From NCBI GenBank assembly GCA_006247105.1, contig CM016925.1:2108001-2172000 (forward strand): a DNA stretch of 64,000 bases, read 5' to 3'. Positions 1 to 64,000 of the stretch are shown here, piece after piece. Each line of letters starts with the position of its first letter. The stretch's first letter is position 1. The translations under genes were made by a program, and so were the position numbers. Source of the stretch: Giardia muris. Taxonomy: Eukaryota; Fornicata; Diplomonadida; Hexamitidae. A model generated the notes under the pieces. That model was not told where the DNA came from, did no database searches, and worked only from the letters and a program-made list of their open reading frames with translations.

Positions 1-2652
1 CGATCAAGAGGAGTGAACGGGATCACGGGAGGGGACGAGAGGACGACCATGAGCCCCGGTTGATCTCAACCCGTCTCCATGAAGGAGGGCCAGCCTCCTC
101 GGATCTGCCTGAGGGCATGGATGGAGAGCGGGGAAGGGCACCAGGTCGTGCATGGCTGTGTGAGCCAATGCCTGTTGCTCACTGCCCCGGACTCGTGACG
201 GAAGTGGGTGTCCGGAGTTCACGCCCTCCAGCTCGTGGGGCCGTGCCACGAACTGGAGCCTGTTCGAGGAGCGTGAGGTGCACGGGTCGACGCCACCATG
301 GACAGTATCCTCCTTGGTCGTCCCACGATGCACTGAGGATCCTCGGGGATGACAGCATCCACGACGACGGGTCCTCAGGCACAGGGAAGACCGTCCGAGT
401 CGAACGGAGTGGGTGTTAGTCGGTTCGTGGAAGGACACGTTCTACCTCCTTCCCGACTGTGGTGGTATCGGGAGGTCCACCATCAGCTGGGGACGTCGGG
501 GGGACCTGGAACCTCTGAGTTCGATCATCGGATGGAGCACGAGTCCTGTCCGACCTTATGGATCCCCTCGCTCTCGAACCCTGAGTCTGACACACCAGCC
601 ACTGGTTCGTCCCCTCCTCGCCCCAACTCGGCCTCCGACTCTGATCGTCCCCTTGTCGTCGGATCCCTGCCTCCTTCTGGAACCCTTCTTGAAGCCACGA
701 GGACCTCCTTGTCCACCCTTGCACGGATATCGTTCGAGTGGGGCTGTCATCACACGCCCGAGGAGGAGGAGAATACGAACGCCCCGAGACCTTTGCCATT
801 GGGGAGCTCCTCCTGCAGGGACGTGCTCCCGGTCGTCCGTCTGACCCCTTCCCAACACGGACGCCAAGGAGGTCTCCGTTATCTCCACCTCGGACGGCTC
901 TTCATCCGAGGTCATCCTGTCAGCAACATGCAGGGAATCGGGGGCAGGTCAAGTGGTGGGAGGGCTGGAGCAAGACGGACGCCTTCAGACTGGTAGGTAC
1001 GCGTATAGAGTGGCATCCTACCCTTCCCACCTCCTAGACGCCTGCACGTACAGGACCGATCGGACCGTCCCACGAGGGGGTTCGGGGAGGCGTCTCCCAA
1101 CCAGGCCTCTGACGTGCCGTGACGACCGGACTTCATCGAGGACCTCCTTGAGATACGACCAGGAGGCCCGGGGACATGGGGAGGACTGAAACACGTGCCT
1201 GGAGGCTGCACACAGGGAACGGGCTCACCTCCCTTCCGATCTTCCCGTCTCGACCCAGAACGGCAGCCCCATCACGAGTGCTTCCGGGGTCTCATACTAC
1301 GACCTCGAGACGTCCGGTCCAACCTGAGGCCTGATGGCACCCACAATGGGCTGGTCTATCCTGTCCAGGCACCCCGACGTATGAACCCAGCTGCTACGGT
1401 TCCACGTCCCCTCGAGCACACTCACGGACTGCATCTGGCATCACTTAGATCCGAGTCTCCTCACTTCTGGACGATGAGGGCTTCCAGGAGAGCAAGGATC
1501 CTAAGGACACAGGGGATGGGGAAGGGAGACGACTGGAGAGGAACGGGGCAGCTCGGTAACTACGGGAGCTGTTAGCTGGCCAGCAGTATGGACATGTCGG
1601 CCTGCATAGAGCTGTCCTGGTGGCCGGGACTAGGGCCGAGGCCCCCCGAGGCTCCCGTAGGTGGTCAGGCTGAAGGGTGCTCACTGGACGGGAGGTTGTC
1701 GTCGCTGTTCACGCAGTCCCCTTTCATCCTCCACATCATCTCGGACGTAGTGGACAATGATCTGCACAGGTACGTCGGGTAGCCGGCAGTGGAACCCAGC
1801 CCGGAGATAGGAATCACCCCAGCTCGCCAGCAGGAGTCAGGCGCTCACTGCGGGACAGCAGGCATGTACCCCCGGCTGACGTGGTTGGTCGTTGCTTCTA
1901 GACAGCGGAGGCGGTTGCAGCTGACCATCTGCTCGCACTCGAGGCACAGGGGACAGGCGTCTTCAAGCATCCGGGCCTGCTCCTTGCTGTCGAGCCCTCT
2001 GTGGGGAGGAGCGGATGGCCTCTGATACTGGAGGTTCGTCATCCCTCTCCGACGGTGGAAGAGAAGCATGGACCCGGACGGGCCCCTCCCAGCACCCATA
2101 AAGGAGCGTGTGCACCTCAGGAGCTCCCCTTGTGGCGCGGTGGCGGCACCGAACTCGAGTAAGCTGCTCATGGCGATGACGGTGGTATCGACATCTTCTC
2201 CGTCATCCATCCGCCCATCGGAGCCTGCAATCCTGCACCTGGACGGGATGCTGGGGGCTCGTGGGACCTATGCTCGCCGGGGCATATAGCACGTCCCTCA
2301 TGACCGATCCCCGGCCCGACTCCTCCAATCAGGACAGGGCAGGGCAAAACGGACCGGAGTTCCATGTCTACTCACTCCTTTGCTGGGCTCCAAAGAATCA
2401 ACGAGGTCTGTAAGCTTCCTCTCAGTGGAATAGACCGTATCGCGCACCTTCTGGAACGTCCTAAGCATCCTCGCGTTCGAATCTTCGAGCTCCATCCGCA
2501 TCCTCGTGAGCACCCTGAGTACGGTCCCGAGTCGAGCTCGTGATCCCCGCCCCGAGATTCCAAGGGACCCCAAGACCCCTGGGAACAGCTGTGTGGGCCT
2601 GGAAGGACCGATGACCTCCAAGGGATTCTTCTCCCAAACGACCCCAATGCCA
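1..2652. other. GC-rich stretch with no supported gene
   Basis: This region is GC-rich and stop-poor, so short open frames occur on both strands, but none shows a recognisable domain, a convincing ATG with an A/T-rich leader, or sustained protein-like composition. On the minus strand a few short pieces look more protein-like than the rest: about 2380-2562 (helix-forming, Leu/Glu/Arg-rich), 1845-2267 (a Cys cluster), about 1684-1830, and about 1290-1440. They lie in different frames separated by stops. This would fit decayed coding DNA joined to the VSP remnant. I saw no rRNA signature, tRNA, telomere-like tandem TAGGG, or reverse-transcriptase YxDD box. Confidence 0.4.
1845..2267 (-). pseudogene. 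Possible decayed coding remnant with Cys cluster
   Basis: An open minus-strand frame bounded by stops, with an internal ATG at 2210. Near its end it has a cluster CPLCLECEQMVSC followed by RLRCLEATTNHV. The Cys spacing could be a leftover of a VSP-like cysteine-rich protein. The ETTNH-like stretch after a Cys also faintly resembles the C-terminal zinc finger of R2-type non-LTR retrotransposons, which Giardia is known to carry (GilM/GilT). Neither reading is supported by a second motif: no reverse-transcriptase core is visible nearby. I list it only because its composition differs from the surrounding shadow frames. Confidence 0.15.
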
Positions 2653-3231
2653 GTGGTAGCCTTCGAGGCATTCTGAGCAAGTGGTGGCATCTTTGCAGGC
2701 CTTGCAGGTCTTGTCGGTCGTGTTGGGGAAGTAGCTGTCGAGGCACTTCGAGCACGTCCCGCAGCTCTCGACTCCACCCGTCGAGTTGTCACTGCAGAGG
2801 TAGAGCTTCCCGTCCTTGACGAACACCCCCTCTATCTTATCGGCCTTTGCTGTACACTGACCACTGGCAGCCGTCTTGCAGAGCTTACTCCCAGGCTCCT
2901 GTGTCTGGTCATAACAGCCTCCCTCGAACAGGAAGTAGTTCCCCGTTCCACATCCTGTACAGACACCATCGGCACAAGTAGCACCCGTGACAGCAGTAGT
3001 CGTCTCACACTTCCCATTGATCGGGGCCTGACTCGTGTCACTGCACTTCTTGCAGAACGTCCCCTCAACCCCTGGGATGGTGAAGGTCGAATCAGCTGCA
3101 CACGTCCCCGCATCTCGAGCTTTCACCTCCACCGAGCCCTCGAGGACGTCGATCTCCGGTACTGCTCTCCCGGAGGAGCGGTCGATCGTCCCGAGTACTG
3201 CACTGGGGTAGATGTATTGGGGACGTCTGGG
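2653..3231 (-). pseudogene. VSP (variant-specific surface protein) fragment, truncated at both ends
   Basis: The minus frame is open from 3231 and is cysteine-rich with five CxxC motifs (CKKC, CTGC, CSKC, CKAC, CSEC) and the VSP-typical NYFLFEGGCYD and CSDNSTGGVESCGTC segments, so it is part of a Giardia VSP ectodomain of about 160 residues. VSPs normally begin with a signal peptide and end with a transmembrane helix and a conserved CRGKA tail. Here no in-frame ATG exists anywhere in the fragment, the frame is closed by a stop at 3232-3234, and the Cys pattern ends abruptly near 2653, after which the frame reads unrelated sequence to a stop at 2461. It therefore lacks the start, signal peptide, anchor and tail. 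It is a silent cassette or gene relic, not an intact surface antigen. Confidence 0.85.
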
Positions 3232-3816
3232 CTATGGGAGTGATTGGATATGAGTTGTGCACCAGTACTCTTCTTTCAAGAGCCTAGTAGCCACCATAGA
3301 GGAGAGAGCACTCATCAAACTCTCCTAGGTCTTAAACGTTCAAGAGCATCAGACTGTTATGGGGATTAAGACACTCCCATCGGATGGATATTCGAATCAC
3401 ACTTCTTTTATCGTTCATGGAGATGAGTAGCTGTATTCCAAGGAGGACTGGTTAGCGTTAGAGTCTTGTTGTAGAATCGACGGTTTAATCTTACATTCTG
3501 GGGTATGAACAGGGTGGAGAGCTCGTTTCTACACTTTCTACCATTGAATGGCCAGCAAATTCTGATTCGCTAATGTCTATATACCCTATGCGAATTGTGG
3601 GTTATAGAGTAACACTGCCGACGAAGAAATATCTTTCATGAGACGACCAGTAATCCTGTCGGTAGACAAGTACAACAGTTTGGAAATGATATGGTATTGT
3701 CTTGCGATCACAATGTCGGAAAGAGAACCAAAGTCATAGTTGCACGTCAAAATACGAAAGCAATATACCTCAAAGGCAGAGCACTACACCTCTGAAGATT
3801 AAATAGATAAAATATA
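3232..3816. other. A/T-richer intergenic region upstream of the helicase
   Basis: About 585 bp without a credible frame. Composition changes sharply from the GC-rich sequence to the left. I found no tRNA, no box C/D pair and no ncRNA 3' motif. The last 20 bases before the helicase start are almost pure A/T (AAATAGATAAAATATA directly before ATG), which fits a Giardia A/T-rich initiator and core promoter for the gene at 3817. Confidence 0.5.
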
Positions 3817-5421
3817 ATGTTTCAATTACTCGATGACGATGACGTTCTGGACACGCCAGAGCCGATGGTCGCAAGCTCTACGGCCAAACAACGAGATGAA
3901 GAGGCTGAGAAAGATGTCGTGATCCTCTTTAATGAGGAGGACTTTAATGCCCAGTCATTTGTCGAACTAGGTCTTCGAGAACACATATCCGATGTCTTAA
4001 AGAAGTATGATATCACGAAACCCACACCCATCCAAGCCAAAAGCCTAAGAGTGCTTCTCCGTAGACCTAGAGACCTTTGTGGAGTATCAAGAACCGGTTC
4101 TGGGAAGACTCTTTGTTTCCTCCTCCCAATGCTCCAAGAGCTTAGTACGGATCCTTACGGAATCTTTGGCCTCGTACTTACGCCTACACGGGAGCTTGCA
4201 CTCCAAATCGAGGAGCAGTGCAATGCGTACGGAAACCCGCTCGGTATACGAGCACTAAGCCTTATTGGTGGGCGCGAACAGTCTGAGCAATCTATTCTCT
4301 TCGATTCGCGGCCTCATATCCTTATTGCTACCCCAGGTCGCTTATCTATCCACTTGGTCTTGCCGGAGGCGCAGCAGAATTTGTCACGGGTGAAATACCT
4401 TGTCCTAGACGAGGCAGATAGATTGCTGAATGGAGACCAGGAGTTCCTACGCCAACTGCATATAATTCTCCCTGCCTTGCCTCCAATCACAAAGAGAGTA
4501 ACCCTTTTCTTTACAGCCACATGCACGCCAAAACTCCGATCATTCCTGAATGCAGACGTCAACCTTGGGAGGTTTGTTGAGGTAAGACTGGATGATAAGG
4601 ACATGTCTCTAGTCACACACCTTCCACAAAGGTATCTGCTCATCCATCAACCAATACACAAGCCTATGTGGCTGGCATGGATCATATCAATGCTCAGTGG
4701 GGTAGACATCAACGTGCGTTTCGATGGTGCCCAGCAAAACAAGGAGTATCGTTTGAAAGATACTACTCTAGACTATTCGCAGGTCAAGGAAGATGATGCG
4801 GCAGCAGCGAGCGCGGAGGACGATGTCCTCCGCGTTATGGGTGGCGTGAGGTCCATCATCGTCTTCACCGACACCTGCGAAACTTGTTCTCTCGTGGAAA
4901 TTGGGCTCCAGGAGATCGGGCTTCCCGTCTGCGGCCTACACGGGTTAATGCCACTGGCACAACGGCGGCAGAACCTTGAGCGTTTTCGGAGGCAAGCCGT
5001 TCGGGTTCTGGTTGCGACAGACCTTGCGGCTCGGGGTCTAGACATCGACACGGTTGACCTAGTAGTCAACTACTCGGTCCCCGCCGCACCTGAAGACTAT
5101 ATCCATAGGGTGGGTCGGACGTGTCGTGCTGGCCGAGATGGTCTCGCCATTACCTTTGTAGAACGAAGCGATATCTTGAGGCTTCGGGCGATTGAGACAG
5201 CAGTGGAGGCGAAGATGGCCGAGTTAGTATTCATCGTCGATAGGACAAATACGGATCGGGTCATTCGGATCGCCGAGGACGTTGTTCTTAAAAACTACTT
5301 CATTCCAGTCTCCAAAGCCTTTAAGGAAGCGAAGCTTAAGATGCTTGAGTGGGGGATCACGGCCCAGAAGAATACTCGCGATGACCGGCGCCGCATAGGC
5401 CGCGCACAAGCAAAGGCCTAG
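3817..5421 (+). CDS. DEAD-box RNA helicase, Dbp8/DDX49-like
   Basis: 534 aa. All helicase motifs are in order: Q motif (F48 to Q73), motif I SRTGSGKT (91-98), Ia PTREL (123-127), Ib TPGR (172-175), II DEAD (198-201), III as TAT rather than SAT (233-235), IV IIVFTDTCETC, V RGLD and VI HRVGRTCRAGR. The stretch DPYGIFGLVLTPTREL and the QRYLLI following motif III match the Dbp8/DDX49 branch, which acts in small-subunit rRNA processing in the nucleolus. The assignment to that branch comes from memory of family sequences. An acidic, Ala-rich insert of about 40 residues lies between the two RecA domains (about 300-343). ATG at 3817 follows an A/T-rich initiator. The next gene is convergent, 90 bp away. 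Confidence 0.88.
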   Translation: MFQLLDDDDVLDTPEPMVASSTAKQRDEEAEKDVVILFNEEDFNAQSFVELGLREHISDVLKKYDITKPTPIQAKSLRVLLRRPRDLCGVSRTGSGKTLCFLLPMLQELSTDPYGIFGLVLTPTRELALQIEEQCNAYGNPLGIRALSLIGGREQSEQSILFDSRPHILIATPGRLSIHLVLPEAQQNLSRVKYLVLDEADRLLNGDQEFLRQLHIILPALPPITKRVTLFFTATCTPKLRSFLNADVNLGRFVEVRLDDKDMSLVTHLPQRYLLIHQPIHKPMWLAWIISMLSGVDINVRFDGAQQNKEYRLKDTTLDYSQVKEDDAAAASAEDDVLRVMGGVRSIIVFTDTCETCSLVEIGLQEIGLPVCGLHGLMPLAQRRQNLERFRRQAVRVLVATDLAARGLDIDTVDLVVNYSVPAAPEDYIHRVGRTCRAGRDGLAITFVERSDILRLRAIETAVEAKMAELVFIVDRTNTDRVIRIAEDVVLKNYFIPVSKAFKEAKLKMLEWGITAQKNTRDDRRRIGRAQAKA

Positions 5422-5511
5422 GTGAAGGTACAAAGGCACGGTATTTACGACGTTCATATCCGTGCTATGTGTATACGTATGCTGACCAAAGTCTCTCTTT
5501 GTGAAGGCGCA

Positions 5512-6117
5512 TCACATTTGGTTGACACGGGCGACCAGGTCCGAGACATCATGCTGAGTCACCGCCGATGTCGCTTGAAGAGAATCCGGTGGCAAATCGA
5601 TCTTCACGTTGACAATCTCGTCGATGATCTTGCTGATCTCCGCGTCCTCGTCGGGAGACGCGAAGACGGCATCCACCTGGCTATTCATGTTATCCATCGA
5701 GGCGTTGAAGCGCTGCATCGCCTTGCTAAAAGTCTTAAGGTTCTCGACGCACGTGCTATTCATAAACGCCCCGCTGATCTTCTGTACGACATCAGCGGAG
5801 TCGCGAAGACACATCAGTGCCTTCGTCTGTGCCGCCTGAATGCTTATGCTCCGCCTCAAGTCATCGAGGCCAGCGATTTGTGCGTCGATCGCGGCAATTG
5901 AGTTCTTCCCACGGAGGATGGCCTTAGCAAGCTCGCAAGCCGCGCCTTTGCTCCCGGCCTTCACCATCTCGCGGACCTCCTGCTCGAGCTCATCGATGTT
6001 GCGTTCGATCTCGCGTCGCTCGCGCCCAAGCTCTCGAGTGGCCTCTCTGGTGGCCGTGTTCATGTGGGTGACCATGTCGTCGATGGTGGTCTTCTTGGTG
6101 ACCTTGAAGGACGACAT
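5512..6117 (-). CDS. ESCRT-III subunit, Vps2/CHMP2-like
   Basis: 201 aa from the ATG at 6117; the longer frame starts with GTG and is rejected. Residues 22-105 form a basic N-terminal helical hairpin with the pattern RELGRERREIERNIDELEQEV, followed by LAKAILRGKN, as in CHMP2/Vps2. The C-terminal half is acidic (PDEDAE about 155-160) and ends with a helix ISKIIDEIVNVKIDLP that sits where the MIT-interacting motif of Vps2 lies, but it lacks the usual Arg/Leu spacing. ESCRT-III proteins polymerise on endosomal and other membranes for scission and are disassembled by Vps4. A Vps46/CHMP1 identity is less likely but not excluded. Two snoRNAs lie head-to-head upstream. Confidence 0.7.
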   Translation of the reverse strand: MSSFKVTKKTTIDDMVTHMNTATREATRELGRERREIERNIDELEQEVREMVKAGSKGAACELAKAILRGKNSIAAIDAQIAGLDDLRRSISIQAAQTKALMCLRDSADVVQKISGAFMNSTCVENLKTFSKAMQRFNASMDNMNSQVDAVFASPDEDAEISKIIDEIVNVKIDLPPDSLQATSAVTQHDVSDLVARVNQM

Positions 6118-6168
6118 CTTTTTGACGGACGAGATTGATTGGGATTTGCCCACCCTTGAAAAGGATAA

Positions 6169-6248
6169 ACTGAATGATGACGGTTACCAGCTACCGCTGA
6201 GCCCAGCGTGATGAGCACAAACCACCTTTCGTCTGAGCCTTCACTCAA
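6169..6248 (+). ncRNA. Box C/D snoRNA 1 with Giardia ncRNA 3' motif
   Basis: All elements are in order on the plus strand: box C ATGATGA (6174-6180), box D' CTGA (6197-6200), box C' GTGATGA (6208-6214), box D CTGA (6233-6236), then CCTTCACTCAA (6238-6248), which fits the Giardia ncRNA 3' processing consensus CCTTYNHTHAA. The mature RNA is probably about 70 nt, ending near the motif. The guide before D' (6181-6196) is complementary to a sequence containing GTAGCTGGT, an element conserved in large-subunit rRNA; the predicted methylated base is the fifth from D'. The guide before D (6215-6232) has no target I recognise. The 5' end is approximate and no long terminal stem is visible. Confidence 0.8.
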
Positions 6249-6269
6249 GCTCGGGGGGCCGTCATCGGT

Positions 6270-6337
6270 GTGCAATGACGATAACACCCAGCTCACTCTG
6301 ATCATGATGAGGATGTGGTGTCTGAGCCTTTGTTCAA
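6270..6337 (+). ncRNA. Box C/D snoRNA 2 with Giardia ncRNA 3' motif
   Basis: Follows snoRNA 1 directly. A variant box C ATGACGA (6275-6281), box D' CTGA (6298-6301), box C' ATGATGA (6304-6310), box D CTGA (6322-6325) and 3' motif CCTTTGTTCAA (6327-6337) are in the right order. The guide before D' (6282-6297) is complementary to AGTGAGCTGGGT, which contains the near-universal GUGAGCUGGGU of the large-subunit rRNA peptidyl-transferase region, where 2'-O-methylations are known in other eukaryotes. The D guide (6311-6321) is short. The 3' motif overlaps the stop codon of the opposite-strand transporter gene (6334-6336). Confidence 0.78.
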
Positions 6338-7758
6338 CTGATACCTTGAGTCCCAATGGTATAGAAGAGACACGTAGTCGCGGTCGCGAAGATCACCACC
6401 CCAACTATGAGGGATGTGAGGGCGGCGTTCTTCAAGGCAGTGATATGCCGAGGGCGAATCTTAAGGAGTGAGAATGCCTCTTCTTGACGCTCCCGAACGG
6501 CGGCCGTACTCCGGGTCGTATTATATCTACTCCTTTTCGAGAGGAGGGTATATGCGTAAAGGCTAGGGAAGATGAAGACAAGAGGAAGGCCAGAAAGGAT
6601 GCCAGTGATATCTAGGATGAACCCTACGTCCGTCACCATGCACCCTATGACCGTGCTAGCCATAACGGTCGCGATGGAGATGAGAATTATCCACTTCCGT
6701 TGGACAAACTCCGCATGAAAGATGAGGTTTTCAAGGGAGCGTCGGAATGAGAAGCAGACGACGGGATATGAGAGCATGAGTATAAGGATGACACAGACGT
6801 TAGCGATCCAACTGCAGACTCTAGCCGGCTTGTACTCTCCAAGGTTCATGATGATATCAGCCTCGCACCTATCCGTGAACATCAAATACCCAAATACTCC
6901 GCTGATCAGGTTAATGGCCGTGCAGATGATGGCTGTGCTTACGACGATCCCGGTCATCTTTCGCAGGGATCTCACCTTCAGCTCGCGATAAATATTGATT
7001 GAATTATAATGGCCGCAGTATGACATTGTCAGACTCGCCACCGCCATGACGGCATCTATTGATGGGACCGCGGCTCTAAGTGGCCCCTTGGCTATTGGGG
7101 TCACCTTTCCTGTCGTAGAAAGAAGGTAGAACACCGTTAACACTCCGCCTATGTATAGCATGCATCCCAGGCTAACAAATGATGTGATCCACAAAGAACT
7201 AAGGTTCCGAGTTAGGGTGAGTGGTAGGATCACCAGAAAGGCTAAACCAATCAAGAGGACCCTACTCGCCCACTCATAGTCCGGGTTGTAGGAGAAGAAG
7301 AACATGTTCTCCCTAATCATTACCATGAACGATGAGATTAAGCCTCCGGTGAGAGCGAGACTGAGGACCCCGACGAGCCGCCCCACGTGGCGGTTGTAAA
7401 GCTTCGTGGCGATCGCCGCGTACTCGTATATCTGCAGCGTATCAGCTACAAAGCTCAGAAGGTAAAACGAGAATGAGCCGATAACTACCATTAGAAGAAG
7501 CGCAAATATCCCGACCGCCCAGCCCGAGCGCATCAGGCAGTACGGGAGCGCCAGGAGCCCGGGCCCGAGGATCGTGTTCGCCAGATTGATGACGCTGCTA
7601 AAGCCGGAGGCCGAACCGACAAACGGAACCACAAACTGTTCCGAGACGTCGCTCAGCAACGAAAGCTCGAACCCCTCGTCGGGTAAGGACGTCTCGAGGC
7701 TCAATGGCTCTCCTAGGAAGACGGGGCCATCACCAGCGGTGACAGTTCCCCGACTCAT
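6334..7758 (-). CDS. Amino acid transporter, AAAP/SLC38-like family
   Basis: 474 aa from the ATG at 7758; an in-frame ATG at 7791 would overlap the divergent gene's leader, and the longest frame begins with TTG. A soluble N-terminus of about 45 residues is followed by roughly eleven hydrophobic helices. The first contains the family hallmark INLANTILGPGLLALPYCL, typical of AAAP (amino acid/auxin permease) proteins such as Avt and SLC38. They move neutral or cationic amino acids across the plasma or vacuolar membrane with protons or sodium. The substrate cannot be read from sequence. The start codon sits 25 bp from that of the divergent poly(A) polymerase gene, with a T-rich run just upstream on this strand. 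The 3' end overlaps the snoRNA 2 motif. Confidence 0.85.
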   Translation of the reverse strand: MSRGTVTAGDGPVFLGEPLSLETSLPDEGFELSLLSDVSEQFVVPFVGSASGFSSVINLANTILGPGLLALPYCLMRSGWAVGIFALLLMVVIGSFSFYLLSFVADTLQIYEYAAIATKLYNRHVGRLVGVLSLALTGGLISSFMVMIRENMFFFSYNPDYEWASRVLLIGLAFLVILPLTLTRNLSSLWITSFVSLGCMLYIGGVLTVFYLLSTTGKVTPIAKGPLRAAVPSIDAVMAVASLTMSYCGHYNSINIYRELKVRSLRKMTGIVVSTAIICTAINLISGVFGYLMFTDRCEADIIMNLGEYKPARVCSWIANVCVILILMLSYPVVCFSFRRSLENLIFHAEFVQRKWIILISIATVMASTVIGCMVTDVGFILDITGILSGLPLVFIFPSLYAYTLLSKRSRYNTTRSTAAVRERQEEAFSLLKIRPRHITALKNAALTSLIVGVVIFATATTCLFYTIGTQGIS

Positions 7759-7783
7759 CTTGAAAACACTCAAAAAAACGCGG
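7759..7783. promoter_or_regulatory. 25-bp bidirectional promoter region
   Basis: This interval separates the minus-strand transporter start (7758) from the plus-strand poly(A) polymerase start (7784). It contains TGAAAACACTCAAAAAAACG, so both start codons have an A- or T-rich run within 25 bases upstream. Giardia core promoters are short A/T-rich elements at the start site and are often bidirectional. Confidence 0.6.
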
Positions 7784-9124
7784 ATGGACATCTGCTCATG
7801 GCGTGGATACCCATCGCTCAGGTCTCCGACGCACTCTCTCAACCAAGGGCTGGTAGGCTACCTTAACCACTGCCTTCCCTGTAAAGGAGAACTGGAGGCC
7901 CGCCAGCGGATCTTCGATAGCATCCGTGAGGCGATTAAGAACGTAGGGGGCCTGATTCCTACGGAGGCGTTTGGCTCATGGCCCTGTGGGCTCTGTTTCC
8001 CGGATTCAGATATTGACATTCAAGTTATTCGGCCTGGACGCCAATCCTTCACCCTTGCTAGTCTATACCGGGAGCTCTGCTTCGAGTTCGCCGAGGTCAA
8101 GAACCCTGGGGTCATGGACCCGATGTTTCTCCAGCTTCGACACAAAGAGACGTCACTTCTTATCGACATCTACGTGTACGATGAAGCGCGCTTCGACACC
8201 TTGCAATCCCATAACATGCGGGCCTCGTCTGCGTTCTACAAGGAGAACCCGGTCCTCTATGGACTCTATGCTATAGTTCGGTCCTTACTCAAGAAGCATA
8301 ATTTCTATGCCCCTTCAGGGCCCGTTGACCCATATCTCGAGGCTAACTCGGAGTTCTGTGAGGAGGAAGGCGATGACGAAAACCCGATGCAGAAGTATTA
8401 TCGTAGGCCACAGGTGCAAAGTGGAAGGCGTGCAGTTACTCGATCAGCCTCAACACGACGTCAAAGATATACTTCCGCGTTACGACCGAGTGGGAAGGTA
8501 AGTGGACGAACTAGACAAGGGAGTATTAGTCCAAGCCCAGGGTTACTAGCACTTTCCACCATTCCTCGCTCAGATACGGTCATAGCCACCACAAATGAGA
8601 GGCCGCTTGGCATATCCGGATATATGCTCTCCTGGATGATTCAAGCGTTTGTACAACATGGGTTTTCGGATATGGGATTGGTTCCATACACCCCCACTTC
8701 CATCTATACCATTGCCGAGCTTGTCATCCTCTTTATGGGATATTATAGCTACGTGTTCCCTTACGAGACGACCTTCATGCTCGTCCCTTCCGAACAGAAA
8801 TATGAGGTCCTTTACCTGAAGAAGTCTGAAAACCGACTCTATCATACACTCATCTCAAGCAAGGGACTTGAGGACGACATTCAGTTCGTCATCATTGAAG
8901 AAGCCTCCAGGCGCGTCATCTCCGAGGATACCTTCAATTTCGCCTCGGTCCAGTACCTATTCATGGACGTCCTATTAGTTCTTCGTCAACACATCGAGGG
9001 GGTCGTGTCAAGCGTATCTATTCGGGACCTCTTCGGATTTGTCGATTACACAGAAGTCCGTAGGAAGCAGCTTGCCTTCATCGCCCCTAAGCTCGAGAAG
9101 TACAAGTACATGGACCATTATTGA
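7784..9124 (+). CDS. Non-canonical poly(A) polymerase / nucleotidyltransferase (Trf4/Cid1-like)
   Basis: 446 aa from the ATG at 7784; the frame is open further upstream but that part is antisense to the transporter. Pol-beta-type nucleotidyltransferase signature: GS (64-65), PDSDIDI with catalytic Asp76 and Asp78, and a third Asp at 128 (LLIDIY). The central domain shows the DxR-L-RSLLKKHN pattern followed, after an insertion, by LGISGYMLSWMIQAFVQ, which corresponds to the GxLSSYxLxLMxxxFLQ helix of Trf4/Cid1 enzymes; a PAP-associated segment follows (FMGYYSYVFPYETTFML). A Ser/Arg-rich insert of about 70 residues (roughly 205-275) splits the central domain. Likely roles are tailing of nuclear or cytoplasmic RNAs; A versus U specificity is not readable. 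Stop is 2 bp from the convergent LRR gene. Confidence 0.8.
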   Translation: MDICSWRGYPSLRSPTHSLNQGLVGYLNHCLPCKGELEARQRIFDSIREAIKNVGGLIPTEAFGSWPCGLCFPDSDIDIQVIRPGRQSFTLASLYRELCFEFAEVKNPGVMDPMFLQLRHKETSLLIDIYVYDEARFDTLQSHNMRASSAFYKENPVLYGLYAIVRSLLKKHNFYAPSGPVDPYLEANSEFCEEEGDDENPMQKYYRRPQVQSGRRAVTRSASTRRQRYTSALRPSGKVSGRTRQGSISPSPGLLALSTIPRSDTVIATTNERPLGISGYMLSWMIQAFVQHGFSDMGLVPYTPTSIYTIAELVILFMGYYSYVFPYETTFMLVPSEQKYEVLYLKKSENRLYHTLISSKGLEDDIQFVIIEEASRRVISEDTFNFASVQYLFMDVLLVLRQHIEGVVSSVSIRDLFGFVDYTEVRRKQLAFIAPKLEKYKYMDHY

Positions 9125-9126
9125 CA

Positions 9127-12100
9127 TCACTTGTTACGCGATAGCCCGGCGATGACGAGACCGTTCAATGACGGCTTTGCTGGCTTCGTAGGTAAAGGTG
9201 GGTTTCCTAGCTTCCTAAGTACAGGTGGTGCCATGCTAGAGGATGAACGCTCGGCTGGACGACGCCTCTGGTCCGTAGATAGGCTACTAGCGCGTCCGCC
9301 CTTTTCCTCATCGAAGGACACTCGGCTTGGACCTTGTGTGAATTTGACAACTTGTACCTCACTTTTCGCCTCATTCTCAAGCCGCCATTGGATGAACTGT
9401 TCCAACCGCGCGACCTCCTCAGCGCTCTTCCCAAGGCCTTCTAGCTCAACGAGATTCTCCAGGGCGAAGAAGACTTTGACGCGAAACGCTTGTACACTCT
9501 TCTCACGGCTCGAGAAGGGATTATCTGCAAGGAAAAGCTTCGTCAAGCCACGAAGCTTCTTAAGGCTATCGATTGCCTTATCGTAACTATGGATCTTGTT
9601 CCCACGGATATCTAGCAAGAGAAGAGACCCATACGAAGACAATGGCTCTAGAAGCTCAAGGTTCCGCAAGCTACACATGTCACACTTCAAGGTCTTGAGC
9701 TTCACTAGCCCGGCGAGGCATTCCTTCGAGATGGTCATCAAGGAGTTTTCCCCAATGTCCAGGTATGTCAAGGAGCGGCCAATTGAGCTAAAGACATTGC
9801 TTGGGAGAGCCGTGAGGTTACACCCGCGCAAGATGAGGCACTTGAGCTGAGGAAGGCTCGTATTACTGATTCTGATGGAGTTGACCGGATTATAGGACAG
9901 GTTGCAGGCCTCGAGGGTCTGGTTCTTGAGCGTGTTGAAGGGGTCTGCAATCTTGTTATAGGATAGGTCGATTTGAACAAGGCTTGTGAAGTCCTTGAGG
10001 ATCTGGATACTTGTCAAGGCATTTCCGCTTGCAAAGACGGTACGTGCCGCCGAGACGACCCCTTTCACAGAGGCGTCCGACGAGAGGGTGATGAGGCCGC
10101 AGTTTGCGACGTTCAGGGTGTCACGCCCATTCCACGCCCCTGTAGTGTCGATAAACTCCTTATTCAGAGTCCCAATGAACTTCATCCGTTGTTGACGTAG
10201 GTCGGCAGCATCGACGGGAGCGGAGTTGAGCGTCTGGAGTGGTAGGAGGTAAATGATCGAAGGGACGGCCTCGCTACAAGGGAGAATAACGTGCATGCAG
10301 TTCACGCAACGGTTCGAAAGGATGATGGCTGCCTGCTCGGCCGTCGCCCGTGTATAGGAACAAGCGATCTCCCGGAGTTCCGGTAAATACGGGAGGGTTT
10401 GAAGATCGAGATTCGAGTTATAAGACGCGCGAAGACGGCGAAGTGTCCCTTGGTACTTCGTCAAACATGTCAACGTCATCACGTTATTCCCTGTGATGTC
10501 CAGGTGGACTAACTCGCCAAGTGACTCGCAAATCATTTCGAGCGCACGAGTCCCAAGATGGCAATGGGCCAGGCTGAGGGTATGCAGATTTGCATGCGTC
10601 ATCAGATTAGCTGGCCTGGCAACGAAGTTGTAGGCCATGTTGATATCGACGACGCTCTGGGGAAGCGCCTTTGGAACGTCGAAGGCGCCAGACATCGAGT
10701 AGTTCACGCGCGTCTCGACGACGACCGGGGCGAGCTCCAAATAGCTTCTTCGAGCCCCGTCGGACCAAAAGTCCGTCCCAACTGGGAGCGAGCTTATATC
10801 GAAGAGGTCGAATGGCTCAACCAGCGGCTCAAAGAGGCCGCAAAGCATGGCGGGGTTATCGACCAGGTTGTTCCGCCCAACAATCGGCCGCAAAGGCCGT
10901 CCGTTGATGCTCTGGACGTTAGGGATGAAGCCCAGGAGATGGATCGCATAATACAGGTTGATCTGCGACTCCATGGTGCAAGGGTTTCCAAAGACGACGA
11001 TGTGCCGTAAAGACTGGCGGGTTTCCTGTGTGATGGATCGTAGGATATCCGAGATATGTGAGAAGCAATTGTTTGAGAGGTCTAAGAAGACAAGCGAAGG
11101 GCAGTTGATCGATGCCTCCGTAAGCTGGTTATCGGACAGATCGAGGCGACGAAGACTGCGGGATGTGAGCGCGAAACTCTTCAACCCGTTATGACTCAAG
11201 GAAAGGCTACGGATCTCGCTATATTCGTCAAAAGAGGTGGGAGAAAGTGATCCCGTCTCTAAGCCACAGTTATGGAGGTCCAAGGACGTTGCGTCAGAGC
11301 CCTGCTGGGTGATGGTGAGACGCTCCATCAACGCTCGTTCTAACGAATCACCGGTTAGTTTTGGGATCAAGTTGACAAGAGGTTCGGGTTTTTCCGGAGG
11401 AGAGAAGACTAGGTCTGGTAAGACGTTACTGATTGCATCCACATGCGCCTTATACTGGCCCCAGACGAGTTGAAGAAGCCAACGCTGAATGGCATCCTGT
11501 GAGACCACTGAAAGGGGAAGCTTCTCTCGTGGGAGAGAGTCATCGAGTGGGTCTTTCTTATATTCTTTTCCAAGCACCGGATATGTCACCTGGGTCGTGG
11601 CGATCGTATCAAGCTTAGAAGGGACCAAGGATTGCACCTCCGGACGGTAGACAACAATGCTTGCGACGGGGTAATACGTGGTCCTAAGAAGATCGAGGAA
11701 GAAGGAATCGTCTTCGGAAACAATGGAGTTTTCCGTGGAACGGACAACGAGAAGGACAAAGGGTTCGTTGGGACGAAGCCCACTCAAGAGATCATGAAGA
11801 TCCTTTTCCACATAGGCGCGAACTCTTTTGAGGCCTAGACGAAGGTTAAACGGGTGACTTCTTCGTGGGTTAGTATCTGCAGCCGTTGTAGGGTCGTTAA
11901 GGATTTTGGAGAAGTACTTCCGATGGATATCATCGAGGAGGAGGTCTACGACCTCTTCAGGAGCGTGCTCGGTCGCCTCGGTCTTCAAAACTGAGGAACG
12001 AATGATGGTACCAAGATTACAGATCCTACCACTAGTCCCGATGATCTGGGCGCCAATCACCTCGTGTAGAAGAGTCAACAACCCCAAGGGAAACTGATCG

Positions 12101-13584
12101 CCCGTATAAGTTTGTTCTTCACGAGTATCGAAGAGTTCTGACATACGGATATAAAAGAGGCGCTCATGCACGTGCGCTTGCGTCTCGGAGGAAAGGAACT
12201 GAGGGGAATACGCGATGCATCTGTCAAGGATCTCAAAGGCTTGAGCGTTCCCGAGTCTATAATAATTCTCGACGAGGTCATTCTTGAAGGTAGTAGTAAA
12301 GACTTGATATCGCTTCTGATGGAGGAAGTCATGAAGAACTGGAAAGAAGGTACTATCAGTGGAGAAGGAATTGGGATCAAGGTCTGAATGGATAGACATT
12401 TTGATATGCCCAAAGGAGAGCTCAAGGATTTCGTAGAGACGTAGATAAAGGCGTTGAAAAAGCATGAGAATGGAGCTCAAACTCATGGAGAGGTTCAGAA
12501 GAGAATCAATACCGACTTGAATGAGACCACGAAACGTTTCGAGTAAGGAGGCACTACTCTCACGTTCTAGACGGCTTTGATAATCTTTGACATGCATTTG
12601 GCATAACATAAGGAGACGCAGGTCCATTATATCACATTGCAAGGCGGAATATGCGCGATGAACTGAGGTGAAGAGCGGTAACGTGTGAAGGTCTAGTGCA
12701 CGAATGAATTGAGTCATTTCAAGAGAGAGGGCATGTTTAAGGATGGAGCCTTGTTGAAGAAAGCTTGTTTGCGAGGCCAAATCGGCTAAGTGTAAGATCT
12801 CCTCAAGTGATAGAAGACGCCCATCAATAACTCGTAGAGGTAAGTCATACGTCACTATGAGGTGAGCGATATATTGAAGGACCTCGGATGATGAGAATAA
12901 CTCCAAAAGAGGTAAGATACCAGCACGTGACGAGATATAAAGGGAGTTGAGCTTTGGAAACGCACCTACTACACAATTAAGGAAGGCGACATGACTACAG
13001 ATCCTGGTGGCGGAAATGTCCAAGGAGATGAGAGAAGGACAAAGAACTGGTAATGCATTAAAATGTGAGATTCTAGTTCTAGAAAGATCCAGGTGTAAGA
13101 GGTTCGGGAAGTTTGCTAACCAAGTCGTATAGAAAAGAGGATTATTAGCCACATTCAACGCCTTTAAGGTGTTACATTGTACCTTGGATAATGCTTTATC
13201 TGTCAATTGGTTATCGTTAATCGATAAGAACTCGAGCCTGGGTAAGGCCGATAGCTCCTCGATCGTCGTCAAGTGATTATCATCAAGCCAAAGGAACCGT
13301 AACCAACTCAATTGTTGAATTCCTGTAATGCTTCTGATCCTACAACGAATTAGCTTCAACATGGTCAAGCCTTTGGCATAAGGGGTGAGTCCTCCCACTT
13401 GTCGGTACCGTGGATGTAGAAACAAGGTCAACGAACAAGTCTTTGGTACCATCTCGCAAATGAGATGCCCATAATCCGAAAGATGATGGCAGTCGACCCC
13501 ATCGATCACCCCCTCGTATGGCTCATCGGAGAACCGATCACATACCTGTGGGTTCGCCTCCCTTAGAATAAGACTCGACTCCAT
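9127..13584 (-). CDS. Large leucine-rich repeat protein
   Basis: 1485 aa from the ATG at 13584 (the longer frame starts with TTG). The ATG follows AGTAAAATTACGA, an A/T-rich leader. Leucine-rich repeats (LxxLxLxxNxL) occur in an N-terminal block (about 70-230, for example LRFLWLDDNHLTTIEEL and LKALNVANNPL), a middle block (about 815-890) and a long C-terminal block (about 1000-1390). A mostly helical segment without repeats lies at about 300-750. The last 90 residues are basic, Ser/Pro-rich and probably disordered. No signal peptide or membrane helix is evident, so it is probably intracellular. SDS22-like repeats are common in flagellar and scaffold proteins, but I cannot assign an orthologue. 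Confidence 0.8.
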   Translation of the reverse strand: MESSLILREANPQVCDRFSDEPYEGVIDGVDCHHLSDYGHLICEMVPKTCSLTLFLHPRYRQVGGLTPYAKGLTMLKLIRCRIRSITGIQQLSWLRFLWLDDNHLTTIEELSALPRLEFLSINDNQLTDKALSKVQCNTLKALNVANNPLFYTTWLANFPNLLHLDLSRTRISHFNALPVLCPSLISLDISATRICSHVAFLNCVVGAFPKLNSLYISSRAGILPLLELFSSSEVLQYIAHLIVTYDLPLRVIDGRLLSLEEILHLADLASQTSFLQQGSILKHALSLEMTQFIRALDLHTLPLFTSVHRAYSALQCDIMDLRLLMLCQMHVKDYQSRLERESSASLLETFRGLIQVGIDSLLNLSMSLSSILMLFQRLYLRLYEILELSFGHIKMSIHSDLDPNSFSTDSTFFPVLHDFLHQKRYQVFTTTFKNDLVENYYRLGNAQAFEILDRCIAYSPQFLSSETQAHVHERLFYIRMSELFDTREEQTYTGDQFPLGLLTLLHEVIGAQIIGTSGRICNLGTIIRSSVLKTEATEHAPEEVVDLLLDDIHRKYFSKILNDPTTAADTNPRRSHPFNLRLGLKRVRAYVEKDLHDLLSGLRPNEPFVLLVVRSTENSIVSEDDSFFLDLLRTTYYPVASIVVYRPEVQSLVPSKLDTIATTQVTYPVLGKEYKKDPLDDSLPREKLPLSVVSQDAIQRWLLQLVWGQYKAHVDAISNVLPDLVFSPPEKPEPLVNLIPKLTGDSLERALMERLTITQQGSDATSLDLHNCGLETGSLSPTSFDEYSEIRSLSLSHNGLKSFALTSRSLRRLDLSDNQLTEASINCPSLVFLDLSNNCFSHISDILRSITQETRQSLRHIVVFGNPCTMESQINLYYAIHLLGFIPNVQSINGRPLRPIVGRNNLVDNPAMLCGLFEPLVEPFDLFDISSLPVGTDFWSDGARRSYLELAPVVVETRVNYSMSGAFDVPKALPQSVVDINMAYNFVARPANLMTHANLHTLSLAHCHLGTRALEMICESLGELVHLDITGNNVMTLTCLTKYQGTLRRLRASYNSNLDLQTLPYLPELREIACSYTRATAEQAAIILSNRCVNCMHVILPCSEAVPSIIYLLPLQTLNSAPVDAADLRQQRMKFIGTLNKEFIDTTGAWNGRDTLNVANCGLITLSSDASVKGVVSAARTVFASGNALTSIQILKDFTSLVQIDLSYNKIADPFNTLKNQTLEACNLSYNPVNSIRISNTSLPQLKCLILRGCNLTALPSNVFSSIGRSLTYLDIGENSLMTISKECLAGLVKLKTLKCDMCSLRNLELLEPLSSYGSLLLLDIRGNKIHSYDKAIDSLKKLRGLTKLFLADNPFSSREKSVQAFRVKVFFALENLVELEGLGKSAEEVARLEQFIQWRLENEAKSEVQVVKFTQGPSRVSFDEEKGGRASSLSTDQRRRPAERSSSSMAPPVLRKLGNPPLPTKPAKPSLNGLVIAGLSRNK

Positions 13585-13616
13585 TCGTAATTTTACTCTT
13601 CCTCTTCCCGGTCCGA

Positions 13617-13982
13617 TCAAAGATCTTGTGACTTGTGGCTCTTCGCATCCTTGGCGTCCTTGGCAGACCGCGCGACCCCACCCTCGCGTATCGTGACGTT
13701 AGCGAAGATCGTGGCAAGCTCCTTGTCCTTGCGTATCGCCGTCAGGATGTGGTTCGGGATGATTCGCTTCTGGCTCTTCTTGTCACGATGGTTGCACGCC
13801 TCACGAAACACCTCGGCAACTACATTCTCAAGGACCGCCGCAAGGTAAACCGGCGCGTCCGAAGAAATGCGCTCGGCATAGCGCCCCTCACGCAGGTGAC
13901 GATGGATGCGCCCGATCGGGAAGTTGATCCCCGCACGCGCCGATCGGCTCTTCATCTTGTCCTTGCTTGGCTTGCTACTCAT
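13617..13982 (-). CDS. Histone H2A, with C-terminal SQDL (H2A.X-type) motif
   Basis: 121 aa, ATG at 13982. The histone fold is clear: AGINFPIGRIHRHLREGRYAE, then APVYLAAVLE, RIIPNHI and VTIREGGV. Two features stand out. The last four residues are SQDL, which fits SQ(E/D)-hydrophobic, the DNA-damage phosphorylation motif of H2A.X. Two positions of the nucleosome acidic patch are changed: the residue equivalent to Glu64 is Arg (AEVFREA) and that equivalent to Glu91 is Lys (KDKEL). The tail after VTIREGGV is Ala/Lys/Asp/Ser-rich and lacks the usual LPNI segment. A him-type histone promoter element lies 38 bp upstream. It packages DNA with H2B, H3 and H4. The downstream LRR gene starts 32 bp away on the same strand. 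Confidence 0.93.
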   Translation of the reverse strand: MSSKPSKDKMKSRSARAGINFPIGRIHRHLREGRYAERISSDAPVYLAAVLENVVAEVFREACNHRDKKSQKRIIPNHILTAIRKDKELATIFANVTIREGGVARSAKDAKDAKSHKSQDL

Positions 13983-14019
13983 TTTTATCTCTCCCCTTTC
14001 ATCCTTTCCTTTTACGAGA

Positions 14020-14033
14020 CCAAATCTGCGCCT
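14020..14033 (-). promoter_or_regulatory. Histone promoter element (him-like)
   Basis: On the minus strand this reads AGGCGCAGATTTGG, 13 of 14 positions identical to the Giardia histone motif I recall as GRGCGCAGATTTGG, which was described upstream of core histone genes in G. intestinalis. It lies 38 bp upstream of the H2A ATG on the coding strand, the expected arrangement. A C/T-rich run lies between it and the ATG. Confidence 0.8.
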
Positions 14034-14194
14034 CCGAGCACCTCAATCCGAACAAGGAGAAAAGAGGAGAGGAAAGAGGGTTTGAAGTAGAAGGAAGTGG
14101 AAGGTATGTATCTTCTTTCATACATGGGTTGTATTAAAGCCAGCACCATGTGGAAGGGAAGACTAAACGAAGTATATGAACGTTTGGAAGCAAA

Positions 14195-16333
14195 ATGCAG
14201 ACCTGGTTTAAACAGCATGTCATGGTCATCTTCGACGTGCATCCGGCCCGCAACGCCGGGCATCGACGGCTCTGGCAATACAAGCGCATGAATTGCGTCC
14301 CTTGCTTCCTCCTGATTTCACCCCTATTTGACTTTCTTTTCGTCCCCACGCAAGACTTCAAGCTACGCGCCTCATCCATGAAGAGGCGAGTGCCCTTCAT
14401 CGAGGACGATCACTGCCAGTCCATCCTTGGGCTATATGAGGAGGTGATGCTGTCCAACGAGAAGAAGCATCCAATGGCCTTTGATTATCGACACATGTTC
14501 CCCCTCCTGGTTTGTGGCGTTAGGATCAAGGAGATGGCGTTGGTTTCCATAGAGCCCATTGATGACGATACGACCGAGACCGAACAGAATCCAGACACGA
14601 TGAGCACGAGGAACGCGATTCTCGTCACATTCACCACCTTCCAGTCGCGGAAGAAATACTTCCGCATCGGCCTGTCGTATTCCGATTCCGGCTTGAATGA
14701 TCATGACCCATTAATTCTAGACACATCTCTATTACTCCCGAACATCCATGGAATAGTGAGCTTATTGAGGGCTTCTGACACAAAAGGTTCTTTCCAGGAC
14801 CTCAAATCCTCAAGCGAGGAACCAGTACCTCATCTTGATGGTTCTCAGAAAGATAAGGAGACCATATCTCCACCATCTCCACCGTCATCCTCATCGTCAT
14901 CACCACCACCAGCAAAGCCAATACGTACGAAGGTATCTGGGACCAAGAAGAAGAATCGTCTTAGCTCTTCGATCGTGATGGCTGATAGTTTCTTCTCTAC
15001 AAATCTTACCAAGTGCTATGTCGCATTAGAAAACATGCGACGTCGTACCGCCCAAGTCCTCGGCATTTCCACGGCCATCATCGCCAATAACCTCGAGCTC
15101 TATAAGGACTTAAGGGGACTGCATCTCTCAATGACTAACCAAGTGCACCAACACTTATTGGCGGATATCAGTCGAAGAGTCGTCCAACGTACCTCTCTCT
15201 TTGAGAGTTTAAAAGACCTTACGATCGATCAGGTTACTGCAGATTCACTTGGGATAGGTGACACCCTTCTCCTTCAAATCCTTCGCCAGCATGTCCTTCA
15301 TGCCTTTGAGCACCCCAGTATTCCTCATCCATTCCTTTGGAAGCGTCTTGGCTTCCAAAGCGATTCTCCCCTTTCAGACTTCCGTGCCACCTCCCTTCCC
15401 GCCCTCATCCTTTTGCACTGCTTTGCCAGACAATGCCCGGACTGTTTACTCACTGGGACGTACGACAAGTCCGAGTCCGATTCCGATGCAGATCGAAGTC
15501 TGCTTCGACATCTTCTTTGGTACTGTACAACCAAAGATAAGGAAACGATCGTGGAAAGCTTGAAACGTGATGGGCATGAAGCACTTATTGAACCTCTCGA
15601 GGCCTTCTGTAGCGGCCCCTATGAACTTCCATACTCCTACCCTGTTGCAGTCTCGATCCTAAACGTTGCTCATTATGTCTTCACTCACCCCTTGGTACAA
15701 CCCGATGAGGTTGGACGGAAAGGCCCACTAGTTACCCTCTTGGAAAGAGAATATGCATGCAGATACATCCAATTCAGCACGGATGCCATCATGGTCGATA
15801 AAAACGCTCTCGTTCATAAGTATTCGACCAATCAGAACGATTACCTTCTCCCATCGCAACTCGTCACTGGAGACCCAAATATTGAGGGGCGTATTCAAGT
15901 CCTTTCACATCTTTTCGGGGAAAAGGTCATAGGCTTGGCAAGAGAGGCATTGAAAGCCTCTTTAGATCATAACACTCAGTCTATTACAATGGATACCGTG
16001 GGAGACCTTGATGGCCCTTGGAGTGAGTTTTGTACCCCCTTTTGGGAGTATTATGAAGCATGTGGCTATGATATCTTGCCATTAACTCTAGATGCTCCAG
16101 CACCCCTTTGTGATGGCCTTTTCCGGCTCGGCATTGGAGTCACCATCATCCTTTATAAGTTCCTTCGCCGAATCCCAGTGGTACAACGATGTCTTCAATT
16201 CCCACGAGTCTTCGGTTTGATCAAAAGGGCACTTGATGACGCTCTCGAGGCCTCCGTTAACATTCCCTGCTACAGCGTCGATACCCTGCTGATCCGCGTC
16301 CAACATCTGGTGAGTCTCGACTTCGATCAGTAA
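14195..16333 (+). CDS. ELMO-domain protein
   Basis: Up to 712 aa from ATG 14195, which follows GGAAGCAAA; in-frame ATGs at 14288 and 14378 are alternatives and the first 60 residues look atypical, so the start is uncertain. The C-terminal half carries an ELMO/CED-12 domain: W382-KRLGFQSDSP, then SDFRATSLPALILLHCFA, matches the family core WxxxGFQxxxPxTDFRGxGxLxLxxLxxF. ELMO-domain proteins act with small GTPases, either as Arl2-type GAPs (ELMOD) or with DOCK GEFs. A Ser/Pro-rich linker (about 228-250), encoded by a low-complexity CCA/TCA run at 14870-14915, divides an N-terminal region of unknown fold from the rest. The next gene starts 11 bp downstream on the same strand. Confidence 0.75.
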   Translation: MQTWFKQHVMVIFDVHPARNAGHRRLWQYKRMNCVPCFLLISPLFDFLFVPTQDFKLRASSMKRRVPFIEDDHCQSILGLYEEVMLSNEKKHPMAFDYRHMFPLLVCGVRIKEMALVSIEPIDDDTTETEQNPDTMSTRNAILVTFTTFQSRKKYFRIGLSYSDSGLNDHDPLILDTSLLLPNIHGIVSLLRASDTKGSFQDLKSSSEEPVPHLDGSQKDKETISPPSPPSSSSSSPPPAKPIRTKVSGTKKKNRLSSSIVMADSFFSTNLTKCYVALENMRRRTAQVLGISTAIIANNLELYKDLRGLHLSMTNQVHQHLLADISRRVVQRTSLFESLKDLTIDQVTADSLGIGDTLLLQILRQHVLHAFEHPSIPHPFLWKRLGFQSDSPLSDFRATSLPALILLHCFARQCPDCLLTGTYDKSESDSDADRSLLRHLLWYCTTKDKETIVESLKRDGHEALIEPLEAFCSGPYELPYSYPVAVSILNVAHYVFTHPLVQPDEVGRKGPLVTLLEREYACRYIQFSTDAIMVDKNALVHKYSTNQNDYLLPSQLVTGDPNIEGRIQVLSHLFGEKVIGLAREALKASLDHNTQSITMDTVGDLDGPWSEFCTPFWEYYEACGYDILPLTLDAPAPLCDGLFRLGIGVTIILYKFLRRIPVVQRCLQFPRVFGLIKRALDDALEASVNIPCYSVDTLLIRVQHLVSLDFDQ

Positions 16334-16344
16334 AAGCATAGAAA

Positions 16345-18177
16345 ATGTACAAGCAAGCATTCCAAGGTGGGCCGTACATCCTCCTGCTGGAGGCTAAGGG
16401 GCAGAACCCGACCCAGACCTGGAACACGAAGAAGGCGTCCGTCACCCGCGTCTATAACAAGGAGATGAAGACCTATGTGTTAGACGTGACTGGGAAAATT
16501 GGGTCGAAAATCACCCTCCCTGACGTCCCCGAGAAGCAGCAGCTCGGAATTACACAGCCCTACCTCATCTTCACCCTCTTCATCCTTAAGGACCAACCCT
16601 TCTCAGTCAATATTACAATCCTTGACCATACACGCAATAGAATCCGTTTATACTTCTCGACGGCGAACAAGACGGTCAAAATAACGCCTCTTCATGCCCG
16701 CCTCCCCCTCCATGCCGTCGCCGGGACCTGGTCTTGTCTTACCTTTGATTTGACCGAGATCATTAGAACTTGTTTCCCAAGCTCCGAATTCTCGTCCATT
16801 AGCTCCTTGGAGGTCATGCCCTATTGCACCCTCTTACGTGTCTTGACGGCTAAGGCCTGTCCCTTACCTACGTTAGAACTTTATTGCCCAAGTGATGAGG
16901 AGGATGTCCGTAGGAACCCACGAATGCCCCGGCCACACTTTAGTCTACGACAGCACGAACCGCTTGATAAGAAGGTTGAACCTCCGGCAAGTGTTCATAT
17001 CCAGGTTTTTGATGCGTTCTATCTTAGCCTTTTTAAGGAGGGGAAGCAGAACACAGATCTGGCTGTTCGTGATCAGGAGTCCTTGCTTGATGTACGACGG
17101 GAGTTCATCCCAGGCTTCAAATCAATGCCAGAACCAGTCGAACAAAAGCCTAAGATCACGAAGACGGTCCTAAGTTTACCACGCCCACCCACTCCAGAGA
17201 AGCAACGCATGCAGTATTCCCTTCTTAACGATAACTGCGCTGACCTGGACGATTACGTGGACGAAGATTGCGAGCCACAAGAAGACACGTATGCGGTGGC
17301 AATGTCTGCACCGAAAGTTGCTAATCGTGTGGAGACCGTACAACCCACCCGTACGGTTGCCGCTAAGAAACTGGTTCGAAAACCTAGTGGCACGATCCCC
17401 CATGGGCCACCTCCAAGCGCAAACCGTAACGCACCGGGGTCTAAGATCCCTATGCCTAACTTTGGCAGTTCGAATGCTCCAATGGAAGAGGTTATCATCG
17501 GAAAGCAATCAGACCAAGAGACGGGGCTTGTCACTTCGCCACAAAACGGAGTCGCTCAAGATTCCGATGTCCCAGGTCTAGATCTTACACTTGCCGCAGT
17601 CCCTGTAGTTCTTAAACCAGAACGAGCCGGGACCCACATTTCCCCGAACAGACCAACCACCCCAGTACTACGGAATGAGTCGTTAACTAACAGTCTAGCC
17701 AATAGTAGAGACGAAGAGATGGCATATTCGATCATAAATGGTGCCCCATCGGCTCCAGAAGTCCCCATACCCCTGACTAACCCTGGGAAGGATGTGGTTG
17801 TGACAGATCACGTCTCGAACAAGTCAGAATCAGACACTCAGGAGCAGGAGCAGTCCCATGAGAATTCTGAGTCATTCAGTTATTACTCTGATGAGGAAAG
17901 CCACGTCTCATCGGATGCGCGGTATGCTGAAGGGGAGGGCTACGAAGAATCATCCACGGGAGTGTATGAGTCCGGTATGTATCAAAGCGCCGCAATTCCC
18001 GATCCTCTTGACGAGGAGATGGACCATCCTACGGCAATCCCGGAGCCCGCAACTAACCTTGGCATAGCCCCCTGCTTTGCCCAGGGGATGGTGTATGACC
18101 CTGCCACCGGTGCATATCTTGAAGCGGTAGAATCCGACGGTAATAACGAAATTCCTGGTCCTTGTGACGACGAGTGA
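16345..18177 (+). CDS. CFAP20-domain protein, CFAP20DC-like
   Basis: 610 aa, ATG at 16345 after GAAA. Residues 1-170 form a CFAP20 (DUF667) domain: it begins MYKQAFQGGPYILLLEAKGQNP, compare the MFKNxFQGG start of the family, and contains LGITQPYLIF, LDHTRNRIRLYFST and the TPLHARLPL segment typical of the CFAP20-domain-containing (C3orf67) subgroup rather than CFAP20 itself. CFAP20 is an inner-junction protein of flagellar doublet microtubules. The remaining 440 residues are acidic, Ser/Pro-rich and probably disordered, with no second domain seen. The start-codon context of the next gene overlaps this gene's stop. A flagellar or axonemal role is inferred. Confidence 0.8.
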   Translation: MYKQAFQGGPYILLLEAKGQNPTQTWNTKKASVTRVYNKEMKTYVLDVTGKIGSKITLPDVPEKQQLGITQPYLIFTLFILKDQPFSVNITILDHTRNRIRLYFSTANKTVKITPLHARLPLHAVAGTWSCLTFDLTEIIRTCFPSSEFSSISSLEVMPYCTLLRVLTAKACPLPTLELYCPSDEEDVRRNPRMPRPHFSLRQHEPLDKKVEPPASVHIQVFDAFYLSLFKEGKQNTDLAVRDQESLLDVRREFIPGFKSMPEPVEQKPKITKTVLSLPRPPTPEKQRMQYSLLNDNCADLDDYVDEDCEPQEDTYAVAMSAPKVANRVETVQPTRTVAAKKLVRKPSGTIPHGPPPSANRNAPGSKIPMPNFGSSNAPMEEVIIGKQSDQETGLVTSPQNGVAQDSDVPGLDLTLAAVPVVLKPERAGTHISPNRPTTPVLRNESLTNSLANSRDEEMAYSIINGAPSAPEVPIPLTNPGKDVVVTDHVSNKSESDTQEQEQSHENSESFSYYSDEESHVSSDARYAEGEGYEESSTGVYESGMYQSAAIPDPLDEEMDHPTAIPEPATNLGIAPCFAQGMVYDPATGAYLEAVESDGNNEIPGPCDDE

Positions 18178-18179
18178 AT
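18173..18179 (+). terminator. Poly(A) signal AGTGAAT spanning stop and next start
   Basis: AGTGAAT fits the Giardia poly(A) consensus AGTRAAY. It contains the TGA stop of the CFAP20-domain gene (18175-18177), and its last AT are the first two bases of the next gene's ATG (18178-18180). Confidence 0.55.
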
Positions 18180-20205
18180 GCTATCGCTCCTGACACCTGT
18201 CATCGGTGCCGGTAACCAACGAGCCGCTCCTCGGCGGTATGTGACGCTAGAGACTTGCGCGCTCTTACGAGACTTCCGTCCGTTACTGCTATACGTTAGG
18301 TTCTTTGGCACCCCGCAAGTTCTGGAAGACGGTATGGCTCTTCTCGAGCTTCTCCTTTCCACATCTCTTTACCATGCTGCGTGTTTCCAAGCGCGACTTC
18401 ATGCTCAATACACGTTATCAGTAAGTATCGATAGATCCAAGCGATTCCTTTGCGATTTCGTTCTTGGCTCTCCTACCATGCAGTTAGTTGTCGGAGGCAT
18501 AAAACGCTACTGTGCTAGCATCGTCAACCGAATCGGTCATATGGGTAAGACCTCTGACGATATCTTCATAGTCTACAGTCATCAATGCAATAAGGTATTG
18601 TTGGCGCAAGCCATGCTTGCCAGCATGGTGCTGGATACCGAGGAGCATCCGGAAGCTCCCATGAACCCTGAACCCTCGTTGAAACAAAGACTTGACTCCA
18701 TTTGCCTCATCGATAACTCAAAGCTCCCAAAGAATAGCACCTGGTATAAGACCTTCACCGTCAAACTGACAGAGGAGCCGTGCGTGAACGTAGGGCGTCT
18801 CAAATCTTGTCGTCCAGTACTCTCTAATTTAGGCAACGCAATTGTTTTCTTCAGTCGTCCTCGGAATTGTTTTACTACAAGACGTATGAGCATTGAGAGC
18901 CTCAAACGCACTCATCCCGAATGTTTCATCAAGCTTGAAGGGCTTTACGACCACTTCCAAGCCAAGGTGATGGTAGCTGAAGAGATACGGGCTGAGATCA
19001 GTAAGTATCGTACTATTGTCCAAACGGCTCGACGAACTAGTAACAAGCTTAGCGACGTTGAACAGTTAACCCTTCATCGTAAGATTGCTCAACTTCTGAT
19101 GAAGATAGACACGTCTACCACCACCCAATCTCGTGAGTTTCTGAAGCGTTTAAGTCTCTTTTCAAAGGGCTCGTTCGTTGATAGCATATATCAAGTACTT
19201 CCCATGAATCAGTCCAAGAATTATCCTATATCTACAGATAGGATTGCCTCCTTCAAATATGGGCATAAGCTTGGTATCCTTGCACAGGTTTCGAACCCTA
19301 AAGAGACCGCAGACTTCCGACGCCTATATAACGTTGAGCAGGTGTTGCATGAAACTAGCTATTGCTACTATAGTTCGGTTCGCCTCTTTGTTGAATGCTG
19401 TTGTTACTGCGGCCTTTTTAACACAGCTCTTAGGCTTGGTAAGGTCCTATCCGAAAAGGTTGGTGATTTTTTAGACAATAATGTTCTGACTCTACTATTA
19501 CATAGTCAAATAGCCCTTGGCGTTGATCTATCCGGTGCTCTACAAGGCTACCTTCAGATTCTTCGAAGAAGTCAGACCCCAAATGCCATCTATGGGATTT
19601 ATGCTCTTCTTCGAGAGAAGCACCAATTCTTTGAGGGCGAAGCGGTTCTGTATGATGATAAAACGCCTTCTCCATACATCTCAGATCTACGCCTTGCATT
19701 CCGGAATATCGATCTATTCATCACCTTCCGTAAGAAGACAAAGAATTGCACCTGTGATCTCCCTACCGATCTCCTACGTCAGGTTTTTGAGGCGGTAAGC
19801 GAGTGGTTACTCAGACACATTGGTGTGACATGTTTCTCGACATCACAGCTTGAAGATCTACTGGAATACGTAGCACTTCTTCTAGTCCTTCCTGAGATAC
19901 TTAACCAAGGACAGACAAAAGACTGGAACACTTCTTTTGTCTCAGATGTTTTCGATGAGCTCTATTTTCTTATCGATGGAATCTACGAAATCTTCGTTTC
20001 GAGCGTTGCGTTTACGTGGCATTCCCTTCCTTGGTTCTCTCTAGGTGTCTTCCTCCGTGGAATGAGTGTTTATCTTGAGTCCCAACTTTATGCCACTGAG
20101 GCCGATGCGGTGATGCGCTCTTACGTTAACCCTAAGTGTACCAAGCTTTGCAAAAGTATGGTGCACTTGTTAACAAAGTGGCTCAGTCCGAGTCCACCTC
20201 CTTGA
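18178..20205 (+). CDS. Unknown protein, 675 aa
   Basis: The ATG directly abuts the stop of the CFAP20-domain gene, with no intergenic base. I do not recognise a family. The protein is predominantly helical, rich in Leu, Ser and Arg, with a Cys-rich patch at about 405-415 (VECCCYCGLF). No transmembrane segment or signal peptide stands out. Codon use resembles the neighbours, and the frame is fully open for 675 codons, so it is a real gene. Its last 23 bp overlap the 3' end of the convergent coiled-coil gene. An upstream ATG-proximal promoter would have to lie in the coding sequence of the previous gene. Confidence 0.75.
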   Translation: MLSLLTPVIGAGNQRAAPRRYVTLETCALLRDFRPLLLYVRFFGTPQVLEDGMALLELLLSTSLYHAACFQARLHAQYTLSVSIDRSKRFLCDFVLGSPTMQLVVGGIKRYCASIVNRIGHMGKTSDDIFIVYSHQCNKVLLAQAMLASMVLDTEEHPEAPMNPEPSLKQRLDSICLIDNSKLPKNSTWYKTFTVKLTEEPCVNVGRLKSCRPVLSNLGNAIVFFSRPRNCFTTRRMSIESLKRTHPECFIKLEGLYDHFQAKVMVAEEIRAEISKYRTIVQTARRTSNKLSDVEQLTLHRKIAQLLMKIDTSTTTQSREFLKRLSLFSKGSFVDSIYQVLPMNQSKNYPISTDRIASFKYGHKLGILAQVSNPKETADFRRLYNVEQVLHETSYCYYSSVRLFVECCCYCGLFNTALRLGKVLSEKVGDFLDNNVLTLLLHSQIALGVDLSGALQGYLQILRRSQTPNAIYGIYALLREKHQFFEGEAVLYDDKTPSPYISDLRLAFRNIDLFITFRKKTKNCTCDLPTDLLRQVFEAVSEWLLRHIGVTCFSTSQLEDLLEYVALLLVLPEILNQGQTKDWNTSFVSDVFDELYFLIDGIYEIFVSSVAFTWHSLPWFSLGVFLRGMSVYLESQLYATEADAVMRSYVNPKCTKLCKSMVHLLTKWLSPSPPP

Positions 20206-21769
20206 CACGCTTCTTGCGCTTGGAGTTGACCACCAGATCCGCCTCCACGGTATTTAGGAGGTGCTCTGTTGGGATGGTGGTCGTAGCGCTTTGGCTATCC
20301 ATCATTGAGGTTTCTGAGGCTTTTGGAATGGAGTTGAACGCTTCCGTAAGCTCCTTTGTCAAGTTGCGGAGGGCGGTAATTTCGAAGTCCTTTGCCGCCA
20401 ATTGCGTCTCATAAGAAAGACGGATCTCTTGTAAGCTAGCTTCCGCGTCACGGGCAAGTAGGTTCACGCCTACTCGAGCGCCCTCGACTTCTCGCAAGCG
20501 CTCACCCATTGCATCTAATCGTGTTTGAAGCTCGCTCACCATGAATTGAAGTTCTGCCGCTTGGAGACGTGCTGCTGCCGCGACATAAACGGCCTTATCA
20601 GAACCCGTTTGAACTGCTTGCATGACAGCCTGAAGCTTAGCATCGGCTGCCTTTATCGTCCTTTCAGCTGTAAGTAATTGATCCTGAAGTGGATCTGGCC
20701 GTGTAATGGAAGTTCCTGCCCCACCCGTCATTGAGGGTTGAAGATACTTTCGAAGACTCTCAATGGTTATATCGTCGTGCTTCGACTTCTGTACAAGGGC
20801 CTTTGTTCCTTCTTTCAGCGCCTTAACCTCATTGCTTAAGCAGCTTGATCGGACTTGAAGTTGCTTGTGCTTCTGCTGAACCGTCTCAAGCGCTTCCTCC
20901 TTCTCCTTGATCAGATCTGCTTGTTGTGCGATCTTCAAGTTGAGCATGTCGGTTTGGTCCTGAAACTGGCTACGTAACGTGGCAATATACTCGGCCTCGG
21001 CCACGTCTTTGTCGATGACCCCACCAGTCGTTGCTAGCCGCTCCTCTAGCTCGAGGATTTGCTTCCGTTGCTGCTCGACCTTCCCACGAAGAAGAGAAAT
21101 CTCCTCTGCCCGGCCTTTGAAGTTAACAGCCGCCATCGCCATATCGGTATGAGTGAAGTCCTTACCAGTTTCTTTCTGGAGGAGCTGCTTGAGCTTTGCA
21201 TTTTCGCTCGTAAGAGCATTAAGCTTGACTGTCATCTGGCCTAATTTCGCTAGGGAAGCCTCATCATCCTTAGTATTACGTGGTGTCTGTTTCTCCGGCT
21301 CAGATGTGGTAGGGGAATTGCTTCTCTTTGCCTTCTGTAACAATTGATTGACATGGTTTGCTAAACGAGAGTTTTCTTGTTTCAATGTCCCATTGATCTG
21401 AGTTAGTTGCTCATTCTTAGTCTTTTGTGCTTCAAGGCTGGCGGTCAAATGACGTACCTTCCCATTAAGCTCAACTATTCTCTTTCGTACTCCTTCTGTT
21501 TGAACTGTGGGCTTATCTGCGGAAAGCTCACGTAACCGATCAGTCAACGTCGCATTTTCCTCCTCAAGAGCACGTACTCGTTCATATAGCTCCTTGATGC
21601 GGGGTGGTGTCCCTTCGACTGGTTGTTGTGTGATCAAGGTCGAATGTTTTCCTTTAGCAGAGGCCTGTTGTAGCATGAAGGTAGGACTATGGCTGAGCTG
21701 GAGCTGGGTGGTGGCGACGCTCCCCGTATTCATATCCCCAAAGAGGATATCATCTGAGAGATCCTCCAT
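20183..21769 (-). CDS. Coiled-coil protein, possibly CCDC13-like
   Basis: 528 aa, ATG at 21769. After about 55 disordered residues almost the entire chain (60-480) is heptad-patterned coiled coil with breaks at about 150-165 and 345-360. The segment LTSENAKLKQLLQKETG followed by FKGRAEEISLLRGKVEQ resembles the conserved GRAxQIxxLxxKV region of CCDC13, a centriolar-satellite and basal-body protein found in flagellated species. That match is from memory and is tentative. The C-terminus ends in a basic patch KRKKRVKEVDSD. The 3' ends of this and the previous gene overlap by 23 bp, so transcripts would be complementary there. Confidence 0.75.
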   Translation of the reverse strand: MEDLSDDILFGDMNTGSVATTQLQLSHSPTFMLQQASAKGKHSTLITQQPVEGTPPRIKELYERVRALEEENATLTDRLRELSADKPTVQTEGVRKRIVELNGKVRHLTASLEAQKTKNEQLTQINGTLKQENSRLANHVNQLLQKAKRSNSPTTSEPEKQTPRNTKDDEASLAKLGQMTVKLNALTSENAKLKQLLQKETGKDFTHTDMAMAAVNFKGRAEEISLLRGKVEQQRKQILELEERLATTGGVIDKDVAEAEYIATLRSQFQDQTDMLNLKIAQQADLIKEKEEALETVQQKHKQLQVRSSCLSNEVKALKEGTKALVQKSKHDDITIESLRKYLQPSMTGGAGTSITRPDPLQDQLLTAERTIKAADAKLQAVMQAVQTGSDKAVYVAAAARLQAAELQFMVSELQTRLDAMGERLREVEGARVGVNLLARDAEASLQEIRLSYETQLAAKDFEITALRNLTKELTEAFNSIPKASETSMMDSQSATTTIPTEHLLNTVEADLVVNSKRKKRVKEVDSD

Positions 21770-21951
21770 CTTTTTGATGGTATAAAGATTTGCTCCTAGT
21801 CACGTCCTTCCACCTCAAAGGATAAGAAGAGATCATGAGATCATGAGGTCGTAAAGAGAATGGCTTCATTGAAAGGGCTGTGTCAGCTAGCTTGGCTCTT
21901 GAGTAAGTAAGAGCTATACATCTATGTTGATTGGCTACAGTAGAACGAAAT

Positions 21952-22704
21952 ATGTCACGCCCGCTTCTTTGTCCAGAAGTCTTATTGGGATCCTTGAGTG
22001 GGGTGGGGACCTTAGTAGCTCTTATCGTAGGGTGTGTACTTAAGCCGACGAAGTTAGAAGGGTTCTGGTTATATCCAGGACGAATATATTGCTTTCTATC
22101 TTTACCTCAAACGATTCTAACGATTTGGTGTCTTGGTTCCGGTTTGAGACGACCTTCAAGGATAACTGAGTTTATTATCATGAGTCTACAACTGATTTGG
22201 GCGTGCATTGCCATAGGAACTAATCTTTCGTTTCATTATGGCACTTCAATCACTGTTCCTCTTACAATTGGAGAGGTCTGTGCTACGGGTATGCAATTCT
22301 ATCTGATAGAGACACGAATGAGATATGAGACCGTGTGGAGGTTTGTCATAGGGTATCGAATGGTCAATAGCTTCTTTGGATTCATCATGTCGTCATGTTG
22401 GTTAGCTAATCAAAGGTTCTGGGAAAGCATTATTGATTACGAACACCTTTCCGAATATCTACTATGCATTCATCTCTTTCTATTCATAATAACCCTTTTA
22501 GCAATAACTACCACTAATCTAGGTGTTTGTATTGCTGGTACGATTACATTCATTTCTCTTTTGACGAAAGCGATAACCGAGCATTATGTCTATCAAGTTC
22601 GCGCCTCGGAGATTGGGGCCTTGGTATTACTTGCGTTTCTCATCGCCCGTATCGTTATCAACATCGAAATGCATGATGTCCAAACGTCATCCAAAAGGCA
22701 GTAA
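21952..22704 (+). CDS. Multi-pass membrane protein of unknown family
   Basis: 250 aa from ATG 21952 (the longer frame begins with TTG). The ATG follows AGAACGAAAT. Seven or eight hydrophobic helices are visible, at roughly 10-30, 43-62, 72-95, 103-120, 135-155, 165-188, 192-210 and 220-238. The N-terminus is short and the C-terminus is a short polar tail. I see no transporter, channel or receptor signature. The number and spacing of helices would allow a TLC, GPCR-like or Frag1/DRAM-like fold, but none is supported by a motif. Eleven bases separate it from the CK2 alpha gene. Confidence 0.7.
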   Translation: MSRPLLCPEVLLGSLSGVGTLVALIVGCVLKPTKLEGFWLYPGRIYCFLSLPQTILTIWCLGSGLRRPSRITEFIIMSLQLIWACIAIGTNLSFHYGTSITVPLTIGEVCATGMQFYLIETRMRYETVWRFVIGYRMVNSFFGFIMSSCWLANQRFWESIIDYEHLSEYLLCIHLFLFIITLLAITTTNLGVCIAGTITFISLLTKAITEHYVYQVRASEIGALVLLAFLIARIVINIEMHDVQTSSKRQ

Positions 22705-22715
22705 AAAAGATTGGT

Positions 22716-24020
22716 ATGACAGCTCAAGAGCATCTTCCAGTCCGCCCGAAGGTGAACATGCACGCCTTGGCGCAGTTCCCTCCGTCCTACGCGTTCCACG
22801 ACACGCTTCCCTGTGTGTATGGACGACAGGATGATTACGAGATAGGGCGAAAGCTCGGGTACGGGAAATATTCTGACGTCTTTGAAGGCTATTGTCCTGA
22901 GACCGATTCAAGCGTCGTCATCAAGATTCTTAAGCCCGTAAGGAAGAAGAAGATCTGTCGCGAGATCAAGATATTATCGAACTTAATTGGAGGGCCTAAT
23001 TGTATTAACTTGTTGGATGTGGTTCCTGTTCATGGCTCTGATTACCCCGCGCTCATCATGGAGCATGGTGGACTATCTCTTGCACATAGTCTTCCACAAT
23101 TGGATTCCCAATCGATCCGCATCATCATCTTTCAAACTCTTCGTGCCTTGGATTGGCTGCATATACATGGGATCATCCATCGAGATACAAAGCCAGGAAA
23201 CATCACATACGACTTGACTACTCACAAGCTACACCTTCTAGACTATGGCCTTGCAGAGTTCTATTCATATGGTACCACCTTACATCACAGAGTCGCTTCT
23301 AGACACTTCAAGTCTCCAGAGCTGCTGGTTGGCTACCAACTCTATGACTATTCGCTTGACATCTGGTCCTTAGGCGCAATGGCAGCCGGAATGATCTTTC
23401 GTCGTAACCCTTTCTTCCGTGGTACCAATAACGTTAATCAGCTGGACAAGATAGTTGAGATCCTTGGCTCTGCAAAGCTCTTTGACTTACTCGATAAGTA
23501 TGGCATCAAGTTACCGCAAGCACGAGCTGCTGAGTTACGAGGTTATGATGGAATGAGTTTCGACGTCTTTCTTAACAATGACAACCAACACCTTGTTTGT
23601 GAACAGGCGTTGGACTTCCTCAAAAAGGTCTTGGTCTATGATCCAGAGGAGCGTCTGACAGTCCGTGAGGCTATTGCTCACCCATATTTCGACCCGATTC
23701 GGGAGCAAATGGCAGACTTAGCTATTAAGGATATTAAAGCCTCAAAGAAGCTTCGGGATAGCCTCATGTCAGCACAAGGTAAGGACTTGCCACCTCACAT
23801 CGAAGGAATAATTGGTCTTCATCCTTCTTCATTACCAACTTGGAAAGTTGCAGACCCTGACAAGCAAGACTTCCCTATCCCGATCAGCCCCTCAGAAATG
23901 ACCAATAACCCACAGAAATATGATGAATTCACAGAGGAATGGAACGAATACTGGGTAACCCTACAAAGAAACATCCTTAAGGCTGGGATGGCCACGTATG
24001 GAGAACAAATCGACGAGTAA
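22716..24020 (+). CDS. Protein kinase CK2 catalytic subunit (alpha)
   Basis: 434 aa, ATG at 22716. The kinase domain (about 40-330) has Gly loop GYGKYSDV (48-55), ATP-binding Lys70, the CK2-specific basic cluster RKKK (76-79) within ILKPVRKKKICREIKIL, HRDTKPGN (155-162), DYG (176-178), VASRHFKSPELL (193-204) and DYSLDIWSLG. CK2 is a constitutive Ser/Thr kinase for acidic sites. Deviations from the usual CK2 sequence are Thr for Val after HRD, Gly for His before the catalytic-loop Asn, DYG for the CK2-typical DWG, and SPE for GPE. All catalytic residues are retained, so activity is expected. A C-terminal extension of about 100 residues, ending in an acidic stretch, is longer than in most CK2 alpha proteins. 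Confidence 0.93.
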   Translation: MTAQEHLPVRPKVNMHALAQFPPSYAFHDTLPCVYGRQDDYEIGRKLGYGKYSDVFEGYCPETDSSVVIKILKPVRKKKICREIKILSNLIGGPNCINLLDVVPVHGSDYPALIMEHGGLSLAHSLPQLDSQSIRIIIFQTLRALDWLHIHGIIHRDTKPGNITYDLTTHKLHLLDYGLAEFYSYGTTLHHRVASRHFKSPELLVGYQLYDYSLDIWSLGAMAAGMIFRRNPFFRGTNNVNQLDKIVEILGSAKLFDLLDKYGIKLPQARAAELRGYDGMSFDVFLNNDNQHLVCEQALDFLKKVLVYDPEERLTVREAIAHPYFDPIREQMADLAIKDIKASKKLRDSLMSAQGKDLPPHIEGIIGLHPSSLPTWKVADPDKQDFPIPISPSEMTNNPQKYDEFTEEWNEYWVTLQRNILKAGMATYGEQIDE

Positions 24021-24071
24021 GTGGCCGTGAACATGTCCTTTACTACGTCCATTACTCGTAGTGAATAGAGC

Positions 24072-24443
24072 TTACTCCGCCCCATCCTCTTCTTCCTCGT
24101 CATCTCCGACAGGATACGGCTCGAGCTTGTACTCCTCCTCAGAGACACTGACGATTCGGAAGATATCTCGATAATCACGCGCAAGGAAACGCTTGGCAAG
24201 ATACTTCACGTAGCTCTTCGAGAACTCGTACCCCGTCGTCTGGATGATAAGCTTGTCGCCGTCGGCCTTGATCGCGACCTTCCCCTCAAGCCTCCCACGG
24301 CGCTCGTCGATCTTGAAGGACTTCTTGAAGAAGTCGACGAGGTCGGAGGTACGAACCTCGAGGTCCTTCCCCTCTGAACAGTCGAGAGCATAACGGATAT
24401 CACGCTGATCCTTCTTGGGTGCCTTGCGGGGACGCGGCCTCAT
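24072..24443 (-). CDS. Ribosomal protein eL22
   Basis: 123 aa from the ATG at 24443; upstream in-frame sequence lacks a better ATG and would run into the divergent gene. It has the eL22 pattern: basic N-terminus, YALDCSEGKDLEVRTSDLV, FKIDERRGRLEGKVAIKADGDKLII, FSKSYVKYLAKRFL, YRDIFRIV and the acidic C-terminal tail (DDEEEEDGAE). It is a large-subunit protein on the solvent side. Length is close to the family norm. It is divergent from the DHHC gene across 73 bp and convergent with CK2 alpha, with 51 bp between stops. Confidence 0.92.
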   Translation of the reverse strand: MRPRPRKAPKKDQRDIRYALDCSEGKDLEVRTSDLVDFFKKSFKIDERRGRLEGKVAIKADGDKLIIQTTGYEFSKSYVKYLAKRFLARDYRDIFRIVSVSEEEYKLEPYPVGDDEEEEDGAE

Positions 24444-24516
24444 CGTTCTCCTGGTCGGTTTCAAAGCCCCCGAATTCCATTTCAAATCGCTTCCCCCCGT
24501 AGATCGGTAGTGACAA

Positions 24517-25365
24517 ATGGAGGCGATGCGGAGCTCATCGACGCCAGAGGAGGCCATTGAGGCGTTATTAGCTCTGCCAGAGCTAGAAAGAGATGTCCTG
24601 CTAGCCAGGTCATGGTCGGTCGGAGAAGTGCAGTCGCTAATCCGCCGCTTGGACTGTACAGAAATACTGGACTATGTGCTACTTAAAGGCCTTGGAGCTT
24701 TGGAGGGCGAGAAGTTCGGTCCGCGGTGTCAGAACGTACTGCGGGTTAGAGGCCGTTATACTCGTCCTCGTAAGTCCTTTCGTACTGTTCTAGGTCCTAT
24801 ACTGATTCTAGTATACTTGGCTCTACATATATCACTTGTTCATGTACATCAGACGATCCATCTTGTCTTTCTCCTCGTTCTTCTATTCTTGGCAGGAGCA
24901 ACAAGAGCAACGGCTGGGTATTATCCCTCGATCTTGAGCGGGGACGAGCTAGCACTCATGCAAGTACCACGAGAGTATTGCGAGAAGTGTAGGCTTCCAA
25001 TGCGACCGGGGTCGGCACTTCGTGAGAAGCAAGTTCATTGTAGATATTGTGATGTCTGCATCGACGCCTTTGATCATCATTGCTTCTGGCTTGGATGCTG
25101 TATTAGCCGATACAACTACTGGCGCTTCTTCGGGACGCTTTGCTGGACCCTTCTGACCATAATCGTGGGGTTAGTAGATAGTGCTTACTATTATCGTCTC
25201 ATGGAGAGGATACCAATCATGGTCCGTATAGGTTTGGCCGTACAATTCGTTGCTTACATCACTGCCTTTTTAACTCTACTGGTACACGTCAATAAGTTAC
25301 GGTCCTCAGAATCCGCACGTCTTCATGCACCCATCGCACCTTATTTAATCATTAATGCACAATGA
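24517..25365 (+). CDS. DHHC-type palmitoyltransferase
   Basis: 282 aa, ATG at 24517 after GTGACAA. The DHHC cysteine-rich domain spans about 155-206: CEKCRLPMRPG, CRYCDVCIDAFDHHCFWLGC and the RYNYWRFF that follows, with the catalytic DHHC at 186-189. Four membrane helices: about 91-108, 112-128, 205-225 and 236-260, the first pair preceding and the second pair following the catalytic loop, as in the family. The usual Pro after DHHC is Phe. It S-acylates cytoplasmic cysteines of membrane proteins, most likely in ER, Golgi-like or plasma membrane. The N-terminal 85 residues are acidic then basic and have no known domain. The stop overlaps the next gene's ATG (ATGA). Confidence 0.92.
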   Translation: MEAMRSSSTPEEAIEALLALPELERDVLLARSWSVGEVQSLIRRLDCTEILDYVLLKGLGALEGEKFGPRCQNVLRVRGRYTRPRKSFRTVLGPILILVYLALHISLVHVHQTIHLVFLLVLLFLAGATRATAGYYPSILSGDELALMQVPREYCEKCRLPMRPGSALREKQVHCRYCDVCIDAFDHHCFWLGCCISRYNYWRFFGTLCWTLLTIIVGLVDSAYYYRLMERIPIMVRIGLAVQFVAYITAFLTLLVHVNKLRSSESARLHAPIAPYLIINAQ

Positions 25366-26342
25366 CAATGAAAAGCTCGGTGGTTACCCTTCTTGATAGA
25401 CAGTTCGAAGAGGGGTCATTACAGCGTCTCTATGGGCTTCCTACTCCACCAACCATGATTGCAACCACATCGGATGGCGAACAAGTTGCAACTCTTTGTT
25501 CAAATAAGGTGGTCGTTAATGGAACAACTATACCAATGCGTGCGACATGGCTCGCTTGGTATGATAGATATAACATCATGTCACGTACACTAGTCAAGGA
25601 GTCACTTGAAGTAAGGCTTTCCACCCCAACCGGAGATAAGATTGCCTCCTGGCCCATCACTCCTTCAACATCAATTGCCTCATCTTCGGAGCTAGGAGTG
25701 CTGGCTTTTGGCTCGAAGGACGTTCGTATCGTTGACGTTCGAAGCAAGCGAGACCTATTCCTCCCATTACGCACCGAGATCGGTTCGATATGCTTTTCCC
25801 GTCATACTCCCTACTTCCTTTATTTTATCCAACATTTAACGGGCAGCATCAGCTATCAAGACCTTCGTAAGCCGAAGGAGCCGTCGATTGAGCTCCAAGA
25901 CTTACAAGACTACGATCCGGACGTTGGGACTCTCACCGTTCATTCCCATGAAGTTTTGAAAGGAAAGGTAATCACGTACGTAACCAAGACGAAGATATAT
26001 GGCTGGACTTCAAGTAATGAGTCAGGTTCCGATGATAGTTGGTCCTATCAGTTCACACATCCTATACTACCCGGTACTTGTTGTGAGTTTCTTCATAGAG
26101 ACTTCCTTATACCAACAATTGATCCAAAGGAACAGCCTTGGGTTCCTCCCATACGAGAGAACAGGATTCATCTCGACATCCCATATATCACATGGGACAA
26201 GAGTGGTGCTAAGTACTTGTTGAGTACATCTGGACCGAAGCCAATTGGCCATTCCTTCTTGGCCGGAAGTCATGCGATGGCCACTACCCAACGAGGCTTG
26301 GTATTCGCAGTCGGCCGGATCCTCTACTTGTTGAAGTATTAA
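25362..26342 (+). CDS. Unknown protein, 326 aa, possible beta-propeller
   Basis: The ATG shares the ATGA tetranucleotide with the DHHC stop; a second ATG lies at 25368, right after. The sequence is beta-rich with Trp/Asp repeats that vaguely recall WD40 blades (for example LGVLAFGSKDVRIVDVRSKRD at about 112-131, and FSRHTPYFLYFIQHLTGSISYQDLRKP at about 145-170), but no canonical GH...WD pair can be placed. No signal peptide or membrane helix. The A/T-rich CACAATGACAATGAAA context is the likely start region. I do not recognise a family; a degenerate WD40-like fold is only a suggestion. Confidence 0.65.
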   Translation: MTMKSSVVTLLDRQFEEGSLQRLYGLPTPPTMIATTSDGEQVATLCSNKVVVNGTTIPMRATWLAWYDRYNIMSRTLVKESLEVRLSTPTGDKIASWPITPSTSIASSSELGVLAFGSKDVRIVDVRSKRDLFLPLRTEIGSICFSRHTPYFLYFIQHLTGSISYQDLRKPKEPSIELQDLQDYDPDVGTLTVHSHEVLKGKVITYVTKTKIYGWTSSNESGSDDSWSYQFTHPILPGTCCEFLHRDFLIPTIDPKEQPWVPPIRENRIHLDIPYITWDKSGAKYLLSTSGPKPIGHSFLAGSHAMATTQRGLVFAVGRILYLLKY

Positions 26343-26346
26343 AAGA

Positions 26347-26676
26347 ATGACAGCTATGGGCACCATCGACAATAAGCTTGAGACGTTGCAGAGTGACTTC
26401 AAGACGTTTCGCGAGAACTTGACTTCTCTCGAGCAGGAAGTCACAACCCACATGCGAAAGATGAACACGATGTCTGCAGACCTAGCTAAGTTCATCTCCG
26501 CGTTGGAGTCGGCCCAACTCGCCGCGATGGAGACCAGTGACAAGAGTACGGCCACCCTATCGGCCAAACTATCTGCAAACATGGCATCCACTCTTGATGG
26601 GATCAATAAGGAGCTTATGAAGCTACAAGACTTGAAGCATGAGGTTGGGCGTGTTCGAGAGGCATGGCAAGCTTAA
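26347..26676 (+). CDS. Small coiled-coil protein, 109 aa
   Basis: ATG at 26347, four bases after the previous stop, with another in-frame ATG at 26356. The chain is almost entirely helical, with heptad-like spacing from about 7 to 105 and no Cys or Trp except near the end (REAWQA). The context AAAAGA before the ATG is A-rich. It resembles small structural coiled coils of basal-body or tethering complexes, but no family can be named. Its stop codon TAA shares the palindrome TTAA with the stop of the convergent gene. Confidence 0.6.
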   Translation: MTAMGTIDNKLETLQSDFKTFRENLTSLEQEVTTHMRKMNTMSADLAKFISALESAQLAAMETSDKSTATLSAKLSANMASTLDGINKELMKLQDLKHEVGRVREAWQA

Positions 26677-27038
26677 ACCCTCTTACCTAGAACCCGATCT
26701 TGGAAGGACTTGGAAGTCCGAGGACGGAGCTCCTTCCCAGTGAACTTTTGGGGCTTCTTCAACTCATTAGTAGCGCGTTGCTTGATTGTAGTCGTAGTTG
26801 GACCTCTTTCATTCGTGTTGGGTCCGAGGGTGTTTTCTTTCGATTCCGAACGCTTCAGACGTTGTAAGGTCTTAGAGATCTTAATATCGCCGGGTTGTAA
26901 GTCGTTCCGGAACCCAAGGCCCGAGACTACTTCGGGTTGCATTTGAGGAAGCTCAATCTTCTCTGTATCCGTCTTAGCATCTGGGAAGTACATCTGAAGG
27001 AGCATATCAACGGAAGGAGTACTCTTGTGAGATGACAT
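26673..27038 (-). CDS. Small basic protein, unknown, 121 aa
   Basis: Start set at the ATG at 27038 (MSSHKSTPSVDML), 16 bp from the divergent gene's ATG; an in-frame ATG at 27137 would lie inside that gene's coding sequence. The protein has a short amphipathic N-terminus (SVDMLLQMYF), a polar middle and a basic Lys/Arg/Thr-rich C-terminal half (about 60-121), probably disordered and possibly nucleic-acid- or microtubule-binding. No domain is recognised. The stop is shared in a TTAA palindrome with the convergent small coiled-coil gene. Confidence 0.55.
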   Translation of the reverse strand: MSSHKSTPSVDMLLQMYFPDAKTDTEKIELPQMQPEVVSGLGFRNDLQPGDIKISKTLQRLKRSESKENTLGPNTNERGPTTTTIKQRATNELKKPQKFTGKELRPRTSKSFQDRVLGKRV

Positions 27039-27054
27039 CAAAATAACGACTATT
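27039..27054. promoter_or_regulatory. 16-bp bidirectional promoter region
   Basis: Only CAAAATAACGACTATT separates two divergent ATGs (27038 minus and 27055 plus). Its core AATAACGACTATT is nearly palindromic, so each strand carries a similar A/T-rich element next to its start codon. Confidence 0.6.
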
Positions 27055-28968
27055 ATGTCAGCTAAGGGTATACCGAGTTTACCATGTCTATCCCCAATGG
27101 ACTTACGGACTAACACAGTTATCAAGCACACTTCCATACGGAAGGGAGAAGGGTCTTATCGCACTCCTCCACAACCCCTTAAAGATGCATATAACTCGTC
27201 GATCCAGGCGGCTCTTTCTCCGCATCGAACTATTGATGGGATTTCATACCCTTCGCCAGAAACGCGCTTCGAAATATGTCATCACTTTCGTGAAAGACAA
27301 GCGAAAGGACAACAAGTTCCAACAGATCTTCGAGCAGGAAGGATATCTGGGACATTACTGGCATTATCACCATTGAGTGGAGCCTCTCTCTCACCTGTGG
27401 CCTCGAAGACGCAGGAGGAAGAGGTACCCAACTCGATCGTCCTTGATATTCAACGGATGAGACAACTCTATGCACAGGCTGAAGCTTTAGATGATGGCAG
27501 TGGGCACATATATTGCATCGGAGGTATAAGCCACTATGAGCTACTTCATCGGGTTCTTCGTCCACATAAGCCAGTCGAGCTGGTTGATATTGTCACCATC
27601 GGCCCTGAAGGGTATCCTTTCAATAGTGCTCGACGAAGGATCGCTAAGCTCACCTTGGAGATCGCTAAGGAAAGAGGGATTTATGCTCGGAAGCTCCTAT
27701 ATGATGCGAAAATTCGAGTGTACCCTCAATCTCTCGACGAAATATGGCCTCCCGGTGCAACGGAGCTGATGCATATCACAAAGGAGGATATGCGAGCGTC
27801 CTCGCTTGAGCATGTTCGACTTCCTTCCGCTACGACGGCCGAGGCACGTCAAGAAGAGCACGGCATTGTCATTGATGAGATCAAAGAACAGATTGGGATC
27901 CATCTACGTCAGCTCTTCATGCCAGAAATATTACTCGTCATTTCTCAGTTAAAGCAGACTGGGTATCTACGTCCATGTGACCCATTGCATTCCAAACTAC
28001 TCGAGGTCTATACGAAATATAATACCGACAAGCCTCCAAACCCTGTCCATAACCCTGATAGCCGAGATTGGGTTTCTTGCCATATCTCCGAGAGAGATCT
28101 TTCGCAGGAACCTAGCTTCAGTGACGTGTACAGATATCTTGAAGGCCTTATCCTTGTAATAGACTGGACCGCCTTGTTCGGAGGTGTACGACCCACGACC
28201 TCCGAAATCAACAGTATCGCAGTCAAGATAATCTCTCCCATCACCGCCGCGTTGGCACTGACCATGGGGAGGTTCATAGAGTATGCTTATCTTGTCCCAT
28301 TGGCACGTATTCTTAACGATGAGCAAATCCAAGAGTATCTTCGTACCCTTGCCATTGCGAATAAGCCAACATCCGTCCTGTCATTAGAGTTCCTTAGGGA
28401 ACGAGGAAAGGCTTTAACAAAGGTAGAGGAATCAAAGTACAAATGCAGGTACTTTACCCAGATCCGAGCGCGATTGCAACGACTTCAATATGAAGCTCTA
28501 AATAGCGAGTATATAAAGACTCAAATTCATCATATGCATACGTTAATCTCGAAGCTAAAGGACACACCCGTGCTCCCCGATATCCTTTCAGACGATGGGG
28601 CTCAAGAACTTATCAATTATCTTGGGACCTTCATGAAGAGATCAGATGTCATGTCCATCAACCAGACCACCTTGCGATTGCTTCGTGGCAGATTCCTGAT
28701 GACCTTTAAGCAAGCCTGTCCATATCCGGAAACTGTTAAGATTCGAAGGCATAAAGCCTTTCATTTCCTGATTTGTATAGTGGCTGCGAAGCTGGCCGCG
28801 ATCAAGGTCGTTGAGGAGAAGTACCCCCTCCAGATCCTCACACAATTCGGCCGCTCTCTCGAATACTCAGCGCTTCAGAGCATTGATACCATCGTTGATG
28901 AGTCTGGTATTTACAAGTCTGGGATAGCGCGAATGCTTAATCAGACAGACCAAGTTCACACTCCTTGA
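27055..28968 (+). CDS. Unknown protein, 637 aa
   Basis: ATG at 27055, directly after the near-palindromic A/T-rich element. The N-terminal 130 residues are polar and Pro/Ser-rich; the rest is mainly helical (about 145-637) with no recognisable motif, signal peptide or membrane segment. The long clean frame and codon use like its neighbours show that it is a real gene. No function is proposed. Its stop is 3 bp from the convergent Sm-like gene. Confidence 0.72.
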   Translation: MSAKGIPSLPCLSPMDLRTNTVIKHTSIRKGEGSYRTPPQPLKDAYNSSIQAALSPHRTIDGISYPSPETRFEICHHFRERQAKGQQVPTDLRAGRISGTLLALSPLSGASLSPVASKTQEEEVPNSIVLDIQRMRQLYAQAEALDDGSGHIYCIGGISHYELLHRVLRPHKPVELVDIVTIGPEGYPFNSARRRIAKLTLEIAKERGIYARKLLYDAKIRVYPQSLDEIWPPGATELMHITKEDMRASSLEHVRLPSATTAEARQEEHGIVIDEIKEQIGIHLRQLFMPEILLVISQLKQTGYLRPCDPLHSKLLEVYTKYNTDKPPNPVHNPDSRDWVSCHISERDLSQEPSFSDVYRYLEGLILVIDWTALFGGVRPTTSEINSIAVKIISPITAALALTMGRFIEYAYLVPLARILNDEQIQEYLRTLAIANKPTSVLSLEFLRERGKALTKVEESKYKCRYFTQIRARLQRLQYEALNSEYIKTQIHHMHTLISKLKDTPVLPDILSDDGAQELINYLGTFMKRSDVMSINQTTLRLLRGRFLMTFKQACPYPETVKIRRHKAFHFLICIVAAKLAAIKVVEEKYPLQILTQFGRSLEYSALQSIDTIVDESGIYKSGIARMLNQTDQVHTP

Positions 28969-28971
28969 GTC

Positions 28972-29196
28972 TCAGGCATGTAGCTGCGTCATGAACACGA
29001 CACTACTCCCTCGGACAAGCAAGTTTGACAGATTCATCTTACTTCCCGCGGCGGTATAGATGCAATCCGAGAGCAGAAGATTACAATGGTCATCGACGCT
29101 AATCAATATACCAGTTACCATGGCATTCCCATCCAACCGGACCGCGATCTTCTGGGACAGGAGAGCCTGAATGAAGGACTGGACCGACTCGACCAT
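28972..29196 (-). CDS. Sm/LSm-fold protein, LSm2-like
   Basis: 74 aa, ATG at 29196. Sm1 motif: VRLDGNAMVTGILISVDDHCNLLLSD (about 18-43), with Gly and Asn at the conserved sites. Sm2 motif: LLVRGSSVVFM (about 59-69). The SVD in Sm1 and the LS..xRGSxV spacing most resemble LSm2, but SmG or LSm6 cannot be excluded. Sm proteins form heptameric rings on U-rich RNA in spliceosomal snRNPs or in mRNA decay. At 74 residues it is almost only the Sm fold. Confidence 0.75.
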   Translation of the reverse strand: MVESVQSFIQALLSQKIAVRLDGNAMVTGILISVDDHCNLLLSDCIYTAAGSKMNLSNLLVRGSSVVFMTQLHA

Positions 29197-29262
29197 TTTT
29201 GACTCTGTCTCGAATTACCTCCGCACACTACCGCTTCATGAGTTATTAGTTGGTCAAGATGG

Positions 29263-30210
29263 CTACCCTTTCTTATCATCGCTAGGGGTGACGAGTTCCA
29301 TGACACGAGACCATGGTTCAGCAAACTCATCAGGAAACCCTTGCATCACGGAATAACGATGATTAAGTCCTTCGATCCGAGGCACCATAAGGGTCTCGTT
29401 GAGCCCGCCATTAGCTGGTCGTTGAATCAAATAGAATACACGTTTGACTCTGGCATGTAAGAGGCACATTGCGCAGAAGATACATGGCTCCCACAGTGTA
29501 TACACATCAAGCCCAGTCAGCAAATATTGCGTCTCCGAAGCCAGACTCACACCTTCTGCGATACATGCCTTCACAGAATGATCCAATGAGTCAAGTATTG
29601 TTCCACTTGGCTCTGACGTATTCCTTATCTTCATCTCAGGCCATTCGGCTACTAGATCTTTTGCACGCTTGCATGCATCTACACAGAGTTTAGTAGGGCA
29701 TACTTTTCCCCCCACAGTTGTTAAAACTGTACTTCCTCGTGCAATAAGTGATGCAGTAAACTCTTTACCAGCCGCAAGTGCATGAAGTGCAAGTCCGACA
29801 ACGCGTGCAAGATTTGTTGCAACAGATTTGTGCTCTCCCTCGAAAACAAAGTCGGAGAGTGTCGGCTCGCGTATGGGCCGCGCAATTGGCCAGTCTGCTC
29901 CTAAATTACGTCGCTCAGGCTCAAACACAAGGTCATTAGTTCGAAAGAGTGTAGAAATGGCGGCCGCTACACCCGTTGGTTCTAGTTTCTCTAACTCCTG
30001 ACTGATACGAGTGACATGTTCGCCAATACAGAGACAGACTAGGATCTTCTCTGAGGTCTTGTATACTCGGCCACAGAGAGGAGGAAGTGCACACTCAGGA
30101 ACGAAGCGAAGAGTGTCTATAAGAGCTCCAACCATACGTGGAGGGACAGCTACACAAAGGACTGGGCGTGTCTCAGGAGCCTGTGGGGGAAGAACAAGAC
30201 GGAGCGGCAT
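29263..30210 (-). CDS. ADAT3/Tad3-like subunit of tRNA adenosine-34 deaminase
   Basis: 315 aa, ATG at 30210. The C-terminal deaminase domain (about 135-290) has zinc ligands His211 and Cys243/Cys246 (EPCIFCAMCLLHARVKRVFY). The active-site motif is HSV (211-213) rather than HAE, so the catalytic Glu is replaced by Val. This is diagnostic of ADAT3/Tad3, the non-catalytic partner of ADAT2/Tad2; the heterodimer converts A34 to inosine in tRNA anticodons. DVYTLWEPC also fits ADAT3. The N-terminal 130 residues match the variable RNA-binding part of the family. The gene's first 38 bp overlap the 3' end of the upstream same-strand RING gene in a different frame, so its promoter lies within that gene. 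Confidence 0.85.
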   Translation of the reverse strand: MPLRLVLPPQAPETRPVLCVAVPPRMVGALIDTLRFVPECALPPLCGRVYKTSEKILVCLCIGEHVTRISQELEKLEPTGVAAAISTLFRTNDLVFEPERRNLGADWPIARPIREPTLSDFVFEGEHKSVATNLARVVGLALHALAAGKEFTASLIARGSTVLTTVGGKVCPTKLCVDACKRAKDLVAEWPEMKIRNTSEPSGTILDSLDHSVKACIAEGVSLASETQYLLTGLDVYTLWEPCIFCAMCLLHARVKRVFYLIQRPANGGLNETLMVPRIEGLNHRYSVMQGFPDEFAEPWSRVMELVTPSDDKKG

Positions 30211-30763
30211 CGTTAGAGCGTGGACGATTTAGGATCTCCTTGAGACGCATCTCACGTCGAAGACTCACCACTAACCCAGTGAGAGCCTTTTCTTTGGCAA
30301 GAACCTGTTCGTGACGGACCCTAGAAGAACGATATTCCGTATCTAGAAGAGTACGCTCCTCCTGAAGCCGATTGATCTTCTCATCGATCTTGCGCACAGA
30401 CGCGTGATATGCTCGAGTCAGTTCTTCAAATGCCTCTGTCTGATTCTTACAGTCAGCAAGAGCCTGCTCCGCAATCTGAAGACGTTGAGTTAGTTGCTCC
30501 AGCGATCCGACAGGACCCTCTGCGCAGTGAGGACAAGCATCTGCACATTCTGCACAGACATTATGTCCGCATGTAGATATAGCTGAGATTGAACTGGCAC
30601 ATACTAGGCAGCATGCTGGTGCCACCGAAGATGCTTCTCCAGTTGCAGACCCGACTGCTAATGTGGCATCCCGCTCTTGCATCCATCGCTGTCGTGCTTC
30701 AATAAGCCGGGCAACGCGTGGGTCGTCACAAGCACGTGACATCCCACTAGAAGCAACTTCCAT
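30173..30763 (-). CDS. RING-type zinc finger protein with coiled coil
   Basis: 196 aa from ATG 30763; ATGs at 30781 (6 residues longer) and 30742 are alternatives, and the longest frame starts with TTG. C3HC4 spacing is C52-x2-C55-x9-C65-x-H67-x2-C70-x2-C73-x3-C77-x2-C80, a RING with a short last loop, so a ubiquitin-ligase-like function is likely. Residues 85-175 are coiled coil, then a Ser/Pro-rich end. A RING followed by a coiled coil is a common arrangement. Its start is 10 bp from the divergent asparagine-synthetase-like gene (or overlaps it, if 30781 is used). The 3' end overlaps the ADAT3 gene start by 38 bp. Confidence 0.65.
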   Translation of the reverse strand: MEVASSGMSRACDDPRVARLIEARQRWMQERDATLAVGSATGEASSVAPACCLVCASSISAISTCGHNVCAECADACPHCAEGPVGSLEQLTQRLQIAEQALADCKNQTEAFEELTRAYHASVRKIDEKINRLQEERTLLDTEYRSSRVRHEQVLAKEKALTGLVVSLRREMRLKEILNRPRSNDAAPSCSSPTGS

Positions 30764-30773
30764 CTTTCTGCAA
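30764..30773. promoter_or_regulatory. About 10-bp divergent start region
   Basis: The plus-strand ATG (30774) and the minus-strand ATG (30763) are separated by TTTCTGCAA-type sequence. If the minus gene used the ATG at 30781, the two start codons would overlap each other. Either way the promoters must extend into both coding sequences. Confidence 0.4.
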
Positions 30774-32036
30774 ATGCTCATCGTCCCAGGTCCCGAGAAT
30801 ACCCTCAATCTCGGTGGGGATGCATCAAGCCTTCTGACGGATGGAAGGACGGTCCTCTATGCCGCCCCAGTCTCTCTCGATGAACCTGAGGTCGAGAAGA
30901 CGATTCTTGCATTACTTGCAGACGAACCCACATCTGTCCCCGCCCCCTTCTACTTCCTTGTTCTTGAGAAGGATAGGAGTGCCGTAACCCTTGTAACAGA
31001 CTTGCACGGCGAGTCCGCACTGGTCTACTCGTCTGGGGGCATTGACACTCGAGATTCGACACTAGCCTCTTGTTATGACTCTGAGTATCTTTCAGACCTC
31101 ACAACAGGAATGTCTGATTGCTCTGGCAAACGCCTCCAGTTCATCGCTCCCGGACGAAGTGTATTCCGATGCGTCGAAGGCCAAGTCGTCCTCACAGAGC
31201 ACAAGCCACCCGTCCTCGTTCCTCTCATGAGCAGTGACTCCGAACCAGCTGTCATGCTCATCGCATCACTAGAGAATGCACTCCTGCTCGAACTTAGAGG
31301 AGCTTCTCAAGTGGCAGTTCTCCTCTCAGGCGGGGTCGACTCGGCACTCATCGGATATGCCCTCCTTGGTCTCGTTCATCGGGGCGCACTTCCTGAGCTT
31401 TCTGTGACGCTTGCAAACGTCTCCTTCGGGGCTGAGAGTCCAGACCGCACAGCATTCGAGACGCTCCGGGCTGACGCAGAACCCAGACTTGGTGGGAGCT
31501 GGGTTTCCATAGACGTCAGCTCTGATGAGTTTCTGGCTGCACTCCCACGAGTAGCCCGTGCAACCTGGCCGTGCTCCTCAACAGTCATGGCCATGAACCT
31601 CGCGTCCGTCTGGTACCACGCGATTCGTGGAGCGAACTCCCCCATCGTGCTCAGTGGGCTCGGCCCAGACGAGTACTGTGGAGCGTATGCACGTGCTCGA
31701 GCGAGTACCGCCTGGAAGGATGCCATCCGAGCGGCACGGGCAGGACTCTTCGAGAGAAACATCCGGCGGGATGCGGGAGTCGCAGCAGCCCTCGGAGTCT
31801 GGCTTCGCTATCCACTTCTCACGTACTCTGTTGCATCCCTCTTTGCAGGACTCCTCGAGACAGATCCAGCACAACTCCAGGACAAGCGTGTCGTTAGAGA
31901 CGCCGCCCGGCTGATGGGCGTCCCTGAATCCATTGCCGCTCGACCGAAGCGCGCCGCACAGTTCGGCTCTGGCTGTGCGCGGATCCTCAGAGGAGACGGA
32001 TACGAGCTCGTGGCGCCCGCACTTCTTCGGGAGTAA
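30774..32036 (+). CDS. Asparagine-synthetase-domain protein (ASNSD1-like)
   Basis: 420 aa from ATG 30774; upstream in-frame sequence is antisense to the RING gene. The ATP-pyrophosphatase loop SGGVDS is at 185-190, and LSGLGPDEYCGAYAR (about 285-300) matches the GxGxDExxxGY loop of asparagine synthetases. The N-terminal Cys2 nucleophile of the glutaminase domain is missing: the protein starts with MLIVPGPENTL, yet residues 1-175 keep a degenerate class-II amidotransferase look (LVYSSGGIDT, SGKRLQFIAPGRS). That is the ASNSD1 pattern. Amide transfer from glutamine is therefore not expected. A poly(A)-type AGTAAAC contains the stop codon. Confidence 0.8.
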   Translation: MLIVPGPENTLNLGGDASSLLTDGRTVLYAAPVSLDEPEVEKTILALLADEPTSVPAPFYFLVLEKDRSAVTLVTDLHGESALVYSSGGIDTRDSTLASCYDSEYLSDLTTGMSDCSGKRLQFIAPGRSVFRCVEGQVVLTEHKPPVLVPLMSSDSEPAVMLIASLENALLLELRGASQVAVLLSGGVDSALIGYALLGLVHRGALPELSVTLANVSFGAESPDRTAFETLRADAEPRLGGSWVSIDVSSDEFLAALPRVARATWPCSSTVMAMNLASVWYHAIRGANSPIVLSGLGPDEYCGAYARARASTAWKDAIRAARAGLFERNIRRDAGVAAALGVWLRYPLLTYSVASLFAGLLETDPAQLQDKRVVRDAARLMGVPESIAARPKRAAQFGSGCARILRGDGYELVAPALLRE

Positions 32037-32539
32037 ACAAGGCGTTTACGAAGCCCCAGTTCGAGGGCGACGCGAGCAAGCGCAGGGCTGAGAGCAGGAC
32101 TGGGGGCTGCAGGACCACCGCGAAGCATCTCGAGGTACACCTGATCCCGCGGGGTATACGTCCGTCCCGCGGAGGTTGCCTCGTACGAGAAGACGACAGG
32201 AGGCGCGACCTCCGAAGTGGAGGGCTGGCCCGTCTCAGGAGCGTTCAGCAGAAGCCGCCGGATGACGGCCGCAGCCTCCTGAAGACAGCGCTCGGTCCGG
32301 GCAGACGCCTCCCGGGGCTCTGTTCCTCCGTCCGAGGAGCTCCCATGCTCATGAGGCACCTGGTCGGGCTCCCCACGAGGAACGAGACGCGTCCGAACGG
32401 GATCCGTGCTGTCAATGTGAAGCACGGCAACAGGATACTCCAGAAGCTCAGGAGGAATGGGACCTTGGCCAGCGGGGGCGAAGAGGGTGAGACCGGAGTC
32501 CGTTCGCTGGAGCGGAAGATAGAAGCCCGGAGAGGCCAT
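31808..32539 (-). CDS. Uncertain gene; 3' part antisense to ASNSD1-like gene
   Basis: 243 aa if read to its stop at 31808, ATG at 32539. The first about 165 residues (non-overlapping, 32040-32539) are protein-like: Pro/Ser-rich, with helices such as TERCLQEAAAVIRRLLL and ALARVALELGLRKRLV. The last about 75 residues run through 229 bp antisense to the ASNSD1-like gene and look like a Ser/Arg-rich shadow. Either the gene overlaps its neighbour unusually far, or the true stop has been lost by a frameshift. No domain was recognised. It is divergent from the H3 gene across 118 bp. Confidence 0.45.
   Translation of the reverse strand: MASPGFYLPLQRTDSGLTLFAPAGQGPIPPELLEYPVAVLHIDSTDPVRTRLVPRGEPDQVPHEHGSSSDGGTEPREASARTERCLQEAAAVIRRLLLNAPETGQPSTSEVAPPVVFSYEATSAGRTYTPRDQVYLEMLRGGPAAPSPALSPALARVALELGLRKRLVYSRRSAGATSSYPSPLRIRAQPEPNCAARFGRAAMDSGTPISRAASLTTRLSWSCAGSVSRSPAKRDATEYVRSG
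32032..32038 (+). terminator. Poly(A) signal AGTAAAC overlapping the stop
   Basis: An exact match to the Giardia AGTRAAY consensus; the TAA at 32034-32036 inside it is the stop codon of the ASNSD1-like gene. Confidence 0.55.
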
Positions 32540-32657
32540 TTAGTGAAGGTTCAGCAATCGACTTGCATCCTCAGAAGTCAGTCCGCCCGTCGAGCATCCT
32601 CATTGCTTTTTTGGGGAGGGGCCGGTCGCGGTAAAGTCGGAAGGGACAAAAGAAAAG

Positions 32658-33143
32658 ATGGCACGCCTCAAGAGCACAGCGATCGATCGGATGAAGTCCG
32701 GAACCCCGCCTCCTGCGCGGAAGACGACAAAGGCTCCTCGAAAGACAATCCTCTCCAAGAAGACCGTTGCTCGCAAGGCCCTTGACGGAAAGCACCGCGA
32801 GGGTCGCTCCTCGTCACGCCGAGCCCGGCCTGGCGCCGTGGCCGCACGTGAGGTTGCCGCCCAGCAGAAGCGTACTGACAACGTAATCCCCTTGGCACCC
32901 TTCTCGCACCTCGTTCGCGAAATCACCGCTGCAACCGGGGCAACCGACATCCGCTTCCAGAGCACGGCAATCCAGGCCCTTCAGAACGCTGCGGAGAGCA
33001 CCCTCATCCAGATCCTCGGGGATTGTCAGACTCTTGCGAACCATGCAAATCGCGTCACCGTCATGGACAAGGACCTCCGCGTCTTCCTCAGAGTTGTTCG
33101 CCCGTCCTGGTACCGTGAATCCGCATACCGAAGTCTAGTGTAA
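32658..33143 (+). CDS. Divergent histone H3 variant
   Basis: 161 aa, ATG at 32658 after ACAAAAGAAAAG. The histone fold is clear: PFSHLVREI, IRFQSTAIQALQNAAES, HANRVTVMDKDLR. It differs from canonical H3 in several ways: a longer tail that keeps ARKTTKAPRK (compare ARKSTGGKAPRK around K9-K14, minus two Gly) but about 13 residues further in; a changed alpha-N helix (VAAREVAAQQKR); one extra residue in loop 1 between REI and RFQ; and a C-terminus RVVRPSWYRESAYRSLV instead of ARRIRGERA. A longer loop 1 and divergent tail are traits of centromeric H3, so it could be cenH3, or the second non-canonical H3 known in Giardia. No him element is visible upstream, unlike H2A. Confidence 0.88.
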   Translation: MARLKSTAIDRMKSGTPPPARKTTKAPRKTILSKKTVARKALDGKHREGRSSSRRARPGAVAAREVAAQQKRTDNVIPLAPFSHLVREITAATGATDIRFQSTAIQALQNAAESTLIQILGDCQTLANHANRVTVMDKDLRVFLRVVRPSWYRESAYRSLV

Positions 33144-33432
33144 ACGGTGTATCGAGGTGTCCATCTTGGGACCGCAGGATCCTGCTGGGTGAGGAGAAGA
33201 CCGTCCTCCAACAGAGCCCTCACGTTCTGGTGTGGTCTGGGACCATCTACAGGCCAATGGCAGACTTCACTCGCCTGTAGAACTGGAGGCGGTCGGAGTA
33301 GCCAGGAGCACACGGGGATCTATCCAGAGGACACCCTGGGAAGTAGAGGAGAAGGGGAGCGTCCCGAAGCGGTGGGGATCAAGCTCTTCGTGCAGGTTCC
33401 GGATTTATACTCTGACCCATTCGGGCACAGGA

Positions 33433-35028
33433 CTATGAAGAGAGGCCGCTATGGGCGGGAATACTGAGATTCTTCACTACCAACCTGCCATCTTCCCGTG
33501 CCAGCATTGCCGCAAGTTTCGAGCCTGGAGCCGGCTCGAAGATCTTTGCGAGCACCTCCGTGCCCTCAGCGATGATCTTCTCGTCGAAGACCTGCTGAGC
33601 ATTGATCCTCTCCACTGCAAGCTTGGCATTGTCCGCCGTGTCGAAGAACACGTTGATGTGGAACTTCTTTGGATCGATGTCGTCACGCTTCGGGGCAGAT
33701 AAGCTCTGGAAGCCCTCGAGCTTCTGAAGGTACTCGCGATACTCATCCTCGCTCTTTCCGTGGACAAGCCCGTAGATAGATATGCTCTTCTTGGATTTGA
33801 CATACTTGTTATTAGAGTTCAACAGTCTCGCCTTCGCCAGATACTTGCGCATGCCATCGCTCAAGCACGACATCGCCTCGATCTCCTTCCCGTACTCCGT
33901 CTCGATGAGCTTGCTGGAAACTGCCCTGATGATGAGCTTGCGCATCACCGGGCTGCGAGCATCAATGGAACAGTTCATGTTCCCGCTGCCTTTCTGGCGA
34001 GGATCCGCTCTCAGATCCGACTTCTCTTTGTCCTGCTCAGACAGAGGCTCGAAGACGTCATTCTCTGTGAGCTTATTGATCTTGAGATCGGCAGCGGTGA
34101 GATTCTTGAGAGGAATCTCGTTGAGCTTGGACTTGAACTTGGGGTCGAACCTATCGATCTTCCATCCGATGTCCTCAATGCTATTCGATCCGAACTCGGC
34201 CTCTGTGATGGAAAGAACGCTGAGGATGTAGCTTTTGAGGTCTTCTTCCTTGAGGACGATGTTCTTGATCTCCTCAGCGCTGAGCTTGAGGTCTCTGAGA
34301 TCAGTGTATGTGAAATTGAGATCTCTGGAGTTAAAGTCCTCGACGTCATAGCAGCTGAGGTCAGAGTCACTGAGCTTGGTGATCCTCTCGAAGATCCAGT
34401 CACGGACGACAGTGATATTGTCAAAGTGCTCCTCAGGGATGTTCTTAACGAGAGAGCGTCTGTTTTGTTCAATACGGACCCCCATGGGAACAAAGAAGCC
34501 GACTTCGACCTTGTTGCGACCGAGGTACTTCCCGTTTGTTCCCTGGACGGCCCTTTCCGCGTCTTCCTCCTTCTCAAACATGACGTAGCCGCGGTGGTGC
34601 TTGTTCTTGTCTGCGTCCCCATCGAACACCACGGACGTGGAGATGACTTCTCCGAAGCTAGCGTACGCCTCTCTCAGAGTACCACCTGTGATATCTTCCG
34701 GGAGGTTCCTGATCACTATGTCATATTTGCCATTAAGGCGCTGTTTGAAGTTGGGGACAAAGCGGGAGACATGCAGAGGGTGGGGCTTCCCAGAGATCGT
34801 GATATTGACAGAGTCGAGGGCCAAAAGGGCGGTGTTGACCTCATCCTTCGTCTGGAGATAGATCACCATGTAGCGGCCAGTCAAGTGACGAGCCTTTGGG
34901 GGGTTCTTCGAGATCATGATATGGGAGCTCTGATTCAGCACCTGGATATCTACCTGACTTAGGAGAGCGTAGATATCAGACCCAGTGAACTCGGTGGGGA
35001 TGTTAGAGATGAGGATCGCGTTCTCCAT
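33433..35028 (-). CDS. RRM RNA-binding protein, PABP-like architecture
   Basis: 531 aa, ATG at 35028 after TCCCAAAA. RRM1 (about 3-85) starts ILISNIP; RRM2 (about 102-180) has RNP2 IVIRNLP and RNP1 HRGYVMFE. A third, weaker RRM-like unit is at about 420-500 (ISIYGLVHG ... FHINVFFDTADNAKLAVE). The middle (about 200-390) is charged and Leu/Asp-rich, possibly helical, with short repeated ITKLSDSDL / LTYTDLRDL-like segments. The tandem N-terminal RRMs recall poly(A)-binding proteins, but only part of that family's four-RRM layout is here. A role in mRNA binding is likely; the specific target is not known. Confidence 0.8.
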   Translation of the reverse strand: MENAILISNIPTEFTGSDIYALLSQVDIQVLNQSSHIMISKNPPKARHLTGRYMVIYLQTKDEVNTALLALDSVNITISGKPHPLHVSRFVPNFKQRLNGKYDIVIRNLPEDITGGTLREAYASFGEVISTSVVFDGDADKNKHHRGYVMFEKEEDAERAVQGTNGKYLGRNKVEVGFFVPMGVRIEQNRRSLVKNIPEEHFDNITVVRDWIFERITKLSDSDLSCYDVEDFNSRDLNFTYTDLRDLKLSAEEIKNIVLKEEDLKSYILSVLSITEAEFGSNSIEDIGWKIDRFDPKFKSKLNEIPLKNLTAADLKINKLTENDVFEPLSEQDKEKSDLRADPRQKGSGNMNCSIDARSPVMRKLIIRAVSSKLIETEYGKEIEAMSCLSDGMRKYLAKARLLNSNNKYVKSKKSISIYGLVHGKSEDEYREYLQKLEGFQSLSAPKRDDIDPKKFHINVFFDTADNAKLAVERINAQQVFDEKIIAEGTEVLAKIFEPAPGSKLAAMLAREDGRLVVKNLSIPAHSGLSS

Positions 35029-35398
35029 TTTTGGGAGATGAGTATCAACGGATATCGACTATCATTTCGATCACTCGGCCTTCTTTGCTGACATTCAGAC
35101 ATAGCTTGTGGGCTAGGGATAATGAATGATTGTATCTATTCTTGGTATTAAACGGGACCAAAGTAGTATTAGATATCAATTGGCTGTGGGGAAGATCGAC
35201 TTAGTTGAAAGTAAGTCTTGATAAGAAGTCCTACTTGATAGAAGGGTTATAATTTCATTGGTAACTGATGTTCTGTCGACTATTTGAAATACATATATAT
35301 GTGAACAAATATAGTCACAAGTGGGTCTATATGCAGCTGTGAGTCACTTTTGATAGGATAGGTAGTAAGTGCGGGGGGTTTATCACTTATTCAGGTCT
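35029..35398. other. A/T-rich intergenic region, 370 bp
   Basis: Between the RRM gene start and the giant gene's stop, both on the minus strand. I see no reading frame, tRNA, box C/D pair or ncRNA 3' motif. The part next to the RRM start would hold its promoter. Confidence 0.5.
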
Positions 35399-38300
35399 TT
35401 ACTCGTTAATAAAGCTCTCTGAAAAGATCTCAGGATACTCAGAGCGTAGCTGTGCGATTTTTGCCCGCCACTCTGTGATTTCCTCAAGGGCAGCATCGAT
35501 CTCGCCATTGAGTTGCTCCTTTTCGGCTCGCGATGCCGCCTCTTCGATAGGGGCGAGATTTGCCTTCAAGAGCTGCATAGACGTCTGCATCGTCATCAAG
35601 CGTTCTGGGACCTCGTTACACTGCTCTTCGGCCTTCGCAATTGTCGTTTGCTCATGTTGGATCTGTTTTGCAGTGGTTGCTTCATTATTTCGTGCCTGCC
35701 GGCCTAACTGGTCAATTGACTGCTGGATCTGATCAGCCTCTTGCTGAAGAGCTGTACGCTCAGCCATGAGCTTCCGTAATTGAACCAGTTGAGTCTCAGC
35801 CTCGTTACATATCTTAGGTGTCGCGACTGCATCTGTAAGCTTTGGTAAGAGCTTTGTCATTAGACGGCCATAATTTGCATTGGATCCGGGACCTTTCTTT
35901 AACGTCGTATCAGATGTTACTCCAGGCTTAGCTCTCTTATCAAAGGTCATCTTATCAATGCGGGCGTGTAACTCGGCCACGTACGCCGTCTTCGTAGCGA
36001 TGCGAGCGTGAAGCATATTGACTTTCCTACCAAGATTAAGCTCTATCTCGTTATATCTGGCCAAGACGATCCAGATTTCTCGATTGAACTGCCCAAGCTC
36101 TGCGGAAATGGAGTCTGTAAGATTTTCGAGCTTTGTACGGAGGCATGACGCACGGAAATTATTAAAAGAACGAGCTAATAAGAGACTAAGTCGCATGTTA
36201 CCCCAGTCTTCAACCAGCTCACGAATATTGGCATCGTAGCTCGCCATCACGTCACAATTGTACGGTTCAAGGGCTTGGTCGTCATCAAGGCCCTTCGCCC
36301 CAAGCCTATTGACGACACCAAGGATTTGCTCGTATTTCTTCTGAGTGCTTGTCACCGCTCCTCGAATGATCTCTTGCTTGTTTCGGAGCAGGATGAACTT
36401 GTGTCTTTTGGCAACGATGATACTGGTGTACATATACACTATCCGCCGACTCATCTCGGCATGAAGGACGTTCCGTAAGTGCTCCTCGGTCGAGCTGAGT
36501 GTGTAGACGTTCGAGTAGCACTCCATCGTCGTCTCAAGGAGCTCAAGGACATGATCCCGAGCCATCGGGCCCAAAGAGGAGAGTGCACGACGGATGGCTT
36601 CGGTCATCAGGACCTCACGCCGACGGGCCATAGACTCAATACCACGCGTATTGGCCTCATATATGCTCATGGCTAGCTCGCGGCACCTTCCATTAAGCAA
36701 GGAGAGCATGAAGGCCTCTATGAAGGAACAAGATGCGACTACCTCCTGGGTGATGGAGACCAGCTTCTCATTTAAAGTTTCAACATTAAACATGATCATA
36801 TCGAGGCTAAACCTCTCCAAGAACTTATCCACGGCTTCACCACTAGAGGGTTGTGGGAGCTTCGACTTTCCCGGTTGTGGAGAATTAGGAACAACTGTTG
36901 GAAGAGAGGACATCGAGACAGTGTATTCTGGGGCATTGGTGACGATGGCAGTATAGACGGAAGTGAGCATATACAGGTACGCCACAGGGTTGCGAATCTG
37001 AATCGCCATTAAGTCTCTTTTCAGACGCGAGACAAGACGCCCCACCAGGTAACTAGCAAGCCCTGAGATAACGGATGTTATACTATATTGCATCAGAGTC
37101 GCCTCACTAAAGGCAAGACGGTTCCCTTCCGTAATTCTTGCCCCCGCCTCCGAGACCGTCTCTCTTAACACGTCAATGAGGCCTCTGGCCGCACGAGTCT
37201 TTCCGGATATTGAGACTTGTTCCGCGGCGTTGGTTAGAGCCTCCCCGTCGTTCAAGCGCATGTCAGTAAGCCCCGTGACGTGCCCAATCGTGTTGATAAT
37301 CGTTGGCTGGACTTGCTTCATCAATGTCATGCTGAATGGAGAACGTGTCGTGGTCTGCTCCCTGTTGATACAATTTGCAGTACGACAGAGGCGGACACCT
37401 GTCCCAATTGACGAGAGGAACGAGAAGTATGATTGCCCGTATGCGTGCCCACTGAGATGCCCGTCAGACACATTACTGATGAGAAGGTTGTATCGGTTTA
37501 GCGAGGTTTGATGATTATAAAGGAACCCAAGCCTTCGCCAGAGCTGCCGCGTTGCGATCGCACGTATGTTCTGATAGAGAGCCTCTGTCTGCAAACTTCT
37601 GAAGATGGGGACCAGTTCTTGAAGAATACTTGAGTCATTACTCACCGTGATGCTCGAGGCAGTCATATCATCCAGATAAGTGAACATTGGGAGGAGCATG
37701 AACATATGGATATCATGCTGCTTCATGGTAACCATACTCGGGCCCTTCGTGCGCTCGAAAGTGCTTCGTTTTCGTACCAACTCGTCCTCAAGCATCCGTA
37801 CTTCGTTCAAGGCCCGCATAAATGGTTCACCAAAGAGCATTTCCGCACGCTTCGGCCCGAAGACTGCCATGGGTGACAGGAGGACCGAGTTCTTATTACA
37901 TTCGTCAATACCATGTAGCCTAAGATAAATTCTTTCCAGACGATCCTGCTCAATGATTCGACTAAGAATCGTGGTCTCAATCAGATGTCCCGCCCAAGAG
38001 GAGGAATCATACGGGATTGTACGGTAAAGCCCAATCGGTTTCGTCTTAGGCGGTACGGTGCATTCGTCTTGAATGAGAAGCTTCGTTATAGACTCGCCTG
38101 CTTTTAACTTGCTCATTCCAGTACGCATGGTATTGCAGACGCAGAGAGATGTTAGCTCTATAGAGGTAAAACCTCCAAGGAGAAGTGCATCCTGTTCAGC
38201 AAGCATCTTTGGATAAAGAAGGGCGTGCCATTTCGGTGAGTAGTTCCCCATCCCAGTCCTCTCAAAAGGATCTGGTGGCCCAACGAAGTTCCCTGCCGTA

Positions 38301-41300
38301 TTTGCCCTCTTCACCATCACTGTTGCACAAGCATCATTCTCAAGCTCCTGACGGTTAAGCTGGAACGCGGTAAAATCACTACATAAGCCAAAGGGCATGA
38401 AAAATCCGAGTGATCCACAAACCCCTGTGCCTTGCGCTAGAGAACGAAGATGTAAGACACTTGAGTAAGGAGAGGTGGCCATATTTCCATACGAAAAGCT
38501 GGAGAATATTGCGACCGGAGAATCAACGACTGGGATCGACCGATATGAACAAGAAAAGGGACGTTTGGCTCCCGTTACAGATCGCTTAGATGTGCTTAAA
38601 AGTGTATCTCCAAATAGAGGAAGAGTGCATGGTGCACCTGTCTCTGATAGTCCAAGCTTATGGAGCTGGATTCGTGCGACTGAATTAGTTAGAGCATAAC
38701 GGGAATAAACTGCACCATATGGGTCCATAATTGGGAGAGACATCAAGCCAATGAAGTTACAATGACCCGAGTTCGTATATGAAGCGGCATCATCCAAGCT
38801 GAAGACAGAACCAACTTGGAAGCTTAAGGTCGTATTCAATGACCCAAGCTCCTTTTTAACAAACTCGGGATCGATCTCCTCCATTGTTCCACCACGTATT
38901 TGATCACAATGCATCTGGACTGACATATGAATGGGCTCAATAGCGCTCAGTGCATGTGCGTCTGCAAACTTGAACGGATTCGTCTTGGAAACTAAAGGCT
39001 TTGCATGCTGAACCTGTTCCATTGTCGGATCTGTGGTATTTGTCTTCGAATTTGGCCCGGATGCATTGAAGACGTCTGCGGGAGCGGGGAGATACGGTGA
39101 CGCCTTTCGGTTCTGTTGAAAGCGTGTGGAGAGTGTCTCAAAGACTAAATGATTGTACAATCCGGTCGGGCTAAGGTTTAAACTCGCCCCCATCAAGCCG
39201 ACCTGGTAGTTCTGCCGAACAGCAAGGATCTCAAGTGTCTCCATGAAGGAGCGAGCGACTGCTCCAAGACCCTTATGGAGCGTCGAGTTAACAATTTGGA
39301 CCAGGGTTCCAAAGAGGAGCATGTTCGCACGATCATGCAGTGCCAATATCTTCTTGACGAGGACGTCCACCTTGCAATACTCCAGGTTCTGATGCGCGAC
39401 ATCTCGGAGACTAGCAAGTACGCCATTCAAGTTAGACCGAAGGTCTGTGATCTCAAGCTCTGCAACACGGGTCTTAGATTCAGCCTGAATCATGTTTCCA
39501 TCACCATCATTGAAGCGTACGCGTTGCGCGTCTCCTTGCAGTCCAGATCTACTCATTGACATCACCTCGCAATACTCACTCAAAATACTCTTGACGCATC
39601 GCCGCATTTCTTCCAGCTCGCCATCCTCGAGGTAGATGCAGGATGGAGCACTCACCGTGATGAGATCGGAGAGGGAATTATCATCGAGAGTTTGAATCCC
39701 ATGAGTCTGACCGACTTGAATATGGACCCGAAGGAGCTCGGAGATGAAGGCTAGCTCCGAGTTGATGTTATCATATGCCGCCCAAAGGTCTGCGCCTCCA
39801 AGGAAGCTCTTTATATATGCCAGGCGGACGACAGCTTCCAGGCCCAGGAAATACTGCAGAACAATTTCCAATTGCCCGATCTGCTGGCTATCCATCATGA
39901 AAGAGACAGGATGTGGTACGGTTAGGATCTTTCCAAGATAACCCTCGGTCGTCAAGAGCGCCTCGGTGGATAGTGTGTCGATATCCTTCGAGATGACATT
40001 TCTATAGAGTGGTGGTGGATGAACCATAAGGCGTAACTTATCAATGTTCGTCTCTTGGAGGTAAGATCGAACAAGGTTCAATTGACCTTTGATCTGAGCT
40101 TCTAAGGCGTGTCGTTTCGACTCACTTAGCAATGCTTGACAACATGTATAGAAGAGTGCTTGACGATAAGAATAAAGAATAGCGGGATTCGCCTCATCAT
40201 TCTGAAACTGGCGTAATCGAAAGGCATATTCATTATGTGCAAGATTTGCAACCCGGAAGAGAGTGTCCTCACTGGAAAGCAGATAGGAGGAAGGAAACCC
40301 GGGTCTACGGGCGCGGTCTCCTAAGGTGTAGTATGTGATATCCGTACGCCCACGGAGACGTAAGTTGCGGTAGAAGTGACCCACACGCGCGCATTTGTAT
40401 ACGCAGTTCTTCCACCCCGTCACACTTTCATCAAGCATCATATTGAATAGCTCTCGCCTCCTATTGAACGGGTCGTAATGACCCTGGACGATGTTATTCA
40501 TCGTGATGTAACCAGAGACGAGCTGGTTAGCACGAATGGTGGCGGAGCGAAGAGAGTTGACACAAACCTCGGTATATGCGGTACGACCAAGAATCCCAAG
40601 AATTCCTCGTAGAAGCGGGCTGACAAGAGGGGATTGAGACACGCCATCGACATTTCCGCCGTGTAGGACGTCGAAGAGCGTATCCCCAAGAGTTGTACTG
40701 GCCTTAAGAGAAATGCCCGGGTTCAGATTAAAGTCCTCAGAAAGGAAGAGTTGACAAACGTGCGCGGGATTATTTGGATCGAGGGCTAGGAGGTAATGTA
40801 ACGCCTCCGCATCAACTGACGCCAAGAACGGAAGATTATTCGTCAAAGTCTGATGACCAACATACTCCTGATAGGAAAAGCCATCCAAAGGAAGTTCCAT
40901 CTCATCGTTCTCTTGTAGGTACTCAAGGCCAAGTGCAGCAAGGCTAATGCGCGTCTTCGATCCGGGGGTGATTCCCTTTTCAGAGCTAAGAAATGGTACC
41001 GAGTCTTCACGTCCTAAAGGCTGGGCCATAAGCCCTGCAGTCAATGAGACGGAATAGTCCTGCTTTATCCCGGGTGTGTTGGTAGAACTTGCCAACATGA
41101 CCTGGGGTAAGGCTGTGTACGTCGTCGGATCAAGGATCGTCCGTGGGAACAAGGAGATCAGGTTCTTATTGATCTCGATTCCGGGAAGGAGGCTATGCTG
41201 GTTCATCTCAGCCAGCCGTAAGACGTGAGAAAGAACGACTGAATTATAAAGCAGTCTCTTAGCCCAGAGAGCGTTGAGACCCATTGCTAGGAGCTGGAAG

Positions 41301-44300
41301 CTAATAGGAAGGACATTCGGGAAGCCCTCCCAGGTGCGAAGGGTGGTCTTTGCAAGCAAGCTGATCACTTGGATGCGTGCACCCTTATCAAGCTGAAGAA
41401 ATACGTCCTTCATGGTCACCGAGCGTGCAAAAAGGCTTGCGAGCGGCCCAAAATCAAGATCGTCGAGCTCCACGACGTTTCTCTCCCCCTCGGTATCATA
41501 ACTCTCGGAGAGATTGATGGATCCACTGGCCACCAAATGGGCCGAACTTTGACGCTGAAGAGGAGTGCCTGTCCTCAAGATAGGCTTAGCACGTGGAGGA
41601 GCAGAGGTTTCTCCAGTCCTTGGGCGTGCTGAGCTTCGACGTGTCGTACGATTGGATGAAGGTCCAGATTCTGCCTTCATATGTGCTTTCTCTTGTGCCG
41701 TTAGCGTTGCCTTTCCGATAAAACCACCGCCGGGTGGAACCATCAGGCCAACCAAGCTACAGATCAGTCGTTCGGCTACGATGTTACGGTCGGCAGTCAC
41801 GGTGTTGAACATCATCCCATCGGCTTCGGTCTTCTGGCTATGGATACTCTTCTCAATCAACTGCTCTATCATCTTTGGAGATGAGAAGAGGCCAGGGTCG
41901 CAGATGGAAGCTATGTTACTTGGAAGCGTTGAGCCAGATGTCCTCCAGAGACGGATAAGATTAACGGTGCTTCGCGCCATGACTCGTGCAGCCGCAAGAC
42001 GGCTTGTCAAAGAAAGCCGCATACTAAAGATAGGGAAAGTGTATGGTCTGGTAATCGACCCATCCTCGTCCATGGACAGCGTTGTACGCATAATGGTGAA
42101 AGGTTTCGGAAGTGCTTCGCTCAGAAGTTGACCCAAAAGCTCCGAAGCCGTCTGGTTGAGTGCTAAAGGGATTCGATATAGATTCGAGAGAGATGGAACA
42201 TATTCACCAAGAATATGATACCGGTATGCATTACATGGAGATCGGATGATCCCTTTGACGGTTGAACCGGTTACTTCCGCCACGTTTCTCCCATCAACGA
42301 CGGCACGAGATAGGCGTAACTCCTCAACCGGTTGAGGAATATCTCCAAGGGCGTACACATAGAAACCCAATTCCTGTGATATCTTTTTGACCCCTCTTAC
42401 ACTCTGTCGTTGTGTCACTTTCTGAGCATCGACTTGTGTAACTACATTGGCTCTATAATGTTCCAGTTCCAAGTCAATGATGCTTGACAACGTCTCACTC
42501 ATGTAACGAAGAACACGGACCTCCGAACGGATAGGATATGCCGGGTGGGGGATCTCACGTGCACATAATGAGGCGGCTTGGAGCAAAGGTAAAGAATCGA
42601 TGCCTTGCGAGCGCATATCCGCCATCCCCGTACTATCCTCTCCAAGCTCGTCGGTAAACGGGGTGCAATTGACGTATTCTACGAAGACTTTCGGACGGTG
42701 ATACGCTATCGAAAACATCGTCTGGGCGATCTCCCGCGCTTTCTGAGCATCGTATGTGTGTAAGAGTGACTCGTAAAGGCAGGAAATCACCTTAGCCTTC
42801 TGGCGCAATAAATCTAACTCCTGTTGCAAAACTTCAAGAAGAATACCCATTCGATCCAAAGTCCCATCTATCGTCAGTCCATCAATGAATTTGCGATCGG
42901 CCTGATCAAGAAGAGAATATAGGTCCTTGTTCGGGATGGCTGAAAGATCGCCTTGCTTTGGAGGTGAGACGCTATTCATATACTTCCGACGAATCATAAG
43001 GCGAAGAGCCGATGTGCGAATGCGGGTGATAACCCTTCGGAGGTACTCACTGATAGTAACATGATCATCATAAAGAATGGCCGAAATATCAGCAATAGCC
43101 GAGCTGAAGACAAGCTTCTTACGTGAAAGGGAATATACCCCATCATTTTCAACGATAAAGAGGACGTTGCAAAGGGAGTGGTGAAAAGTAGCATCTGTAA
43201 TGGGATGTGGCATTGGATCTGGTAGATCAGGAGAATCATTGGCATCGGTACCAGTGGCCGAGATAGGAAGGTCATCGGATAGGTCTGGAAGAGTCCGAAG
43301 TCGTAGAAGAGAGATCCAAATCTTGTTCAAAACCTCAACGTGTGTAAGTACTTCTCCACTCGGTATGAGATCAGTATACATGAAGTCACTATGAGAGGCA
43401 ATCCGTGCAGCCGATTCGGACACACCCGGTAAGATGATAGGCCTAGTCGGTAGAGCTGTATCACGCTTTGTGCCGGAGCCCATGATAGGATCCTGATAAA
43501 AAGGTTTCGTTCCATAAGAAAAGGGAGTGACGTTACAGAACTGAAGAATCTCTTGATCAAGATCAAGAGAACGATCATTCTCAGGGGGGAGGACGGTCCC
43601 CTCCTTCTTCTCATCATTTGAGAAATAGAAGTCTGCAAGGAGAGAGAAGTCACCGGCCAAGAAGCGAGCAATAACCTCAGAGTTCGAGAGGAGGGCATGA
43701 ATCTTAGTCATCTCCTGTACTAATTCAGCCCATATGCGTGACACTAGGACGAATCGAAAATACATCAAAGAGGTACACAGAACCTTATGGAGATGTCTAT
43801 AAGGGGTAGGACGAGTCTCAGTTTGGGAATACGCTCGGAACATTGAAGCAATCTCGTCCTTAATGATTCTATTGCTAACGCTTTCTCGTTCCCGAATTGA
43901 GGCTCCTGAGATTAACCCAAGAACGATACTACAGAACCCATCGAGCTTGACCGGGATCAAACGACCATCAGTTGTTAAATGGTTTGGTAGAAACGCCTCT
44001 CCTACGGAGGAACCAACATAGTAACTTCGTATGGCATCTTTCCAGACACTATGATACGACTTCGAGGATAGCTTTGGCTTCTTGTAGAGAGATTCCTTAT
44101 GGAAGGTGGCTAGCTGATCCTTCGTCAAAGACCCACCAAGCGAGTTTGCGACGAAGGTCTTAAGGTTATGAACTCCAGGACTCAGACGAACGATATCCTC
44201 GCGCATAGCGTCCGGATTCGTCTCAGAAGTCGATTCCAAGTGTAGCTTCGCTAATACTCCTTGTCTTGGCGTCCGAAGATAATCATTGGATGAAGTGCTT

Positions 44301-46411
44301 GTACAGTCACCGGTATATATTCCAAATGGCGTGACAGAATCCAAGCCAGGATCATTATAATAATGCCCTAGCTCCTCCGACCTCTCTGTATGATAAAGGC
44401 GCTCGAAACAAGAGATATTCCGCCTCATCTTGGTGAAACTATCAACTACAAAGATGTCATCAACCTGAGCGGAGTTCATAGCATCTGAGGGCAAGACAAT
44501 GCTATTGACATTTGCATCTCCCTCCTCGTTCAGGATATTCGAACGCACCTTGTCATCTGGACGAATCCCACGACTAGCAAAACAAGGAAGAGTCCGAAAT
44601 AAGCTACTAAATTGTTCCCGGGCGCAAAAGAGGAACTGCCCCGAAAGAATGGCAAGTTCCGAGTTCACGCCTCGTAACTCTCCCATGCTTTGCATGCTTT
44701 GTTCTATCTTCGCCATAAGTGCATCGATGTTTATAACTCCGGCAGGATCCAGTTCAATGTCAATATCCCGAACATCATTATCGTCTTTCGAGCTAAGATC
44801 GATATTAGCAGGAAGACGGCCTGCAAGGACGTCTCGCGTCGGATAGAAGATGAGTGCATCACTAGGATCAAGTCTCTGAACAGGCACTGAGTCCTCGATG
44901 GATTCCACGTCATGCGAAACTGAAAGCACAACACCTGAAGCATTTGAGGGGACTGATGGTGTACGCTCTTCATACTCGTCGATGAATGTTTCCCAATTGA
45001 CCCGATGCGCGAACCCGAGGTCCTTAAGGCTTCCCAATCCCAGAAAGCAGCCGATGCAGTCTGTGAGGGAGAGAGGGTATACAGGCTGTGCAAGTTCCGT
45101 GTACTTTTCAGGCCTTTTAGCCGAACCACCTATGGGCTTACGAAAGCGGTCGTTCATGGCCTGTTTCACGGCCCGAAGCCTAATATTGTTCTCAAGACAA
45201 AGAGAACGAGTAGAAACATAGACGTGGAAATGCGTCTGCTCGTTAGAAAGGCTGGATCGTGCGCCAGGAACGGAGTTACCAGTCGCATCGGCTCTCGATA
45301 TGATACCGTTAGTTGATGTGCCTATGAATTTCCGTATCCGAGCAGCAAGGTCGATCGGAACGTCATGAAACTCACGTGCCTCAATAACCGAGTCAAGCAT
45401 GAGGAGCTCACTGTTGGTGAGGCCCTGCCACTCGTAATGAGGGAGAAACTCATGGATCGGAGAGCGATGAAGTGCGTGCCGCCGTATTGCTATCTTCAAG
45501 TCTTCTGTGGTGATCCAATGATCCACGGCCGCGAGTGCCGGAGCAAGAGGCGCGGTTGTACAGACAGTGGAACCCTCGCCGCCTTCGGGGGCCGTCCGTT
45601 TCGTAAACGTAGCGAACTCTTGATTGAATGTTTCCGAGTCGAATTCTCTAATTAGCAACTCCTCCTTGAGACGTTTTTGGATAACGTCCTTCCTCTCGTA
45701 TGCGACATCTGTCGTGAGGAGGATAGCGATGGCACGGCTCAAGAGGTGTGCGGGAAGAGACAGTTGAGCGTGGACACAGACTGACAAGACCCTAAGTAGT
45801 AGATTGACCGTGGCCTGCTTATGGCGTGCAATCTCTAAGGCAATGAATTGGATTCTACGGAGGTCACTAGGTGGTGGGAAACGATTAAGGACGAGTCCTT
45901 TGAAAGTTAAGGCGCGCTCCACGCCTTGCAAACGAAGATAATGATCGACAGAGTCCTGCAACAGGAAGGACAGCAGGCCATGAGCGTCTTGAACAAGAGG
46001 TTGTCCTGCGGCTAAAGTCTGAGATACCAAATAGTCCGCATAGACGGGCCGAGCTGGAGGCCTATTATGAATAGTCTCCGGCGCACGAGTGAAGTAGTTG
46101 AGGATGCACTCCTGTGCATCAGTCGTGTCATAAAGAAGCTCTGCATTCGAGTAGTCAAATGCAAGTCCTGAAAGTGTACGATGCACCGCCTTGTCGGCGT
46201 TTGTGATACTGGGAAGCAAGTCCGGGGAGAGCTCGGGAGCCGCCGTCGCCGCGTCTCCGATAGTATTATATCCCTTTCTCGAAAGGCTGGACAGAACACG
46301 CTCAGTGACCGCGTCCTCGAGGTCCTGGAGGCAGCCCGCGACGCCAAGACGCGTCGTGTCCGCCTCCCGCTCCATATCCATGACGGCATCCCGTAGAGTG
46401 CCCAAATCCAT
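35399..46411 (-). CDS. Giant protein of unknown function, 3670 aa
   Basis: An 11-kb frame without interruption, ATG at 46411 preceded on its strand by a T-rich run (GGGTTTTTTTTAAGCG). The chain is mostly helical with several polar, Ser/Pro-rich linkers (for example about 1560-1640). The C-terminal 600 residues turn into coiled coil, most clearly at about 3450-3660. No signal peptide, membrane segment, ATPase P-loop, dynein motor, kinase or repeat family was recognised. Large helical proteins with a C-terminal coiled coil occur among flagellar and basal-body components, and its start lies 32 bp from a divergent CEP135-like gene, so a cytoskeletal role is a reasonable guess but no more. Confidence 0.85.
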   Translation of the reverse strand: MDLGTLRDAVMDMEREADTTRLGVAGCLQDLEDAVTERVLSSLSRKGYNTIGDAATAAPELSPDLLPSITNADKAVHRTLSGLAFDYSNAELLYDTTDAQECILNYFTRAPETIHNRPPARPVYADYLVSQTLAAGQPLVQDAHGLLSFLLQDSVDHYLRLQGVERALTFKGLVLNRFPPPSDLRRIQFIALEIARHKQATVNLLLRVLSVCVHAQLSLPAHLLSRAIAILLTTDVAYERKDVIQKRLKEELLIREFDSETFNQEFATFTKRTAPEGGEGSTVCTTAPLAPALAAVDHWITTEDLKIAIRRHALHRSPIHEFLPHYEWQGLTNSELLMLDSVIEAREFHDVPIDLAARIRKFIGTSTNGIISRADATGNSVPGARSSLSNEQTHFHVYVSTRSLCLENNIRLRAVKQAMNDRFRKPIGGSAKRPEKYTELAQPVYPLSLTDCIGCFLGLGSLKDLGFAHRVNWETFIDEYEERTPSVPSNASGVVLSVSHDVESIEDSVPVQRLDPSDALIFYPTRDVLAGRLPANIDLSSKDDNDVRDIDIELDPAGVINIDALMAKIEQSMQSMGELRGVNSELAILSGQFLFCAREQFSSLFRTLPCFASRGIRPDDKVRSNILNEEGDANVNSIVLPSDAMNSAQVDDIFVVDSFTKMRRNISCFERLYHTERSEELGHYYNDPGLDSVTPFGIYTGDCTSTSSNDYLRTPRQGVLAKLHLESTSETNPDAMREDIVRLSPGVHNLKTFVANSLGGSLTKDQLATFHKESLYKKPKLSSKSYHSVWKDAIRSYYVGSSVGEAFLPNHLTTDGRLIPVKLDGFCSIVLGLISGASIRERESVSNRIIKDEIASMFRAYSQTETRPTPYRHLHKVLCTSLMYFRFVLVSRIWAELVQEMTKIHALLSNSEVIARFLAGDFSLLADFYFSNDEKKEGTVLPPENDRSLDLDQEILQFCNVTPFSYGTKPFYQDPIMGSGTKRDTALPTRPIILPGVSESAARIASHSDFMYTDLIPSGEVLTHVEVLNKIWISLLRLRTLPDLSDDLPISATGTDANDSPDLPDPMPHPITDATFHHSLCNVLFIVENDGVYSLSRKKLVFSSAIADISAILYDDHVTISEYLRRVITRIRTSALRLMIRRKYMNSVSPPKQGDLSAIPNKDLYSLLDQADRKFIDGLTIDGTLDRMGILLEVLQQELDLLRQKAKVISCLYESLLHTYDAQKAREIAQTMFSIAYHRPKVFVEYVNCTPFTDELGEDSTGMADMRSQGIDSLPLLQAASLCAREIPHPAYPIRSEVRVLRYMSETLSSIIDLELEHYRANVVTQVDAQKVTQRQSVRGVKKISQELGFYVYALGDIPQPVEELRLSRAVVDGRNVAEVTGSTVKGIIRSPCNAYRYHILGEYVPSLSNLYRIPLALNQTASELLGQLLSEALPKPFTIMRTTLSMDEDGSITRPYTFPIFSMRLSLTSRLAAARVMARSTVNLIRLWRTSGSTLPSNIASICDPGLFSSPKMIEQLIEKSIHSQKTEADGMMFNTVTADRNIVAERLICSLVGLMVPPGGGFIGKATLTAQEKAHMKAESGPSSNRTTRRSSARPRTGETSAPPRAKPILRTGTPLQRQSSAHLVASGSINLSESYDTEGERNVVELDDLDFGPLASLFARSVTMKDVFLQLDKGARIQVISLLAKTTLRTWEGFPNVLPISFQLLAMGLNALWAKRLLYNSVVLSHVLRLAEMNQHSLLPGIEINKNLISLFPRTILDPTTYTALPQVMLASSTNTPGIKQDYSVSLTAGLMAQPLGREDSVPFLSSEKGITPGSKTRISLAALGLEYLQENDEMELPLDGFSYQEYVGHQTLTNNLPFLASVDAEALHYLLALDPNNPAHVCQLFLSEDFNLNPGISLKASTTLGDTLFDVLHGGNVDGVSQSPLVSPLLRGILGILGRTAYTEVCVNSLRSATIRANQLVSGYITMNNIVQGHYDPFNRRRELFNMMLDESVTGWKNCVYKCARVGHFYRNLRLRGRTDITYYTLGDRARRPGFPSSYLLSSEDTLFRVANLAHNEYAFRLRQFQNDEANPAILYSYRQALFYTCCQALLSESKRHALEAQIKGQLNLVRSYLQETNIDKLRLMVHPPPLYRNVISKDIDTLSTEALLTTEGYLGKILTVPHPVSFMMDSQQIGQLEIVLQYFLGLEAVVRLAYIKSFLGGADLWAAYDNINSELAFISELLRVHIQVGQTHGIQTLDDNSLSDLITVSAPSCIYLEDGELEEMRRCVKSILSEYCEVMSMSRSGLQGDAQRVRFNDGDGNMIQAESKTRVAELEITDLRSNLNGVLASLRDVAHQNLEYCKVDVLVKKILALHDRANMLLFGTLVQIVNSTLHKGLGAVARSFMETLEILAVRQNYQVGLMGASLNLSPTGLYNHLVFETLSTRFQQNRKASPYLPAPADVFNASGPNSKTNTTDPTMEQVQHAKPLVSKTNPFKFADAHALSAIEPIHMSVQMHCDQIRGGTMEEIDPEFVKKELGSLNTTLSFQVGSVFSLDDAASYTNSGHCNFIGLMSLPIMDPYGAVYSRYALTNSVARIQLHKLGLSETGAPCTLPLFGDTLLSTSKRSVTGAKRPFSCSYRSIPVVDSPVAIFSSFSYGNMATSPYSSVLHLRSLAQGTGVCGSLGFFMPFGLCSDFTAFQLNRQELENDACATVMVKRANTAGNFVGPPDPFERTGMGNYSPKWHALLYPKMLAEQDALLLGGFTSIELTSLCVCNTMRTGMSKLKAGESITKLLIQDECTVPPKTKPIGLYRTIPYDSSSWAGHLIETTILSRIIEQDRLERIYLRLHGIDECNKNSVLLSPMAVFGPKRAEMLFGEPFMRALNEVRMLEDELVRKRSTFERTKGPSMVTMKQHDIHMFMLLPMFTYLDDMTASSITVSNDSSILQELVPIFRSLQTEALYQNIRAIATRQLWRRLGFLYNHQTSLNRYNLLISNVSDGHLSGHAYGQSYFSFLSSIGTGVRLCRTANCINREQTTTRSPFSMTLMKQVQPTIINTIGHVTGLTDMRLNDGEALTNAAEQVSISGKTRAARGLIDVLRETVSEAGARITEGNRLAFSEATLMQYSITSVISGLASYLVGRLVSRLKRDLMAIQIRNPVAYLYMLTSVYTAIVTNAPEYTVSMSSLPTVVPNSPQPGKSKLPQPSSGEAVDKFLERFSLDMIMFNVETLNEKLVSITQEVVASCSFIEAFMLSLLNGRCRELAMSIYEANTRGIESMARRREVLMTEAIRRALSSLGPMARDHVLELLETTMECYSNVYTLSSTEEHLRNVLHAEMSRRIVYMYTSIIVAKRHKFILLRNKQEIIRGAVTSTQKKYEQILGVVNRLGAKGLDDDQALEPYNCDVMASYDANIRELVEDWGNMRLSLLLARSFNNFRASCLRTKLENLTDSISAELGQFNREIWIVLARYNEIELNLGRKVNMLHARIATKTAYVAELHARIDKMTFDKRAKPGVTSDTTLKKGPGSNANYGRLMTKLLPKLTDAVATPKICNEAETQLVQLRKLMAERTALQQEADQIQQSIDQLGRQARNNEATTAKQIQHEQTTIAKAEEQCNEVPERLMTMQTSMQLLKANLAPIEEAASRAEKEQLNGEIDAALEEITEWRAKIAQLRSEYPEIFSESFINE

Positions 46412-46443
46412 CGCTTAAAAAAAACCCGTGTTTAATCTGAAAA
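46412..46443. promoter_or_regulatory. 32-bp bidirectional promoter region
   Basis: Between the divergent ATGs of the giant gene (46411) and the CEP135-like gene (46444). It holds a run of eight A (46417-46424), then CCCGTG and TTTAATCTGAAAA. Each start codon has an A- or T-rich tract on its upstream side. It is the only common regulatory space for an 11-kb and a 1.9-kb gene. Confidence 0.6.
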
Positions 46444-48333
46444 ATGGAGAAGGAAGCACTGCAGATGGCTCTTCAACGCCACGGGTTCTACGAGGAGCTC
46501 CCGAGAGACGCAGTTCCCCTGGTGAAACACCTGATGAATGACTTGGCGAGCCTGAAGAGCCAGCTCTCCGATGGCCAGGCGAGAGCCGCGGACCTTGAGG
46601 AGAGACGTCAACGCCAGGTGGGGCTTGTCACCCCATTGGTCCAGGAGAACGAGCGGTTGCTCTCGGACGCAAACGACGCCTATGGGCGTATTTATGAGTT
46701 GGAGGATGCGCAAAGTTTGATACCTGAACCAGTCCCTATGCCACATCGCGGGCCCCGGCCGTTTGGGGCCGAGTTGCACGCACTGGAGAGCGAGCTGCAT
46801 AACGTACGGACCTATGCGGCCGAGCTGACGAAGCAGAAGGACTCACTCCGCACGACGGTTGCAAATCTTCGTAATAGGAACAAAGAGTTGGAGGAGGAAC
46901 TAACAAAGTCCCGCCCATCCCGTGCACCTCGCGGTGGAGACGCGATGAAGGCGATGAGTCTTCGCATCAGCAAGCTTGAAGCGGATGTGAAGAGCCGTGA
47001 CGCTGAAGTGGCTCATCTCGAGTCGTTGATTGCGGAGCGGGACCGAGCCCTTGCGAAACTAAGTATTGGGACGTCAAAGTCTGAAAGAAATCTGGATGAG
47101 GAGGATGGAGATACTAGCTTTAGCGTTACGAACCCCGTACCTCGTGGGCTAGTGTCGACCGAGCAGGGGTATCGTGGCTCCCTGTTTGACGATGATGATG
47201 ACGCTCCCATCGCAGACGGCATCGTCCCCGAACCATATTACCCATTACCGGACGATAACATTAGCAATGGCGACGCTCTCACGCGTTACTCCGGAGACCA
47301 GCCTGATGTCTTCAGTGAGGAGAGCATCCGCCCTGACGTCTCCACGCCCGCCGAACAGCGGGTGATTTCCCCATCTCCCGGGCGTGACGTGGCAACGTCC
47401 CACTTCCAATCCAAGGGATACCAGCAGACGATAAGGCCCGCTGAAGACCAGCCCTTCGTGCGCTATAGCCGGAGTTCCTCTCCGAATACCGTTCATCCCT
47501 GTGCAATGGCCCCTCGATCTCAGATAGATTGCCCCGTCGACGGAAGTATGGCTCTCTACACCCCAACGGTCAGACAGTCATCCTCACCATGCTCCGAGTG
47601 TGCACGGCTCACAACCGAAAACGCTCTACTCAAGCAACAAATCGCCGGGCTCAATACGGAGATCACGCGACTAAGAATGGCACAAGGTGGAGGGAAGTCG
47701 GTTTCGGCCACCAAAGCCAGTGACTTCGCCGCACAGGACCAGCAGAATATCGTTACAACTCTTCAAGCGGAGCTTGACATGTGTCGAAGCCATATCGACC
47801 GGCTCAGATACGAGTACGGGCAGCTAAGCGAGCGGCTTTCTAAGCAGCAGGTGGAAAACGCAGATCTTGCAACGGCAAACGCAACGCTGACGGCGCTGGC
47901 CGGAAAACTTGAGGAGAAGGTGACTCACCAGGTTGAGACCATCGTGAAGCTCAAGGATAGCCTGAAGGAGTATGAGAGCCACACGGAAGCGCTTGGGAAG
48001 AAACTGCGCCAGAAGAGCATCGAACTTCGTAAGGTCGAGAAGCAGGTGGCCGTTGAGAAGGACAAGGTAGTTGACCTAAAGGCTCGCCTCAGTATTGACT
48101 CGACGGCGATGAAGGGGCTCGGCCAAGCGAATAAGAAGATGTCACAGATGATGGCACAGCTTGCAGTGGAGAATCGGCAACTCCGCCAGGACGTTGCTCT
48201 TGCTGGGCGACAGCACACTGCTCCTACCGATGAGCCGGATCTCGAGCTGAACGAGGACTGTTCGGAAACATTAGAAGAGTATCCCCCTAACGTCGATGAG
48301 CTGGTGCGGCAATACGCCGACGATGCCATATAA
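46444..48333 (+). CDS. CEP135/Bld10-like coiled-coil protein
   Basis: 629 aa, ATG at 46444. The first 60 residues match the conserved CEP135/Bld10 N-terminus in pattern: a RHGFYEELPRDAVPLVKHLMNDL segment comparable to the family's Y-x-L-x-x-E-x-x-PLVxxLxxDL, then a long coiled coil with an ENERLLSDANDAYGRI unit where the family has ENxxLxxENNELYxEL. Coiled coil resumes at about 380-590 after a Ser/Pro/Asp-rich middle region (about 195-370). CEP135/Bld10 links the cartwheel to centriole or basal-body microtubules. The C-terminus is acidic. Length is shorter than animal CEP135 (about 1140 aa). The assignment rests on the N-terminal match from memory; TSGA10-type proteins share it. Confidence 0.65.
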   Translation: MEKEALQMALQRHGFYEELPRDAVPLVKHLMNDLASLKSQLSDGQARAADLEERRQRQVGLVTPLVQENERLLSDANDAYGRIYELEDAQSLIPEPVPMPHRGPRPFGAELHALESELHNVRTYAAELTKQKDSLRTTVANLRNRNKELEEELTKSRPSRAPRGGDAMKAMSLRISKLEADVKSRDAEVAHLESLIAERDRALAKLSIGTSKSERNLDEEDGDTSFSVTNPVPRGLVSTEQGYRGSLFDDDDDAPIADGIVPEPYYPLPDDNISNGDALTRYSGDQPDVFSEESIRPDVSTPAEQRVISPSPGRDVATSHFQSKGYQQTIRPAEDQPFVRYSRSSSPNTVHPCAMAPRSQIDCPVDGSMALYTPTVRQSSSPCSECARLTTENALLKQQIAGLNTEITRLRMAQGGGKSVSATKASDFAAQDQQNIVTTLQAELDMCRSHIDRLRYEYGQLSERLSKQQVENADLATANATLTALAGKLEEKVTHQVETIVKLKDSLKEYESHTEALGKKLRQKSIELRKVEKQVAVEKDKVVDLKARLSIDSTAMKGLGQANKKMSQMMAQLAVENRQLRQDVALAGRQHTAPTDEPDLELNEDCSETLEEYPPNVDELVRQYADDAI

Positions 48334-48346
48334 ACGGACTAGCACT

Positions 48347-51300
48347 TCACTGCTGGCTACCGAGGCGATGCTGCTTGACCCACTCCCAGACGAAGATGGC
48401 GCAACTGACATGTACGTTCAACGAGCGTACCTGGCCGAACTGTGGGATCTCGATCGTCTGATCACACTCTTGCAAGACCTCATCCGGACATCCCTTGTTC
48501 TCGTTCCCAAGGATCAAGACCGCCCGCTCAGGGAGCCGTGCCTTCTCTAGGAGGACTGAGCGGTTGCTCTGCTCAAGCCCAACTAGTGTGTATCCCTCGG
48601 CACGCTTTATCCGCATCCATTCGATTAACTGGAGAGGAGGGACCGCTTCCGTATGGAGCCAACGATCCGCCGTCGCAGACATCGTGCGGAACATTTTGTC
48701 TTGCGTGCAGCTTAGGTCGCTAAGGACGAGCGCCTCGAGCTGGAATACCTCTGCTGTACGTGCGAGCCCTCCCAGGTTCGTGGTCTTACTCAGAAGACTA
48801 GCGTTGATGATCAAAGATCCGGTCAGAGTAGGTGACTTCTTCCCTGCGTCTGATATGGACTGGGCCGTTACTTGTAATATCTTTTGTTGATAGATGTAAT
48901 CACACGTGGGCTCCACCTCGGAGTACGTGATGTCTCGAAGACAGGTGCCTCCACCTTCTCCCATGTCGTAGATCTTCGCGTAGCTTGTAACGTATGCGTA
49001 TGCCTCCTCAATGCTCTGGAGCACGTTCCCGTCGACCGCGGAGATCTCTGCCAAAGGGAAGGCAGTATCGTAGTGTGATGCGTAAAGGACCATCTTGAGA
49101 GCAGTGCTTCTTGGGTCGAGTGCATCAAGGATGCTCCCGTACTTCTGCTGAACCTCGTTCTGGGTAAGTGAACTCTTGAAGATGAAAAGTAAAGATGGAC
49201 TGACCCCAATAGTCGTCAATATCGACCGAACGATAGATGATTGCCGTGACTTATCGAGTGCTATGGCGATCTCGTCAAGTGCGCAGAAAAGAGACTGTGC
49301 GGTTGAACGAATACTATGAACAGGACAGATAGCACAAGGAAGAATGATCCGAAGAAGCGAGCGCAGATGTAACTGCGAATCGGGTTCTGCTACTATTATA
49401 TCCAAAGACCCATCTAGAGTGCACTTAATGACAAGAGATGCGACAATAACGCGGGATTGGATGAATGACGGCTTCAACCCAAAGAGGTCATCCGCGGAGA
49501 TATTCCCGAGCGTCTTGAAGGCCGAAGTGACCGGGTTATGGGTTGCAAGTAGAAGGAGAGCACATGCTTGTTCTAAGACTTCGCGCATCGTTCGGCCCCA
49601 CCCCGCGTTCATTAATCGCAGATCAATGATGTTGACCAGATTTAGGATGGTCTTTTGCTGGCTTTCATCAAGGTTTTTCTCCTCCCGTTCAGAATGGTAG
49701 ATCATACTCGCAAGCATCCTTATAAGCTTGACGAAATGATCCTGCTGACGTTGGGCGATAGAGTGTGGGGCGAAGAGCCTCGGTTTGTATTCGAGAAGAG
49801 GGACTAGAAGGGTAGTAAAGAGATTCGCGAGTGCGTCCTGTGAAACGGTTCTAGGATCAACTCGGAAAGATTGGTCATTGCCTTGAGCAAGGCACTCTGG
49901 AGAGCGCCCCGCTCCCGCCCACTTGAGGAGACGGATAAGGACGAGTAATGGGCCCATGATCGAGGCAAGGTACTGAATCTTCGTTAATGCACTAATACGA
50001 AGTCGGTAATCTGCGAAATGAACATCACCGGGTACCTCTACCTCACCGATCGCAACCGAGCTATCAACACTGTACCCGATCGTCGCTATAGTGCGGATAT
50101 CACCGGAGTGTGTTGTGTCGTGGTCGTTCGGGACGAATAATGCAAATATGAGGACTACATCCAGGACGTACTCACAAATGAAGGTGCTCCGGAGCTTAAT
50201 CGCGGTCGCCTTCGAGAAGAACGCCTGAATGGCGCGCATCAAAGGGGCACCAAGGACGTGGGCATAAGTGGACGTCGTATAGATGAACGTGTAGACGCGC
50301 ACGCAGAAGCGCTTGAAGAGGGTGTAGACCTCGTCGAAGATCGCCGAGTTCTGGATGAGATGAAGGCCGTACATTACTTCAAGGACATCGGCACTATAGA
50401 TGAACTCGGCCGCCAGGTGTAGAAGGTGGCCGCATTGCCGTGGATCGGGGTCGATGGCAAGGTCGTAGACAACTCGGAATAAGGCTCGGAAAGCATCAAG
50501 ATATGGCCCCAGAATATCGCAACGCTCACATATCTGAAAGCGGCACTCGCCAAGGAGTCTTCCGAAGCATATGAACAGGGCCTGCAGGTAACAAGAAGGA
50601 GACGAAGACCAGGCCTCCGCCAGAGCTTGTATGGCATCTGCATCGAAGGCTTGAATATTGGTTTGAAGATTCGCGTCCAGCGCAGTGAGAGTCAACATGT
50701 TTGTCGAGATCGTCAGCCCCCAATCATCTGGCTTCCAACGGACAGCACGTAATGGAGTGAAGAGCTTAGAGGAAAGCACAAAAGGTCCCACATCATCGCC
50801 TTGCACCTTCGCCCGAAGCTCGTGATATAAGGTATTTAGCTCCTCATTCGCATCCAGCTGGTATAGAATCGTAATGAGAGCTGTGAGCCGCGACGCACGA
50901 ATCGGAGTCAGCGGCGTTGCCAATGCCACACGGACGATTCCGACTAACGATTCTGCAAGCATCGGGCAGTTACTTACCGAGTCATAGACAGCTTTCAGAT
51001 GGGTTGAGGCGAGAAGAGATAGGATTGGAGCATCCGGAGCATCCAACGTCGCAGCAATATGGCGGACCAGTGCACTTGAAAGACGGAAATAAACGGAGTC
51101 GGGGACGTCTACGGCTGAGTGGTTTGCAAGACAAATGATAAGAAACGTCTTGTGAACAAACTGCTGGTCACTACTCGGGTCTGATTGATCTTCAAAGATG
51201 GCCTCAATATGCCGCTCCATGAGGTATCGTACCTCGGTCGTTAGAGAGAGCTGAAAGTCGACGGAGGACGTGTATACCGCCTCAAGAAGCTGGCAGAGTT

Positions 51301-53227
51301 GAACGCTACAAATTGCGCTCAACATGATGGAGAGGTTGACATAGGGACCTAGGAGCAGGGGGCGAAAGTACTGACTCACTTGACTGATAGAAGCATAAAG
51401 GTTGACCATACCACTTGCAATATCGTCCTGCATGAGAGTACGGGATTCTCCAAGGAAGGAACCACCTCCACTCCCAATAGCAATATCCTCGGAGACGGAG
51501 ATATCTGCAAGTGCTGCTTGAAGACCGGCCATAATCGCGTATAGAGGTCCCAGCATTGTGTAGCTCTTAGCGTTGGAAAGAATAGTTGCTATGGCCTTTA
51601 TAACGTCATGTGGATCTTCATGTTGCTTCAGAACGAAAATAACGAAACGCATGAGGCCGGCTTGAAAGACAGTTGCATCCGTGACAAGTGGAGAGCCAAA
51701 ACAGAGCTTATTATATTGGCGCGCATGCGCGTAATACGCAATGCAGATGTCCTCGCAGATGACGTCAGTATCTGCGACGAGCTGGGTAAAAGTCTTATCG
51801 GTCAACGGGGGAAAGACTGATTCGATATCACGATCCAGAAAGCTCTTCGCCTCATAGTTCATCTCCGGAAGCCGAATGGTCGCATGAGCAAACAAATCCG
51901 TGGGCACCTTCATGGGTTCGGGATGAGAGAAGGGTCCGACCCGTCGCCTCTCCTGGATAATCTTTTCTCGGGCCGTTGCGCAGCGATGAAACGTGTACAT
52001 TCCCGCGTTCATCGTTGCGGGGAGGTAGGTGTAGGCCAGGAAAGCGGCGGGGTAGCAGAGGGGCTCGGCGTCTTCTGCAAGGCTCTCTGAGAGCAATGGG
52101 AGTATGTGCACGTAAAACCGGCGTATGGGATAGACAGCGCGATGCAATGCACGATGTAGAAGGGCACACGTCAATCGCTGCTTGCGATATATGACAGAAC
52201 TGAAGTCCGGGACGGCAGTCCCGATGTCCGCATCGAAGCACGAGCACAGGTCGCGATAAAAGCGTTGGAAGGCCGGAATGGCTAGGTGTAGACTGGTAGT
52301 CTCGATCGAGTCGAGTAAAAGAAGATATGGTCCGATGAAGGCCGTACCCAATTCGAGAACGACGCTAAAGATCGTCTGGAGCGCATAAACGGCGGTTTTA
52401 AGAGCTGAAACGCTTCCGAGGGCGATAATAGTTGTCAGGTGGTCGAGATGAAGTGCGACATCCTCGAGGGCCTCGGAGCATAAAGGATCTTGAGTCGCGG
52501 GGACGAATCCATGAAGTGCAGTAATGCACTCACCATCAGAACTCACCTGGAGATACGGGTAGAAGGTGTTATCTGTACGTGGAGGGAGTGCCTTCCTCAG
52601 GATAAACGAAGTCAGTCGTAGTATCTGACTTGCTTCCTCTGGTGTCGTCAGTTGATGTGCACAACTACGTAATAGTCGCTCAAGGCGCGGACCAAGACCA
52701 GGGGTTTCGACAGCACAAAGGCTTGTCGTCCCATACCAGGCCACAATGAAAAGTAATACGTCATTCGTAGTGGCCACTTCTACCACCTTGTCTTGGGTCA
52801 GATCCAATAGATCAAGAACGTTACTATTAAGGTCTAAGGGATCATAGGACTCTGTGCTTTCAAACGCACCCTCAAAGAACCGCTTAACCACAGGGTCTCT
52901 GTAGAGGCTATAGCTAATACGACGATATGCGAGAAGTCCGACTTGCGCCATGTCCAAGAAGGAATCGGCCAGGTCGGCGGAAATCTCGCCATCGAGGAGT
53001 GCTTGTTGTAGGCGCGACCCAAAGACAGAGGGAGTGATAGTAACGCGTTCTCGAAGCAAGGGAAAGATGAGGACAATTCTTTGAAGACTAAGAGAATCAT
53101 AGACGGTAACGATCTCTGAAGGGCTCATGGAGTCTAGAAGACTTTCCACGAAGGAAAGCTGGCTGTCGGTGAGGCGTGAGTCCCCCAGAGTGTCGAGGTA
53201 ACGGACGAGGATCGGGGGAGCAGACAT
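48347..53227 (-). CDS. tRNA 2'-O-ribose methyltransferase, Trm3/TARBP1-like (SpoU domain)
   Basis: 1626 aa from ATG 53227; the codon before it is TTG. The last about 150 residues are a SpoU/TrmH domain: SKTTNLGGLARTAEVFQ (about 1480-1496), LILGNENKGCPDEVL (from about 1572) and IPQFGQVRSLNVHVSCAIFVWEW (about 1594-1616), with the conserved Asn, Arg and Glu of the trefoil knot active site. The preceding about 1470 residues are helical, consistent with the long armadillo-like N-terminus of Trm3/TARBP1, which make Gm18 in tRNA D-loops. The length fits TARBP1-type proteins (about 1400-1600). Convergent with the CEP135-like gene (13 bp between stops). Confidence 0.88.
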   Translation of the reverse strand: MSAPPILVRYLDTLGDSRLTDSQLSFVESLLDSMSPSEIVTVYDSLSLQRIVLIFPLLRERVTITPSVFGSRLQQALLDGEISADLADSFLDMAQVGLLAYRRISYSLYRDPVVKRFFEGAFESTESYDPLDLNSNVLDLLDLTQDKVVEVATTNDVLLFIVAWYGTTSLCAVETPGLGPRLERLLRSCAHQLTTPEEASQILRLTSFILRKALPPRTDNTFYPYLQVSSDGECITALHGFVPATQDPLCSEALEDVALHLDHLTTIIALGSVSALKTAVYALQTIFSVVLELGTAFIGPYLLLLDSIETTSLHLAIPAFQRFYRDLCSCFDADIGTAVPDFSSVIYRKQRLTCALLHRALHRAVYPIRRFYVHILPLLSESLAEDAEPLCYPAAFLAYTYLPATMNAGMYTFHRCATAREKIIQERRRVGPFSHPEPMKVPTDLFAHATIRLPEMNYEAKSFLDRDIESVFPPLTDKTFTQLVADTDVICEDICIAYYAHARQYNKLCFGSPLVTDATVFQAGLMRFVIFVLKQHEDPHDVIKAIATILSNAKSYTMLGPLYAIMAGLQAALADISVSEDIAIGSGGGSFLGESRTLMQDDIASGMVNLYASISQVSQYFRPLLLGPYVNLSIMLSAICSVQLCQLLEAVYTSSVDFQLSLTTEVRYLMERHIEAIFEDQSDPSSDQQFVHKTFLIICLANHSAVDVPDSVYFRLSSALVRHIAATLDAPDAPILSLLASTHLKAVYDSVSNCPMLAESLVGIVRVALATPLTPIRASRLTALITILYQLDANEELNTLYHELRAKVQGDDVGPFVLSSKLFTPLRAVRWKPDDWGLTISTNMLTLTALDANLQTNIQAFDADAIQALAEAWSSSPSCYLQALFICFGRLLGECRFQICERCDILGPYLDAFRALFRVVYDLAIDPDPRQCGHLLHLAAEFIYSADVLEVMYGLHLIQNSAIFDEVYTLFKRFCVRVYTFIYTTSTYAHVLGAPLMRAIQAFFSKATAIKLRSTFICEYVLDVVLIFALFVPNDHDTTHSGDIRTIATIGYSVDSSVAIGEVEVPGDVHFADYRLRISALTKIQYLASIMGPLLVLIRLLKWAGAGRSPECLAQGNDQSFRVDPRTVSQDALANLFTTLLVPLLEYKPRLFAPHSIAQRQQDHFVKLIRMLASMIYHSEREEKNLDESQQKTILNLVNIIDLRLMNAGWGRTMREVLEQACALLLLATHNPVTSAFKTLGNISADDLFGLKPSFIQSRVIVASLVIKCTLDGSLDIIVAEPDSQLHLRSLLRIILPCAICPVHSIRSTAQSLFCALDEIAIALDKSRQSSIVRSILTTIGVSPSLLFIFKSSLTQNEVQQKYGSILDALDPRSTALKMVLYASHYDTAFPLAEISAVDGNVLQSIEEAYAYVTSYAKIYDMGEGGGTCLRDITYSEVEPTCDYIYQQKILQVTAQSISDAGKKSPTLTGSLIINASLLSKTTNLGGLARTAEVFQLEALVLSDLSCTQDKMFRTMSATADRWLHTEAVPPLQLIEWMRIKRAEGYTLVGLEQSNRSVLLEKARLPERAVLILGNENKGCPDEVLQECDQTIEIPQFGQVRSLNVHVSCAIFVWEWVKQHRLGSQQ

Positions 53228-53247
53228 CAATGGAAGTTTTCATTTTC
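53228..53247. promoter_or_regulatory. 20-bp bidirectional promoter region
   Basis: Reads CAATGGAAGTTTTCATTTTC between the minus-strand ATG (53227) and the plus-strand ATG chosen at 53248. The T-rich half sits next to the plus start; on the minus strand the same bases read GAAAATGAAAAC upstream of ATG. An alternative plus ATG at 53230 would leave only 2 bp. Confidence 0.5.
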
Positions 53248-55302
53248 ATGGCCTCATCTTTCCCGCCACTCTTCTATGTGCGAGGACTCCGTGGCGGTGA
53301 CACGCTGATGCTAAGCCGTGGCACGGGGGCGCCGGTACGTGTGACGACGAAGCCTTATAGCGCTGCCCTTGCGGCGGTCGCTACACACCTACGACATCGC
53401 AATCTTCTCTCGATATATGGGGAGAAGTACCCTCATGAGACGCACCAACTACTCGTTTCCGAGTATGTGATGGCACGCCCTTTTTCGGAGAGGCTATGCT
53501 CATCCGTTGCCGAACGACGCCCACTTAGTAGTATGCTCCTATCCTTTCTCTTCGTGGACTTTTGTGAGCTGATAGACTTCATTATTCGGAGCTATCGTCA
53601 ACGGAAACTACTCCTAACGGTATCATCTATGCATACTCTTATCGACACTCTTATCGACATTGAACATGTTTATCTCAATAGTTGGGGATCTATGCGGGTA
53701 CGGCTTGATTGTACTCGGCATGGAAGCGAAATCGTGGCTGAGACGAAGTCGTCAGCGACGTCGTTAAGTGCACGTCAAGTGGAAGCACATGCACTCCAAC
53801 GACTTGGTCGTTTCATGTTAATCTTGACCTTCTACGGAAGAGGGGTTCAGTGTCATATGGATGGCTCTGCGCTTAAGGACTGTTTAGAAAGCTTAACTCT
53901 ATGTCCAATCTATAGAGCTGCTCTTCAAGAGCTTGTTGCACCACAGTCTGGAGTTTACTATATCAAAGAATTAAGAGAAAGTGCCATCTATCAGAGCCTT
54001 TATGCGACCGCGTACGTTCGTAGAGGTATGCATGAGGTGATACGGGGAAGTTATTCCATATTCCCCCTACATTCCGCCATCGTTTTGGGTGACTCTAAGC
54101 GTGCACACTTATTAACAGGACAATGTGCCGGTATGACGGATGAGAATGGGCTTACCGGTTCTGCACATATCCTGATGACCCTCAAGGACAATATGAGTGA
54201 GTTCACCTTCCTCTTTAACATCTGTATCTTCCTGCCAGAGAAATATGAGACTATCATCAACCTCTTTCACCTCCGACATATAGCTATGGAAGGGGTAACT
54301 CAAAAGAACTTACATGACCCCACCTGTCTTCGTTGTATGGCTCTTCGAGCACTTACACGTGCATACGAGTGGCATTATATTGGTCTCGATTCAATTGACG
54401 AGAACTCTCTTGAACAGATCCCTCGCCTTTTGTATAAAAGTTTGGATTATGGGGCCTTACAAGAACGCTTCCCAATCCTTGATCGAGCGGCTCAACAATT
54501 CCTTCTCCTTCAGAACTTACTTGGAAGAGAGGCCGGATATGCATCGCAAGGAACAAAATTGGACGCGAGTGGAGAACTAGCCATTGAGAATAAGATCATG
54601 ACCCTAAGCTCTCAATCCTTGGAGCTTGGTATCATCCCACTTTATCGAACCTTATTATCCCCTTATGAGTATTCTCAACTTCGTCATCAAGGATATGGCG
54701 ATGTGGACATCGCAACCTTAGCCGGAGTTCATACATCGGGCGCTTGCCAGTCCCCAATGGTCTCGAGCATTACCTTCCATTGCTTACATCAAGTCCCACT
54801 TATCCCTTCATTGCGACAAGACCTTCGTGATAGTAAGGGACAAACGGTTCTTATGCATGCAGTGGTCAATAATGACTTGCTTCGTACTGCTTATACTCTT
54901 CCGTTCCAAAGGACGCTTCAGAATAGTACGGGCTGCACCGCTAGCATCCTGGCTGCTATCTACGATCATCCGGAGGCCTTGAGTTTAACCCTTCCACATG
55001 AGGCGTTAATCGCAGACTCCGATGGTTGGGCAGCGTTGACACATGCTGCACGCTGGTTAAGCTACGACTCCGTAATGGTGGCAGCACCTCTTGAGGCCTA
55101 CCGCTTTGGAAGCCAAGCCCTCTCCATCCTCGCAAATGATTCCTTAGATGAAGAACAAAGACTTTCTAATCAAGCGCTCACATCGTTGATTCAGTACGAG
55201 ATACAGCGGCACGCCACCGCGCAGGAGAAGCCCCTCGACGTGCGCGAGGACTCCTACGGTTACTCCGACGAGAGCTCCGACACTTGTGTGAAGTGTGTTT
55301 GA
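53248..55302 (+). CDS. Pseudokinase-like protein with ankyrin repeats
   Basis: 684 aa from ATG 53248; ATG 53230 is the alternative. Residues 5-110 look like a degraded kinase N-lobe: HLRHRNLLSIYGEKYPHETHQLLVSEYVMARPFSERL resembles the HPNIV...LVMEY core of NEK kinases, but no VAIK lysine, HRD or DFG is found. The C-terminal third has ankyrin-like units (PLHSAIVLGDSKRAHLL; GQTVLMHAVVNND; GWAALTHAARW). Giardia has many NEK-ankyrin proteins, many catalytically dead, and this is probably one that has diverged further. The tail is acidic and Ser/Tyr-rich, ending in CVKCV. The next gene begins 15 bp downstream. Confidence 0.6.
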   Translation: MASSFPPLFYVRGLRGGDTLMLSRGTGAPVRVTTKPYSAALAAVATHLRHRNLLSIYGEKYPHETHQLLVSEYVMARPFSERLCSSVAERRPLSSMLLSFLFVDFCELIDFIIRSYRQRKLLLTVSSMHTLIDTLIDIEHVYLNSWGSMRVRLDCTRHGSEIVAETKSSATSLSARQVEAHALQRLGRFMLILTFYGRGVQCHMDGSALKDCLESLTLCPIYRAALQELVAPQSGVYYIKELRESAIYQSLYATAYVRRGMHEVIRGSYSIFPLHSAIVLGDSKRAHLLTGQCAGMTDENGLTGSAHILMTLKDNMSEFTFLFNICIFLPEKYETIINLFHLRHIAMEGVTQKNLHDPTCLRCMALRALTRAYEWHYIGLDSIDENSLEQIPRLLYKSLDYGALQERFPILDRAAQQFLLLQNLLGREAGYASQGTKLDASGELAIENKIMTLSSQSLELGIIPLYRTLLSPYEYSQLRHQGYGDVDIATLAGVHTSGACQSPMVSSITFHCLHQVPLIPSLRQDLRDSKGQTVLMHAVVNNDLLRTAYTLPFQRTLQNSTGCTASILAAIYDHPEALSLTLPHEALIADSDGWAALTHAARWLSYDSVMVAAPLEAYRFGSQALSILANDSLDEEQRLSNQALTSLIQYEIQRHATAQEKPLDVREDSYGYSDESSDTCVKCV

Positions 55303-55317
55303 GGTCAAAATAAACGA

Positions 55318-58038
55318 ATGTCGGCATATCAAATCCTCGCTCAGTCAAACCTATCAGCTGACCGCTTCGATGCTCGATCATTTCTTAGTGACTTCCTGCT
55401 CGCTAACCCCGGGACAGAGGCGCAAATCGTTCCCGCAATCCAACGTCTGCGTGCCGAAGCTGATTATCTTCAAGGTCAGTCCCTTGGCAATAACGTCAGC
55501 CTTGTAGTTACTGCCTCACGTGTGGCAGAGACTCTGACGTCATCGCTTGCACGTCTCACCGGGCTGGTGCACAACCTGGGGATGGAACAAGCTCAAATAC
55601 GTAAGCACCTCATGGTCTATTCTCAAGCATTCGATATGAGCTCAAATGAGCAGCCGGAAGAGGTGGATGAAACTCAGGAGGAGGAAGAGGACTCAAAGAG
55701 TATCGTCGAGGAACCCAAGTGGCCTCAAGCCATCTATTCTCTTCTAGACCACGAGGTTAGGTTAAGTTTGTCAGAGAATAGGCTCACCCAAGCGTACATA
55801 CAACTACAGCTTGCGGGTATGCTCACCCTCTCGCGAGTATCCCAACTTGAGTCCAAGTCCATCATTGGGCCACCAACTGGTGCTTTACTTGAAGCCAGTT
55901 ATAATGAGCTTCTCTCCCGAGGGTTTATCCTCCCCTCACGGACGGAGGTCTTCCGTGTCGCAATCCTCGAGGCGAGCGTTAAACAAGCCTTTCTCTTACA
56001 AGCCTCGCAGTTCCTATTCACGGATCGTGTAACTAGCCTCGAAGCTTATAAGGAAAACCTTCTTCACAGACGTGTCCGAGCTTTTGACACCACGGTCAAG
56101 GATACCATCAATTCGTATCACATTGATGTCTTGAACGAGTATGCCAATCTATGTCGAGAAACTACGGAATCTATGTCACTTTCTGAAGCCCCTGGTTCGA
56201 GTTCGACCCCTATCTTTGGAAGTCGTGAGACGGCTCGCGAGAAGCTTCAGCATATTATCCTTCGCATGACGCACTACCTCGATGCTGGAGAAGATCTTCT
56301 TAGGGTATACTTGCCCTTGGAGCTTGTTGATGTGGCTCGACATGCACGAAGAGACCAGACCGTTGGAGGCTCCGGATTCACAAGGCGCGTTTATGAAGAG
56401 AATTACTTGGCAAATCTTGCTCTCTTTACACGCTCTCTCAAGCGCGCACTAGACTTCGCCAAACTCTTTGCTCCATGCACAGACGAGCACACAATCGCTC
56501 GCTTACGAACACGGATACACCTTTGGACGCAGGAGTTTGTGGAGAAGCTTTGTGCGACCCTTCTTAGTGAGTATGCAACATTCCTCCGAGTGTTCACCCC
56601 CAGACTCCTTGGGCAAGTGTTCACGTCACTTAACCTCATATTCTCCCAGAGCCTTGCACTTCTCTCAACGGAGGCGTGTATGGGCCTCGGTCTGGGGAGT
56701 CTTTTCCGACAAACGATGTCGCAGATGATTATCCTCGCGCTTAAAGCGGCCAATGACTGCTATATCGTCAGTGACGCACCCGTCTGTGCCACGTACAAGG
56801 TGACGCTGGAGGAGCGATCGTTCGGAGGACAGCCTTTCTCAGTCTTTCGATTTTCGGCTCTAGGAGATGAAGACACTTCGCGCATGAATAGCGGGTTCTT
56901 ATACATAGATGGGTACTGGCACGATAGGCGTATAAACAAGCGGTGCACGGCGAACATTTCGCGTGTTGCTGATGTCCAGACATCTCTCAGGATAACCTTA
57001 CCCCTTCTTCAGTCGCCATATCTTGAGACTTTGCTCTGCATGGAGCGCCCTGAGCAATATCACGACCTTCTAGCAGAGCTTCTTGCGGCTTCGATCCAAG
57101 GGAGAAACAAGGAAAACGCTTCTAGTGACCAAAGTATCTCTATCATCCAGAACATGGATGTTGGAATCCCTCATGCAGAGCTCAATAGGCTACTCGGCCC
57201 GTTCGCGCGCAAAGTCCTACCGGAGGCGCTACAGGCCGTTACCATGGTAGCATTTGCACTCCCCTCACTCGAGATCAGTGAGCGCGTCCTTCAATTCATC
57301 ACAGGGATTGCGACGACATACACGGACCTTGTCGACTTCAACTCTCTTGTCCCCCAGATCCGCACCACTTTCACTCAGATCATCGTGAAGCTTCTCATGG
57401 CGATGGTGGATCAGTTTGAAAGCATCCCAGAACGGATTCGAATGGCGGAGGGGTCTGGGATCACTGCCGCGACGGAGCTCCACCGTCTCCAGGAATACAA
57501 GTATGCCCTCGTGAGCACAATCTGCTTCTTCGTTGCCGCGGTCATGCCCATTAGCACCGCTAGCCTTCGGGCAGCACTCATCGCATACCAAGACATCACG
57601 ATCATCGGGGACTACTTCATTGTCGTTCGCGACCTTTACATGGCGGGGACAAGCGCACTTCGGTCGCTCTTTAAGTCAATAGCGGTAGAGACCGTTCCGG
57701 AGCTAATCAAATGCTGCTGGCTACGGGAGTCTCCGGGCCTCGACATGCTACGCGTTTTGCAAACAACGGCGCTAAACTACGGCTCTACGATGCCGTACAA
57801 CGCGTTCTGCCTCCTAACGAACAGGATCATAGAGCAATTCCTCCAGGAGGTGGAGCCTGCACGCTGCCAGGATAAGCTAATCGCGGAGATCCTCGGCTTG
57901 CTAGGTGCACTGCAATCAAGTCATCTTGAAGGGATCTGCCGGGCGCGGTTTGGAAAGCCATCGCTCCCAGCCGCAAACCCTCAACCTTTTCTTCATATGC
58001 TTGAGACCATTCCAGTGCCAGTTCTACAGGTCGTGTGA
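55318..58038 (+). CDS. CATCHR-family tethering protein, Exo84-like
   Basis: 906 aa, ATG at 55318 after AATAAACGA. The N-terminus, RFDARSFLSDFLLANPG followed by a long helix with heptads to about 95, fits the FDxxxYV...L helix start of exocyst Exo84 and other CATCHR tethers (Vps51, COG). An acidic region follows (about 110-130, EEEEDSK), then an all-helical body to the C-terminus. Exocyst tethers secretory vesicles to the plasma membrane. No PH domain, present in animal Exo84, was seen. Identity within the CATCHR superfamily (Exo84, Vps51, COG5/7) is not settled. Confidence 0.5.
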   Translation: MSAYQILAQSNLSADRFDARSFLSDFLLANPGTEAQIVPAIQRLRAEADYLQGQSLGNNVSLVVTASRVAETLTSSLARLTGLVHNLGMEQAQIRKHLMVYSQAFDMSSNEQPEEVDETQEEEEDSKSIVEEPKWPQAIYSLLDHEVRLSLSENRLTQAYIQLQLAGMLTLSRVSQLESKSIIGPPTGALLEASYNELLSRGFILPSRTEVFRVAILEASVKQAFLLQASQFLFTDRVTSLEAYKENLLHRRVRAFDTTVKDTINSYHIDVLNEYANLCRETTESMSLSEAPGSSSTPIFGSRETAREKLQHIILRMTHYLDAGEDLLRVYLPLELVDVARHARRDQTVGGSGFTRRVYEENYLANLALFTRSLKRALDFAKLFAPCTDEHTIARLRTRIHLWTQEFVEKLCATLLSEYATFLRVFTPRLLGQVFTSLNLIFSQSLALLSTEACMGLGLGSLFRQTMSQMIILALKAANDCYIVSDAPVCATYKVTLEERSFGGQPFSVFRFSALGDEDTSRMNSGFLYIDGYWHDRRINKRCTANISRVADVQTSLRITLPLLQSPYLETLLCMERPEQYHDLLAELLAASIQGRNKENASSDQSISIIQNMDVGIPHAELNRLLGPFARKVLPEALQAVTMVAFALPSLEISERVLQFITGIATTYTDLVDFNSLVPQIRTTFTQIIVKLLMAMVDQFESIPERIRMAEGSGITAATELHRLQEYKYALVSTICFFVAAVMPISTASLRAALIAYQDITIIGDYFIVVRDLYMAGTSALRSLFKSIAVETVPELIKCCWLRESPGLDMLRVLQTTALNYGSTMPYNAFCLLTNRIIEQFLQEVEPARCQDKLIAEILGLLGALQSSHLEGICRARFGKPSLPAANPQPFLHMLETIPVPVLQVV

Positions 58039-58045
58039 ACCAGGA

Positions 58046-60910
58046 CTACTTTCCTTTTGATTCGTCACGCATACGACCTCGCCGTTCGCGGAAGACGGCG
58101 TAATTTGAGATTCGTTTTCGTAAGGCCTTGAGATCTGCCAAAACTCTCGCGGCCTCGGCTTCCGAAGGCCCGCTACGGGTGCTAGGCGTTAAAGGAATAC
58201 TTCCAGCCTCAAGGGACCCATCGATCTCGGCTTCGGTATTCGACGTCTCCGTCAGTAAGCTAGCGGACGTTAGAAGCCCGAGAAGTTCCTCCTCTATATC
58301 TGTCAGATGTGAATAGATGTTGACCAGTTCGTAGTCCTCAACGTCACTCAGCTCGATCTCCTCATACTCGTTGGGCTGACGCATGACACGGCAGGCGAGT
58401 CCGCCTTCAACGGGCTGGGTGGCGGTAGGGAACATGGGAATCTGGTCAGGTTCTCCTGTAGAGGGCTGATCTTTGCTCAAGCACAAGGAATATATGCCCT
58501 GATCGTCGGCACTGGAATTAAGGCTCGCCGTCGTCACCTGGGCGAGAGAAGAGGGACCTGGGAGTCGTGACATCCCTGGTGAAGCTACTTGGCGTGGCGG
58601 AAGAGTTGGTGTCTTCATCGAGGCACTAATAGTAAGAGAGTCGGCAAAAACAGGTGTGCGTACAAAGGCCTTCAGGGTCTCAACCTCCTTCTTGGCCCGT
58701 TCGAGCTCCTCTCGAAGGCGTACATTGGCGTTTGTCAGCTCCTCTTGCGTGATTCTAGCGTTCTCAATCGTCTTATCGTGCTCCTCGACCAATCGGTCAT
58801 AGTTCTGCCGTGTCACCTCGAGAGCCCGCTCCGCATCACGACAACGGTCGTCGAGCAATCGGAACTCATTCTCCCTGGCCGCCAGTAGAAGGGTGGTGTC
58901 CGAAAGCCGTTCCTCAAGAGCTGCGATCTCACGCTTCTCCTTGGTTCGCAGCTGTGAGCGGGTTAGTGACTTCCCCATCGATTGCGTCAACGAATCGTCG
59001 GTCGCAGACATACTACTCGACTCCGTATCGGATAAGACGACGGAACCTCGGCGGCTAGATGAGCGTGATAAACGGCCAGCTGGGCGCATCACCATGATGG
59101 GTCCGCAGATTCCGCGTTTGACCTTCCGGCCACCCTGAGTACGGGTCGTATCTGTCCCAAGGGTCAGCGCTGAAATCTGACCCAGTTCAAGCTCGAGATT
59201 GCCTATCCGATCACGTAATCGAGAGTTATCTATCCTAAGGCTTTCCAGCTCAAGAGAGAGCGACGAGACTAGGACGGTCGTGTCACGATCGAGGGAGATG
59301 CTAGGCTGAATTGCAGAGCTATGTCCACGAAGGGCGACAAGCTCAAGGGTAAGCGATGCTACGAGCCGCTCTAAAGACTCTCTGTCGGGCAGTTCATGGA
59401 CTGCAGATTGACACGCGGTGGTGAGACTGTCGGAAGCTTGTAAGGGTACAAGGGGATTGCTACGCTCGGTCACAGCAAGGAGCGAGGTGGCAAGCGAGGG
59501 AGTGGCTGAGGGGGCGTCGCTAGTCTGTAGACAAAGAGAATGGGCGGAGGCTCGAAGCTGGAGTTGTTCTATTTGATGCTCGAGGTCGACGATCCGCTGT
59601 TGCTGTTCCGCAATCCTTTCTTGCGAACGCTCTGCAGCCTGGGTATACTCCTCCACGACCTGCTTGAGTGAGGCACGAGCCTTCTCCAGCTCCTCACCCT
59701 TCTCCCCGAACGCTACCTCGTATCCAATACACCGTTCGTTGAGCGCGGTGAGCTCCTCGTCACGGTCTTCTAGCAGGTGCTCGAGCTGGTCGTTTTGGCT
59801 GGTAAGGTTCTGGACCGTTCCCTGTAGCTGTTGTGCACTGAGCGTTAAGCCCTCGATCTGAGTCGTTAATGAGGCACGCTCCTCCTTCAAGCTACTGAGC
59901 TCACCGCGGAGATCTGCTAACTCCTTCTCTAGCATCCGCACGTGCTCATTCATCGAGTCCTCCATCGTAGAGCTCTGCTCGCGAAGAGACGCAAGCTCTT
60001 GCCGGGTCTCATTGAGCTCCTCCTTCTGATAAAGGAGAAGGAGCTCTGCATTATTTTTGACGTTGGAGAACTTAGCCTCGAGATCGTTATAAGCTGCTCG
60101 CAGCTCGGTGTATTCCGTTTCAAGTTTCTCCCTTCCAGCTGAGAGTTGGGCTAACTCTTGATCTCGTTCCTGAAGTCCCATGGCGAGTAGCTCTGTGCGC
60201 TTCTCGGACTCGTCCTGCTTAGCGGCGTAGTGCTGTAGGGCCTCGTCACGCTGGAGGGCGAGGACTTCCAACTGTTCCCGCAGGCCATCCGCGGTAGCAG
60301 CCGCCTCGTCCGCCCGAAGCTTCGCTTCTGCGACATTGTCAATCTCATCTACTAGCTGGTTACGGAGGTCGTCGAGCTCTCGAGTACGCTCACTGATGAC
60401 CTTGTCCTTCTCGACAAGCGCCGCATCAGCCTGGAGTCGCGCCTCGGCAAGCCGGCTGATGAATGCGCTATATTCTGCATAATCAGTAAAAACCTTTCCG
60501 TGCTCGAGCTCTAAGGCACAGATGGCGACGGTACGAAGGACCGCACTCGTCGCCTCGGCCTCGCGTTCCTGATCCTTCTGACGTGCCCGGAGCTTCCGCA
60601 CCGCGCACTTGGCCTTTGTGAGATATTTGACGAGCCTATCATTAACGTCAACGAGTTCAAGATATGCGGTCTCGAGTCTGCGGCACTTCTCCTCGAGAGA
60701 CTCGGCATCGCCGACGATGACGGAAATGTTCGTGGCGGTCAGCTCCAAGGGCACAGGAGGGTCATCAGGCCCTGGGACGGTCGAGGGGTCGTCGGTCGAG
60801 GAATCGTTAGATTGGCGCGGCAGCTCCTGGGGAACTGCGTAGGCGAGCGGGAACTCCGTCCCAGATGGCCGCGGAAGCTCGCGCCGGGCGCATAGCTCGG
60901 TCGGTAGCAT
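58046..60910 (-). CDS. Long coiled-coil protein, 954 aa
   Basis: ATG at 60910. After a Pro/Ser/Asp-rich N-terminus (about 1-65), coiled coil extends over about 65-455, with another block at about 540-590 and at about 655-770; the linkers are Ser/Thr-rich. The C-terminal 200 residues are acidic with a helix at about 920-945. Heptads are regular and charged, as in golgin, kinetochore or basal-body structural proteins, but such similarity is not family-specific. Same strand and 25 bp downstream of another coiled-coil gene, and convergent with the Exo84-like gene (7 bp between stops). Confidence 0.8.
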   Translation of the reverse strand: MLPTELCARRELPRPSGTEFPLAYAVPQELPRQSNDSSTDDPSTVPGPDDPPVPLELTATNISVIVGDAESLEEKCRRLETAYLELVDVNDRLVKYLTKAKCAVRKLRARQKDQEREAEATSAVLRTVAICALELEHGKVFTDYAEYSAFISRLAEARLQADAALVEKDKVISERTRELDDLRNQLVDEIDNVAEAKLRADEAAATADGLREQLEVLALQRDEALQHYAAKQDESEKRTELLAMGLQERDQELAQLSAGREKLETEYTELRAAYNDLEAKFSNVKNNAELLLLYQKEELNETRQELASLREQSSTMEDSMNEHVRMLEKELADLRGELSSLKEERASLTTQIEGLTLSAQQLQGTVQNLTSQNDQLEHLLEDRDEELTALNERCIGYEVAFGEKGEELEKARASLKQVVEEYTQAAERSQERIAEQQQRIVDLEHQIEQLQLRASAHSLCLQTSDAPSATPSLATSLLAVTERSNPLVPLQASDSLTTACQSAVHELPDRESLERLVASLTLELVALRGHSSAIQPSISLDRDTTVLVSSLSLELESLRIDNSRLRDRIGNLELELGQISALTLGTDTTRTQGGRKVKRGICGPIMVMRPAGRLSRSSSRRGSVVLSDTESSSMSATDDSLTQSMGKSLTRSQLRTKEKREIAALEERLSDTTLLLAARENEFRLLDDRCRDAERALEVTRQNYDRLVEEHDKTIENARITQEELTNANVRLREELERAKKEVETLKAFVRTPVFADSLTISASMKTPTLPPRQVASPGMSRLPGPSSLAQVTTASLNSSADDQGIYSLCLSKDQPSTGEPDQIPMFPTATQPVEGGLACRVMRQPNEYEEIELSDVEDYELVNIYSHLTDIEEELLGLLTSASLLTETSNTEAEIDGSLEAGSIPLTPSTRSGPSEAEAARVLADLKALRKRISNYAVFRERRGRMRDESKGK

Positions 60911-60935
60911 GAGACTCCGGTATTTTCTAACCTAT

Positions 60936-62612
60936 TCAACGCTCGTGCCGCCGACGCCGATGCTTATGGCGCGTCTTCTCGCCTTCAGGCTTGGCCTCGG
61001 GGAGAAGCGCCCGGAACTGGGCCTCGAAGGAGCCGAGCAGAGCGTCGACTCGGCGAAGATTACCTTCCTTTTGTTGAAACATTGCTTGGGAGTTTGCGAC
61101 TGCAAGCTGATTAAGCGAGTCAAGGATCGGGTCCGGGGTATCCGACTCCTCCGCCAGGACGTGGACGGTACTAGTGGAGAGGAGGATTGCATCGGCGGGT
61201 TTGGAGGGATGATCAATTGTCATGGTCTGAGTAGGAGAGCCATCCACATCCAAATCCTCATGCAATTGGTCTCTGAACTTGTAAAGTAGATCACGGAAGT
61301 ATGCAAGTCTCTGGACCAACGTCTTGACGTTCTCGTCTCGGACTTCAAGGTTATCCGTGCATTCGGAAAGCTTATCCTTTAGTTCTGTAACCTCCTGTTG
61401 AAGTCCACGGATCGTGTTCTGATCTGCAAGACTCGTGTTGATATGCTGCTCAATAGCAGTATTTGTACTCGCCAAAGCACTCTCAAGGTTCGAGATGATG
61501 CTTTCCTCGGAGCTAGAGACGGTGACAGTCGCCAAAACAAGTAATGTTTGAGTTCCAACATCATCATGGCAACGAAGTGCCGAAATCCCTTTGGACGCCG
61601 TCTCCACACATGGGGTTTGTGTCTCCGCCATGATCGTTACTGGTGCCTCTGCCATTCGATGCTCAACAAGTATCTCGATCAACTTATCCTCTGTCAGTTT
61701 GGCAGTCTCTCGTATGTTCCCGTTCTCCGCCGTTAAGGCCTGTATTTGTTCCAGAAGTACGGCACGATCGGCATCGGCCTCAGCTCTAGCGGCCTGCGAC
61801 CTTGTTCGAGCACTCTCAAGGTCTTTCTTCATGGCCGCCAGCTCGGCTTCTAAAGCCTCATTGAGCTGTAACAATTCCCTTTGGGAGTCTCGGCCTTTAT
61901 CGCTGCTCTCTCTAAGGTGGCTAGCGAGAAGCTCATCGTCGGGCGTATATGTCACGTCAATGTGTCTTTTAGAACGTGAGGCACCAGCCTTCGACGCTGC
62001 TGTTGTTGGTTCCTCTGCAGTACCGAGCTGGACGGAATATAGCTTGGCCAGTTTCAATGGCCTTTTAGGCGTCTCGATATGCTGCACATTGGATAGCGTC
62101 GGATTTGGGAGACGGTTACGCAATAGTTCGACCTCTATTTGTAGGTCGCGATAAGACCCGAAAAGTGAGTCCCGCTCGCGACGGAGGTGAGCATTCTCCT
62201 TCGTTAGAGCTTCGACTCGTGCATATGCGTGACTCACGTTCGACTCGAGCATGAGGAGATTCTCGCGCTGCTGGTGGATTGTCTGCTCGTAGAGCGCTAT
62301 CTGCCGCTTCAGTTCATCGATGGTGTTCAGAGATGTCACATCTTGCACAACGCCTTGTGTCTGCTGGCGAAGCACGGCATTCTGGCTAAGGATGAAGTCC
62401 AGGCTGTGCAGCATCTGTTCCGCGGTGATCGGGGCCGTCGGGTTGATGGTTCGGGCAATGTTCGCGAGAACACCAAGAATCTGTCCCACAATGGCGTCAT
62501 ACGTGGGGTCATGGATCCAAGGGAAATCTCCCGCTAATGTTGGGTTCTCTACGAGGATAGAGCTCAGCTCCGAGATCCCATGGGGGAAGGATGGCGGATC
62601 ATTCGGATGCAT
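60936..62612 (-). CDS. Coiled-coil protein, 558 aa
   Basis: ATG at 62612. A globular N-terminal part of about 95 residues (PWIHDPTYDAIVGQILGVLANIART, helical) precedes coiled coil at about 95-165, 225-310 and 375-440. The end is very basic (KTRHKHRRRRHER). A globular head plus coiled coil plus basic tail could suit a microtubule- or nucleus-associated protein. No family is recognised. Confidence 0.75.
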   Translation of the reverse strand: MHPNDPPSFPHGISELSSILVENPTLAGDFPWIHDPTYDAIVGQILGVLANIARTINPTAPITAEQMLHSLDFILSQNAVLRQQTQGVVQDVTSLNTIDELKRQIALYEQTIHQQRENLLMLESNVSHAYARVEALTKENAHLRRERDSLFGSYRDLQIEVELLRNRLPNPTLSNVQHIETPKRPLKLAKLYSVQLGTAEEPTTAASKAGASRSKRHIDVTYTPDDELLASHLRESSDKGRDSQRELLQLNEALEAELAAMKKDLESARTRSQAARAEADADRAVLLEQIQALTAENGNIRETAKLTEDKLIEILVEHRMAEAPVTIMAETQTPCVETASKGISALRCHDDVGTQTLLVLATVTVSSSEESIISNLESALASTNTAIEQHINTSLADQNTIRGLQQEVTELKDKLSECTDNLEVRDENVKTLVQRLAYFRDLLYKFRDQLHEDLDVDGSPTQTMTIDHPSKPADAILLSTSTVHVLAEESDTPDPILDSLNQLAVANSQAMFQQKEGNLRRVDALLGSFEAQFRALLPEAKPEGEKTRHKHRRRRHER

Positions 62613-62634
62613 TTTACTTGCTGTCCTCTCTTCC

Positions 62635-63219
62635 TCAGATCAGCTTTCTGTGATTCCGATCAAGCTGGGCGAGCTCCCGAAGACGGTACGGAAGCCCAGA
62701 TGCACTATACCCCGCAGACCTAGTCCCAAGCCTCTGTAGCAGTTGTTCTGCGAAGCCCTTTGCATAGGTGCGAGTGGGTTCGATAAGAGGTGACAGCTCG
62801 CGTGGAAAGGCTTCGAAGAGATGCTCGGAGGAGCAAAGAAAGCCGGTCGCAGCCTGCATACTTAATTGGCAAGCCGCGTCATAGAGCGTTTGGTACGATG
62901 AGTCATGTGGGCGACGCATACGTGCCTCGGCGGCTACCACTAAGGCTTCCGAGACGAGCGCTCGATTCAGCCTGTAGACATCTCCGGCATACAGAAGGGT
63001 GACGAGGACGCCAGCACAGACGAGAGGTGTGTCGTCAAGAATGCTACGAACACCGAGTGTGGAGAATGTGGCGTGTGCATCCCGCCACTGCTCAGCGAAG
63101 AGGGCGGCCCAGAAGTGAGCCTTGACGGCCTCAACCGACACGTCCTCGAGCGTCTCAATGGCCTGCAGAGCTGCCCCCGCCGTCTCGCGTGAGAACAGAA
63201 GCGGCCGAATGGCCTCCAT
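62635..63219 (-). CDS. Unknown helical protein, 194 aa
   Basis: ATG at 63219, preceded on its strand by GGAAAAATTA, a good A/T-rich start element. All-helical and Ala/Leu-rich, with a pattern like tandem helix pairs (for example VKAHFWAALFAEQWRDAHATF, LVCAGVLVTLLYAGD), which may be an alpha-solenoid. No signature of a known family. Divergent from the ankyrin gene at 63301 across 81 bp. It is followed by the two coiled-coil genes on the same strand. Confidence 0.65.
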   Translation of the reverse strand: MEAIRPLLFSRETAGAALQAIETLEDVSVEAVKAHFWAALFAEQWRDAHATFSTLGVRSILDDTPLVCAGVLVTLLYAGDVYRLNRALVSEALVVAAEARMRRPHDSSYQTLYDAACQLSMQAATGFLCSSEHLFEAFPRELSPLIEPTRTYAKGFAEQLLQRLGTRSAGYSASGLPYRLRELAQLDRNHRKLI

Positions 63220-63300
63220 TAATTTTTCCCCTCTCCTCGATGACTAGCCCTAGACAGCCCTCAGGTCTCACTCGAGCCTGTATAGGCATGGGCCGAAAAA
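63220..63300. promoter_or_regulatory. Divergent promoter region, 81 bp
   Basis: Each ATG is flanked by its own A-rich element: TAATTTTTCC beside the minus start and GGCCGAAAAA beside the plus start. The middle is G/C-richer with no other sign. Confidence 0.45.
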
Positions 63301-64000
63301 ATGAGCGACTGGTTCGAGGCGGTCCGTACTGGCAATGTCGAGGCTTTGAGAGCCCTTCTACATCAGCACGCAAGGTCCACGACGAGTGGCCAGTCCGGAC
63401 TCATGCTTGCTGCAATAGCTGGAAATTTGGGAGTGGTGCAGCTTCTTCTTGAGAAAGAGGCAGGGATGTTGAACCACGAGGGCTATACAGCGCTCTACCT
63501 TGCAGCTCTTGCAGGGCAGGCTGAGGTCTGTGAGGTATTGCTGACTAACAAGGTCGAATGTATGGCACAAGATCCCAACAATATCCTGTGTGCGGCCGTC
63601 AAGAGTGGCTCTCTACCAACGCTCCGGATGATTCTGGACGCGTTTCCCTTCTCGCGTGTCCCAGGGGTTCCATCTGCATTGGATATGGCCGTGCGACAAC
63701 GAAATCCGGATCTGATATCACTCCTCCTTGCTGACTCCCGAATCCGGCCTCGAGACATCTGTGCAGCGTTCTACTACTTAAGAACTGACGATGAGGAGCT
63801 TCGGAAGATGCTTTGGGAGGCTCTCAAGACACGGGGAACGTCGGATCAATTAGTTGAACAGCTATCAGAGGAAATCATATTTCTCATGCAATCGCTATCC
63901 CCCTCAATGCCCACATGTGTTGGACGAGCACGTCTTTTCGAACTTCGAGAGGTCGTTCGAACAGCGTTCGATTTCGTGACCCAGAACCTTCATCTTCCAG
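63301..64000 (+). CDS. Ankyrin-repeat protein (protein 21.1 type), 3' end outside the window
   Basis: Open from ATG 63301 to the window end (233 codons). Ankyrin repeats begin at once: SDWFEAVRTGNVEALRALL, GLMLAAIAGNLGVVQLLLEKEA, GYTALYLAALAGQAEVCEVLL, ILCAAVKSGSLPTLRMIL, ALDMAVRQRNPDLISLLL. This is the layout of the Giardia protein 21.1 family, ankyrin proteins without kinase domain, or of the ankyrin part of NEK proteins. After the repeats the sequence becomes helical. ATG follows GGGCCGAAAAA. Incomplete at the right boundary, so total length is not known. Confidence 0.8.
   Translation, partial: MSDWFEAVRTGNVEALRALLHQHARSTTSGQSGLMLAAIAGNLGVVQLLLEKEAGMLNHEGYTALYLAALAGQAEVCEVLLTNKVECMAQDPNNILCAAVKSGSLPTLRMILDAFPFSRVPGVPSALDMAVRQRNPDLISLLLADSRIRPRDICAAFYYLRTDDEELRKMLWEALKTRGTSDQLVEQLSEEIIFLMQSLSPSMPTCVGRARLFELREVVRTAFDFVTQNLHLP

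What the first reader, a model, noticed from the sequence alone, without database searches (positions are those of the whole stretch)
6169..6337. Tandem pair of box C/D snoRNAs in a 216-bp gap between two protein genes
Two complete C-D'-C'-D sets are each followed at once by the Giardia ncRNA 3' processing motif (CCTTCACTCAA and CCTTTGTTCAA). The pair sits between the Vps2-like and transporter genes and has no protein-coding alternative. The arrangement suggests a single precursor cut twice.
Basis: partly seen in the sequence, partly recalled or inferred. Interest (0 to 1): 0.75.

Follow-up and report, generated by a model that had tools for sequence, protein, structure and literature searches.

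The report
Paired Giardia snoRNA genes
Between two ordinary protein genes of the mouse parasite Giardia muris lie two small RNA genes in a row that very probably guide chemical marking of the ribosome; one is the counterpart of a known human-Giardia RNA, so this is a well-supported but ordinary find.

Summary
The window lies on the largest contig of the Giardia muris genome. The 216-base gap 6118-6333 carries two C-D'-C'-D sets on the + strand, each followed after one base by the Giardia ncRNA 3' processing motif. The full pattern occurs twice in the window and 0 times in 300 random windows. RNA 1 is the likely counterpart of G. lamblia GlsR8, source of miR10 (E 9e-6 locally, 7.4e-5 genome-wide, but below the curated cut-off, as are the 6 other GlsR matches found). 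Its guides fit 28S A656 and A527. RNA 2 has a D' guide for 28S A2373, the guide of SNORD29/TtnuCD4; its D side has no target. Only RNA 1 has an A-rich upstream stretch, so one precursor cut at both motifs is likely, as others showed for G. lamblia pairs. Expression is untested. The cryo-EM list of G. lamblia rRNA modifications supports A527 only to within one base and lacks the other two sites. A new member of a known kind.

The parts
6153..6173 (+). A-rich stretch before RNA 1, possible promoter/initiation region
   Evidence: 11 A in the 30 bases before the C box, longest A run 4; 6 of 7 other C/D loci have a run of 5 or more there
6169..6238 (+). snoRNA 1, likely counterpart of G. lamblia GlsR8 (miR10 source)
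   Evidence: RF02337 E 9e-6, 32.9 bits, model 1-70/70, cut-off 100; best of 2 hits in the genome, E 7.4e-5
6174..6180 (+). C box of RNA 1
   Evidence: ATGATGA
6182..6196 (+). D' guide of RNA 1, target 28S A656
   Evidence: 15-position duplex with one G-U and one mismatch, 3 of 300 shuffles as good; perfect run 10, 65 of 5000 shuffles reach it
6197..6200 (+). D' box of RNA 1
   Evidence: CTGA
6208..6214 (+). C' box of RNA 1
   Evidence: GTGATGA
6221..6231 (+). D guide of RNA 1, target 28S A527
   Evidence: 11 perfect pairs; 12 of 300 shuffles as good with G-U and mismatches allowed, 14 of 5000 reach the perfect run
6233..6236 (+). D box of RNA 1
   Evidence: CTGA
6238..6248 (+). 3' processing motif 1
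   Evidence: CCTTCACTCAA; motif
6249..6274 (+). 26-base spacer, no long A run
6270..6327 (+). snoRNA 2, with a SNORD29-like D' guide
   Evidence: weak C/D family matches: snoPyro_CD 4e-4, SNORD29 0.041, TtnuCD4 (guide only) 0.56, all below cut-off; one match in the genome, itself
6275..6281 (+). C box of RNA 2
   Evidence: ATGACGA
6286..6296 (+). D' guide of RNA 2, target 28S A2373
   Evidence: 11 perfect pairs; 7 of 300 shuffles as good, 21 of 5000 reach the perfect run
6298..6301 (+). D' box of RNA 2
   Evidence: CTGA
6304..6310 (+). C' box of RNA 2
   Evidence: ATGATGA
6322..6325 (+). D box of RNA 2; no rRNA target found for the sequence before it
   Evidence: CTGA; 274 of 300 shuffles as good; perfect run 7, 2361 of 5000 reach it
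6327..6337 (+). 3' processing motif 2, overlapping the transporter stop codon on the other strand
   Evidence: CCTTTGTTCAA; the same variant abuts the 3' end of the G. muris RNase MRP RNA match
5512..6117 (-). upstream neighbour, Snf7-domain (ESCRT-III) gene, divergent
   Evidence: PF03357 E 5.4e-12
6334..7791 (-). downstream neighbour, amino-acid transporter gene, convergent
   Evidence: PF01490 E 8.7e-51

Best explanation
Two box C/D guide snoRNA genes form one transcription unit on the + strand of the largest Giardia muris contig. A single A-rich start before 6174 drives a short precursor; an unidentified nuclease cuts at or just before each CCTTYNHTHAA motif, releasing a GlsR8 counterpart (about 70 nt) and a second RNA (about 58-63 nt). 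Loaded with fibrillarin and partners, RNA 1 directs 2'-O-methylation of 28S rRNA near A527 (D guide) and A656 (D' guide), and RNA 2 directs it at A2373 (D' guide). Shown here: boxes, motifs, family match of RNA 1, guide matches. Inferred: transcription, cleavage, methylation.
For: GlsR8 covariance match over all 70 positions, 54 of 68 aligned bases equal to the consensus. Guide matches: 3 of the 5 best-placed rRNA matches among 499 CTGA of the window fall in this pair. Method control: the same scan puts the GlsR4, GlsR5 and GlsR6-like loci on G2045, G1885 and G2243; published G. lamblia targets are Gm2040, Gm1880 and Gm2234, cryo-EM sites Gm2042, Gm1882 and Gm2237. The motif abuts, overlaps or lies one base after the 3' ends of the G. 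muris RNase MRP, SRP, U4, GlsR17 and GlsR18 matches, directly follows the D box in the GlsR4, GlsR13 and GlsR14 matches and lies six bases after it in GlsR5. Dicistronic precursors and 3' ends at the motif were shown by RT-PCR and RACE in G. lamblia. Longest A run before the C box: 5 or more in 6 of 7 other loci, 4 in RNA 1, 2 in RNA 2.
Against: No RNA data. Rfam finds nothing at curated cut-offs. The D side of RNA 2 has no target. The cryo-EM list for G. lamblia holds no Am at the places matching A656 or A2373, and its Am523 maps to A526 rather than A527 at the offset that fits 20 of 24 listed 28S bases. Shuffled guides score as well in 3, 12 and 7 of 300 cases for the three guides when G-U pairs and mismatches are allowed. 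No clear terminal stem. The A-rich signal before RNA 1 is weak (longest run 4).
Confidence: 0.75

Rival explanations
1. Two independently transcribed snoRNA genes, each with its own start, that merely lie next to each other.
For: A 2024 review states that each G. lamblia intergenic region holds a single snoRNA and that there is some evidence for independent transcription; the motif would then only trim 3' ends.
Against: The 30 bases before the C box of RNA 2 hold 4 A and no A run above 2, whereas 6 of 7 other C/D loci have a run of 5 or more; dicistronic precursors exist in G. lamblia.
Confidence: 0.15
2. RNA 1 is a real GlsR8 snoRNA, but RNA 2 is a decayed or orphan C/D RNA without a methylation target in use.
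For: No target for its D side; no modification listed at the matching G. lamblia site; no Giardia Rfam family matches it at E 10.
Against: All four boxes and the motif are present, and its D' guide has 11 perfect pairs at a guide sequence shared with SNORD29 and TtnuCD4. The cryo-EM list was modelled on human and Leishmania patterns and covers some of the modified bases.
Confidence: 0.12
3. Chance resemblance of intergenic sequence to snoRNA boxes.
For: Boxes are short; Rfam scores are below curated cut-offs.
Against: 0 of 300 random windows hold the full pattern; GlsR8's other genome hit has E 7.0; guide placement is exceptional among 499 CTGA.
Confidence: 0.02

Closest known systems
G. lamblia GlsR8 (RF02337, GlsR8_miR10)
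   Same: All 70 model positions aligned, conserved D' region CAGCUACCGCUGAGCCCA and similar D guide; published target Am525 lies near A527.
   Different: Score 32.9 bits against a cut-off of 100. The passages on GlsR8 that I saw name no partner gene for it.
SNORD29 / Tetrahymena TtnuCD4
   Same: RNA 2 shares most of the guide before D'.
   Different: Scores 21.9 and 17.8 bits, below cut-offs of 48 and 60; for TtnuCD4 the guide part alone aligns.
G. lamblia dicistronic ncRNA units GlsR17/GlsR18 and GlsR25/GlsR26
   Same: Two ncRNAs in a row with the 3' motif; matches to GlsR17 and GlsR18 lie side by side in G. muris.
   Different: Those units hold at least one H/ACA RNA; this one holds two C/D RNAs.

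Membership tests
Box C/D guide snoRNA (RNA 1 and RNA 2) | C (RUGAUGA) and D (CUGA) boxes with internal D' and C' | tested here: met
   Read directly; RNA 2's C box is ATGACGA, one base off
Box C/D guide snoRNA (RNA 1 and RNA 2) | 10 or more nt complementary to rRNA just before D or D', target at the fifth base | tested here: met
   3 of 4 guides: A656, A527, A2373; RNA 2's D side fails
Box C/D guide snoRNA (RNA 1 and RNA 2) | Terminal stem closing C and D | tested here: inconclusive
   By eye only: none seen for RNA 1, about 2 pairs for RNA 2; precursor fold z-score -0.22
Box C/D guide snoRNA (RNA 1 and RNA 2) | Expressed RNA bound by fibrillarin/Nop1, 2'-O-methylation of the target | not testable with these tools
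   No RNA data held
GlsR8 (RF02337) | Covariance match over the full model at the curated cut-off | tested here: inconclusive
   Full length, E 9e-6, but 32.9 of 100 bits; the 6 other GlsR matches in G. muris (GlsR4, 5, 13, 14, 17, 18) are below cut-off as well
GlsR8 (RF02337) | Same guide target (23S Am525 in G. lamblia) | tested here: inconclusive
   D guide at A527. Offsets to the published numbers are 2 here and 5, 5, 9 at three other snoRNAs; cryo-EM Am523 maps within one base. The two numberings do not run parallel at this site, so the exact base is open
SNORD29/snR71 class | Guide to the GUGAGCUGGG segment of 28S rRNA | tested here: met
   11 perfect pairs; the link to yeast Am2946 is recalled
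SNORD29/snR71 class | Covariance match at cut-off | tested here: not met
   21.9 of 48 bits; not filed as a member by descent
Giardia motif-processed dicistron | Two ncRNAs on one strand, motif at or just after each 3' end | tested here: met
Giardia motif-processed dicistron | Joint precursor detected by RT-PCR, ends at the motif by RACE | not testable with these tools
   Done by others for G. lamblia

The most novel reading that the evidence does not exclude
The pair ties an miRNA-yielding snoRNA (GlsR8/miR10) and a guide for the heart of the large ribosomal subunit to one precursor, so that cutting at the two motifs sets their ratio. The spacer run CCGUCAUC is complementary to the C-box region of RNA 1 (GAUGACGG) and partly to that of RNA 2 (AUGACG), so it could mask a C box until the precursor is cut. 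The guides for A656 and A2373 would be G. muris rRNA methylations not listed for G. lamblia.
Probability: 0.08. Interest if true: 0.6.

Novelty: new member of a known kind. Interest (0 to 1): 0.32.

Why it matters
It gives snoRNA genes, with named targets, for a Giardia species whose genome paper does not use the words snoRNA or ncRNA in its main text. It shows that the 3' motif and the paired layout reach beyond G. lamblia, and that a GlsR8-like RNA, the miR10 host, is kept in G. muris, which lets miR10 claims be tested by comparison. Hudson et al. leave the factors that recognise and cut the motif open; a compact two-motif precursor of about 170 nt is a handy substrate for finding them.

Tried and rejected
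Rfam at curated cut-offs over the whole window: nothing; the permissive search on the interval gave the GlsR8 match. Folding the precursor: no more stable than shuffles, 78 of 200 fold as well, so no structure-based processing model is pressed. Coding alternative: three ORFs entering the gap have no Pfam match at E 0.01. RNA 2 as GlsR10 (published target Am2456): rejected, since its target lies at A2373 and no Giardia Rfam family matches it at E 10. Second target of RNA 1's D guide, 28S A326 (10 pairs): kept as a weaker option than A527 (11 pairs). The broad motif pattern alone is a poor marker: CTGA plus 0-8 bases plus CMTTYHHTHAA gives 18 hits against 13 for its reversed control; the variant with G gives 2 against 0. 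Of those 18 I examined 13 (11 fetched, 2 in the window) and left 5 unfetched. Dropped before the C/D comparison: L014 (no C box), L066 (its motif lies beyond an RNase P RNA match), L069 and L072 (no C box). The target scan was weak or empty for several other loci (60 shuffles each): both boxes of L062 (GlsR13-like) and L067 (GlsR14), the D side of L017, L035, L038, L043 and L068; the GlsR6-like D' match of L038 is reached by 13 of 60 shuffles and Rfam did not match L038 to GlsR6 at E 0.5. One 11-base guide-like match at 50998 (-) shows no C box in the 60 bases before it and is taken as chance. G. lamblia genome sequence was not searched: the collections open to me are prokaryotic, viral or plasmid, and no metagenome scan was allowed, so the homologous gap was not compared base by base.

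Papers: PMC3510501 (abstract, passages, first of three parts of the results), PMC11427974 (first two of four parts, passages), PMC7641422 (passages), PMC8860606 (abstract, passages, Table 2), PMC3228867 (abstract, passages), PMC3937270, PMC3565978 and PMC3091692 (passages), others only as search listings. Searches for Giardia muris with snoRNA, GlsR8, Giardia with snoRNA and processing motif and Giardia muris with genome and non-coding RNA list no paper whose title is on G. muris snoRNAs; this library lacks most subscription journals. Recalled, from no call: that U51/snR39/snR59 correspond to the A656 site, U18 to the A527 site, snR71 to yeast Am2946 near the peptidyl transferase centre, snR38 to Gm2815, and snR70/U43 to the 18S site named under Noticed in passing.

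Full report
Where it is. The window is bases 2108001-2172000 of contig 1 of a 9,737,486-base, 52-contig genome. Two of its large contigs have 1,296,710 and 1,289,658 bases, matching the 1.297 and 1.290 Mb chromosomes of Giardia muris in PMC7641422 (passages). That paper's main text has 0 occurrences of snoRNA or ncRNA, one of 'non-coding RNA' (in a reference title), and reports the motif TCCTTTACTCAA in trans-spliced genes.

Observation. Between a Snf7-domain gene (5512-6117, -) and an amino-acid transporter gene (6334-7791, -) lie 216 bases. The + strand holds two complete C-D'-C'-D sets, each followed after one G by CCTTYNHTHAA. Motifs start 89 bases apart; the spacer from motif 1 to C box 2 is 26 bases. 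Motif 2 overlaps the stop codon of the convergent transporter gene. The full pattern is found twice in the window and 0 times in 300 random windows of the same first-order composition, both strands; the pattern was drawn up after seeing the site. The window has 7 CCTTYNHTHAA sites in all, both strands; three follow a C..D unit: the two here and one at 32539-32549 (-).

Identity of RNA 1. cmscan with permissive filters gives GlsR8_miR10 (RF02337) at 6169-6238, full model, 32.9 bits, E 9e-6. Across the genome it is the best of 2 hits, E 7.4e-5, the other being E 7.0; 61 of 1340 first-look candidates were scored. The same search at E up to 10 rings in 9 of 14 control genomes, none over the cut-off, so weak hits mean nothing; the strength here rests on the E-value and the guides. 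The score is below the cut-off of 100. The other GlsR matches found in G. muris are also below their cut-offs: GlsR4 39.3 of 70, GlsR5 43.6 of 100, GlsR13 26 of 100 (weak, E 0.036), GlsR14 50.8 of 90, GlsR17 33.2 of 84, GlsR18 37 of 100.

Guides. G. muris rRNA genes were taken from contig 18. With the D+5 rule, RNA 1 D' fits 28S A656, RNA 1 D fits 28S A527 with 11 perfect pairs, and RNA 2 D' fits 28S A2373 with 11 perfect pairs; RNA 2 D fits nothing better than shuffles. With G-U pairs and mismatches allowed, 3, 12, 7 and 274 of 300 shuffled guides do as well (1, 2, 5 and 51 of 60). On the stricter measure of a perfect run, 65, 14, 21 and 2361 of 5000 shuffles reach it. Of 499 CTGA in the window, 5 have a run of 10 or more: three in this pair, one in the other snoRNA at 32581 (-), one at 50998 (-) without a C box before it.

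Control against known sites. The scan puts the GlsR4, GlsR5 and a GlsR6-like locus on G2045, G1885 and G2243 (2, 2 and 13 of 60 shuffles do as well); G. lamblia lists give Gm2040, Gm1880 and Gm2234 and, by cryo-EM, Gm2042, Gm1882 and Gm2237. For the A527 region the lists give Am525 (GlsR8) and Am523. At offset +3, which fits 20 of 24 listed 28S bases, Am523 is G. muris A526, one base from the predicted A527. The cryo-EM numbers exceed the older ones by 2 or 3 at the three control sites but are 2 lower here, so Am525 and Am523 may not be the same base. A656 and A2373 have no counterpart in the cryo-EM list. That list was modelled with human and Leishmania patterns as references and covers some of the modified bases, so absence is weak evidence against. 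The 2024 review lists snR39/59 and U51/U32 as homologues of GlsR8, which by recall fits the D' guide, although it gives the target as Am525, which fits the D guide better; GlsR8 may be a double guide.

RNA 2. It has no Giardia Rfam match at E 10. Its best matches are generic C/D families (snoPyro_CD E 4e-4) and, over the D' guide, SNORD29 (E 0.041) and TtnuCD4 (E 0.56). It has no second copy in the genome search. I call it a C/D snoRNA with a SNORD29-like guide, not a SNORD29 family member by descent.

Processing. Hudson et al. 2012 (PMC3510501, results part 1) found the motif at G. lamblia ncRNA 3' ends, mapped ends within or just before it, and detected dicistronic precursors by RT-PCR; GlsR17/18 and GlsR25/26 are named clusters. 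In G. muris the motif abuts the 3' end of the RNase MRP RNA match (over its cut-off; with the very variant CCTTTGTTCAA seen in motif 2), overlaps that of the SRP RNA match (63 of 65 bits) and lies one base after the U4 match (54.1 of 100 bits). It directly follows the D box of the GlsR4, 13 and 14 matches and lies six bases after that of GlsR5. One search lists 58 places of CCTTYRYTCAA on the five large contigs; I examined 55 (53 fetched in the window) and left 3. Most of the fetched sites have neither a D box nor an RNA match and many lie in long open frames, so the motif alone is no proof. Among the fetched loci the GlsR17 and GlsR18 matches (L019), which overlap each other, have two motifs 104 bases apart. 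No second C..D-motif pair turned up in the fetched loci; loci without a fitting motif were not surveyed. Before the C box, 6 of 7 other C/D loci have a run of 5 or more A, RNA 1 has 4 and RNA 2 has 2. This favours one start and two cuts.

Verdict. What is added is the identity of RNA 1, the targets, and the controls. It is a new member of a known kind; the C/D-C/D make-up and the partner of GlsR8 are new as far as the passages seen go. I also moved the GlsR8 target row from met to inconclusive, because the two published numberings do not run parallel there. That both units are C/D snoRNA genes I hold at about 0.95.

Noticed in passing
window 32539-32603 (-): Another C/D snoRNA-like gene ending at CCTTCACTAAA, with an A run before it. 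Its D' guide fits 18S C1300 with 10 perfect pairs (12 of 60 shuffles do as well), the segment ACCGCCCGTC (by recall the snR70/U43 site, the class of GlsR1); Rfam gives only a weak sR1 match.
   Followed up: partly
window 32406-33206 and G000:C1:2046000-2046800: An 801-base stretch holding that snoRNA is present twice, 100% identical, about 94 kb apart; the ends of the duplication were not sought.
   Followed up: partly
L019 (G000:C1:752000-752800): GlsR17 (miR2 source) and GlsR18 matches side by side with two 3' motifs: the G. lamblia dicistron seems to be kept in G. muris.
   Followed up: partly
L058, L045, L042, L066: G. muris RNase MRP RNA, SRP RNA and U4 matches end at or one base before the same motif; an RNase P RNA match (L066, 112-348) lies upstream of a motif with CTGA before it.
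   Followed up: partly
rDNA contigs, e.g. G000:C18:1135 and 8751: CCTTCATTCAA recurs about every 7.5 kb, outside the 18S, 5.8S and 28S genes; whether an ncRNA ends there was not examined.
   Followed up: no
L029, L030, L059 and L022, L037: Motif copies with shared flanks (TGTTGTGTGTYT before CCTTTACTCAA; GCGGACTGYRTC before CCTTTACTCAA), perhaps trans-spliced intron halves or a repeat.
   Followed up: no
window 6176-6183 and 6259-6266: The spacer holds CCGTCATC, complementary to the C-box region of RNA 1 and partly to that of RNA 2; the predicted fold pairs this region, but the fold is no better than shuffles.
   Followed up: no
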